Positions 1-40,329 of a stretch of DNA of 40,329 bases are shown here, piece by piece. Origin of the DNA: an uncultured Lachnospiraceae bacterium (GTDB lineage Bacteria > Bacillota > Clostridia > Lachnospirales > Lachnospiraceae); NCBI GenBank assembly GCA_902774725.1, contig CACYJP010000006.1, positions 1 to 40,329 on the forward strand, in the 5' to 3' direction. Under the pieces are notes generated by a model. It searched no databases. It had not been told where the DNA came from and worked only from the letters and a program-made list of their open reading frames with translations. The translations under genes and the position numbers were made by a program. Numbering within the stretch: the stretch's first letter is position 1; every line of letters starts with the position of its first letter.

Positions 1-455
1 ACATACATATGGAATACTTCCATCGTTGAGCCGATGAAGTACGCATAAAAAGCTGAAGGCTTTTTCTTTTTAAATATATAAACATGAAATACTGCTGAAA
101 GAATACCGGCAAGACAGGTTGATACAGAGCAGGCTATTCTTGTATAAGAACCTACGTCAAAATATGTTCCTGCTATATATCTTTCTATACCACCTATAAA
201 GCCCGCTATAACACCGGAGACCGGATCAAAAAACAGACCTGCTGTAAGAGGCGAAAGGTCTCTTACATTTAACATCATCTGTTTATAATCAACACCAAAA
301 TGTGTGGACAAGACTGCACATCCACCATAGATAATTCCAAGAAGTATCTTCTGTCCGATGCCAAGCTTCTTATCCCTTAGTACTCTCCAAAGGATATAGG
401 TAAGAACAATATTTACGCCTGTCACTGCAGACATTTTCATAATCATTGTTAGCAT
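1..455 (-). CDS. Membrane sensor with 5TM-5TMR_LYT domain (5' part only)
   Basis: The reading frame opens with ATG at 455 and runs off the left edge, giving about 151 residues. I translated it directly. It is very hydrophobic, and after the second membrane segment it carries NVRDLSPLTAGLFFDPVSG followed by GFIGGIERY. This is the signature of the 5TM-5TMR_LYT membrane domain found at the N-terminus of LytS-type histidine kinases and of some GGDEF/EAL proteins. The output domain lies outside the window, so the enzyme type is unknown. The start has a weak GAGAG ribosome site about 9 nt upstream. It lies 61 nt downstream of the c-di-GMP phosphodiesterase gene on the same strand, so the two could be co-transcribed and a diguanylate cyclase output would be a natural guess. 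That last point is inference only. Confidence 0.8.
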   Translation of the reverse strand, partial: MLTMIMKMSAVTGVNIVLTYILWRVLRDKKLGIGQKILLGIIYGGCAVLSTHFGVDYKQMMLNVRDLSPLTAGLFFDPVSGVIAGFIGGIERYIAGTYFDVGSYTRIACSVSTCLAGILSAVFHVYIFKKKKPSAFYAYFIGSTMEVFHMY

Positions 456-516
456 TTTTTAATCTCTCAATCCATTAATATAGTTTTATTACAACACATA
501 CTTTTTCATACTACCC

Positions 517-2469
517 CTAAGTACGATTGTATACCAGACTATCAGATAGTGAAACCTTTTTCTGTCTGGAAATAAGTGCAAGGAAATCCTCCATAGGAAT
601 AGGTTTCGAGAAGAAATAGCCTTGCAGATAATTAACACCCAGCTTCTCAAGAAGCTTGATCTGTTCAGCGGTTTCTACTCCTTCAACCAGTATCTTCTTA
701 TTCATCTGTTTTATCATCCTGATAGTATTCTCAAGAATTATCATTCCTGATTCACTCTTCTCTGCTCCCCAGAGAAGACTCTTATCTATCTTGATGACAT
801 CCAGATCAAGTGAGAAGATTCCACTTACATTTGAGTAACCTGTTCCATAATCATCCATAGAGAATAGGAAGCCTTCCTTCTTGAGCTGCATTATGATGTT
901 GCTGAGAAGATCATAGTCTGCCGCTGCAATTGATTCGGTTATCTCAAAATTAATATAGCTTTTATTGATATTATATCTGTCTACTATCTCGATTATATGA
1001 TCTACAAATCTTGGACGCATACACTGAACAACAGACAGATTGACATTTATGTTGTCTATTCCATGCTTCTGAGGTATGCCCGACTCTATGAATTTGCAGA
1101 CCTCTTCGAGAACAAAATCATCGATCTCATCAATGAGTCCATTTTGTTCAGCAACCGGGATAAACTCATCCGGATAGAGATTGCCTAATTCTTTGTCATG
1201 CATACGTATCAGTGCCTCTGCACCGTGCAGTCTCTTATCTATATGATAGGTCGGCTGATAATAAACCTCATAGCTTCCTTCTACGAAGCCTCGTGACAAC
1301 GCACCCTCAATAGCCTGCCTCTTCATGATATAGTTCAAGTCATCCCCACGCATGATACGGTTCGTTTTATTTGAAGGTATAGGCTTGTCTGTCATATAAA
1401 ACAATTCATTTAATCCGGATATCTGCTCAGGAACCTCCGCAACCATAATGACTGAATCCAGATAAACCTGAGAGCCTTCATAATCCCAGGCCTCGTCCAT
1501 TCTTTTATAGATATCCCTTACGATCTTTTTTATATACTCAGGTGATTCATCATAAAAGATCATCGCTATGGTATTATTATTCGGAACATATGTGTTATAT
1601 CTCTTTGCAATAGTATTGAGATAGTCTTTAAGTATATCCGATAAAAGACTTGTCTCATCGCCACCGACTATTCGGGAGATGATTTCAAGATTCTTAATTC
1701 TGAGAATGATAATATCTACATTTCTGTTATGCTTGATGATTGCCTTCATATCAAGTGCCAGCGCAGCTCTGTTATAAAATCCGGATTGGCCGGCCATACG
1801 GTCATCCTCATTTTCGACAAGCATCATAACTCCGGTAAAGCCTACTGCTTCTGTCAGAATCTCAACCTTTATATCCTTATTGACAAGCTGCGTCGCAACT
1901 CCGATTCCTACAAGTACGAAGAAGAAGATTATCGCCAGACGACGCTTTGATGAAATAACATCCCATGATGCGATAAGCACATTAAAAGAACCCAGATAAT
2001 AGAAAAGTGCTACCACATATATGATCATTTCACCGGCACCTCTTTGGAAAGTCATATTTTTATCTACCGTCCAGACGAAGCCTGTAAACATATTGGAAAA
2101 AACCATAAGCTCTGTTATGAAAAACGGCGCAAAAATCAAACTATTCCTGACGCCGGTCAACCTAGTCGATACAAAACTAAAGCTTGAGATATAATAAAAG
2201 AACATAGGGCATAGAGCCGTATGCGTAATGAAATAAAAGTAGTGATTGGTTCGTAAAAAAGATTCTGCTGACGGAGAATTAGGATAGAATCCGTAATAAG
2301 CAGAAATAATACCTGAAATAGAATTACAGATCAGGATACAAACTATAACTATAAATATTTTATTTTGAGTTTTGTCAGTTCTACCCTGTATAAATGTATA
2401 TATCAGATTTACTGTGCAGACCAGCAGTGCCGATATAGCCATTCCCAGGTTAAAAGAATAATTAAGCAT
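517..2469 (-). CDS. Membrane-anchored c-di-GMP phosphodiesterase, degenerate GGDEF plus EAL
   Basis: 650 residues from the chosen start. Residues 1 to about 225 hold roughly seven membrane segments. About 230-370 is a GGDEF-like fold in which the signature position reads NNNTI, so cyclase activity is unlikely. About 385-640 is an EAL domain. All EAL catalytic signatures are visible: GAEALIR, NVNLS, NFEITES, DDYGTGYSN, the Lys of IDKSL, EGVET and QGYFFSKP. This predicts an active phosphodiesterase that hydrolyses c-di-GMP at the inner face of the membrane, with the degenerate GGDEF domain as a possible GTP-sensing or dimerisation module. The ATG at 2469 is preferred over an in-frame TTG at 2484 because AGAGGA sits 6 nt before it. 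It has its own promoter between trpA and this gene. Confidence 0.9.
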   Translation of the reverse strand: MLNYSFNLGMAISALLVCTVNLIYTFIQGRTDKTQNKIFIVIVCILICNSISGIISAYYGFYPNSPSAESFLRTNHYFYFITHTALCPMFFYYISSFSFVSTRLTGVRNSLIFAPFFITELMVFSNMFTGFVWTVDKNMTFQRGAGEMIIYVVALFYYLGSFNVLIASWDVISSKRRLAIIFFFVLVGIGVATQLVNKDIKVEILTEAVGFTGVMMLVENEDDRMAGQSGFYNRAALALDMKAIIKHNRNVDIIILRIKNLEIISRIVGGDETSLLSDILKDYLNTIAKRYNTYVPNNNTIAMIFYDESPEYIKKIVRDIYKRMDEAWDYEGSQVYLDSVIMVAEVPEQISGLNELFYMTDKPIPSNKTNRIMRGDDLNYIMKRQAIEGALSRGFVEGSYEVYYQPTYHIDKRLHGAEALIRMHDKELGNLYPDEFIPVAEQNGLIDEIDDFVLEEVCKFIESGIPQKHGIDNINVNLSVVQCMRPRFVDHIIEIVDRYNINKSYINFEITESIAAADYDLLSNIIMQLKKEGFLFSMDDYGTGYSNVSGIFSLDLDVIKIDKSLLWGAEKSESGMIILENTIRMIKQMNKKILVEGVETAEQIKLLEKLGVNYLQGYFFSKPIPMEDFLALISRQKKVSLSDSLVYNRT

Positions 2470-2505
2470 AGGTCGTCCTCTCAAAATAAAGTTATACCTA
2501 TGCTT

Positions 2506-2534
2506 ATTATACCTTTTTATTTCATTTTAAACAA
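2506..2534 (-). promoter_or_regulatory. Promoter of the EAL gene
   Basis: Reading leftwards, TTGTTT (2534-2529), a 17-nt spacer and a perfect TATAAT (2511-2506). The predicted start near 2500 leaves a leader of about 30 nt. No convincing intrinsic terminator separates trpA from it, so read-through from the trp operon is also possible. Confidence 0.65.
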
Positions 2535-2543
2535 CAAAACAGT

Positions 2544-3305
2544 TTATTTACACATATTTTCCACATATTCGCGAAGCTTCTCCGGCGCATCCTTGCCATA
2601 CTCTGCCACTATTCTTACCATAGCGGAACCTACTATAGCACCGTCTGCAACCTCACACACCTTCTTTGCCTGCTCCGGTGTGCTGATTCCAAAGCCTACT
2701 GCTGCAGGTGTGTCAGTCACTTCCTTGATTGCCTTCATAATAGAACCAAGGTCAGTTTTTATCTCGCTTCTTACGCCTGTTACGCCAAGTGATGATACAA
2801 CATAGATGAAGCCCTTAGCCTGTGCAGCTATCTCCTTTATTCTGTTCTCACTTGTCGGAGCTATCATTGAGATGAAGTCCATACCGTACTTTTCAGCTGT
2901 CTCATCGAACTCGTGTCTCTCTTCAAAAGGACAATCCGGAATGATTATTCCGTCAGCTCCTGCCTCAGATGCATTCTTGAAGAAACGGTCTGTTCCGTAA
3001 TGGAAAACCGGATTTGCATATGTCATAAATACTATCGGAGTATCATAATCACGTCTTAACTCCTTCACCAGCTCAAACACCTTGTCAGTTGTCATTCCGC
3101 CACTGAGTGCTCTGATATCAGCCTCCTGAATAACAGGTCCTTCAGCTATAGGATCTGAAAACGGAATACCAACCTCTATCAGATCAGCTCCCGCATCTAT
3201 CACAGCCTTAAAGTTTGCAAGGCTTGTTTCATAGTCCGGATCTCCCGCGGTAAGAAATGCAACAAATGCCTTTTTATTTTCAAATGCTTTATATATCCTG
3301 CTCAT
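2544..3305 (-). CDS. trpA: Tryptophan synthase alpha subunit
   Basis: 253 residues, normal family length. It cleaves indole-3-glycerol phosphate to indole and glyceraldehyde 3-phosphate in the cytoplasm and passes indole through the tunnel to TrpB. The TIM-barrel landmarks are present: AFLTAGDP near the N-terminus, EVGIPFSDP with the catalytic Glu, SSLGVTGVR for phosphate binding and GFGIST near the end. The position of the catalytic Asp60 of the E. coli enzyme reads Glu here (SDPIAEGP instead of the common DPxADGP), a conservative change. It is the last gene of the trp operon, 58 nt after trpB. GACGAGG precedes the ATG. Confidence 0.97.
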   Translation of the reverse strand: MSRIYKAFENKKAFVAFLTAGDPDYETSLANFKAVIDAGADLIEVGIPFSDPIAEGPVIQEADIRALSGGMTTDKVFELVKELRRDYDTPIVFMTYANPVFHYGTDRFFKNASEAGADGIIIPDCPFEERHEFDETAEKYGMDFISMIAPTSENRIKEIAAQAKGFIYVVSSLGVTGVRSEIKTDLGSIMKAIKEVTDTPAAVGFGISTPEQAKKVCEVADGAIVGSAMVRIVAEYGKDAPEKLREYVENMCK

Positions 3306-3363
3306 ATCTATTCCTCGTCTTTCTGCGAATCTTCGTCTTTCCTATCATTTCTTATTCAGATAT

Positions 3364-4578
3364 CTATTCATATATATCAACGCCGCGATAACGTGCTATA
3401 GCAGCTACGTCCTTATCTCCACGACCTGATATAGTACAAACTATAATGCTGTCCTTTGGCATCTCAGGTGCTATCTTCAGGACATGCGCTACTGCATGGC
3501 TGCTCTCTATAGCAGGAATGATACCCTCTGTTCTTGAAAGGTATTCAAATGCACCTACTGCTTCTTCATCTGTGATAGGCACATACTCGGCTCTTCCGAT
3601 AGATGCAAGATATGCATGCTCAGGTCCGATTCCCGGATAATCAAGTCCGGCAGAAATAGAATAAACCGGAGCTATCTGTCCATACTCATCCTGACAGAAA
3701 AGTGATTTCATTCCGTGGAATATACCCTCTGTTCCATTTGCCATTGTTGCTGCATTTTTCGGATTATCTACTCCAAGGCCTGCTGCTTCGCATCCGATAA
3801 GCTTAACTCCATCATCTTTTATATACTCATAGAAGGATCCGATTGCATTACTTCCTCCACCGACACAGGCGATAACAACATCAGGAAGCTTTCCCTCTGC
3901 TTCAAGTATCTGTGCACGGCTCTCCTTACTGATAACAGACTGGAAGTCTCTTACAATAGTCGGGAAAGGATGTGGTCCCATAACCGAACCAAGTACATAG
4001 AGTGTATCATCAACTCTGCTTACCCATTCGCGCATCGCCTCATTTACTGCATCCTTAAGAACCTTTGTTCCTGTCTTAACAGCGTGAACCTTTGCACCGA
4101 GAAGCTCCATTCTGAAAACATTGAGTGCCTGTCTTATGGTATCCTCTTCTCCCATAAAGATCTCACACTCCATATCCATAAGTGCTGCAGCTGTAGCAGT
4201 TGCAACTCCGTGCTGTCCCGCTCCTGTCTCTGCAATAACTCTGGTCTTTCCCATTTTCTTTGCAAGAAGCACCTGACCCAGTACGTTATTTATCTTGTGT
4301 GAGCCTGTATGATTCAGGTCCTCTCTCTTAAGATATATCTTGGCTCCACCGAGATCCCTTGTCATCTTCTCAGCATAGTAAAGAAGTGAAGGACGACCTG
4401 CGTACTCGCGATTTAGCTTATCGAGCTCAGCTACAAATTCAGGATCATTCTTATAGTGCTCATAAGCCTCCTCCAGCTTATGTATCTCATTCATAAGAGT
4501 CTCAGGTATATACTGTCCACCGTACTCACCGAATCTTCCGTTTATTGCTTTTCCTAAATTATTATCCATATTATTCAT
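3364..4578 (-). CDS. trpB: Tryptophan synthase beta subunit
   Basis: 404 residues, full length. It is PLP-dependent and condenses indole with serine to give tryptophan. The PLP lysine lies in [10 protein letters not shown], the substrate loop is [10 protein letters not shown], the phosphate-binding glycines are [10 protein letters not shown] and the C-terminal signature is SGRGDKD. The start lies 3 nt after the trpF stop. ATG 4578 is used, and an in-frame ATG at 4569 is an alternative because the AGGA before 4578 lies very close. An imperfect 12-13 nt tandem duplication covers its stop codon (ATATGAATAG followed by ATATCTGAATAAG). Confidence 0.97.
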
Positions 4579-4581
4579 ATC

Positions 4582-5220
4582 CTAAGCCTTTCCTTTTCTT
4601 ACTATTTCTACAAAGCTTCTCATCTTATTTACATCCTTCAGCTTGTCCGTTTCAACTCCTGAGCTGACATCAACTCCGTAAGGCTGAAGAGTATTTACTG
4701 CCTCAGCTATATTTTGAACTCCAAGACCTCCTGCAAGGATATACGGTCTTTTTATTTCTCTTAATCGGTTCCAGTCGAAGGTTTTTCCCGAACCAGTTCC
4801 TGAGTCTACCAGAACCATGTCCGCTGAAGAATTATCTATCTCACTTACATTTCCGATTTTACTCATATTGAAGGCCTTTATGATTTTTTCAGAGTCAGCT
4901 GATTTTGCTTCATCCTCATTATCCGACGTAAGTCCTCTTAGCTTTTCGATATAGACCTCGTCCTCATCTCCGTGAAGCTGAGCTATGTCGATCACTCCCT
5001 CATTCAGGAGCTCAGCCACATAATTATAATCCTCATTTACAAAAACGCCAACTGCTTTTATCCTCGGGTCCAGCCTGCCCTTTAGCCTGACTGCCGTTTC
5101 CTTATCTACATATCTATGGCTGAAGTCTGCAAAGACAAATCCCACATAATCAGGGCATAACTCATTTACCGCTTCGATATCCTCTATTCTTTTTAAACCG
5201 CATATCTTGATTCTTGTCAC
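4582..5220 (-). CDS. trpF: Phosphoribosylanthranilate isomerase
   Basis: 212 residues. It performs the Amadori rearrangement of N-(5-phosphoribosyl)anthranilate to CdRP, the third step of tryptophan synthesis. The N-terminal KICGLKR carries the catalytic Cys, AQLHGDE is the central signature, and VDSGTGSGKTFDW carries the catalytic Asp and phosphate loop. A stretch at about residues 100-130, rich in Asp, Glu, Ser and Asn, is longer than in many relatives and looks like a surface insertion. The start codon is GTG at 5220, preceded by GAGGTGA. Upstream trpC ends 27 nt away and trpB follows after 3 nt. Confidence 0.95.
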   Translation of the reverse strand: MTRIKICGLKRIEDIEAVNELCPDYVGFVFADFSHRYVDKETAVRLKGRLDPRIKAVGVFVNEDYNYVAELLNEGVIDIAQLHGDEDEVYIEKLRGLTSDNEDEAKSADSEKIIKAFNMSKIGNVSEIDNSSADMVLVDSGTGSGKTFDWNRLREIKRPYILAGGLGVQNIAEAVNTLQPYGVDVSSGVETDKLKDVNKMRSFVEIVRKGKA

Positions 5221-5247
5221 AACGTCACCTCACAGTGCACGGTCCCA

Positions 5248-6030
5248 CTACGCATTCTTAAGCTCATGGATCAGCCTTGTTTTATCAGAGCTTCTCATAA
5301 GCATTTCACCGATAAGCACAGCGTCAGTTCCATTTTCCTTAAGAACCTTAACATCCTCCGGCTTTTCTATTCCGCTCTCAGATACAAAGATCACGTCATC
5401 AGGTACGAGCTTTCTGAGCTTCACGCTGTTATTTATATCTACTGTAAAGTCCTTCAGATTTCTATTGTTAACACCTACTATTCTTGCACCTGCCGCGAGG
5501 CATCTCTTCACCTCTTCCTCATCATGCGCTTCGAAGAGGCATGAAAGGCCGAGCCCCTCAGCTATTTCAAAATATTCTGCAAGCTCTGTATCACTCAGTA
5601 TCGCTGCAATAAGAAGTACTGCCGATGCACCCATCATCCTTGCCTGATATATCATATAAGGATCGATGGTAAAGTCCTTTCTCAGGACAGGCAGCTTTAT
5701 GCTTGATGCGATCTCCTGAAGATAAGCATCGCTTCCCTTAAATCTGTCAGGCTCCGTCAGACAGGATACAGCATCTGCACCCGCTGTCTCGTACTCCTTC
5801 GCTATTTCAAGAAATGGAAAGTCCTCTGCGATAACTCCCTTTGAAGGTGATGCCTTTTTCACCTCTGAAATGATTGAAAGGCCTTCCTTCGAAAGAGCCT
5901 CCTCAAAATTATAAGCTACCTCTCTGGCCGCAAGTATCTCTGCATCTCTTTTGATACTCTCAAGAGAGTATCCCTGCTTTTGAAGCTCTATTCTTTTTCT
6001 TGTAAGACTCGCTAATTCATCTAAAATCAT
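5248..6030 (-). CDS. trpC: Indole-3-glycerol phosphate synthase
   Basis: 260 residues, normal length. It closes the indole ring by decarboxylating CdRP. Typical landmarks are SEVKKASPSKG with a catalytic Lys, VLRKDF with the second catalytic Lys, VGVNNRNL with the Asn, and VSESGI. Its ATG overlaps the trpD stop by one base (TAATG), which suggests translational coupling, and AGAGGTAAG provides the ribosome site inside trpD. It is separate from trpF, whereas enteric bacteria have a TrpC-F fusion. Confidence 0.97.
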   Translation of the reverse strand: MILDELASLTRKRIELQKQGYSLESIKRDAEILAAREVAYNFEEALSKEGLSIISEVKKASPSKGVIAEDFPFLEIAKEYETAGADAVSCLTEPDRFKGSDAYLQEIASSIKLPVLRKDFTIDPYMIYQARMMGASAVLLIAAILSDTELAEYFEIAEGLGLSCLFEAHDEEEVKRCLAAGARIVGVNNRNLKDFTVDINNSVKLRKLVPDDVIFVSESGIEKPEDVKVLKENGTDAVLIGEMLMRSSDKTRLIHELKNA

Positions 6031-7049
6031 TATTTATTACTTACCTCTACGAATTTATTGAGTGTTTCAGTTGCTTTTCCGGATGCGATTATCTCCTTTG
6101 CAAGCTCGATTCCATCTTTCATTGAATCTGCCTTTCCACCGATATAGAGTGCAGCACCGGCATTCATAAGTGTAGCATCTCTCTTTGGTCCGGTCTCTTC
6201 TCCGCTGAGAATTCTTCTGGTGATTTCAGCATTTTCTTCCGGAAGTCCTCCAACAAGCTCTGACTTATCACAGGTCTTAAATCCAAAATCCTCCGGACGT
6301 ATAACTCTTATCTTATACCATCCGTCCTTTATCTCACAGATAGTTGTAGGTGAGCTGAGTGATATCTCATCCAGCTTGTCCTGACCAAATACTACCATTC
6401 CTCTTTTTACTCCAAGGTCTGCAAGAACCTGTGCAAGCGGTTCAACTAAGTACTCATCATATACTCCGAGAAGCATAAGACTTGGCCTTCCCGGATTTGT
6501 GAGTGGGCCGAGTATGTTAAATACTGTTCTGAAGCCGAGCTCCTTTCTGATGGCTCCTACGTACTTCATGGAAGTATGATACTTCTGCGCAAAGAAGAAG
6601 CACATGCCAACCTCGTTAAGGAGTTCTATACACTTATCCGGTTCCTGCTGGATATTTACGCCGAGTGCCTCAAGGCAGTCAGCAGTTCCGCACTTTGATG
6701 AAGCTGCTCTGTTTCCGTGCTTTGCAACCTTCATTCCACCTGCAGCAGCAATAAGAGCTGATGTTGTTGAGATATTAAAGCTCTGTGCATTATCTCCGCC
6801 TGTTCCTACTATTTCAAAGATCTCCATACCCGTATTAACAGGTGTAGCATGGTCTCTCATAGCTGCGGCACAGCCTGCTATCTCGTCCTTTGTCTCTGCC
6901 TTTGCACTCTTTGTTGAAAGAGCTGAAAGAAATGCAGCATTCTGAGTTGGAGATGTCTCACCACTCATTATCTCATTCATTACTGTGTATGCCTCATCAT
7001 ATGTAAGGTCCTGCTTGTTAACGATTTTTTCAATTGCTTCCTTGATCAT
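6030..7049 (-). CDS. trpD: Anthranilate phosphoribosyltransferase
   Basis: 339 residues from the chosen start, the usual family length. It transfers phosphoribose from PRPP to anthranilate. The PRPP site is seen as [15 protein letters not shown] and the following [18 protein letters not shown] 7049 (MIKEAIEK) is chosen because GGAGG lies 7 nt upstream. The frame stays open to 7079 but that start has no ribosome site. TrpD is a separate protein here, not fused to TrpG. It follows trpG by 37 nt. Confidence 0.96.
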
Positions 7050-7086
7050 TTTTTCTACCTCCATTACTACTTCGATCAATTATACT

Positions 7087-7602
7087 TTATATAATTCTCA
7101 TTCCGATAAAGTTAGATAACATCGTTTTACCTTCCGGTGTAAGTATTGACTCCGGGTGAAACTGAAGTCCGTATATCGGATAACTCTTATGCTTTACAGC
7201 CATTATCTCTCCGTCGTCATCTGCTACCGCTATCACCTCAAGCTCGTCCGGCAGAGTATCCTTCTTTGCTGAAAGTGAGTGATATCTTGCAACAGCAACC
7301 TTTAATTCGGTGTCGTCATCGGCACAACCTTTTATTCCCGCAAATATAGGATCATCCTTTTTCACACTGCATACTGACTGCTTTCCATGCATCAGTCTTG
7401 ACGCGTAGGTTACTGTCGCTCCAAATACCTCACATATAGACTGGTGTCCCGGTGAAAGTATTATGCACGCCGGCTTCAGTGCCTCTATCTCCTCAACGCT
7501 CAGCTCATCATTTCTGATAACCTTTATATCCGGTTCTATTTCTCCGACGAGCTGAAACAGGTTATATGAAAAGCTGTCATAATTATCTATCAATAAAACC
7601 AT
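7087..7602 (-). CDS. trpG: Anthranilate synthase glutaminase subunit, internally deleted, lacks the nucleophile Cys
   Basis: 171 residues against about 190-200 for the family. The N-terminus (LLIDNYDSFSYNLFQ), the central RLMHGK, RYHSL and the C-terminal His-Glu pair (LQFHPESILTPEG) are all normal. The block that should join LSPGP to GVCLGHQ is absent: ILSPG at residue 52 runs straight into HQSICEVFG. About 29 residues are missing, including the oxyanion strand and the catalytic Cys of the class I amidotransferase nucleophile elbow. The frame is preserved. Glutaminase activity should therefore be lost, leaving TrpE to work with free ammonia or a PabA-like subunit from elsewhere. The start at 7602 lies 4 nt after the trpE stop, with GGAAGG upstream. 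Confidence 0.9.
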   Translation of the reverse strand: MVLLIDNYDSFSYNLFQLVGEIEPDIKVIRNDELSVEEIEALKPACIILSPGHQSICEVFGATVTYASRLMHGKQSVCSVKKDDPIFAGIKGCADDDTELKVAVARYHSLSAKKDTLPDELEVIAVADDDGEIMAVKHKSYPIYGLQFHPESILTPEGKTMLSNFIGMRII

Positions 7603-7606
7603 ACTT

Positions 7607-9061
7607 CTACCTTCCTTCCGACTCCAGTGCATTCATAACAGCCTTCGCCTTGTTAATACACTCTACAAATTCCTTTTCAGGAACTGAGTCTGCAACTATT
7701 CCCGCACCACTTCTTACGAATACTCTTCCATTCTTCTTGTACGCGATCCTTATAGCTATGCAGGTATCCATATTTCCGGTGAAGTCGATATATCCGATCG
7801 CTCCGCCGTAGATACCTCTCTTATTATTCTCCAGCTCGTCGATCAGCTGACACGCTCTTATCTTAGGTGCACCTGAAAGCGTTCCTGCAGGAAGTACTGC
7901 TTCTATCGCATCCAGCGCGTCCTTATCCTCTCTTATCTCACCTCTCACCGTAGAACCGATATGCATGATGTGTGAGAACTTAAGCACATCCATATATCTC
8001 TCTACCTTGACTGTTCCGAAACGGCTCACTCTTCCTAGATCATTTCTTCCGAGATCCACAAGCATGTTATGCTCAGCCAGCTCCTTCTCATCTTGTAGCA
8101 GCTCAGCCTCAAGTGCTTCATCCTCCTTTGGATTCTTTCCCCTCGGCCTTGAGCCTGCAAGTGGAAATGTATGAAGTACGCCATCCTCCAGCTTTACCAA
8201 TGTCTCCGGAGAAGCACCCGCTACCTCAACATCCGTTCCTGAGAAGTAGAACATATATGGTGAAGGATTGATGGTCCTCAGCACCCTGTAAGTATTCAGA
8301 AGACTTCCCTCGAAAGGTGCCTCGATTCTATTTGAAAGAACTATCTGGAAGATATCTCCCTCAAAGATATGATGCTTACCCTTCTCAACCATCTCACAGT
8401 ATTCTTCCTTGCTGAAGAAAGGCTTAAACTCTCCTGAGACCTTGCCACTGTAATCCACCTTGCTTCTCTCTGAATTAAGAACATCTATGAGAGCCTTTAT
8501 ATCCTTCTCGGCTCTGGCATACTCAGTATCCAGCTCCTCGAGTTTTACATTTACAATAAGCACTATCTTCTGTCTCACATTATCAAAGGCGATAACCTTG
8601 TCGAAAAGCATCAGGTCTACATCCTTAAACTCTTCCTCATCCCTGACCTCAGTTCTCAGAGTCGGCTCACTGTACTTCAGATAATCATAGGAGAAGTAAC
8701 CCACAAGACCGCCGGTAAAAGGAGGCAAGAAGTCAAAGCTCGGACTTTTATACTTCGAAAGTATCTGTCTCAGATAGCCTGTCGGATCGTCCGTTTCAAA
8801 ACTGATATCTCCAACCTTCATCTTTCCGTCGATACACGTTATCTCAAGCTTCGGCTCAAATCCGAGAAATGTATATCTGCCCCAAGTCTGATCAGCCTGT
8901 GCTGATTCCAGCATATAGGTATGTGCCGAAACGCCCTTAAGTATCTTGAGCGCTTCTATCGGTGTTATGAAGTCTGAAAAGATCTCATAGCTAACCGGTG
9001 CAACTGTATACTTTTCTCTGTCAAGTTTTTTCAGTTCCTCGAGTGTCGGTCTCATTTCCAT
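7607..9061 (-). CDS. trpE: Anthranilate synthase component I
   Basis: 484 residues from ATG 9061, full length. It converts chorismate to anthranilate using ammonia supplied by TrpG. The N-terminal part carries the tryptophan feedback pocket (YMLESAQADQTWGRYTFLG). The C-terminal chorismate-binding domain is complete: IVLSNRIEAPF, GASPETLV, PLAGSRPRGKN, AEHNMLVDLGRNDLGR, LPAGTLSGAPKIRA, RGIYGGAIGY and VRSGAGIVADS. An in-frame ATG at 9070 exists, but AAAGGGG touches it, so 9061 is the better start. The gene ends 4 nt before trpG. It is the second gene of the operon, after the ACT gene. Confidence 0.97.
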   Translation of the reverse strand: MEMRPTLEELKKLDREKYTVAPVSYEIFSDFITPIEALKILKGVSAHTYMLESAQADQTWGRYTFLGFEPKLEITCIDGKMKVGDISFETDDPTGYLRQILSKYKSPSFDFLPPFTGGLVGYFSYDYLKYSEPTLRTEVRDEEEFKDVDLMLFDKVIAFDNVRQKIVLIVNVKLEELDTEYARAEKDIKALIDVLNSERSKVDYSGKVSGEFKPFFSKEEYCEMVEKGKHHIFEGDIFQIVLSNRIEAPFEGSLLNTYRVLRTINPSPYMFYFSGTDVEVAGASPETLVKLEDGVLHTFPLAGSRPRGKNPKEDEALEAELLQDEKELAEHNMLVDLGRNDLGRVSRFGTVKVERYMDVLKFSHIMHIGSTVRGEIREDKDALDAIEAVLPAGTLSGAPKIRACQLIDELENNKRGIYGGAIGYIDFTGNMDTCIAIRIAYKKNGRVFVRSGAGIVADSVPEKEFVECINKAKAVMNALESEGR

Positions 9062-9079
9062 CGCACTCATCCCCTTTCA

Positions 9080-9133
9080 CTACTTCCTGTACTACTTCCT
9101 ATATTTCTTCCTTTACTACTTCCTATATTTCTT
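9080..9133. repeat. 24-nt tandem repeat between the ACT gene and trpE
   Basis: A 20-nt unit beginning TACTACTTCCTATATT occurs at 9090-9109 and again at 9114-9133, a 24-nt period, with a partial third copy (CTACTTCCTGT) at 9080-9090. On the coding strand this is an A/G-rich run with several GGAAG motifs just upstream of trpE. It may simply be slippage, or it may offer repeated ribosome-binding sequence. Confidence 0.8.
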
Positions 9134-9144
9134 TCTCTACCGGT

Positions 9145-9552
9145 CTACTCTACCGTCTTGTAGCCCTTGTCATGGAGGCTTGCCTCAACCTCCGCATATC
9201 CGGAAACCTTCATAACAGCAAGTGGTGTCTTGGAATCCCTGCTGTATGAAACATAGAGATACTCAATGTTTATGTTACAATCCTGAATTGTTTCAAGAAG
9301 CTTTGTCAGGCTTCCTACATCATCAGGAATCTCAACACCTATAACCTTATCGAGCTTACACATATACCCTTTTGAACTAAGTATCTCCTCAGCTCTCTCC
9401 GGCTCTGTTACAAGCATTCTTACGATTCCGAATTCCGCACTGTCGTTCGTAACTACGTTGTAGATATCGATACCGGCATCAGAGATGACCTTTGAGACCT
9501 TGAGCATTGCTCCCTTGGCATTTTCTGCAAAAATTGATAACTGGCTGATCAT
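9145..9552 (-). CDS. Tandem ACT-domain protein, first gene of the trp operon
   Basis: 135 residues with two ACT-like halves: ISQLSIFAENAKGAMLKVSK at the start and IGVEIPDDVGSLTKLLETI in the middle. ACT domains bind small molecules, usually amino acids. This protein has no catalytic domain, so it is probably an amino-acid sensor or regulatory partner. Because it lies between the Trp T-box and trpE, tryptophan or a precursor is the natural ligand by inference. ATG 9552 is well supported by AAGGAGG 8 nt upstream. The frame is open upstream to 9687, but that part is the T-box leader and not protein. The stop codon is followed by an imperfect repeat of GGTAGAG. Confidence 0.9.
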   Translation of the reverse strand: MISQLSIFAENAKGAMLKVSKVISDAGIDIYNVVTNDSAEFGIVRMLVTEPERAEEILSSKGYMCKLDKVIGVEIPDDVGSLTKLLETIQDCNINIEYLYVSYSRDSKTPLAVMKVSGYAEVEASLHDKGYKTVE

Positions 9553-9583
9553 TTTATATTCCTCCTTGATCAACGATGATTCT

Positions 9584-9627
9584 AAAATAACAAAATCCCA
9601 GCAACAGAAAAAAATCTGCTGCTGGGA
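9584..9627 (-). terminator. Intrinsic terminator of the T-box leader
   Basis: A hairpin of CCCAGCAGCAGA and TCTGTTGCTGGG (12-bp stem with a G-T pair) around a T-rich loop at 9627-9596, followed by TTTTGTTATTTT. It stops transcription when tRNA-Trp is charged. The alternative antiterminator is formed with the T-box just upstream. Confidence 0.9.
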
Positions 9628-9891
9628 CAGGATACCTTTTTTATAAACTACCTGCGGTGCCACCCAACTTGATGTTTTCACATCCACTCATTAGCATACA
9701 ATCATATGCTGAACTTTGTTCACGAAGATCCAACACTCCGTCTCCCATACTCCTGCATCTATTTTACAACCGATGCACTTTCAGGTCGCCCTCTGAAGCC
9801 CATTCAACAAAACTCTTATCTCTGCGATCTCACCACCCGCAGCTCTCTGTAGAAAAGTCGGTCTTGTTTACTTACTCTTCATCAACGGTTT
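9596..9891 (-). promoter_or_regulatory. T-box riboswitch, tryptophan-specific (UGG specifier)
   Basis: This fills the 388-nt gene-free stretch between rnhA and the ACT gene. Reading leftwards it shows the Stem I start GATGAAGAGTAAG, the distal AGAGAG...GGTGGTGAGA loop motifs, a specifier region GAAUGGGC in which GAA precedes UGG (9802-9800), and the conserved T-box TGGGTGGCACCGCAGGT (about 9666-9650), followed by the terminator hairpin. UGG is the tryptophan codon. The variable base of the T-box bulge is C, which fits the G73 discriminator of bacterial tRNA-Trp. Uncharged tRNA-Trp should stabilise the antiterminator and switch on the whole trp operon. Confidence 0.95.
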
Positions 9892-9897
9892 GAATGA

Positions 9898-9927
9898 ATA
9901 TTACCACCGTGTATTTACACTTGTCAA
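9898..9927 (-). promoter_or_regulatory. Promoter of the trp operon
   Basis: Perfect -35 TTGACA (9927-9922), an 18-nt spacer and -10 TAATAT (9903-9898). It places the start near 9891, at the 5' end of the T-box leader, and 14 nt beyond the rnhA stop codon. Confidence 0.9.
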
Positions 9928-9940
9928 GAATTATTTAGCA

Positions 9941-10612
9941 TTACTGAATTCCAATTGCTTCCTTGGCAAGCTTATCGGCTCTGTCATTACCTACATCACC
10001 GGAATGACCCTTGACCTTGTGAAATACTATATCGATAGCTTTACTCATTTTATCCATATATGCTTTGTAGTCTCTGGTGCCGGAGTTATTGGTCTTCCAT
10101 TGTCCGTTTGCCCAGAGCTCGATACCGGCATAATCGTAGTATATATCTACTCCGCTGATTCCATGCTCATCGCAGTATCTTACTGCCGCCATAGCACCTT
10201 CCATCTCTCCTGCGATATTTCGAAGCTCCTTTAGCTCAGGATTACTGAAGCCTCTGCTCGCCTCATATATATCACCCTCATAATAAAGAACCATACCGTA
10301 GGAATACTCTTCTGTAGTTATATTGTAGCTTCCATCCACGAAGGCCACCGCTCTTCCTTCCTCTGCCATTTCAGCGAGATAGGTTTTAAGATCCGGCTTT
10401 ACGCGGCGTGCTCCGCCGGTGCCTCCTACGCTGCCTGCACTTCCCGGCTTCCTTTCATAACCAACCTCCATAAACTCCTTTGCTTCTTCAAGAGTTTTAA
10501 AGCTTTTATACTCAGCTCCGGGAAAGCCTGATACATTTTCCTTACACTCATCCCATGTATCATATATTCCCGGCGTCTTACCGTTTTTTACTGCATAAAA
10601 CTTTTTACCCAT
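9941..10612 (-). CDS. rnhA: Ribonuclease HI with N-terminal viroplasmin-type domain
   Basis: 223 residues. Residues 1 to about 48 (KKFYAVKNGKTPGIYDTWDE through FKTLEEA) are the RNase H1 N-terminal RNA/DNA hybrid-binding fold. A Gly/Ser-rich linker follows. The C-terminal 140 residues are the nuclease. The catalytic acidic set is visible: Asp in FVDGSY, Glu in GEMEGAM, Asp in YYDYAGIE and Asp in GNDRADKLA, with the His of KGHSGD in the substrate loop. It removes RNA from RNA-DNA hybrids in the cytoplasm. ATG 10612 follows TGAGGT. The gene is divergent from hslO and ends just before the trp promoter. Confidence 0.95.
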   Translation of the reverse strand: MGKKFYAVKNGKTPGIYDTWDECKENVSGFPGAEYKSFKTLEEAKEFMEVGYERKPGSAGSVGGTGGARRVKPDLKTYLAEMAEEGRAVAFVDGSYNITTEEYSYGMVLYYEGDIYEASRGFSNPELKELRNIAGEMEGAMAAVRYCDEHGISGVDIYYDYAGIELWANGQWKTNNSGTRDYKAYMDKMSKAIDIVFHKVKGHSGDVGNDRADKLAKEAIGIQ

Positions 10613-10672
10613 TTCAAAACCTCATTTATCTATATCATATCGCTATATCTTTGTCGTTCATCCGCTTATGAG

Positions 10673-10702
10673 ATTATAACCTATTTTCTGCATTTCAGGC
10701 AA
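10673..10702 (-). promoter_or_regulatory. Promoter of rnhA
   Basis: Reading leftwards: TTGCCT (10702-10697), an 18-nt spacer and a perfect TATAAT (10678-10673). It is back-to-back with the hslO promoter. Confidence 0.6.
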
Positions 10703-10734
10703 CGTTTCAAAAATATGGTAAAATCTTTTTATTG

Positions 10735-10743
10735 TGGTATACT
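10735..10743 (+). promoter_or_regulatory. Extended -10 promoter of hslO
   Basis: TGGTATACT is an extended -10 element (TGn plus TATACT). No good -35 box is seen at the usual distance. It lies 45 nt before the hslO start codon. Confidence 0.45.
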
Positions 10744-10787
10744 ACTAAAAGTGCTATGGAACAAATAGGATAAAAAGAGGATAAAAA

Positions 10788-11675
10788 ATGAAGGATTATA
10801 TCGTAAGAGGAATGGCCGCCGGAAATGAGATACGTTTCCTTGCAGCCTATACAAGAGAAACTGTTGAAACAGCAAGAATGACTCATAATACAAGTCCTGT
10901 GTGCAGTGCAGCACTTGGTCGTCTGCTTACAGGTGGTGCTCTTATGGGAGCTATGTGCAAGAACGAGGACGACGTACTTACCATCAAGGTAAACGGCGAC
11001 GGTCCGGCAAAGTCGATAACTGTTACTGCTGATGCAAAGCTAAATGTAAAGGGACTTATCTATAATAACGCAGTTGATCTTCCACTTAAGTCAAACGGAC
11101 ATCTTGATGTCGGCGGTGCAGTCGGAAGGGGAACACTTGTTGTAATAAGAGACGAGGGGCCGGGCGAACCATACGTCGGACAGACTGAGCTTGTCAGCGG
11201 CGAGATCGGTGAAGACCTCACCTACTACTTCGCAGAAAGCGAGCAGATACCTACATCCGTAGGACTTGGCGTACTCGTAGACAGAGACCTGAGCATAAAG
11301 CATGCAGGTGGTTTCATCATACAGCTGCTTCCATTTGCTACAGATGAGACTATAACAAAGCTTGAGAACAGGCTCGCAAACATCGATTCAGTAACTAATT
11401 ATTTTGATCGTGGAATGACTCCTGAGGATATGATGCGAGACATCCTCGGCGAAGAAGTATTCGGCCAGGATATAATCATTGAAGATACCAGAGATACTCA
11501 GTACAAATGTAACTGTTCCCGTGAAAGAGTTACAAAAGCACTGATCAGTATCGGTAAGAAAGAGTTAAAGTCTATGATTGATGACGGTGAACCTGTCAAT
11601 CTTCACTGCGACTTCTGCAATTCCGACTATGAATTCACCATTCCTGAGATTCAGGAGATTTATAACAAATTGTAA
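10788..11675 (+). CDS. hslO: Redox-regulated chaperonin Hsp33
   Basis: 295 residues, full family length. It is a cytoplasmic holdase that is activated by oxidative unfolding, when its zinc is released and disulfides form. The C-terminal zinc site is complete: Cys241 and Cys243 (CNC) and Cys274 and Cys277 (CDFC). The N-terminal fold is recognised by ARMTHNTSPV, ALGRLLTGGALMGAM and the glycine-rich VGGAVGRGTL. AGAGGA lies 6 nt before the ATG. It is one of three plus-strand genes and converges on queH. Its last codons and stop are tandemly duplicated. Confidence 0.97.
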   Translation: MKDYIVRGMAAGNEIRFLAAYTRETVETARMTHNTSPVCSAALGRLLTGGALMGAMCKNEDDVLTIKVNGDGPAKSITVTADAKLNVKGLIYNNAVDLPLKSNGHLDVGGAVGRGTLVVIRDEGPGEPYVGQTELVSGEIGEDLTYYFAESEQIPTSVGLGVLVDRDLSIKHAGGFIIQLLPFATDETITKLENRLANIDSVTNYFDRGMTPEDMMRDILGEEVFGQDIIIEDTRDTQYKCNCSRERVTKALISIGKKELKSMIDDGEPVNLHCDFCNSDYEFTIPEIQEIYNKL

Positions 11676-11696
11676 TACTATAACAAATTATAAATA
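11661..11696. repeat. 18-nt tandem duplication over the hslO stop codon
   Basis: TATAACAAATTGTAATAC (11661-11678) is followed directly by the near copy TATAACAAATTATAAATA (11679-11696). Because the unit is 18 nt, the second copy places another YNKL-stop in the same frame. Confidence 0.85.
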
Positions 11697-11707
11697 AGAA
11701 AAGAGTT

Positions 11708-12376
11708 TTAATTCTTCTCTGACTGTGATTTTTTCACGTCTCTATCTCTCTTGGAGAATACGCAGCCACAGTAGTCCTGTCTATAAAGGCCGTATTCCTC
11801 CGAGAGTTCTATAGAACGCTTGTAGCCGTTCTTTTTTTTGAAATCACTATATAGAAATATAGGACCTATTTTTATATCTGATCCGAGTTCTTTTTCAAGC
11901 TCAATTCCTATCTCGTTCAACCACTCAGCATTCTTATATGGGCTTATCGAAAGTGTTGTAGAGAAATAATCAAAGCCATGAGCCTTCGCATACTCCGCTG
12001 TTTTTCTAAGTCTCAGCTTATAGCAGTCATAGCAGCGCTCTCCCCTTTCAGGAAGGTTCTCTCTTCCCTTTGCCATCTCATAAAAAAGCTCAGGTTTGTA
12101 ATCGCCCTCGATAACCTTTACATCCAGAGCAAACTCCGCCTCTTTTGTAAATCTCTTTAGCTCATCCAGCCTCTTATCATACTCCTGTCTCTCGTCGATA
12201 TTTGGATTATAGAAATAGACTGAGATATCGAAATAACCCTCTAAAACCTCGAGGCAGTGTGAGCTGCAGGGACAGCAGCAGGCCTGCAAAAGAAGTGACG
12301 GTTTTTCCCCGCCTTTTTCAATTTTTTTCCTTATATCTTCCAATTGTTTTTCGAATAATCTGTAATAATTCTCCAT
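11708..12376 (-). CDS. queH: Epoxyqueuosine reductase QueH
   Basis: 222 residues. QueH makes queuosine from epoxyqueuosine in tRNA and is unrelated to QueG. Its metal and iron-sulfur cysteines are present: ACCCPCSSHC at about residue 32, RCYDCYKLRL in the middle and DYCGCVFSKRDR near the end. The first motif reads CCCP where many relatives read CCGP, so there is one extra Cys. The family was formerly DUF208. The ATG at 12376 has a weak AAGAG site. It converges with hslO. QueF, an earlier step of the same pathway, is encoded at 19118-19606 in a different operon. Confidence 0.92.
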   Translation of the reverse strand: MENYYRLFEKQLEDIRKKIEKGGEKPSLLLQACCCPCSSHCLEVLEGYFDISVYFYNPNIDERQEYDKRLDELKRFTKEAEFALDVKVIEGDYKPELFYEMAKGRENLPERGERCYDCYKLRLRKTAEYAKAHGFDYFSTTLSISPYKNAEWLNEIGIELEKELGSDIKIGPIFLYSDFKKKNGYKRSIELSEEYGLYRQDYCGCVFSKRDRDVKKSQSEKN

Positions 12377-12454
12377 ATCGCACTCTTTTGCATTTTTTTG
12401 AGATTTTCAAGCCATTATATGTGAAATATCATCACTTTTTGACATATTTACCAG

Positions 12455-12483
12455 TTGACTTTGTTTAAATTATACAATATACT
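12455..12483 (+). promoter_or_regulatory. Promoter of the 77-aa gene
   Basis: TTGACT (12455-12460), an exact 17-nt spacer and TATACT (12478-12483), close to the housekeeping consensus. The predicted start near 12490 gives a leader of about 30 nt. Confidence 0.85.
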
Positions 12484-12520
12484 AAATATAGATATTTTTA
12501 GGGGTGAAGGAGGTTTTGAC

Positions 12521-12754
12521 ATGACTGTTGAACAGGCTATAAAAAAATACAAGCTGGAGCCAGTAAATGTATATACCGCAAAAGTCAAAGCCAAGGAGCT
12601 TAACGTAGAAGAAGTATTATACATGAATGTGCAAAAAAACAAGTACGCATATATAATCCGTGACGGTGCAAGGGGTACTATGCTCTACAAAGATGAGAAG
12701 AGCATGTACACAAAGATGTACAAAGGACTTAAGATGATACCTCTTGATCCGTGA
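12521..12754 (+). CDS. Small hypothetical protein, 77 aa, stand-alone unit
   Basis: I do not recognise the family. The protein is 77 residues, lysine-rich with several tyrosines, has no membrane segment and no cysteine, and begins MTVEQAIKKYKLEP. The N-terminal 40 residues look helical, and the rest (YIIRDGARGTMLYKDE) looks like beta strands. ATG 12521 is chosen because GAAGGAGG lies 9 nt upstream. The frame is open upstream, but only across the promoter. It has its own near-consensus promoter and a strong terminator and is on the opposite strand to its neighbours, so it is expected to be expressed independently and well. Possible roles include a small regulator or adaptor, but nothing in the sequence decides this. 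Confidence 0.8.
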   Translation: MTVEQAIKKYKLEPVNVYTAKVKAKELNVEEVLYMNVQKNKYAYIIRDGARGTMLYKDEKSMYTKMYKGLKMIPLDP

Positions 12755-12782
12755 TGGTTTCTTCATAAGCTATAGTTTTTTT

Positions 12783-12813
12783 AAGCAGGTGCTATGCACC
12801 TGCTTTTCTTTTT
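12783..12813 (+). terminator. Intrinsic terminator of the 77-aa gene
   Basis: AAGCAGGTGC and GCACCTGCTT form a perfect 10-bp stem around TAT, followed by TTCTTTTT. On the other strand no T-tract follows, so it works only for plus-strand transcription. Confidence 0.92.
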
Positions 12814-12828
12814 GTCATATATCAAAAC

Positions 12829-13329
12829 TTATTTGATCTCACTCTTCACCTTGAGTATCGATTTCATATGATCAACGCACTTCTCATCGAGGTCCATTAT
12901 GATAAGCTCCTGCTTATCGCCCTCGCCTGCGTAGATAGCAACAACATTGTCGCCCGGCTCTATGCCTACGAATGAACGTGTCTTGAGCTTGCTTATATCC
13001 AGATCATTCTGAACCTTATCGCTCTTAGCCCAGTCCATTTTTGCGATGTCCGAAGCTTCGACCACTCCGACAACCTTTCTCTTCTTCTTGTTGATGATCC
13101 TTGCGATCTCTATATCACCATTTGTTATGATAAACTCAATCTCCTGATGAAGACCATCCTTCGTGATAACTATCAGTGCTATACCGCCGGCAAAAATCAG
13201 CACACCAAGTGGTGGTGAAAGTATTACCAGTACAGCTCCGATGAGTGTAAGTATTACACAGCCCAGGAGAGCAAGCCATACTATCGGATTAGGTCTGACC
13301 ACTATCAATCTTTCGTTATATCTATCCAT
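12829..13329 (-). CDS. Hypothetical membrane protein, two N-terminal membrane segments
   Basis: 166 residues. Residues about 17-38 and 40-56 are hydrophobic and probably form a membrane hairpin. The rest is a soluble, mostly beta-strand domain ending in lysine-rich helix, presumably cytoplasmic. It contains KKKRKVVG and a conserved-looking SFVGIEPGDNVVAIY strand pair, reminiscent of small PH-like membrane proteins, but I do not assign a family. The start is 2 nt after the ispF stop, so it is the last gene of the DUF308-ispF operon. Confidence 0.85.
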   Translation of the reverse strand: MDRYNERLIVVRPNPIVWLALLGCVILTLIGAVLVILSPPLGVLIFAGGIALIVITKDGLHQEIEFIITNGDIEIARIINKKKRKVVGVVEASDIAKMDWAKSDKVQNDLDISKLKTRSFVGIEPGDNVVAIYAGEGDKQELIIMDLDEKCVDHMKSILKVKSEIK

Positions 13330-13330
13330 C

Positions 13331-13855
13331 TTATTCTACCTCTCCGACTTCACCTGTCAGTACATTTTTATAAGCATAGTTTTCTACTGTCTCAAGAAGA
13401 GCAATAGACTGACACGCGATTCCGAGTCCCTCGCCCGTGAAACCGAGTCCTTCCTCAGTAGTTGCCTTGATGTTAACTCTGTCCTCTTCTATGCAGAGAA
13501 CCTCAGCTATATTCTTTCTCATCTCAGCTATATGCGGAGCCATCTTAGGCTTCTGAGCAATGATCGTGGCATCCACATTTCCGATTATATAATTTCTCTT
13601 GTCGAGCATATCCCTTACCTCAGCAAGAAGCACCATGCTGTCAGCTCCTTCATACTTAGGATCTGTGTCAGGGAAATGTTTTCCGATGTCGCCGAGCGCC
13701 GCAGCCCCCAGCAGACTATCCATAATTGCGTGTGTGAGGCAGTCGGCATCAGAGTGACCAAGAAGGCCCTTCTCATACTCTATCTTAACGCCTCCGAGAA
13801 TAAGAGGTCTGTCCTCCACAAGCTTATGAACATCGTAGCCCATTCCAACTCTCAT
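13331..13855 (-). CDS. ispF: 2-C-methyl-D-erythritol 2,4-cyclodiphosphate synthase
   Basis: 174 residues, slightly longer than the usual 155-160 because of a C-terminal tail. It forms MEcPP in the non-mevalonate isoprenoid pathway as a trimer. The metal site is visible as GYDVHKL at residues 6-12 and the His of the [19 protein letters not shown] block. [10 protein letters not shown] and [16 protein letters not shown] complete the signatures. The tail ([15 protein letters not shown]) is not part of the conserved core. AGGTGA precedes the ATG. It lies 33 nt after the DUF308 gene. Confidence 0.97.
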
Positions 13856-13888
13856 ATCTTCACCTACTCTTATCTTTTATATCCGGCT

Positions 13889-14485
13889 TTATTCTTCCCA
13901 GACAACATCTGAGTCATCATCTACATAACGGCCACCGTCATGATAAACCTTCATAGCTGTAAGCAGATTGGTTACACCAAGAATAAGAACAATGATACCA
14001 AGTATCATAGCTGCATTTACTATAAGCCAGCGGTTAAATATGATCAGAATAAATCCGAAAACAAGTGTAATTAAATCATTTATTATGAACTGCTTAAAGA
14101 AATCCGTTTGCCCTTTTATCTTGTAGGCGTCCCGAATCCTCAGGATCGAGTTCACCAGAATGAACACACCGATAACTACCATCACATAGGATGCAACTCC
14201 CTTTGGAGTGATGATACATATCAGACCTGTTACAACAAGAAGCAAAGCAAATGTCATAGTTACCGGAGAAAGTCCGGCAAGAAGAGTACAAGCAATTCCG
14301 ACACCTACCACGAGAAGAATGACACCCATCATTCTTACTACCAGGTCGACCGCCTCATCTCCCCAGATGATCAGAAACAGACCGAGAATAACCATGATAA
14401 ATGGCATAGCCAGTGAATTTCCGCATCTCTGAAAAAAGGTCTTTGCAGAATTCTCCCCTTCAACCTTTGTACTTAATTCTTTCAT
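13889..14485 (-). CDS. DUF308 (HdeD-like) multi-pass membrane protein
   Basis: 198 residues with about six hydrophobic segments in three pairs, between a charged N-terminus (KELSTKVEGENSAK) and an acidic C-terminus (YVDDDSDVVWEE). The repeated pattern of helices with short turns (GLFLIIWGDEAVDLVVRMMG, then GVILLVVGVGI) is typical of the DUF308/HdeD membrane family, which in enterobacteria is linked to acid resistance. The role in Firmicutes is unknown. It is the first gene of a three-gene unit with ispF, driven by a promoter whose -35 box belongs to a dispersed repeat. AAAGGATGATG precedes the ATG. Confidence 0.85.
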   Translation of the reverse strand: MKELSTKVEGENSAKTFFQRCGNSLAMPFIMVILGLFLIIWGDEAVDLVVRMMGVILLVVGVGIACTLLAGLSPVTMTFALLLVVTGLICIITPKGVASYVMVVIGVFILVNSILRIRDAYKIKGQTDFFKQFIINDLITLVFGFILIIFNRWLIVNAAMILGIIVLILGVTNLLTAMKVYHDGGRYVDDDSDVVWEE

Positions 14486-14544
14486 ACTTCATCATCCTTT
14501 TTTTATTTGATAATCTACATATTTTTCAACAAAACACTCTTACT

Positions 14545-14573
14545 AGTATAGTATGGTTTGCAAAATAAGTCAA
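14545..14573 (-). promoter_or_regulatory. Promoter of the DUF308-ispF operon
   Basis: TTGACT (14573-14568), an exact 17-nt spacer and TATACT (14550-14545). The -35 box lies inside the dispersed 24-nt element. The leader to the start codon is about 55 nt. Confidence 0.8.
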
Positions 14574-14588
14574 AAAGAACCGTCCCCA
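14565..14588 (-). repeat. Dispersed 24-nt element, copy A
   Basis: On the minus strand it begins TGGGGACGGTTCTTTTTGAC and ends TTAT. It matches 34723-34746 at 23 of 24 positions. It starts 5 nt after the HAD gene stop codon and supplies the -35 box for the next operon. Confidence 0.85.
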
Positions 14589-14593
14589 TTTAC

Positions 14594-15424
14594 TTATATC
14601 AGCTCGAGTATTTTTTCGGCCACGGAGTCCTCGGTATTCGGCCCGATTATTTCATCTGCTGCATCGAGTGCGAGCTTTGATGAGTTAGCAACCGCAAAGC
14701 CAAGTCCGGCGGCCTTTATCATATCCGCGTCGTTATCAGCATTGCCAAATGCAGCAACGTTTCGTATGTCTATTCCAAGATATTCACACATACGTCTGAG
14801 ACCGTTACCCTTGCCGCACTCTTTGTAGGATATCTCAATAAGCTCCGGAATTGAGGAGGTAAAGTACACATCCTCTACCTCTTTTGCAAGCCTGCTCATA
14901 AGCTCGTCAAAAAGTGACGTATCAAAGACGTTATAATTCATGCAGTCCAGCGAAGACTTGTTCTGATTTATAAAGCCTCTGATATCATCCTCCGGCCTTC
15001 TGGTTTTCTTCAGATATTTCTTTCTATGCTCGGATATCTTGTCATTATTCAGAAGTGTATCCAGCAGACGTCTGTCTGAATGAGGAACTCCTTTAGTAAA
15101 TGCATCAAGATAAATCCTGTCATCGTAATCATCAGCTATCTTAACTATCTGATCTACTGACTTTTCCTTAAGCGAGTAGGATCTGAGACACTCCTTACTT
15201 TTCACATCAAAAAGATTCGCACCGTTTGAGCATATAGCATACCTGATACCGGGTACCTCAAGCAGCTCTTCCGGCAGTGAATAAAAGGACCTGCCGCTTG
15301 CTATCACCGGTTCTACACCTGCCTTGGCAGCACTTATAAATGCATTTCTTGTTTTTTCTGTAAGCTTTCCGTGTCCATCGAGCGCTGTATCATCCAGGTC
15401 GAAAGCCACCATCTCTATCTTCAT
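14594..15424 (-). CDS. Cof-type HAD-superfamily phosphatase
   Basis: 276 residues from ATG 15424. HAD motif I is DLDDTALDG near the N-terminus with the nucleophile Asp and acid/base Asp. Motif II is IASGRS, motif III is the Lys of CGKGNGL, and motif IV is GNADNDADMI. The cap domain between about residues 80 and 200 is of the C2 (Cof) type, so the substrate is probably a small sugar phosphate or nucleotide, and cannot be read from sequence. A GTG at 15433 is in frame, but AGGTGA overlaps it and is ideally placed for 15424. It is the last gene of the addB-to-HAD operon. Confidence 0.92.
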   Translation of the reverse strand: MKIEMVAFDLDDTALDGHGKLTEKTRNAFISAAKAGVEPVIASGRSFYSLPEELLEVPGIRYAICSNGANLFDVKSKECLRSYSLKEKSVDQIVKIADDYDDRIYLDAFTKGVPHSDRRLLDTLLNNDKISEHRKKYLKKTRRPEDDIRGFINQNKSSLDCMNYNVFDTSLFDELMSRLAKEVEDVYFTSSIPELIEISYKECGKGNGLRRMCEYLGIDIRNVAAFGNADNDADMIKAAGLGFAVANSSKLALDAADEIIGPNTEDSVAEKILELI

Positions 15425-15461
15425 ATATGTCACCTAATTATTTGTCTTTTCTTCTTTCGTG

Positions 15462-15479
15462 AGACCGGCTAGCCGGTCT
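15462..15479. repeat. Perfect 18-bp palindrome
   Basis: AGACCGGCT joined directly to AGCCGGTCT, with no loop. It lies between the glycerophosphotransferase stop and the HAD start. There is no T-tract on either side, so it is not a normal terminator. It could be an RNA processing hairpin or a protein site. Confidence 0.7.
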
Positions 15480-15489
15480 ATCAGGACTG

Positions 15490-16629
15490 CTAACTAATTG
15501 ACAGTTCAGAAAGAATCCTCTCAGCGCTGTGGCCGTCGCAGCTTCCCATATACTCCTTGAAGAAGTCTTCAAGCTGCTCCTTTGAATAGTTATCATAAAG
15601 CTTATCTCTGAACACCTTATCCAGTTCGTTTCTGTTCTTTGCTATAGGTGCAGGAAAGCTCTTTATATCCGCATAAAAGCCTCTGCTCTTCTCATACGCT
15701 TCTATATCAGGACAGAAAAGCACAAATGGTTTTCTGTATATCGAATAGTCAAAGAGCACAGAGGAATAATCCGTTATCATTATATCTGCAACCGGGAGGA
15801 GCTTTTCTGTAGGAAGCTCTCTCGCAGCCGCACTTTTCCAGAAGCGGCTGTATTTCTTTTTAAGATGCGGATGCAGGCGGACAACGAGATAATATTCGTC
15901 CTTCAGTTCCTCGAACAACTTCTCTATTCCGCTCTCGATTCCAACACACTGTGGATCTGATGCATTTCCGGAAAATGAAGGTGCGTAAAGAACTATCTTC
16001 TTTCCCCTTGCTTCAGGGCATAGCTCGTAGAACCTTTCCCTGTTAGTTTTCTTCCATTCTTCGTTATAGTATATATCTGTTCTTGCAAGGCCAAGAGGCT
16101 TTGCAGTTCCCCTCGGAAGTCTTAGTGCACTTTCCCATACCGGTGCACAGACCGGCGCACTTACAGTGACGAGGTCGTAGTTTTTAGTTACTACGCCCTT
16201 ATAGTATTTCGGAATATCATCCTTTGTGTCATATCCCATTTTCTTCATAAGACCGCCGGAATGCCACAGCTGTATAACCTTTGTCTCCGGCCTCTTATCG
16301 CAGGAGGAAACAGGAAGAAAATAGCTGCAGATAAATACATAACCTGCAGCAGAATACTCCTTCATGAAGCCCTTCATAAACTGCATGCTTTCGCGTCTAC
16401 TCATCTTGGATATATCCCGGCAGTAGATAGTCGGAATATAACCCTTCTCAGTAAGAGAAGCATAAACTGCCTGCATGCTGTATGGAAGGCTGTCACTATG
16501 CATATCTGCCATGATTATTTTGTTAGGATTTACGGTGGTCTTTTTCACAGCCCTCCTGTAAATCTTCGGCAGATATACATTTTGTATATACATTTTTAGA
16601 TATTGTTTGATCCTGAATCCGAGTCCCAT
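15490..16629 (-). CDS. CDP-glycerol glycerophosphotransferase family protein (TagB/TagF-like)
   Basis: 379 residues. This family adds glycerol phosphate or ribitol phosphate from a CDP donor to build wall teichoic acid or related glycopolymers at the inner membrane face. Family landmarks are QLWHSGGLMKKMGYDT, LGLARTDIYY, VLYAPSFSG, the His pair in LHPHLKKK and the donor-binding DYSSVLFDYS. The N-terminal 30 residues are basic and amphipathic (RIKQYLKMYIQNVYLPKIYRR), as expected for peripheral membrane attachment. The start is 5 nt after the stop of the acidic coiled-coil gene. The exact polymer is unknown. Confidence 0.9.
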   Translation of the reverse strand: MGLGFRIKQYLKMYIQNVYLPKIYRRAVKKTTVNPNKIIMADMHSDSLPYSMQAVYASLTEKGYIPTIYCRDISKMSRRESMQFMKGFMKEYSAAGYVFICSYFLPVSSCDKRPETKVIQLWHSGGLMKKMGYDTKDDIPKYYKGVVTKNYDLVTVSAPVCAPVWESALRLPRGTAKPLGLARTDIYYNEEWKKTNRERFYELCPEARGKKIVLYAPSFSGNASDPQCVGIESGIEKLFEELKDEYYLVVRLHPHLKKKYSRFWKSAAARELPTEKLLPVADIMITDYSSVLFDYSIYRKPFVLFCPDIEAYEKSRGFYADIKSFPAPIAKNRNELDKVFRDKLYDNYSKEQLEDFFKEYMGSCDGHSAERILSELSIS

Positions 16630-16634
16630 ATCAA

Positions 16635-17783
16635 TTACTCATGTTTAATCATTTCTTCTATGGCTGTACGTGAGATACCTATAACATTGGCGTTATTTCT
16701 TTCAGCAGCTGCGTTCGGAACAGCAACACCGGCCGGAATAGCATCAGTATTGGTAGCAACATATGCATCTGTTGTAGTCGCAACCATCATACCGTTATTC
16801 TCAACATTTTTCTTGAGCATCTCAACCTCATTGGAGAGATTATCGATGTTGGTCTGCATAGCAGCCTGGGTATTCGCATACTCCTCATTCTTTGCAGTGA
16901 GGCCGTCAACCTCCTGCTTCAGATTGTCTATCTCGCTATTCTTGGTAGAGAGCGTCTTGTTATACTTCGTCTCCACCTCTCTGAGCTTCTGATTGTAATC
17001 ATCCTTAAGCTCCGGTGAAACAAGGAAAAAGAAAATAGCAATTCCGATAAATACTCCGGCGATCATGTAAATGTTGGAGTATCTCGCAAGACTCTGCTCC
17101 CTGTATCTCTTCATTCGAAGACTTCTTGTCTTCTCCTGCTCCTTCGGAACGATCTTTTTTACAGGTCTCTTTTTAACCTGCTCAATTCCGTAATAATCGG
17201 TATACTCCTCCGGCTCCTCTGCAAATCTCTCAAGCTCATTTCGGGGATCATATCTATTATCACGGCCGTTATTATCTCTGCCGATATTACCTCTTCGGTC
17301 ATTACCTGCACCGCCGCTTACACTATCGGCACCACCCTCGTACTCATCCTCATACTCATCATCATACTCAGCCTCTGACTCATAACCGGTCTCATAACCG
17401 GTCTCATCAACCAGCTCATACTCCGACTCATCATAGCCTTCGCTACCGGAACCATTCGAAGAAGCATACTCTTCCTCATAGTCTTCAGCATCTGCATAGT
17501 CTTCTGCATCTGCATAGTCTTCTGCATCTGACTCATCATAGCCCTCTGCATCAACTTCGTAATCCTCTGCATCAGCTTCGTAGTCTTCTGCATCATCTCC
17601 CGGATTTTGAGCAGCTGTGTCACTGTAGTCATCGTCATAATCGTCGTCAAAATCGTCATCAAAATCATCAAAGCCTTCATCAAGCCCATTTTCGATTTCA
17701 TCTTCGAGGTCTTGCTCTTCATCCTCATAACGGTCATTCAGTTTTGCTCTGATTCTTTTTAATTCTTCATCTATCCTGCTCAT
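16635..17783 (-). CDS. Acidic-tailed single-pass membrane protein with extracytoplasmic coiled coil
   Basis: 382 residues, family not recognised. Residues 1-20 are a charged helix. About 20-155 is an extremely acidic, low-complexity stretch rich in Asp, Glu and Tyr, with DAEDYA-type repeats. About 160-190 is Gly/Asn/Arg-rich. About 203-235 is strongly basic (KKRPVKKIVPK, RMKRYREQ). Residues 238-256 are one membrane segment. About 259-332 is a coiled coil, and the tail is Ala/Thr/Asn-rich. The basic flank suggests the acidic part is cytoplasmic and the coiled coil outside. It overlaps folC by 4 nt and is followed 5 nt later by the glycerophosphotransferase. That location suggests a scaffold in envelope assembly, which is inference. 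Confidence 0.88.
   Translation of the reverse strand: MSRIDEELKRIRAKLNDRYEDEEQDLEDEIENGLDEGFDDFDDDFDDDYDDDYSDTAAQNPGDDAEDYEADAEDYEVDAEGYDESDAEDYADAEDYADAEDYEEEYASSNGSGSEGYDESEYELVDETGYETGYESEAEYDDEYEDEYEGGADSVSGGAGNDRRGNIGRDNNGRDNRYDPRNELERFAEEPEEYTDYYGIEQVKKRPVKKIVPKEQEKTRSLRMKRYREQSLARYSNIYMIAGVFIGIAIFFFLVSPELKDDYNQKLREVETKYNKTLSTKNSEIDNLKQEVDGLTAKNEEYANTQAAMQTNIDNLSNEVEMLKKNVENNGMMVATTTDAYVATNTDAIPAGVAVPNAAAERNNANVIGISRTAIEEMIKHE
17482..17535. repeat. 18-nt in-frame coding repeat
   Basis: Three tandem 18-nt units (TCTTCTGCATCTGCATAG and variants) encode the DYADAE hexapeptide repeat in the acidic tail of the coiled-coil protein. Related but more diverged units continue to about 17590. Confidence 0.85.
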
Positions 17784-19117
17784 AGAAATCCCTTTATCTC
17801 TCCCACCATATAGAGTGACCCTACAGCCACGAGGAGTGTATCATCCGAAAGCTCACCAACTGCCGTTTCCCACAGCTTCTTCATATCTGTGGAGCCGACA
17901 ACATCATTTGACTTTTCTGCCGGAAGATACTTCTGAAACAGCTTCATCACAGTACCGGCGTCCTCGCGTCTGTCACTGCAAAGCTCGCTGACATATACAT
18001 CCTCTATATCAAGCCCTTCCGAAAGGAGCTTAATGATACTATTATAATCCTTATCACTTGAAACTGCAAAGAAGAGACTTATTTTCTTCCAGCCGTCTCT
18101 CTCACATATCCTTCTGAGCGACTTTATCAGCGCCCTTGCGGCGTCCTCATTATGTGCTCCATCCAGAATAATGTTATCTGCGATATATTCAAGTCTTCCG
18201 GGGAATCGGAAGGACTTTATTGTATCACAAAATATCTCTTCATCAAAATGTATTTGTTCTTTTTCTGCCAGAACCCTGAAAGCGGTATACGCTGTTTTTG
18301 CATTTTCCTGCTGGTACACCGGAAGGTCTGCCATTAAATCAGATAGTACGCTGCCTTTTTCTGAAGCATTTATCTGATATGCTGCCCACTCAGTCGCCAC
18401 GTTTACTTCTTCAGAGGACAGGCGTCTGGCAGTATCTAATATCACCTCGTCAGCCTCTGCCTCCCCGGTATTATATACTATTGGGACGCCCGGCTTTATG
18501 ATACCGGCCTTTTCACCTGCGATTTCTCTTATGGTATTTCCGAGATACTGCATATGGTCGAGACCGATTGATGCTATTATGCAAAGCTCAGGTGAAAGTA
18601 TATTGGTCGCATCGAGGCGTCCGCCGAGGCCTGTTTCAAATACAACATAATCACAGCCCTGCTCAGCAAAATAAAGTGCACCCATTGCAAATATGTATTC
18701 GAAAAAAGCAGGATGCTCGAAGTCTTTATTTGTAGCAAGAAGACTGTTAACAGCATCCATAACTCTTCTGTCTATTTCAAGAAAATCCTCGTCAGTTATA
18801 TCTACACCGTTTATCGAAAGCCTCTCATTTATCCTGACCAGATGAGGCGATATAAAAAGACCTGTTTTAAAGCCCGATCTTTCAAGAATTCCCGCCATCA
18901 TTTTCGATACTGAGCCTTTTCCATTGGTACCCGCAACATGAACGCTCTTAACCTTAAGCTGCGGATCACCGAGCTCGGCAAGAAGAAGTCCGGTATTTTC
19001 CAGCTTCGCCTTGCGTGTAAATCTCGGAATACTGCAGATATAATCGACTCTTTCTTTATAAAGTTCACTCCCCGGTTTGTTTACCAGTTTATTTTCCTGT
19101 TCTTTTTTAGTTTCCAT
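17780..19117 (-). CDS. folC: Folylpolyglutamate / dihydrofolate synthase
   Basis: 445 residues. It joins glutamate residues to folates with ATP. The P-loop is VAGTNGKGSVSKM at about residue 62, the folate loop follows as ISPHLVRINERLSING, and FETGLGGRLDATN, IGLDHMQYLG and the C-terminal-domain signature LDGAHNEDAARAL are all present. A short N-terminal extension of about 15 charged residues precedes the fold. The region just before YQQENAKTA looks somewhat shorter than in common homologues. It begins immediately after the queF stop (TAAATG) and overlaps the next gene as ATGA. Confidence 0.95.
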   Translation of the reverse strand: METKKEQENKLVNKPGSELYKERVDYICSIPRFTRKAKLENTGLLLAELGDPQLKVKSVHVAGTNGKGSVSKMMAGILERSGFKTGLFISPHLVRINERLSINGVDITDEDFLEIDRRVMDAVNSLLATNKDFEHPAFFEYIFAMGALYFAEQGCDYVVFETGLGGRLDATNILSPELCIIASIGLDHMQYLGNTIREIAGEKAGIIKPGVPIVYNTGEAEADEVILDTARRLSSEEVNVATEWAAYQINASEKGSVLSDLMADLPVYQQENAKTAYTAFRVLAEKEQIHFDEEIFCDTIKSFRFPGRLEYIADNIILDGAHNEDAARALIKSLRRICERDGWKKISLFFAVSSDKDYNSIIKLLSEGLDIEDVYVSELCSDRREDAGTVMKLFQKYLPAEKSNDVVGSTDMKKLWETAVGELSDDTLLVAVGSLYMVGEIKGFL

Positions 19118-19606
19118 TTAGCGATTATCAACCTTTTCAGGATACATATCATGATTTGCGAGTCTGTCCCACGCAAGCTGCTCATACTTAGTTCCCGGTC
19201 TTCCGTAATTAGCATACGGATCGATGGATATACCACCACGCGGTGTGAACTTTCCCCATACCTCGATATACTTTGGATCCATGAGCTTGATCAGATCCTT
19301 CATGATGATATTTACGCAGTCCTCATGGAAGTCTCCGTGATTACGGAAGCTGAAAAGATACAGCTTCAGTGACTTACTCTCAACCATCCTTACATCCGGT
19401 ATGTATGAGATGTATATAGTCGCAAAATCAGGCTGCCCTGTTATCGGGCAGAGACTTGTAAACTCAGGACAGTTGAATTTAACAAAGTAATCATTATCCT
19501 GATGCTTATTCTCAAAGCTTTCAAGCACTGACGGATCGTAGTCTGTCGGGTACTTAACGCCCTGATTTCCAAGAAGCTTAAGCTCCTCTGTTTGTTTATC
19601 TCTCAT
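19118..19606 (-). CDS. queF: NADPH-dependent 7-cyano-7-deazaguanine reductase
   Basis: 162 residues, the short type I form common in Firmicutes. It reduces preQ0 to preQ1, a precursor of queuosine in tRNA. The nucleophile Cys is in [14 protein letters not shown], the QueF motif [20 protein letters not shown] binds the cofactor, and [15 protein letters not shown] is near the end. AGAGGA lies upstream of the ATG and addA ends 16 nt away. No preQ1 riboswitch is visible, so control must come from the operon promoter. QueH, a later step, is in the same window. Confidence 0.97.
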
Positions 19607-19622
19607 TTATCTGTTCCTCTTT

Positions 19623-22600
19623 TCAAAAATCACCTAGTTTATAAGCTCTCCACTCAGGGTAGCTTACCTCCCCAAGCCTTGTTGAATATAATATCACATC
19701 TTTCACTCTGTGTCCCGTGAGATTCTCAAGTGTGGTTGCATAGAGATACATCTGCGACGCATATCTGTCGAGAAGCTCCTTAGGAGTCTGCACTGCATCC
19801 GTCTTATAATCAACAAGCACGATGTCTCCATCCTCATAGAAAAATGCATCAATTATTCCCTGCACTATTACGAAGTCATCCGAGCCTTCAGCTATATCCT
19901 TTCCGGTGATAAACTGCTTTTCTCTGTAAAGCTTGCCTTCAAGAAATGCATGTCTCATCCTCATGAAAAGCGAATTCTCATCCTCACTGTAGAAGTTTGC
20001 GAGAAATGCTTTGTTGATCATCGTCCTTTCTTCGTCTGAGTATCTTTCGTCACTGAGAATTCTTTCAAACTCGGCAATGAGATCATCTCTCGAGCTCACC
20101 CTTCCATAATCAAGTCTTTCAAATATCTCGTGGGTGATGGTTCCTCTCTTGGCTCCACCGGAAACCTCTTCGCCAAAAACCTTTTTACCGGAAGCCTTCT
20201 CATCTAAAACGTGACCATCCGTGATTATCTCATCTGAATCATCACGAATCTCCATATGGCTGTTCATTTCCATATGCTTTATCTCAGAGACGGAGCGTTT
20301 GGACTTTTCTCTGGTAGCCTTCTCAAATGGATACCTGTAATCATAAGGATTCGCGCCTGTCTCTTCCCCCTCTAAGCGCTCCACCTCTTCTTCAACCACC
20401 TCCCTGAGAGCCATTATATCCTTCGCATAATCAGCAGACTGTTTTCTGTATTTTTTATCATAGCTATCAGCCAGAGCTTCACCTTCAATTTCCTCTGTTA
20501 CCAGATAATCCTCTACATTTCCGGTCCTGAAGGCGAATCTCAGATAGGCCATAAGACTCTTATTAAGTATCATAAGCGGAGCCTCGCCCTTCTTATAGGT
20601 ACCTGTTATATAGAGCTTTTCCTTCGCTCTTGTCATGGCTACGTAAAGAAGCCTTGCCTCTTCAGCCATGGAGGCTTTATCAGAAAGAAGCTTGATGATC
20701 GACTTTCTTACACTCTGCTGTCTCAGCATTATGCCACTTTTCGAAACCTTAAGTCTGTCCATCGATATATAATAATCACTGTCTGAAACGATCGGCTTAC
20801 TCATGTCTCGAAGCATGAAGCCCTTACCCGTTCTCGCAACTATTACTATCGGATATTCAAGTCCCTTACTCTTATGGATACTTGTTATATGGACCATATT
20901 TTCCACATCGTCCATTATCTGCGCCTCAGAGAATTCCATTTCCTTCATGGCACATTTATCTATATATCTGATGAAGTCGAGCAATCCGACATTTCTTCCC
21001 GTCTCAAAGCTGAGCGCCCTGTATCTGAGAAGCTTCAGGTTCATTGCTCTTCGCCTTCCCTCCGGCATGGCAGCCACAAAGCAGTCATACTGAGTGTCAG
21101 CGATTATATGGTCAATAAGGGTTGCGATATCAATATATGGTCTGAGTCCGGACCAGCCGTCTATCATTTCAAAAACTCTGCCAAGCTTCTCGGCTATATC
21201 CATAAGCTCCGGCTCTTCAGTTCTATCCTTGTAGCCCTCACAGAAGTTTATACATTTGTCAGCCAGACTCATCTTCGGATCAGGAGACAGGCTAACGACT
21301 GTAGCAAGCTCTGAATCAGTAAGCCCTCCGATATTTGAAAGCAACACTGATGCAAGCGGGATATCCTGCTGGATGTTATCGATCACTCTGAGCACCGACA
21401 TGATAGTCATGACCTCAATCGCTTCGAAATAGCCGCTCGGATCATCAACAATGACAGGAATTCCCATCTTCTCATATATCCTGACCATAGGCGTGGAGCC
21501 CTTTACCGCCCTTTGAAGTATGACAATATCGCCGAATCTCGCCCTTCTGTATCTGGAGTTTTTCTCGCTCTCCGGCTTGTTAGGATTATAATTTTCATTC
21601 AGAACATAAACAGGCTCTTTTCCCTTATCCGGGTTGCCGTAGATGATTTCTCTTATTATCTCGCCGATCTTGATAGCCTCGAATTCATCATGCGTGAGTT
21701 CAAACTGCTTGATTCGTTTTTCAGCATCCTCTATCGGGTTCGGCTTATAATCATCCTTTATCAGGATCGGACCATCCTCCGGATCATGCTTTCCGACATC
21801 TATCATACAGACCTCAGGCTTACCGCCGACATTTATTCCCTCCGGCGCCTCAGGATAATTATCAAAATAAACCTCATCATCAGGTCGGTTCAGCTTAACA
21901 TCCTCGCTGTACTCGATTCCGCCAAATGTACGACGCATCACACTCTGCATTACATAGTTGGTTGCGTCAAGCACCTCTCCACGTGATCTATAGTTCATGT
22001 TCAGATTGATAAGCCTTCCGTGCTCATCCTTTCCGTACATGTCAGCCTTCTGATTGAACAGCTCAGGCTTGGCCATTCTGAAACGATAGATACTCTGCTT
22101 AACATCGCCGACCATAAATACATTTGCAGGATAGCCATCCTCATCATACCTGGCAACCGAGTTAAGTATACTCTCCTGAAGATCACTGCTGTCCTGATAC
22201 TCGTCTATGTAGATATACTTATACTGCCCGGACACTCGGCTTCCTACCTCAGTTCTTTCATTCTTCTCACTATCGAAAAGAATCCTGTAGGCAGCGTGCG
22301 CCACATCATTAAACTCGTATCTCTTCTGCTTTGTCTTCTCAGCCATAAGTTCACTTCTGAAGTCTCTTACAAGCTCGATCAGAGAGCGGATATATACAGA
22401 TGACTCCACCAGCTCATCCTTAATATCATCCTCCGTATAGACAGTTTTAAATACTCCCTTTATAGCCTCCCTGTCAGCCTTCAGCTGATCTATCTGATCC
22501 TGATCATCGATTATCTCACCGAGCTTCTTCGCAGGAAACTGAGGCCATCTATCCGGAAGTGCATCCTTCCTTCCCACCAGAGTATCGGCGTTTATAAAGG

Positions 22601-23381
22601 CTCTCATAGTATCTATATCTTTGTCATACATTTCTGTTATCTTGTTTATCACATCCTGATTTTCAGGACCTCTCATGCCCTCAAACTCAGCCTTACGCTC
22701 TGAGAAGTACCAGAGTGCTTCGTTTGCAAGAGAAACAAGGTAATCATTATAGTCCATAAACCAGCGGCTCTCACTTATGCTTTCTGCTTCTGTTTCATGA
22801 TATGCATTATCCAGCCATTTATCCGGATCCGCAAAGCTTTCTGATATAGATGCGATCCTCAGAATAGTACTTTTTAGCTCCTCATCATCTATACTTCTGG
22901 ACATCATAAAGCCGGCAAGCTCTCTTGCAGTCTCGTCATCCTTATAATGCTTTTCAAGCACACTGTCCAGCACGTCATCCTTAAGGAGCTTGACCTCCTC
23001 ATTATCATATATCTCAAAGGCCGGATCCATTCCCACTATACTGAAATTCTCGCGCACTATCTTGTTACAGAAGCTGTCGATAGTCATGATGTCAGCATCC
23101 TCAGCCTTAAGCAGCTGGCCTGCAAGACTGCCTTCAGGACTTAGCGACGCATTTTCCTCAAGCTTCTTAATTATCTTGCCCTTCATCTGTGCAGCAGCAG
23201 CCTTGGTAAATGTAACAACCAGTATCTCATCTATCTCAGCCAGCCCCAGCTCGACCATATCAATGATTCGCTCAACAAGAACAGCTGTCTTACCCGAGCC
23301 GGCAGCAGCAGAAACAAGTATGTTTCTATTATCATTTATACTATCTAAAACTTCCTGTTGTTTTTTATTCCACGATGGCAT
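19623..23381 (-). CDS. addA: ATP-dependent helicase/nuclease subunit A
   Basis: 1252 residues. AddA is the UvrD-like helicase and one of the two nucleases of the AddAB complex, which processes DNA ends for RecA in double-strand break repair. Walker A is SAAAGSGKTAVLVERI near the N-terminus, Walker B is IDEYQDS, motif III is VGDVKQSIYRFR, and a later motif is HKSKGLEYPIV with VAMTRAKEKLYITG. The C-terminal nuclease has GTITHEIFERL and GIIDAFF followed by VDYKTD. ATG 23381 shares its A with the addB stop (TGATG) and has GGAGG 7 nt upstream. The codon before it is TTG and is less likely. Confidence 0.97.
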   Translation of the reverse strand: MPSWNKKQQEVLDSINDNRNILVSAAAGSGKTAVLVERIIDMVELGLAEIDEILVVTFTKAAAAQMKGKIIKKLEENASLSPEGSLAGQLLKAEDADIMTIDSFCNKIVRENFSIVGMDPAFEIYDNEEVKLLKDDVLDSVLEKHYKDDETARELAGFMMSRSIDDEELKSTILRIASISESFADPDKWLDNAYHETEAESISESRWFMDYNDYLVSLANEALWYFSERKAEFEGMRGPENQDVINKITEMYDKDIDTMRAFINADTLVGRKDALPDRWPQFPAKKLGEIIDDQDQIDQLKADREAIKGVFKTVYTEDDIKDELVESSVYIRSLIELVRDFRSELMAEKTKQKRYEFNDVAHAAYRILFDSEKNERTEVGSRVSGQYKYIYIDEYQDSSDLQESILNSVARYDEDGYPANVFMVGDVKQSIYRFRMAKPELFNQKADMYGKDEHGRLINLNMNYRSRGEVLDATNYVMQSVMRRTFGGIEYSEDVKLNRPDDEVYFDNYPEAPEGINVGGKPEVCMIDVGKHDPEDGPILIKDDYKPNPIEDAEKRIKQFELTHDEFEAIKIGEIIREIIYGNPDKGKEPVYVLNENYNPNKPESEKNSRYRRARFGDIVILQRAVKGSTPMVRIYEKMGIPVIVDDPSGYFEAIEVMTIMSVLRVIDNIQQDIPLASVLLSNIGGLTDSELATVVSLSPDPKMSLADKCINFCEGYKDRTEEPELMDIAEKLGRVFEMIDGWSGLRPYIDIATLIDHIIADTQYDCFVAAMPEGRRRAMNLKLLRYRALSFETGRNVGLLDFIRYIDKCAMKEMEFSEAQIMDDVENMVHITSIHKSKGLEYPIVIVARTGKGFMLRDMSKPIVSDSDYYISMDRLKVSKSGIMLRQQSVRKSIIKLLSDKASMAEEARLLYVAMTRAKEKLYITGTYKKGEAPLMILNKSLMAYLRFAFRTGNVEDYLVTEEIEGEALADSYDKKYRKQSADYAKDIMALREVVEEEVERLEGEETGANPYDYRYPFEKATREKSKRSVSEIKHMEMNSHMEIRDDSDEIITDGHVLDEKASGKKVFGEEVSGGAKRGTITHEIFERLDYGRVSSRDDLIAEFERILSDERYSDEERTMINKAFLANFYSEDENSLFMRMRHAFLEGKLYREKQFITGKDIAEGSDDFVIVQGIIDAFFYEDGDIVLVDYKTDAVQTPKELLDRYASQMYLYATTLENLTGHRVKDVILYSTRLGEVSYPEWRAYKLGDF

Positions 23382-26300
23382 CAATCATCCTCCGAATTAT
23401 AGAAGTTTGCTTTTTTTATTTCCGGCAGCTCATGTGTGTCTAACTCACCCTTAATTGCCGCTATCTGCCCCAAAAGAGATGTATTATCCTTATAGACGTG
23501 CTTTTCCTTTCCGGCAGCATCGTTAAAGCGGCAAACACTCTTATAGTTACAGTATTCACAAGGCTTCTTTTTACCTACATATACCTTTGGCGTTTTACTG
23601 AAATCACCTGAGAATAGCTTATCCGCTTTTTCCTCGAGCACTATCATGCTGTAATCACATATATCTTCAAAGCCCTCTGTATCGGTTATACTTGAGGTGG
23701 CTGAAAAAGAGCCGTCCTTCTTAACGGAAACAGGAACTACATCGCTATCCTTAATAACCTTTCCATCCTCTTCTCTTATGGCCGCCTTGTCATGAAGTCC
23801 GACCAGAGCCTCCGGATCAACATTTGTGATTCCTCTGAGCTTAAGCTTCTTTTTTATCTCTTTTGCAGCTGATTCCTCTAGCTTTATCTCCTCCCAGTCA
23901 TAGCTACCGGTAGAGCTTCCGAAGCTGATGACCGGATTGTTTACATGATAGTAGTACATTCCTGCAGGAACCAGCTCCTTAGCTTCCTTGTCACTTCCGG
24001 TGGCTGACTTATCAGCAAGCTTCTTCTTTAATATCTCATTTATTATTTTTGTATAGAGCGAAAGCTGAACCGTTGTTCCTTCCCTCAGCTCCTGAAGCTT
24101 GAACTCTTTATTTCCGGTCTTATAATCGATAACTCTGATATAATAACCACTTTCATCCTCATAAGAATCAAGCCTGTCTATCATACCGCTTATAACAACC
24201 GGCATCTCCCTGCCGTCACTTCGCTTCATATTGATAGTCGCAGAAAACTTCTGTTCCATTCTTTCAGGAAGCAGCTTACCTGCCGCTATATGCTCCTTCA
24301 GCGTAATGATAGTTCTTTCTGAAAGCTCCCTAAGATTCTGATATATCTTGTCCAGCTTACCATTTTCCTCATCTCCAAGTCTGGTTTCTTCCTCGTAAGC
24401 CTTCCACGAAGCATCCAGGTGTCCCATCATTATTTCCTTCAGGCTGTCATCCCCGACCTCGCTCCATTTATTATCATACTGTCCCTTTATCTCTCGAAGT
24501 GTCTTCTCGAGTGCTTCATGAATTATGCTTCCGATATCGTAAAGCTCAACCTTTCTGTCAGGACGTTCCTTCAGTCCGAGTATGTACCTGAGGAAGAAGG
24601 AATATGGACAAGTTGAGTAGCTTTCCAGCTTGGAAACAGAAAGCTGAAGATTGATATTGTTTAACAATTCTTCCGGAATCTTCTCTGCAGAGTTATCAAA
24701 GCAGAGGCCGGAGCTTATATTTTCACCGAACCCGGCGTCCTCTCCCAGATAGCTCTCATACCTGGCGATATTCTTTACATCATCTGCGAACTTTTTATCC
24801 TTTTCCTCTTTATGAAGCTTATCAATCGCCTCTCTTACCCAGCCTATATAGCGCGCACGGTCGCTCACGCTGGTGCCCTTGAAGCACTCAGGCTCGAGCT
24901 GCTCAGCACTCAGCTTCGGATACATCCTCTGTATTCGTCCGACTACATATGAAGGCTCTGCCTGACCACCCTCCTCGTCAACGCCGAAGTAGCTCATCGT
25001 AAGCTTGTCAGTAGGCTTTGAAAGCACCTGGTAGATAACAAAGAGGCCATCCACTCTTCTGTCCATATCCGAGTCAGCTAATCTCTTTCCGGTGCCAAGC
25101 TCTTCGAGCTTTTTTGTTATGCTCCTTCTTTCTCTATCGGAAATAATTCTTCCGGACCTTGAAGGTGTCGGAATGATTTCATCATTCATACTTATAAAAT
25201 GTACAACCTTCGCATCTGTGATCCTTGACCTGTTAAGATCACAAACATGAACACAGTCAATAGTCGGAGGTATAATTCCGATTGATATATCAGAGATACC
25301 GGAATTCAGTATTTCAGAAAAATCGTGAATCGACATCTCTTCATTCCCAAGAAGAGTTTCTGTCTTTGCTATACATCTGTCTATTACACCGTAAAGCCCC
25401 TTCATAACAAGTGCGTCAGAATAAAGCTCGCGCTCCTCAAGAAAAGCTCCGGCCTCCTCGATGCCGCTTTCATAATCCAGTTCTTCAATAATACTTCTTA
25501 TAGCCAACAGATACTCTGAAACCTTATTCTTCCCCTTCGACACAATGTAAAGCGGTTCAAGAAGACGGATGAAGTCTGCACGTATCTCATTCATATCAGC
25601 ATAGAGCTTCTTTTGCTCATCAGTGAGCTCTTTATCCTTTTCTCCGGTCCTGTAAGGCTTTATCTCCTTGGTCCACAGCTTATGGCCACGGATACCCGTT
25701 TTAAGTATGTGATTTTCCAGACTGCAGAGAGCCTTCTTATTTTCTATCTTCCAGACACCTGTCTTCATAAATCCGAAAACGCCGTCATAATCATAATCAT
25801 TGTCAACTATATCGAGCATACGAATAATAGCCTCGGTATACGGATTCTTCCGAAGACGTCTGTTATAGTCACAGAAAAGCGGGATGTCGTACTCTCTGAA
25901 GATTCCTCCGGCGTGCCTGTCAAAGCCCTCGGTATCTCCTGTCACAATGACTATATCCTCATATCTGTAGCCACTCTTTATCTCGTCCCTGATCATCTCA
26001 GCAACAACTCGCATCTCATCCTCGCGGCTTACTACAGAATAGACTTTAAGCGATTCATCCTGCTCGCCTGTATATTCACTTACCGGATATCTGAAGGCAT
26101 ATTTTCTGAGATGCTCCAGCGCACTGGCGGAGGCGTTCGCACTGCTCGAAGTATTTGTACCGCCCGAAGCGTTTGTATCACTAGAAACAGACCCATCTTT
26201 AAAAACTATTATCGGCTCATAGCCAACAGCCTTTTGTATGTCCTTAAGAGTATCTACGCTCTTACGGAACAGGTCATGCTCCTTCACATCAAAGCCGCTG

Positions 26301-27082
26301 TTCACTACTCTCTTATCCATGCAAAGAGAGAACCTGAGGGTCTTTGCTCTCTTTGAAAGAGCTTCGATAACTGCCAGCTGATCAGGCGTGTAGCCTCTAT
26401 ATTCATCAAAGACGAAGATACTTCCATCCGTAACTGATATACTTCTGTCTGAATTAAGAAGCTTTGCGAGAAGCTTAAGTCGTCCCTCTGAGACATTCAT
26501 ATAGTAGCCTGTATCACTGTCGCTGATGCGACTCATATATTCAGCATAAATGCTCCTTATATCTCCCAGCTTTTTTGCGAGAGAAGGATTATAGTCCGTG
26601 CCGGCGTTTCCGTTACCCTCTGACGAGTATTCCTCTATCAGCTTATCCAGATCCTCACTTGTTATCCCGTAGCTTATAAGCTCGGTTATCACTGTCTTCA
26701 TTTCAGAGATAAAGCCGACCTTCTCTATGCTGTTTCCATATACGGAAAGACTCTTTGAAACCTTTCCGGAGGCAACTCTTATCAGCATATTTTTTTCGTA
26801 TTCTTCCAAAACCTGCGAGCTCTTTATTCCTACCTCTTCAAAAACACGAAAAGCAAGGCGGTTAAAGCCTATCAGGTCTATATTGAAAAAGCCGGGACGC
26901 TGAAATAATGACTTACTCATTTTGATAAGTCTTTTCTCATATGCATTTCCCGACTGTTCAGGAATAACCATTATGTAGTTTTTATCAGGATTATCGTGCG
27001 CTTCCTTAAGAACCTGTTCACAGAGAGTCGTTGTTTTTCCTGACATCGCAGGTCCTATTAAGACTTCAAAATTAGCTGACAT
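23381..27082 (-). CDS. addB: ATP-dependent helicase/nuclease subunit B
   Basis: 1233 residues from ATG 27082. AddB carries a degenerate helicase domain that recognises Chi and a C-terminal iron-sulfur nuclease domain. Near the N-terminus VLIGPAMSGKTTTL is a Walker A, and VIPEQ follows. The nuclease has IGSIIHEALEK and VVISGMIDRLD with VIDYKTG. The cluster cysteines are CPYSFFLRYI before the nuclease core and CEYCNYKSVC near the end, as known for this family. AAAGGA lies 5 nt before ATG 27082. The frame is open to 27199 but that start has no ribosome site. It is probably the first gene of a seven-gene operon. Confidence 0.96.
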   Translation of the reverse strand: MSANFEVLIGPAMSGKTTTLCEQVLKEAHDNPDKNYIMVIPEQSGNAYEKRLIKMSKSLFQRPGFFNIDLIGFNRLAFRVFEEVGIKSSQVLEEYEKNMLIRVASGKVSKSLSVYGNSIEKVGFISEMKTVITELISYGITSEDLDKLIEEYSSEGNGNAGTDYNPSLAKKLGDIRSIYAEYMSRISDSDTGYYMNVSEGRLKLLAKLLNSDRSISVTDGSIFVFDEYRGYTPDQLAVIEALSKRAKTLRFSLCMDKRVVNSGFDVKEHDLFRKSVDTLKDIQKAVGYEPIIVFKDGSVSSDTNASGGTNTSSSANASASALEHLRKYAFRYPVSEYTGEQDESLKVYSVVSREDEMRVVAEMIRDEIKSGYRYEDIVIVTGDTEGFDRHAGGIFREYDIPLFCDYNRRLRKNPYTEAIIRMLDIVDNDYDYDGVFGFMKTGVWKIENKKALCSLENHILKTGIRGHKLWTKEIKPYRTGEKDKELTDEQKKLYADMNEIRADFIRLLEPLYIVSKGKNKVSEYLLAIRSIIEELDYESGIEEAGAFLEERELYSDALVMKGLYGVIDRCIAKTETLLGNEEMSIHDFSEILNSGISDISIGIIPPTIDCVHVCDLNRSRITDAKVVHFISMNDEIIPTPSRSGRIISDRERRSITKKLEELGTGKRLADSDMDRRVDGLFVIYQVLSKPTDKLTMSYFGVDEEGGQAEPSYVVGRIQRMYPKLSAEQLEPECFKGTSVSDRARYIGWVREAIDKLHKEEKDKKFADDVKNIARYESYLGEDAGFGENISSGLCFDNSAEKIPEELLNNINLQLSVSKLESYSTCPYSFFLRYILGLKERPDRKVELYDIGSIIHEALEKTLREIKGQYDNKWSEVGDDSLKEIMMGHLDASWKAYEEETRLGDEENGKLDKIYQNLRELSERTIITLKEHIAAGKLLPERMEQKFSATINMKRSDGREMPVVISGMIDRLDSYEDESGYYIRVIDYKTGNKEFKLQELREGTTVQLSLYTKIINEILKKKLADKSATGSDKEAKELVPAGMYYYHVNNPVISFGSSTGSYDWEEIKLEESAAKEIKKKLKLRGITNVDPEALVGLHDKAAIREEDGKVIKDSDVVPVSVKKDGSFSATSSITDTEGFEDICDYSMIVLEEKADKLFSGDFSKTPKVYVGKKKPCEYCNYKSVCRFNDAAGKEKHVYKDNTSLLGQIAAIKGELDTHELPEIKKANFYNSEDD

Positions 27083-27222
27083 ATAGTTCCTTTCATTTTC
27101 AGGGCAGCCACTTATGCAAAACAGCCTGTAGCATACCATACATAATAGTAGCACCAGAGATAGGACAAAAAACTTCCATGAAAAAAGAAATCCTATCATC
27201 GATCTAAGTGGTCCATTGGTTA

Positions 27223-28755
27223 TCAGTAGCTCATATTATTTAGGAATTCTTCAAGAATAGAATTACATTCATCCTTATTTTCATCAGGATACTCGAAGTA
27301 CACCTTTATAACCTTTCCGTTTGAAAAAGCCTCTTTATAATAATAAACCGTTTTTCCGTCCGGCTTGTAGCCTGATTCAACCATTGCATCTTCATCGATA
27401 TATTCATAATCAAAGGTGTAGTTTGGTTTTTTCTTATAATATTCAGCATCCCCGCTCAGGCTGGAGGAACTGGTCTGTTCGTCATAGAAAACAAGGATTT
27501 TCATATTGTTTTCAGGATTCCAGCAGGAGCATATCTTACCAAACTCTGAGCTTGCAGATGTATAATCATAAAAGCCTTCCGGAACAGTAACCTTGATTCC
27601 TTCACTTGTCAGCTCATGTTCTTCGCTTTCAAAGCTCGGCTCTTCCTCACCAAAATCAGCTGCTATATTTTCTCTTGTGATTTTTTTTGCCTCCGGAACT
27701 GTAAAGCCTTCCGCCTCTATTCCGATATCTTCCTGAAGGTCATAGCTGTCATAATACTGAAGCAGAATTTCCTTCGCTTCGTCCTCTGACATTTCCTTAT
27801 CATCAATAGTATAATTGATTTCGGACTGGTAAAATACATTTACGCTATGAAGTACCTTCTTACTGTTATAGTCACATATACAGGAGTAGTCCCAATAATG
27901 TCCGACTCCTGTCCCATCCGTCCAAACAAATAAACCTGTTCTTTCTTTAAACGAAAACAGCGAACGAAAACCCTCCGTAAACGCAGTGTTATCTCCCATT
28001 TCAACACGCTTCACACTGTCTCCATCGAAATAGTACATATATCCATACCACGTATAAGCTTCCGTTGTATAATTAACAATCAGTTCAGGGATATCGTCAT
28101 CATCAACATATGCAAGACTGTAAGTATCAGCTGCTGCCGGAGCATCGTATATGATTGGAAAATCTTCTACAACAATATCCTTTGTATATTCAAAGTCGCA
28201 GGAAACACCGGTAAGAAACTTCTTATAAGCCGTTTTCCAGTCCGAACTCTCATTACCCTCTTTGTTGCCTCCCGACTCGTCCGATGGGATGATTTCAAGT
28301 ATTGTATATATATGAGTATAGGAGCCGTCTCCAAATTCATAGCTGAGCGTAAATGTATCGCCAACCTTCTTTCCAATGGCCTTATCTACATATGCCATGA
28401 TCTCGTCATCTGTCATTTCATAATCACAATTCTTAAACTCCTCAGACTCCTTTGATACAACAAATGTGGATTCACCCTTATCCTCTTCACTTGGCATTTC
28501 GCCTCCGACCTTCAGTATTTCAGAAACGCGGATCGTACAACCATACTCAACTGTAGCTTCTGATGAATCAGTCTCTGTCACATCCGTTACAGTAGCTTGA
28601 ACTGCCTCAGTAGTTTCCTCAGTAGTCTCCACCTTCTCAGCCTTCTTCTCACTATCATCCGTAACTTTGTTCTTCGATCCGCAGCCTGCGAGAAGCGACA
28701 TACTAACTAAAACAGCAATCGTTTTCCCAAGCCTTAGCTTCTTCATTAGATTCAT
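27223..28755 (-). CDS. Hypothetical lipoprotein
   Basis: 510 residues. A basic N-terminus, a hydrophobic stretch and the lipobox LLAGC (about residues 22-26) show a lipoprotein signal, so it is anchored outside the membrane. A Thr/Glu-rich linker of about 45 residues follows (VETTEETTEAVQATVTD). The mature protein is acidic, rich in Tyr and Asp, and mostly beta. About residues 60-170 resemble a small domain with VGDTFTLSYEFGDG, and the central part (YVDDDDIPELIVNY) resembles proteins with calcium-dependent or beta-propeller-like loops. I do not recognise the family. ATG 28755 is supported by AAGGAG 6 nt upstream. It precedes addB on the same strand, but 140 nt away, with no clear terminator. 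Confidence 0.85.
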   Translation of the reverse strand: MNLMKKLRLGKTIAVLVSMSLLAGCGSKNKVTDDSEKKAEKVETTEETTEAVQATVTDVTETDSSEATVEYGCTIRVSEILKVGGEMPSEEDKGESTFVVSKESEEFKNCDYEMTDDEIMAYVDKAIGKKVGDTFTLSYEFGDGSYTHIYTILEIIPSDESGGNKEGNESSDWKTAYKKFLTGVSCDFEYTKDIVVEDFPIIYDAPAAADTYSLAYVDDDDIPELIVNYTTEAYTWYGYMYYFDGDSVKRVEMGDNTAFTEGFRSLFSFKERTGLFVWTDGTGVGHYWDYSCICDYNSKKVLHSVNVFYQSEINYTIDDKEMSEDEAKEILLQYYDSYDLQEDIGIEAEGFTVPEAKKITRENIAADFGEEEPSFESEEHELTSEGIKVTVPEGFYDYTSASSEFGKICSCWNPENNMKILVFYDEQTSSSSLSGDAEYYKKKPNYTFDYEYIDEDAMVESGYKPDGKTVYYYKEAFSNGKVIKVYFEYPDENKDECNSILEEFLNNMSY

Positions 28756-28794
28756 AATTAGCTCCTTCCATTTATCAATCTCACTATGCTCCTT

Positions 28795-28813
28795 ATTATA
28801 CCCCATTTTGGGG
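28795..28813 (-). promoter_or_regulatory. -10 box of the lipoprotein gene abutting a CCCC-ATTTT-GGGG inverted repeat
   Basis: A perfect TATAAT (28800-28795) lies 40 nt before the lipoprotein start codon. The inverted repeat at 28801-28813 touches it and occupies the spacer. No good -35 box is found at 16-18 nt, which would fit a regulated promoter. Confidence 0.5.
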
Positions 28814-28880
28814 GTGCATGATACCTTTTTCCATTTTGTTACACGATGCTTTTACCGTTTTGGTACACAGTACCTTTTGT
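28803..28880. repeat. Three imperfect tandem operator-like units
   Basis: Units at 28803-28830, 28831-28854 and 28855-28880 begin CCATTTTG, CCATTTTG and CCGTTTTG and continue as GTGCATGATACC, TTACACGATGC and GTACACAGTACC, each ending in a T-run. The third contains the perfect palindrome GGTACACAGTACC (28862-28874). They lie between two divergent genes. Confidence 0.7.
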
Positions 28881-28924
28881 GATGATTTTTTTGTAAAAAA
28901 GGTGTCTGGTAACAACAGTTCGCG

Positions 28925-28953
28925 TTGCATATTCATAAAAATATAAGTATAAT
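28925..28953 (+). promoter_or_regulatory. Promoter of the PRTase-like gene
   Basis: TTGCAT (28925-28930), an exact 17-nt spacer and a perfect TATAAT (28948-28953). The leader is about 40 nt and ends in a GGGGG ribosome site before the ATG. Confidence 0.8.
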
Positions 28954-29002
28954 AAAGAAGGTACAAAAACATCTATGATGGTTACAAAAGGGGGAATCTA
29001 CA

Positions 29003-29641
29003 ATGTATGAAATGAAAATCGCATCACCCTATAACAACCTTATAAATCTCAAGGTTTCGCAGGGTCATTTTGCAACTACTTCTTCACATATCAATTATTA
29101 TATCGACCTTACAACTCTTAAGGCTCGTGCTAATGAGGCAAAGGCGGTTGCAAAGTCTATGAGTCATGAATACATCGCAACTACTATTGTGGATACGATT
29201 GTTTGTCTGGATAGTACTGATGTTGTCGGCGCTTATCTCGCAGACGCACTTACTGAGTCAGGTATCATGTCTATGAACCAGCATGGAACTATGTATGTTA
29301 TTACTCCTGAGATCAATTCTATGGGACAGCTTACCTTTAAGGATAATGTGGTTCCTATGGTTAATAACAGACATGTGCTTCTGCTTCTGGCGACTGCCAC
29401 AACCGGACATACAACTGAGAAGGCTATAGAGTGTATAAAATATTATGGCGGTTCTATCGCAGGTATATCCGCTATTTTCTCAGCTGTTGATCAGGTTCAG
29501 GGCTACAATATCCACTCTATCTTCCACGCAAAGGATATCGAGGGATATACATCTTACAGCTCGCATGAGTGTCCTTTCTGTCAGGCGGGAGTTAAGCTTG
29601 ATGGTCTGGTATCAGCCGGTGGACTTTCAGAGATGCGATAA
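29003..29641 (+). CDS. Orotate phosphoribosyltransferase-like protein with degenerate PRPP loop
   Basis: 212 residues. The fold follows type I phosphoribosyltransferases: TIVDTIVCLDSTDVVGAYLADAL in the flexible-loop region and VLLLLATATTGHTTEKAIE where the PRPP loop should be. In active enzymes that loop usually contains two acidic residues before the TTGxT turn, whereas here it reads LATATTGHT. The C-terminus has a CPFC pair (HECPFCQAGVKLD) that may hold a metal. The family recurs in Lachnospiraceae annotated as orotate phosphoribosyltransferase, from memory. It is on the plus strand with its own promoter and terminator and is divergent from the lipoprotein gene. Its true substrate is not known. 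Confidence 0.8.
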   Translation: MYEMKIASPYNNLINLKVSQGHFATTSSHINYYIDLTTLKARANEAKAVAKSMSHEYIATTIVDTIVCLDSTDVVGAYLADALTESGIMSMNQHGTMYVITPEINSMGQLTFKDNVVPMVNNRHVLLLLATATTGHTTEKAIECIKYYGGSIAGISAIFSAVDQVQGYNIHSIFHAKDIEGYTSYSSHECPFCQAGVKLDGLVSAGGLSEMR

Positions 29642-29672
29642 GCTATTTAACCTAATAAGCTATTTATACTAA
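29639..29672. repeat. 17-nt tandem duplication over the PRTase-like stop codon
   Basis: TAAGCTATTTAACCTAA (29639-29655), starting at the stop codon, is followed by the near copy TAAGCTATTTATACTAA (29656-29672), then TAAGAGG. Confidence 0.85.
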
Positions 29673-29675
29673 TAA

Positions 29676-29710
29676 GAGGTCAGCACTGATATGTACTGAC
29701 CTCGTTTTTT
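29676..29710 (+). terminator. Intrinsic terminator of the PRTase-like gene
   Basis: GAGGTCAG (29676-29683) pairs with CTGACCTC (29696-29703) around a 12-nt loop, followed by GTTTTTT. The opposite strand lacks a T-tract, so it serves only the plus-strand gene. Confidence 0.85.
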
Positions 29711-29731
29711 ATTGCCTTTATTTAGTTCAGA

Positions 29732-29851
29732 CTAATGATTTTTTCTAAATCCTTTTTTCTTTGCCGCAAATGTTCCGGCCACTCCGACCAAGCCAACCAT
29801 CATAAGTATGTAACACATCATAATCGGACTTTCGTCTCCGGTTCTTCTTAT
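29732..29851 (-). pseudogene. Remnant of a sortase-type cell-wall sorting signal
   Basis: Translating leftwards from 29851 gives an open stretch of 39 codons that reads IRRTGDESPIMM, then a hydrophobic segment (YILMMVGLVGVAGTF), then AAKKKGFRKNH and a stop. A TGDESP motif, a membrane span and a basic tail are the C-terminal sorting signal of LPXTG-type surface proteins. There is no start codon and no upstream protein: its 5' end overlaps the ktrA stop codon in another frame. It looks like the last piece of a surface-protein gene whose body was replaced by the potassium cluster. Confidence 0.7.
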
Positions 29852-30480
29852 CTAAATCTCTTCAGATCCTCTTTATTAACAAGAACAAGAAGCTCGTTAT
29901 CTTCCTTAAGCGGTTCCTTCGGATCTACAAATGATTTAAGCTCGCCACCTTCTCTTATTGCTACAACATTTGCACGATATTTCTCACGGATATTAAGGTC
30001 TATCAGGTTCTTGCCAATCCATTCCTTCTTTGGCGCCATCTCAAGTATACATATCTTGTCATCTATCTCAAAGAATTCAAGGAAGGAATCTGACATAAGC
30101 TTTCTTGCTGTACGAAGTCCGGTTTCCTCTTCCGGATATATAACCTTGTCCGCTCCGACTTTTTCAAGTACGCTTCCCATTCTTACATCTGCCGCTTTTG
30201 CAAGTACATAAGGAACACCTATTTCCTTAGCAGCCATTATGCTCATGATACTTGCTGTCAGATCGGAACCCATAGCTACAACAACAGCATCCATTCCCTC
30301 GAGACCTATCCCCTTAAGGGCCTCTACATCCTTAAGATCAGCCTCTATAGCATAAGTTACAAATGGCGACATCTTTTCAAGCACCTCTGTACTTGCATCG
30401 ACTACCATCACCTCTGCTCCCATATCAGAGAGACTGAGTGCCAGTTTCTTTCCAAATCTTCCTATACCAAGAACAGCAAT
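29848..30480 (-). CDS. ktrA: Ktr-type potassium uptake regulatory subunit (RCK), probable ATT start
   Basis: 210 residues from ATT 30480. It is a cytoplasmic RCK protein that gates the KtrB channel. The N-terminal Rossmann motif AVLGIGRFGKKLALSLSDMGA binds nucleotide and can only be translated if initiation lies upstream of the first ATG (30423). No ATG, GTG or TTG lies between 30423 and the in-frame stop at 30498-30496. ATT at 30480 has AAGGGG 7 nt upstream and is the best choice. A TTA at 30495 with GGAGG upstream is less likely. The RCK_C domain (EMAPKKEWIGKNLIDLNIRE) is complete, ending ELLVLVNKEDLKRFR. It follows ktrB by 55 nt. Confidence 0.85.
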   Translation of the reverse strand: MAVLGIGRFGKKLALSLSDMGAEVMVVDASTEVLEKMSPFVTYAIEADLKDVEALKGIGLEGMDAVVVAMGSDLTASIMSIMAAKEIGVPYVLAKAADVRMGSVLEKVGADKVIYPEEETGLRTARKLMSDSFLEFFEIDDKICILEMAPKKEWIGKNLIDLNIREKYRANVVAIREGGELKSFVDPKEPLKEDNELLVLVNKEDLKRFR

Positions 30481-30519
30481 TGATTTTCCCCTTAATTATT
30501 AACCTCCGTATATTCATAA

Positions 30520-30541
30520 AGCTTATCCGAGGAGCTTATCC
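30520..30541. repeat. 13-nt-period duplication over the ktrB stop codon
   Basis: On the coding strand GGATAAGCT occurs at 30541-30533, containing the TAA stop, and again at 30528-30520. Confidence 0.7.
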
Positions 30542-31909
30542 CACAAAGAAATTACCTTTTGTATATCTGACTTTATTCTTCTCTCTACCACTATATCTAA
30601 AGAACAGTGCCATCGATATCGGTCCTATTCGTCCCAGATACATAGCGATAATAATTATAAGCCGCCCAATTGTATTGAGATTCGGCGTAAGCGCTCTGGA
30701 AAGTCCCACCGTTCCGGTCGCGCTAAAGGTTTCATACAAGGCGTCCACAAGCTCCACCTCATTTGTAACCATAAGCCCGATAAGAAGAAGCATTGTAACT
30801 GCAAAGCTCACGATCACAATAGCATTTGCTTTTTGGATAAGCTCGATTGAGATACTTCTTCCATGAACGACAGTCTCATTTCTCGAACGTATGAATGAAA
30901 CTGCATTTGCTATTACAACAAAGAATGTAACCGTCTTAACACCACCGGCTGTACCGATTGGTGAGCCTCCTATAAACATAAACAAACCACCAACGAGACA
31001 GGTGGTTTCCTTAAGTCCCTGCTGCGGAATAGTTGCAAAGCCTGCTGTCCTGAAGGTAACTGACTGGAATACGCTGTTCAAAACCTTTCCGCCGATACCC
31101 ATTTTTCCGATTGTTTCATCGTTATCAAACTCCAGACAGAAAACGATCACAGCTCCGATGAAAATAAGTGCAAATGTCATTCCCAGCACTAGCTTGCTAT
31201 GCTCACTCATTTTTCCGAATGCAACGCGTGGACTATATCGTCTCTTAATTCCCATTCTTATAGCATGGCAGATATCGAACCAGACAACATATCCGAGACC
31301 ACCCATTATTATCAAGAACATAGTATTAAGCTGAACCAGTACATCATTATTATAACGCATAAGACTGTCCGGCCCAAGTATATCAATACCGGCATTACAA
31401 AAGCTTGAAATAGAATTAAATACTGAAAACCAGGCACCCTTCAGCCCACCGTACTGCGGGATAAATCTGATCATATAAATAAGTGCACCAATTCCCTCTA
31501 TCGTAAAGGTTCCGAGGAAAACGCCCTTCAGAAACCTCTTAAGTCCGCTGATTGAATTCAGGTTAAATGCATCATGCAAAAGCACCGACTGTCCAAGCGA
31601 AAATCTCTTATATATCATCAGCATAAGCGTGGATGTGATCGTAATGATTCCGAGTCCTCCCAGCTGAATCAGGATAAGGATTACTATTTTTCCAAACAGA
31701 CTCCATTTTGCAAATGTATCAACCACGACAAGTCCTGTAACACAGGTTGATGTCGTAGATGTAAAAAGCGCCGTTACAAAATCAGTACCTGCACCATCCG
31801 CAGTCGATACAGGCAGCATCAAAAGTAAAGTGCCAATCAATATTGCCACCAAAAAGCTGATAGGTATTATTTGTGCTGAACCCAGTTTCTTCACTATTTC
31901 TTTCTCCAT
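30536..31909 (-). CDS. ktrB: Ktr-type potassium transporter membrane subunit
   Basis: 457 residues with about ten membrane segments in four M1-P-M2 repeats. The four selectivity loops are visible: TSTTSTCVTGLVVVD, SSFCNAGID, TFRTAGFAT and SATGTVGLSRAL. GGSPIGTAGGVKT in the third repeat is the gating loop known in KtrB/TrkH. It moves potassium (with sodium coupling in characterised KtrB) under control of KtrA. Its ATG lies inside the trkH 3' end, a 16-nt overlap in another frame, which suggests translational coupling. The last four residues (FFVG) follow a basic tail. Confidence 0.95.
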   Translation of the reverse strand: MEKEIVKKLGSAQIIPISFLVAILIGTLLLMLPVSTADGAGTDFVTALFTSTTSTCVTGLVVVDTFAKWSLFGKIVILILIQLGGLGIITITSTLMLMIYKRFSLGQSVLLHDAFNLNSISGLKRFLKGVFLGTFTIEGIGALIYMIRFIPQYGGLKGAWFSVFNSISSFCNAGIDILGPDSLMRYNNDVLVQLNTMFLIIMGGLGYVVWFDICHAIRMGIKRRYSPRVAFGKMSEHSKLVLGMTFALIFIGAVIVFCLEFDNDETIGKMGIGGKVLNSVFQSVTFRTAGFATIPQQGLKETTCLVGGLFMFIGGSPIGTAGGVKTVTFFVVIANAVSFIRSRNETVVHGRSISIELIQKANAIVIVSFAVTMLLLIGLMVTNEVELVDALYETFSATGTVGLSRALTPNLNTIGRLIIIIAMYLGRIGPISMALFFRYSGREKNKVRYTKGNFFVG

Positions 31910-33324
31910 GTACTAATAGAAAACATTATAAGTACCGGGAAGAGTTCCAGTCTTCCTGCAATCATATCAAAGATCAGAACCCATTTCGAAAGGATGCTGT
32001 AATCAGCATAATGTCCTGTAGGTCCTACAAGCTCCAGACCCGGTCCTATGTTGTTGATCGTTGCGGCAACCGATGTAAAGGTTGTCGTCAGATCAAATCC
32101 ATCGAAGCTTATTATAAAGAACGATGTTACAAAAATAAAAATATATGCCATCAGAAAAACATTTGTCGTTCTGAGTGTATCTCTGTTTACAGACTTTCCG
32201 TCCAGTCTGATATTTCTTACTGATGACGGATGTATGTAGCTCTGTATCTCCCTTACTACCTGCTTGAAATAAAGTATAACTCGGGAAACCTTGAGTCCGC
32301 CTCCCGTACTTCCGGCGCAGGCACCTATAAACATTACAAGTACAAGTATACCCTTTGGCATCGTCGTCCACAGGTTAAAGTCCACCGTCGCAAAACCGGT
32401 TGTAGTCATGATAGACGCAACCTGGAAGGATGCATGATGGAAGGAACCGCCAAAGCTTTCTCCTACTGTTCCCAGCGTTACAATAATTGAAGCTATAAAG
32501 AATATAGACAGATATGTGATTACCTCTTCAAGCTTAAAGAGACTCTTAAACTTTCTTATCAGAATAAGGAAATAAGCATTAAAGTTTATTCCGAACATAA
32601 CCATTCCGATCGTAATGATCGTCTGACACGTAGAATTATAGCTGGCGATACTGTCCGACTTTACACCAAATCCACCGGTTCCCGCAGTACCAAAGGATAT
32701 GCAGGCACTGTCAAATGCAGGCATGCCGGCAATAATGAGTGCAATTATCAGAATAATTGTCATAGTTGTGTAGATGGCATAAAGAGTGAGTGCAGTCTCT
32801 CTTACCTTTGGAACCATTTTTTCTACTGATGGTCCCGGAGACTCAGCCTTCATTATGTTCATCTCATCAGCACTGGACTGAACAAATATCAACATGAAAA
32901 CCAGGATACCCATTCCACCTATCCAGTGAGTAAAGCTTCTCCAGAAAAGAAGACACCTGGGAAGTATTTCTACATTTGGAAGAATGCTCGCTCCGGTTGT
33001 TGTGAAGCCCGAAGATGTCTCAAACATAGCATCCGTAAAGCTTGGAATGTATCCTGATATACAAAACGGAATCGCTCCTATAGCACTAAACACAAGCCAC
33101 GCAAGGGCTGTGATCACAAAGCCTTCCTTTGCTCTTATCCTTGAGTTCTTTGTAGGAATCAGTCTTATAAGACTTCCCAGGATTATTGAGCCACCGGCAG
33201 TTACTGCCAGATAAATAAAGCTTTTTTCCGAAAAATAAAGTCCAAGCATCGTGGGCAGTATTAAAAGAATTCCTTCGAGCTGTATGAGCTTTCCTAGCAT
33301 TTTTAAAATGATTCTGTTATTCAT
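31894..33324 (-). CDS. trkH: Trk-type potassium transporter membrane subunit
   Basis: 476 residues with about ten to twelve membrane segments. TrkH signatures are ETSSGFTTTGAS in the first pore loop, RSFTHWIGGMGILVF, GTAGTGGFGVKS in the second, IMTTTGFATVDF in the third, GACAGSTGGGLKVSR as gating loop and INNIGPGLELVGP in the fourth. Partner of TrkA, which is encoded 12 nt upstream. It is distinct from the KtrB paralogue that follows and overlaps it. Confidence 0.95.
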   Translation of the reverse strand: MNNRIILKMLGKLIQLEGILLILPTMLGLYFSEKSFIYLAVTAGGSIILGSLIRLIPTKNSRIRAKEGFVITALAWLVFSAIGAIPFCISGYIPSFTDAMFETSSGFTTTGASILPNVEILPRCLLFWRSFTHWIGGMGILVFMLIFVQSSADEMNIMKAESPGPSVEKMVPKVRETALTLYAIYTTMTIILIIALIIAGMPAFDSACISFGTAGTGGFGVKSDSIASYNSTCQTIITIGMVMFGINFNAYFLILIRKFKSLFKLEEVITYLSIFFIASIIVTLGTVGESFGGSFHHASFQVASIMTTTGFATVDFNLWTTMPKGILVLVMFIGACAGSTGGGLKVSRVILYFKQVVREIQSYIHPSSVRNIRLDGKSVNRDTLRTTNVFLMAYIFIFVTSFFIISFDGFDLTTTFTSVAATINNIGPGLELVGPTGHYADYSILSKWVLIFDMIAGRLELFPVLIMFSISTWRKK

Positions 33325-33336
33325 CTTACGTACCAG

Positions 33337-34698
33337 TTAACCCCTCACGATATCTTTAATGCTGTTTATGTTCTTGTTAGTTGTAACTATAACTACACTG
33401 TCACCCCTCTCAAGAAAATCACGTCCACCCGGACGAATTATTTTACCATGTCTGTTTATACTACAAATAAGTGTGTTATCTATTATCGGGATATCCTTAA
33501 GCTCGACACCCGTAAAATTAAAGTCCTCTCCAACCTGAAGCTCGAGAGCCTCTACCTTTCCATCCATTATTCTGTAGAGTGCCTCTACCTCACTTCCGAT
33601 GGAATTCTGCATAGATCTTACATATCTTGCGATATAGTCTGATGTGATTTCCTTCGTACTTATCTTATTTCCGACAGGAAGCTCATTTACGATATCCGCA
33701 TATGAATTTCTATGTACCTTTGTAATAACCTTTATGCTTGGATCAAGCTTGTTCAGATAAAGCGACAGAAGGATATTCGCTTCATCAAGATGCATAAGTG
33801 CACAAACCGCATCCATTTCATCGATAGACTCCTGTGTAAGCAGAGTCTTATCTGTTGCATCTCCGTGAATGATCATCGCCTTCGGAAGCAGCTCCGCAAG
33901 CTCCTCACATCTCTCGAGACTCTTCTCGATTATTTTTACTCTTATCTTAAGACCGATAAGCTTCTTTGCAAGATAATAGCCGATCGTTCCACCGCCGGCG
34001 ATCATTACGTCCTTTATCTTCTTTGCCTTGATTCCGATCTTATTCAGGAAATTACTTATCTCCACCATAGAAAGAGTTGCTGATATCTTATCACCGGTGT
34101 GAAGCATATAATCACCGTTTGGGATAACAACCTCACCATTATGCTCTGCGACACAGATAAGTGCTCCCGCTCCAACCTTACCGTAGAGATCCTTCATCTT
34201 AAGGTTATCAAGAACTGACCCTTCCGGAATCTCTATACCGATAAGACTAACCTTTCCTTTGGCAAATGTATCAACCTCGAGCGCTGATGGGATCTGAATA
34301 AGTCTCACGATTTCGTCAGCTGCAACCATCTCAGGATTGATAGACATAGACAGTCCGAGCTCATCCTTCAGATACTGTATCTCGTCCGTATACTGTGGAC
34401 TTCTTATACGTGCGATTGTATGACATTTACCTGTTTTTCTTGCGATAAGACATGCAAGCATATTCTTCTCGTCATCATCAGTTACTGCTATAAGAAGATC
34501 CGCCTTCTTAATTCCGGCCTCCATCTGAGTCGCAATACTCGTACAGTCTCCCTGATATCCCATGACATCAATAAAGCTTGTAACCGAAGTGATAGCCTCA
34601 TAATTCTTGTCCATTACAGTAACTTCGTGCCCTGCTGCAGTAAGCCTGTCCGCAAGCGAACGTCCGACCTTACCACATCCGGCAATAATTATATTCAT
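33337..34698 (-). CDS. trkA: Trk system potassium uptake protein TrkA (double RCK)
   Basis: 453 residues made of two RCK units. The first begins MNIIIAGCGKVGRSLADRL and the second IKDVMIAGGGTIGYYLAKKL at about residue 230. Each glycine motif is a nucleotide-binding Rossmann fold and each is followed by an RCK_C domain (SLIGIEIPEGSVLDNLKMKD and KVEALELQVGEDFNFTG). In characterised systems these bind NAD(H) or adenine nucleotides, and RCK_C domains of many Firmicutes bind c-di-AMP. First gene of the four-gene potassium cluster. The AAGGAG ribosome site precedes the ATG. Upstream lies the dispersed 24-nt element and cbiK. Confidence 0.96.
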   Translation of the reverse strand: MNIIIAGCGKVGRSLADRLTAAGHEVTVMDKNYEAITSVTSFIDVMGYQGDCTSIATQMEAGIKKADLLIAVTDDDEKNMLACLIARKTGKCHTIARIRSPQYTDEIQYLKDELGLSMSINPEMVAADEIVRLIQIPSALEVDTFAKGKVSLIGIEIPEGSVLDNLKMKDLYGKVGAGALICVAEHNGEVVIPNGDYMLHTGDKISATLSMVEISNFLNKIGIKAKKIKDVMIAGGGTIGYYLAKKLIGLKIRVKIIEKSLERCEELAELLPKAMIIHGDATDKTLLTQESIDEMDAVCALMHLDEANILLSLYLNKLDPSIKVITKVHRNSYADIVNELPVGNKISTKEITSDYIARYVRSMQNSIGSEVEALYRIMDGKVEALELQVGEDFNFTGVELKDIPIIDNTLICSINRHGKIIRPGGRDFLERGDSVVIVTTNKNINSIKDIVRG

Positions 34699-34722
34699 AA
34701 TCTTTTCTCCTTACAAGTCGAG

Positions 34723-34746
34723 TGGGGACGATTCTTTTTGACTTAT
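34723..34746 (+). repeat. Dispersed 24-nt element, copy B
   Basis: Reads TGGGGACGATTCTTTTTGAC then TTAT on the plus strand, opposite to the flanking genes, and differs from copy A (14565-14588) at one position. It fills half of the cbiK-trkA gap. Here its TTGACT has no -10 box at a suitable distance. Confidence 0.85.
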
Positions 34747-34751
34747 GACAC

Positions 34752-35528
34752 TTATCTCATCGAATCATATAGGTGTTTCAGATATATCCTCTGAAATTCG
34801 TCGTACTCTGCAAGCCCCTTAAACGCCTCTTCAACGGTATAACCCTCGTCTTTCAGACGCTGAACAAGGCAAGTATACTCTTGTGAAACATCATTTTCAA
34901 CACTTTTTCCTGCCATAAACTCCATAGGAACCAGGATGATCCTGCCGGCCTCGATACCGCTCTGCTTAAGCTCTTTAATTACTTTATAGAGTCTTCTCTC
35001 TCCGTGAAGCGTCGCTACATAGCCGTTTTTAACATGCTTTTTAAGAGACTTTTCAAACCCAAGCAGCTCCTCGGCGCCGTCGGTTTTATGCCCTGCCGTG
35101 ACAAGTATCAGGATATCATCACCCACCTGCTCCGAAAACGCTCCGTGCATGGCACGTGCTACAAGTTCAAAATCCTTGTCAGTATATATAAGCGGAACAG
35201 AAATGCTTACTGTCTTAAAAAGCGCAGCAAGTCCGACCGTCTCCTCCTTCAGCCTTCTGTAGTGTTCTCCATCATGTATGTCTGTTGAAACTATTGCAAG
35301 ATCAGTCACTCCATTTTCCTTCATGTTCAGGATCTCAGCCTTCAGATTACGGACCTTTTCTCCGGTCTCCTCTCTGAGTTTTCTTCTCACATCCTGATCA
35401 GTATATGCAAATGAAACAACCGCATCTTCGAATCTATCACCTACAGAAAGAGCAAACTCACCTATAGTTTTATCCTTTACTTCGTTATCAAGTGTTCCAT
35501 GATTAACGATCAAAAAACCCTGTTTCAT
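34752..35528 (-). CDS. Sirohydrochlorin cobaltochelatase-like protein (CbiK family), altered metal site
   Basis: 258 residues, the length of the CbiK family, which inserts Co(II) into sirohydrochlorin in anaerobic cobalamin synthesis. The N-terminal IVNHGTLDNEV, STDIHDGEHYRRL and ILVTAGHKTDGAEE parallel the family. Of the three metal ligands known for Salmonella CbiK, the first His is kept (TAGH). The Glu position reads His (ATLHGE) and the C-terminal His of AGDH reads Ser (MEFMAGKSVEND). No other cobalamin gene is nearby. It may use another metal or tetrapyrrole, or have lost chelatase activity. ATG 35528 follows GGGGTG. Confidence 0.8.
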   Translation of the reverse strand: MKQGFLIVNHGTLDNEVKDKTIGEFALSVGDRFEDAVVSFAYTDQDVRRKLREETGEKVRNLKAEILNMKENGVTDLAIVSTDIHDGEHYRRLKEETVGLAALFKTVSISVPLIYTDKDFELVARAMHGAFSEQVGDDILILVTAGHKTDGAEELLGFEKSLKKHVKNGYVATLHGERRLYKVIKELKQSGIEAGRIILVPMEFMAGKSVENDVSQEYTCLVQRLKDEGYTVEEAFKGLAEYDEFQRIYLKHLYDSMR

Positions 35529-35575
35529 ACAAGCACACCCCGTACTTTATATACTCTAATCCACATTTTCCGGGC

Positions 35576-36853
35576 TTATTTTACCCACTTACCGGTAGCA
35601 TCAACTGTGTAGTTTCCTATCTTCTCCGAACAAGCCATCGCACCGCTGTTTTTAAGATAATACCAGTCATTTCCCGACTGAACCCATCCGGTCATCATAG
35701 CTCCGTCTGCATTCAGATAATACCAGGTGCTTCCATCCTGAAGCCAGCCTGTATGCATAGCACCATCAGTTCTCATATAATACCAGATGCCCTTTACCTG
35801 TTTCCAGCCGGTTACCATGGCACCACTACCTTCGAGATAATACCACGTAGCGGTGTCCTTGATCCATCCGGTTTCCATATAACCACTTGAGTTAAAGTGA
35901 TACCATACATTTCCTATCTCAGCCCACTCTGACTTTGGATATGATCCATCAGAATACTGATACCACCATCCATAAGCATCGCTCTTCCACTTTCCGAGAT
36001 TCTCTCCGAAAAGATCAGCCAGAACCTCTTCAGCTGTCATGCTCTGATAGCCCTCCGGATCAGCAAAGCCATTTGCTGTGTCCCATCTGAACTGATAGTA
36101 ACCGGAGAGGTAACTAATCGGCTTACTTACATTTGGAAATCTGTTATACCATGAGCTGTAATAGGTCTGCATATAATACTTGGCCAGCTTAACAGCCTCG
36201 GAATCTGTCTTTCCGCTCGGTGTCGGCGTACCGTTTATCTGAACTCCCGGAGGACTGCTGTGAAGTATCACAACACTTCCGTCTGAGCAGCTTCCCAGCA
36301 CGATCCACATATGGCTTGAGCTTGTCATGATGTCACCCGGCTTATAATCCTTTACTGAACCGGGAGCAGTCATTGTACCATAGCCCTTATCCGCAAGCCC
36401 AAAAAATACTTTATTATTATAATCAACATAGCCCGGATTTCCATCCGTCGTCTCAAGCGTGTTATAAAGCGTCCAGCCTAAGTATCCACTGCAGTCCAAA
36501 CCATTATGAATAACGGATACATCCTTCTTGTAATCATAGTTTTTATGATTATAGGAGGACGTCTGCTTTTCGGCAAACTCTGCCCACTTCGCAGAAAGTC
36601 CTATAGTTCTTGCTTCCTTTCCGGCCCCTGTATCCTCTTCATTCCAGCCACCGCCGAAAATATACATAGTAGTTCCAAGTGGCTTAAGACCTGTCTCGAG
36701 AAATCCCTTTACAGACTTTGTCACTGCTGCCTTCTTTTTCTCAGCAGCCTGCACCCTGTCAATCTTAGATACTGTCACAAATGTACCAACCACGAGTGCC
36801 GCGGAAAGCACACCTGCAACCAGCCTTTTCATCTTGCTTTTCTTTCTTATCAT
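35576..36853 (-). CDS. Secreted NlpC/P60-like cell-wall hydrolase with choline-binding-type repeats
   Basis: 425 residues. Residues 1 to about 37 are a signal peptide (basic start, hydrophobic core, VQA cleavage site). About 45-245 is a papain-like NlpC/P60-type domain: Cys121 in NGLDCSGYLGW is the likely nucleophile and His181 in SSSHMW the likely base. About 290-420 holds five 20-residue aromatic repeats of the CW-binding (choline-binding) type, such as TGWLQDGSTWYYLNADGAM, which attach to teichoic acid or similar polymers. It probably cuts cell-wall peptides. ATG 36853 has AAAGGA 6 nt upstream. It is followed by cbiK and preceded by the GlmU-like gene on the same strand. Confidence 0.88.
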   Translation of the reverse strand: MIRKKSKMKRLVAGVLSAALVVGTFVTVSKIDRVQAAEKKKAAVTKSVKGFLETGLKPLGTTMYIFGGGWNEEDTGAGKEARTIGLSAKWAEFAEKQTSSYNHKNYDYKKDVSVIHNGLDCSGYLGWTLYNTLETTDGNPGYVDYNNKVFFGLADKGYGTMTAPGSVKDYKPGDIMTSSSHMWIVLGSCSDGSVVILHSSPPGVQINGTPTPSGKTDSEAVKLAKYYMQTYYSSWYNRFPNVSKPISYLSGYYQFRWDTANGFADPEGYQSMTAEEVLADLFGENLGKWKSDAYGWWYQYSDGSYPKSEWAEIGNVWYHFNSSGYMETGWIKDTATWYYLEGSGAMVTGWKQVKGIWYYMRTDGAMHTGWLQDGSTWYYLNADGAMMTGWVQSGNDWYYLKNSGAMACSEKIGNYTVDATGKWVK

Positions 36854-36931
36854 ACTGTTTCCTTTTTCTTTTATTTCTTCCTGTTTCTCTTCCTTACGAT
36901 TTCTTTGTTTCCCCGGTCAGCCTCTCATCTC

Positions 36932-37633
36932 TTACTCCTTGCTGACTATCACTCCGCCGGTCTTATAAATACTCTCTGCCGGAACAAATCCTCTTACAGG
37001 AGAAAGCGGATAGATATTGGTATGACTTCCGATAACACTTCCGGGATTCAGAACACTGTTACATCCAACCTCCACAAAGTCTCCAAGCATCGCACCGAAC
37101 TTCTTAAGTCCTGTTTCGATACTTACATCATCGTACTCACCATATCCCTTAACTGTAACAAGAGTTTTGTCAGACTTCACATTTGATGTTATTGAGCCTG
37201 CTCCCATGTGTGACTTATATCCGAGAACAGAATCTCCTACATAATTATAATGAGGAACCTGAACATTATCAAATATGATGACATTTTTAAGCTCTGTTGA
37301 ATTACCGACAACACAGTTTTCTCCAACCAGCGCCGATCCTCTTATAAATGCACACTGTCTTACCTCAGTTCCGGCACCGATTATACATGGACCTGCTATA
37401 TAAGCACTGTCAAAAACAGTTGCAGTCTTATGAATCCAGATATCATCACCACGCTTTGTGTACTCGGCTGACAGCTCTGCATCTGCATCGATCTTAGCTC
37501 CGAGTTCAAGTATTGTATCCTTTATCCTCGGAAGTGCCTCCCATGGAAATGTAACACTGCCCAAAAGCTCCGCAGCCTTTGTGTGTGTCAGATCATACAT
37601 ATTTTTTACTGTGAGTAAATCATTATGGCTCAT
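36932..37633 (-). CDS. Left-handed beta-helix protein, GlmU-like transferase domain
   Basis: 233 residues. After about 60 helical residues there is a hexapeptide-repeat beta-helix (VFDSAYIAGPCIIGAG, VGENCVVGNSTELKNVIIFD). HYNYVGDSVLGYKSHMGAGSITSNV matches the active-site region of the GlmU acetyltransferase domain, and a C-terminal helix tail follows. There is no N-terminal nucleotidyltransferase domain, so it cannot be a complete GlmU. It may act on a nucleotide-sugar or its precursor for envelope synthesis. GAGG lies 7 nt before the ATG. It sits 64 nt after topB on the same strand. Confidence 0.85.
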   Translation of the reverse strand: MSHNDLLTVKNMYDLTHTKAAELLGSVTFPWEALPRIKDTILELGAKIDADAELSAEYTKRGDDIWIHKTATVFDSAYIAGPCIIGAGTEVRQCAFIRGSALVGENCVVGNSTELKNVIIFDNVQVPHYNYVGDSVLGYKSHMGAGSITSNVKSDKTLVTVKGYGEYDDVSIETGLKKFGAMLGDFVEVGCNSVLNPGSVIGSHTNIYPLSPVRGFVPAESIYKTGGVIVSKE

Positions 37634-37641
37634 TTCACTAC

Positions 37642-37695
37642 CTCATCTTTCGTCTGTTTTTCATCTTTTTTTCGTCTGTTTTTTCGTCTTTATCA
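37642..37695. repeat. A/G-rich degenerate tandem repeat after topB
   Basis: On the minus strand GACGAAAAAACA, GACGAAAAAAAGATGAAAAACA and GACGAAAGATGAGG follow one another, roughly a 12-22 nt period. It fills the gap between the topB stop and the GlmU-like gene and includes that gene's ribosome site. Confidence 0.6.
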
Positions 37696-37697
37696 CT

Positions 37698-39723
37698 CTA
37701 CTCTTTTGCCTTCGCTTTAGCCTTCGGTTTCTTTTCATAAAACGGTTTTGTCTTATCAAAAACATAGTGCATCTGATTTTGATTCTTCACACTCTTCACC
37801 GCATTTGTATACTTAACAACATAATCCGACAGCTTACTCATATACTCTTCCTCGGAAATGCTTCCATCAGCAACTCCGGCAAGTCCTTTTTCCCAGCTTG
37901 CAGTAAGATCCGCTCTGAGAAGACCGTTAATTGAGTAAAGAACAACATCATATATGATTTCACCGAGGAAGCATGGTGTCAGTACCTGAGTCTTCTTATT
38001 CAGACTTATGTACTTATTATTTACCAGCTTTGTTATTATAGCATCTCTTGTAGCAGATGTCCCGATTCCGCTTCCCTTTATCTGTTCACGTAGCTCTTCA
38101 TCCTCAATCAGCTGTCCTGCATTTTCCATTGCAAGGATCATAGAACCTGATGTATATCTCTTCGGAGGATTGGTCTTTCCCTCCTTTATTTCAAAGCCGT
38201 TACAGGAAAGGACGTCTCCCTTTTTCAGCTTGGAAACATACTCGATAACCTCTTCACTCGCTATCTGTTCACCCTCTGAATCCTGTCCGCTTCCATCTGC
38301 TGAGTCCGACTTCTTACCTGCCCCATCAGAATTACCGGTCTCTTCCTTATCCGATTTCTTCTTTCCGAAGTTCGTGTCTGCAACCTGCAGATATCCCGGT
38401 TTTACCAGAAGCTTAAATGATGCACTCAGCTCTTCTGTTTTTCTTTCAAGAGCTATATTTATCTTCTGATACTGTGCAGGAGGATAAAAGATGGAGACGA
38501 ACCTCCTCGCGATCACCTCATATACGGTCGTTAACATACTTCGACTTTGCTATTCCCTTATAGCCTTCCTGATTTATTATATTCTGAGCGAATGGTGCAA
38601 CCTTCTGATAATTGCATAACCCTCTCAGATTCTTGTCAATTTCTTTTGCTATTGCAGTAGAAAGCACTCTGGCATCTGTTCTCGGATAAGTAACAAGCTT
38701 TTTCTCATAAAGCTCCTGTACTATATTCAGAGTTTCTGTAGGGCTTATCTTGAACATCCTTGAACAGTCATTCTGAAGCTCCGCCAGATTGTACAGCATC
38801 GGCGGATTCTTTTTCTCCGTCTTCTTAGTCATGCTCTTTATCTTCATCTCAACAGGAGTCGGATCCGACAGATACTCTATCAGTTCCTCAGCATCCTTCT
38901 TTTCCTTAAATCCATTTTCCTTATAGAGCTTTGGGCTTCCCTCATACTTACTGCCCTTAACCGCTTTCCACTCAGCATTAAATAGAGTTGTTTCATCGGC
39001 CTCATCCTTTTTCTTTCCTATAAGTCCGACAACTCTGTAAAATGGAGTCGACACGAACTCCCTTATCTCTCGTTCTCTCTTTACTATCATTCCGAGCACA
39101 CAGGTCATTACACGACCTACGGCTATTACGCATTTGTCTGTTCCGAGATACTGTTTTATAGGATATGAGTATTTCAGAGTCAGTGCTCTGGAGAAATTGA
39201 TTCCCATCAGATAGTCTTCCTTCGCACGGAGATAGGCTGAGCAGCTGAGGTTATCATACTCTGAAAGAGGCTTTGCTTCGTTTATTCCTCTGAGAATCTC
39301 CTCCTCAGTCTGTGAATCGATCCAGACTCTTCTTTTATCCTTGCTATCCGGAACCCTTGCCTGATTATCTACCAGCCTGTAGATATACTCTCCTTCGCGT
39401 CCCGAGTCAGTGCATACATAGATAGTCTCAACGTCATCCCTGTTAAGAAGACCACTCACTATCTTGAACTGCTTGCTCACAGCAGGTATGACCTCGTATT
39501 TATAGGTCTCAGGGATAAAAGGTATCGTATCCATGTTCCACCTTTTCAGGTTCGGATCATATGCATCGGGATAGCTCATCCCAACCAGATGTCCGACACA
39601 CCAGGTCACTATGTAGTTTTCATCCTCAAGATAGCCGTCCTTTCTTGCGCCCTTGATCTTAAGGGCCTCCGCGAACTGCTGGGCAACCGAGGGCTTCTCT
39701 GCTATAAAAAGTTTCTTTGCCAT
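37698..39723 (-). pseudogene. topB: DNA topoisomerase III, interrupted by a frame-shifting internal loss
   Basis: The first part (39723-38518, 401 codons) is a normal type IA topoisomerase: KLFIAEKPSVAQQF, TDSGREGEYIYRL, and the catalytic Tyr in LVTYPRTDARVLS. It ends KSKYVNDRI-stop. The second part continues in another frame from about 38537 to 37698 with TTVYEVIARRFVSIFYPPAQ, GSGIGTSATRDAIITKL and a lysine-rich tail. The conserved block that normally joins them (a DHxAIIPT motif and roughly 25 residues) is absent, and the frames differ. Both parts together are near 670 codons, close to full length. It should be inactive as read, unless the reading is an error. AGGGAGA precedes the ATG. Confidence 0.9.
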
Positions 39724-39744
39724 ATATCTCCCTATATTTACCGC

Positions 39745-39788
39745 CTTAATACATCTTTATCATCGTCTTAATACATCTCTATCATCGC
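39745..39788. repeat. 22-nt tandem duplication over a stop codon
   Basis: Units 39745-39766 and 39767-39788 differ at two positions (CTTAATACATCTTTATCATC against CTTAATACATCTCTATCATC). The second holds the stop codon and last codons of the right-edge gene, and the first lies downstream of it. Confidence 0.9.
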
Positions 39789-40329
39789 CTCAAGGCTTTC
39801 TCTTACCTCAGGATAGGACACAATAAAATGTATCGCAGGCGTTACATTTTTCGATATTATAACCCACTTGTCCTTTTGCATAAACAGCTGGACATTTCTG
39901 AATCTCATATCCTGCCTCAGAATAAGTGAATAGTTATTATGCTTTTTCTCCAGCTCCTTTGTCAGTCTCATATGCTCCAGATAATCCTCGTAGCTGTAGT
40001 ATATATACTTATCATAAAAGAGTCCCGAAAGTGAAAGATACATAGGACCTTTCTCAAAGTCCTCCCTTGAAAGCTCAGGAATATGATCCTCCTGCTCAGA
40101 GTGCTTCAGGATTTTCTTCACTCTTTCCTTCTCCGACCATATATAGTCCTTGATCAGCTTCCTGTCATCCTTGGCCACATCATTTTCATCAAAGATGCGG
40201 TCCAGAAGCTCTTCTGAAATAGTATACACAGGAGGTGTCGCCAGAAGATTCTTTCTTTTGCCCTCCACCTCAACATACTCACTCAGAAACTCTTCTCTTC
40301 TTTCCTTTTCATTTTCATTGATTATATCG
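39768..40329 (-). CDS. Unidentified protein, C-terminal part only
   Basis: The frame is open to the right edge, so the real start lies outside the window. The last 186 residues are seen, charged and mostly helical, with ERREEFLSEYVEV near the window edge, DRKLIKDYIWSEKERVKKIL in the middle and QDMRFRNVQLFMQKDKWVII near the end, followed by a SKNVTPAIHFIVSYPEV segment. From memory, similar endings occur in Lachnospiraceae proteins that begin with a helix-turn-helix domain, so a regulator is possible but not shown. It ends 44 nt before topB on the same strand. A GTG at 40268 is not a likely start because the upstream codons continue without a break. Confidence 0.75.
   Translation of the reverse strand, partial: DIINENEKERREEFLSEYVEVEGKRKNLLATPPVYTISEELLDRIFDENDVAKDDRKLIKDYIWSEKERVKKILKHSEQEDHIPELSREDFEKGPMYLSLSGLFYDKYIYYSYEDYLEHMRLTKELEKKHNNYSLILRQDMRFRNVQLFMQKDKWVIISKNVTPAIHFIVSYPEVRESLEAMIEMY

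Follow-up and report, generated by a model that had tools for sequence, protein, structure and literature searches.

The trp operon and its shortened trpG

The window, that is, the whole stretch of DNA analysed (40,329 bases), is one entire contig (C6) of a draft genome made up of 201 contigs with a completeness of 91.85%, and it contains no N characters. It carries on its minus strand a trp operon in which trpE and trpG are followed by trpD, trpC, trpF, trpB and trpA (Table 1); the genes were named by homology and by our own reading. In the minus-strand translation of trpG, the segment ILSPG (residues 48-52) stands immediately before HQSICEVFG. The DNA at this junction is TCACCGGGACACCAGTCTATATGT (positions 7455-7432) and the protein across it reads CIILSPGHQSICEVFG. 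Compared with its relatives, the protein lacks 29 residues (87 nt) at this point, among them the catalytic cysteine, as the first-pass annotation had described. That annotation was equally right about the open reading frame and the normal His-Glu pair, H149 and E151 being found within the motif QFHPES. Among the downstream genes, from trpD to trpA, there is no gap of at least 6 aa common to more than two of the compared relatives.

Table 1. Positions in the window of the trp genes, the trpG junction and the two parts of topB
Feature	Position	Strand	Description
trpG	7087..7602	-	171 aa and stop; 29 codons fewer than relatives
trpG junction, S50-P51-G52/H53-Q54 (SPG to HQ)	7432..7455	-	relatives have 28-33 extra residues including the catalytic Cys
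TrpG His149-Pro150-Glu151	7150..7158	-	catalytic His and Glu retained; invariant in an alignment of 36
trpE	7607..9070	-	487 aa; whole; partner subunit; directly upstream of trpG
trpD, trpC, trpF, trpB, trpA	2544..7079	-	operon genes downstream of trpG
topB (DNA topoisomerase III), first part	38524..39723	-	ends in ...KYVNDR ahead of the lost stretch
topB, second part	37698..38537	-	other frame; about 83 nt gone at about 38525/38526 (ITDHYAIIPTG block)

The short protein is still recognised as a member of its family. It matches TIGR00566 with 147.4 bits (cut-off 121.05) and PF00117 with 121.5 bits (cut-off 22.8), each time in two stretches of which the first ends and the second begins at the junction, and its best matches among solved structures are divided in the same way. 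The curated cut-off is thus exceeded, the partner TrpE is encoded next to it and the catalytic His and Glu are present; the nucleophile elbow with the catalytic Cys (G-x-C-x-G) is absent. In an AlphaFold2 model of the short TrpG (pLDDT 90.5, pTM 0.85, such confidence being no measure of stability), strand 46-50 is joined directly to helix 53-59. The block present in the model of an intact relative (L038; pLDDT 92.1, pTM 0.90) consists of helix 62-69, strand 75-78 and Cys79. The residue numbers of the PabA taken here as a reference are presumably those of the E. coli enzyme. In the available part of its description, C79, H168 and E170 form the catalytic triad, and the oxyanion hole involves G52 and L80 (PMC7617670). 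Judged by its sequence, the short TrpG is thus without a nucleophile and has also lost the mobile loop that follows G52 and one of the two oxyanion residues.

The missing block among relatives

The block between SPG and HQ was found in all the related loci compared. It comprises 29 residues in 106 of the 109 loci, 28 in two (L085 and L088) and 33 in one (L067), and it ends in G-x-C-x-G in 109/109, a motif that was required in both runs of the search, the second of which used the TrpG N-terminus as an anchor. The 109 loci are the sum of two sets (29 and 80) and some genomes occur in both. An extra block with the Cys motif in relatives had been named in the first-pass annotation as a possible refutation, and it is indeed what the related loci display. 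The two ends of the block share 4-5 nt, in the same register, in 45 of the 109 relatives and 1 nt in the other 64. If the short gene were a variant of the lineage, the same junction would be expected in an independent genome; a degenerate junction pattern retrieved it from none of the 60 other genomes of the genus and none of the 390 other genomes of a sample of the class, two sets that hold one genome per species and thus leave strains of the same species outside their scope. This pattern is blind to whether a given genome has trpG. TrpG was matched in 34 of 36 other genomes of the genus, with no match in the remaining two (G014 and G023).

A slow decay of trpG was considered and set aside. 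Among the columns otherwise invariant in all loci of the genus, changes in the present sequence amount to 0/65 in TrpG, 0/159 in TrpE and 0/141 in TrpD, and in the nearer clade to 0/78, 0/181 and 1/248, respectively; the test is weak, as the median change in the other sequences is also 0 to 0.004, and it excludes marked decay only. On these sequence comparisons, the loss would be recent, or exist only in the assembly, or leave a function under constraint. A real deletion, if very recent, would be free of decay as well, so the invariant columns discriminate weakly between these options.

Backup genes and partner enzymes

The first-pass annotation had proposed a PabA-like partner as one way to live with the gap, together with a search for a second pabA or trpG. 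Searches of the draft (91.85% complete) yielded neither a further TrpG/PabA nor a PabB; TrpE is the sole chorismate-binding enzyme found in it, and this proposal is left unsupported. Nor did the block turn up at another place in the draft: with an intact relative's TrpG as the query, the matches were the two halves of the short trpG and weak matches on two other contigs (C107 and C24). The other class-I amidotransferases evaluated as possible backups were read as CarA (C107), PyrG (C65, a frame truncated by the contig end), HisH (C130, adjoining hisF) and a GatD-like protein (C29), names that come from reading the listed frames, with CarA and the C130 protein also scanned. The one on C24 is probably GuaA, to go by the position of the match and the length of the frame. 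A plasmid copy of the region was also discarded, window positions 5590-9102 having no match in the plasmid collection ('near' mode). Because the draft is incomplete, the absence of a backup TrpG, PabA or PabB from it is not proof.

Further losses in the same draft

If the 87 nt had been lost in assembly, further losses of similar size would be expected in the same draft, and two were found. The topB gene, 31 kb from trpG on the same contig, has lost a net 83 nt, including the conserved ITDHYAIIPTG block, and the resulting frameshift divides it between two frames. The second frame carries VYEVIARRF, and 1 nt lies between VND and VY versus 28 codons in the seven relatives inspected (7/7). Among nine other genomes, topB is an open frame of 690-736 aa in eight and is cut by contig ends in the ninth (G026). 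The draft also contains a second topoisomerase-like frame of 729 aa, 39% identical (G000:C192, 289-1368). The other loss amounts to about 58 nt, or some 18 residues, and shifts the frame of a nitroreductase-like gene on contig C9 (L140, about 1021-1586, with the break at about 1095); it was detected with one comparator, and the family name is our own reading.

These losses come from a sample of 440 kb of the draft (the window and 20 pieces of 20 kb), which was compared with 2.4 of the 3.19 Mb of a single-contig genome of the same genus, 10,000 of the compared bases being N. The comparison covered 233 genes (71,765 aa), with topB and the nitroreductase as the only frame-changing losses; the reverse comparison (191 genes, 64,670 aa) yielded four in-frame gaps and one frame change of 1 nt. 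Frame-breaking losses of more than 20 nt thus number two in the draft versus none in the single-contig genome. The window accounts for 29 of the 233 genes, and the 204 outside the trpG/topB contig contain one loss. Before filtering, gaps of at least 12 aa were about as numerous in the draft (16) as in the reverse direction (15). On visual inspection, those of the draft other than trpG and topB were discounted because the sequence was of low complexity or matched poorly; among them are gaps in AddA (17 aa, window position 19904) and TrkH (16 aa, window position 32436). The in-frame gaps of the draft that passed the flank filter are those of trpG (29 aa), L136 (28 aa), L142 (21 aa) and L144 (18 aa), of which the last three were judged by eye, against one comparator, to lie in variable or low-complexity sequence. 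A stop falls inside the best match of 8 of the 233 genes, in five of them within 12 columns of an end. Away from the match ends it was also observed in L134 and L140, and in L150, where two complete neighbouring frames were recognised instead of a break. A separate oddity of the window is a TrkA-like gene on the minus strand (about 30460-30500) whose start region, GIGRFG, is in frame with no ATG, GTG or TTG before it; judging from the bases, this could reflect a rare start codon or an error of one base.

Losses in other draft genomes

The control took 100 proteins encoded at 10 isolate loci as queries against 80 named loci of other genomes (912 kb), a comparison covering 153,957 aa positions. 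These loci had been picked by their trpG and are uninformative on losses in that gene. Breaks were counted when backed by at least three queries, and losses when they measured 20-120 nt. Three losses fall in this range: about 91 nt in trpE of L070 (at about 5090; 10 queries), about 83 nt in trpD of L071 (at about 2989; seven queries) and about 29 nt in trpC of L039 (at about 8048; three queries). The L039 loss appears in two rows, of which the one with three queries was counted, and other queries put it at 35-44 nt. All three break the frame. Two further breaks lie outside the counted range, namely a loss of 5 nt in trpE of L067 (at about 2791) and, in trpD of L115 (at about 3504), an N between repeated flanks with a gain of 76 nt. 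All five broken loci belong to metagenome assemblies, as their titles or names (RUG or mag) indicate, and there are no breaks in the 10 isolate loci. Five in-frame rows (L047, L069, L087, L089 and L097) were dropped, as they reflect an insertion in the sole query L057. The losses of 20-120 nt affect 3 of the 11 RUG-series loci (L039, L070 and L071; Tb.RUG.262 was left out of the count) versus 0 of the 69 others (p 0.002, with a grouping made post hoc). According to the available part of its description, idba_ud was used on the single samples of the first RUG set and MEGAHIT on the co-assembly (PMC5830445). The corresponding excerpt for the second set names MEGAHIT, gives the same option string at the single-sample step and has IDBA-UD in its reference list (PMC6785717).

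Origin of the trpG gap

Several scenarios may explain the junction. The first-pass annotation had left the choice between a glutaminase-dead TrpG and an 87-nt stretch lost in assembly, and of these the second is the better supported. We consider it probable that the 87 nt were lost in assembly and that the trpG of the organism is intact. In that case, stretches of tens of bases would have been dropped from conserved genes at several sites of a fragmented draft, either in assembly or during library making. The trpG loss, being divisible by three, would have left the frame open, while those of topB and the nitroreductase, which are not, would have made their genes look broken. The organism itself would make an ordinary TrpG that passes ammonia from glutamine to TrpE. 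Assembly is the best explanation because several clean losses occur in one draft, there is no further sign of decay, and similar losses exist in other metagenome-assembled genomes; the absence of the block and the uniqueness of the junction among the searched genomes point the same way. Nevertheless, an assembler working with k-mers would need some reads that span the junction, which counts against a loss in assembly. Moreover, the topB and trpG losses share one contig and the nitroreductase loss comes from one comparator, and the trpG junction could stem from slippage between the short repeats seen in 45 of the 109 relatives.

This last point is also where a real deletion finds its footing. 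The sampled strain may have undergone a recent in-frame deletion through such slippage, leaving it with a glutaminase-dead TrpG, a scenario that we regard as unlikely. The open frame, the clean junction, the 4-5 nt common to both ends and the negative search of the draft for another trpG or pabA all agree with it, and TrpE alone can use ammonia, as stated in the part of PMC10464499 available to us. It retains weight because the junction is possible between the repeats and because the evidence consists of assembled sequence. Yet topB (83 nt) and the nitroreductase (58 nt) would then need recent deletions of their own, or some other cause for their losses, and this scenario also meets similar losses in unrelated metagenome-assembled genomes and a junction that recurs in 0/60 genomes of the genus and 0/390 of the class sample. 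Under a real deletion the strain could not use glutamine for this step; its TrpE could make anthranilate from free ammonia, and the strain would rely on either ammonia or tryptophan. That such a deletion has been kept, with a glutaminase-dead TrpG capping TrpE, its strand 46-50 leading directly into the nucleophile helix, Ser50 in the place of the Cys and an anthranilate synthase using the ammonia of an ammonia-rich habitat, is highly improbable. The molecular version of this proposal, a short TrpG that still folds and caps TrpE, seems to us hardly credible at all. In its favour, SPGHQ is in register with CLGHQ, which puts Ser50 opposite Cys79, the AlphaFold2 scores are close to those of the intact relative, and the invariant columns outside the block are unchanged. 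However, helix 62-69, strand 75-78, the Cys and the equivalent of the oxyanion-hole residue L80 of PabA are gone, 35 of the 36 aligned proteins are intact, and none of the other genomes searched has the junction. The retention of His149 and Glu151 would also be unexpected after a long life without the nucleophile.

Implications and comparison with known systems

If the preferred reading, a loss in assembly, is correct, the trpG gap has little biological import and is mainly a useful warning. When a draft genome loses bases in frame, the gene is still called and still clears family thresholds, as with TIGR00566 here, and its product then looks like an enzyme with a dead active site. Where a draft of this kind seems to lack a catalytic motif, the reads should be consulted before biological claims are made or an auxotrophy is predicted. 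If instead the deletion were real, it would provide a natural case of an anthranilate synthase without its glutaminase; the results listed by our literature searches included no report of a TrpG without the Cys.

The losses in L070, L071 and L039 resemble that of trpG in that tens of bases are gone from inside a conserved gene with well conserved flanks, but they break the frame, whereas the trpG loss is divisible by three. Outside the gap, the short TrpG is like the TrpG/PabA class-I amidotransferases (TIGR00566; PF00117; 6qur, 8rp0, 8rp1, 1qdl_B and 1i7q_B), with the same His-Glu pair and the same adjacency to trpE; what sets it apart is the absence of 29 residues and, with them, of a core strand, the catalytic Cys and one residue of the oxyanion hole. 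Mammalian carbamoyl-phosphate synthetase I has a class-I amidotransferase domain without the Cys and is used with free ammonia. Unlike the short TrpG, that domain has one residue replaced and is otherwise complete.
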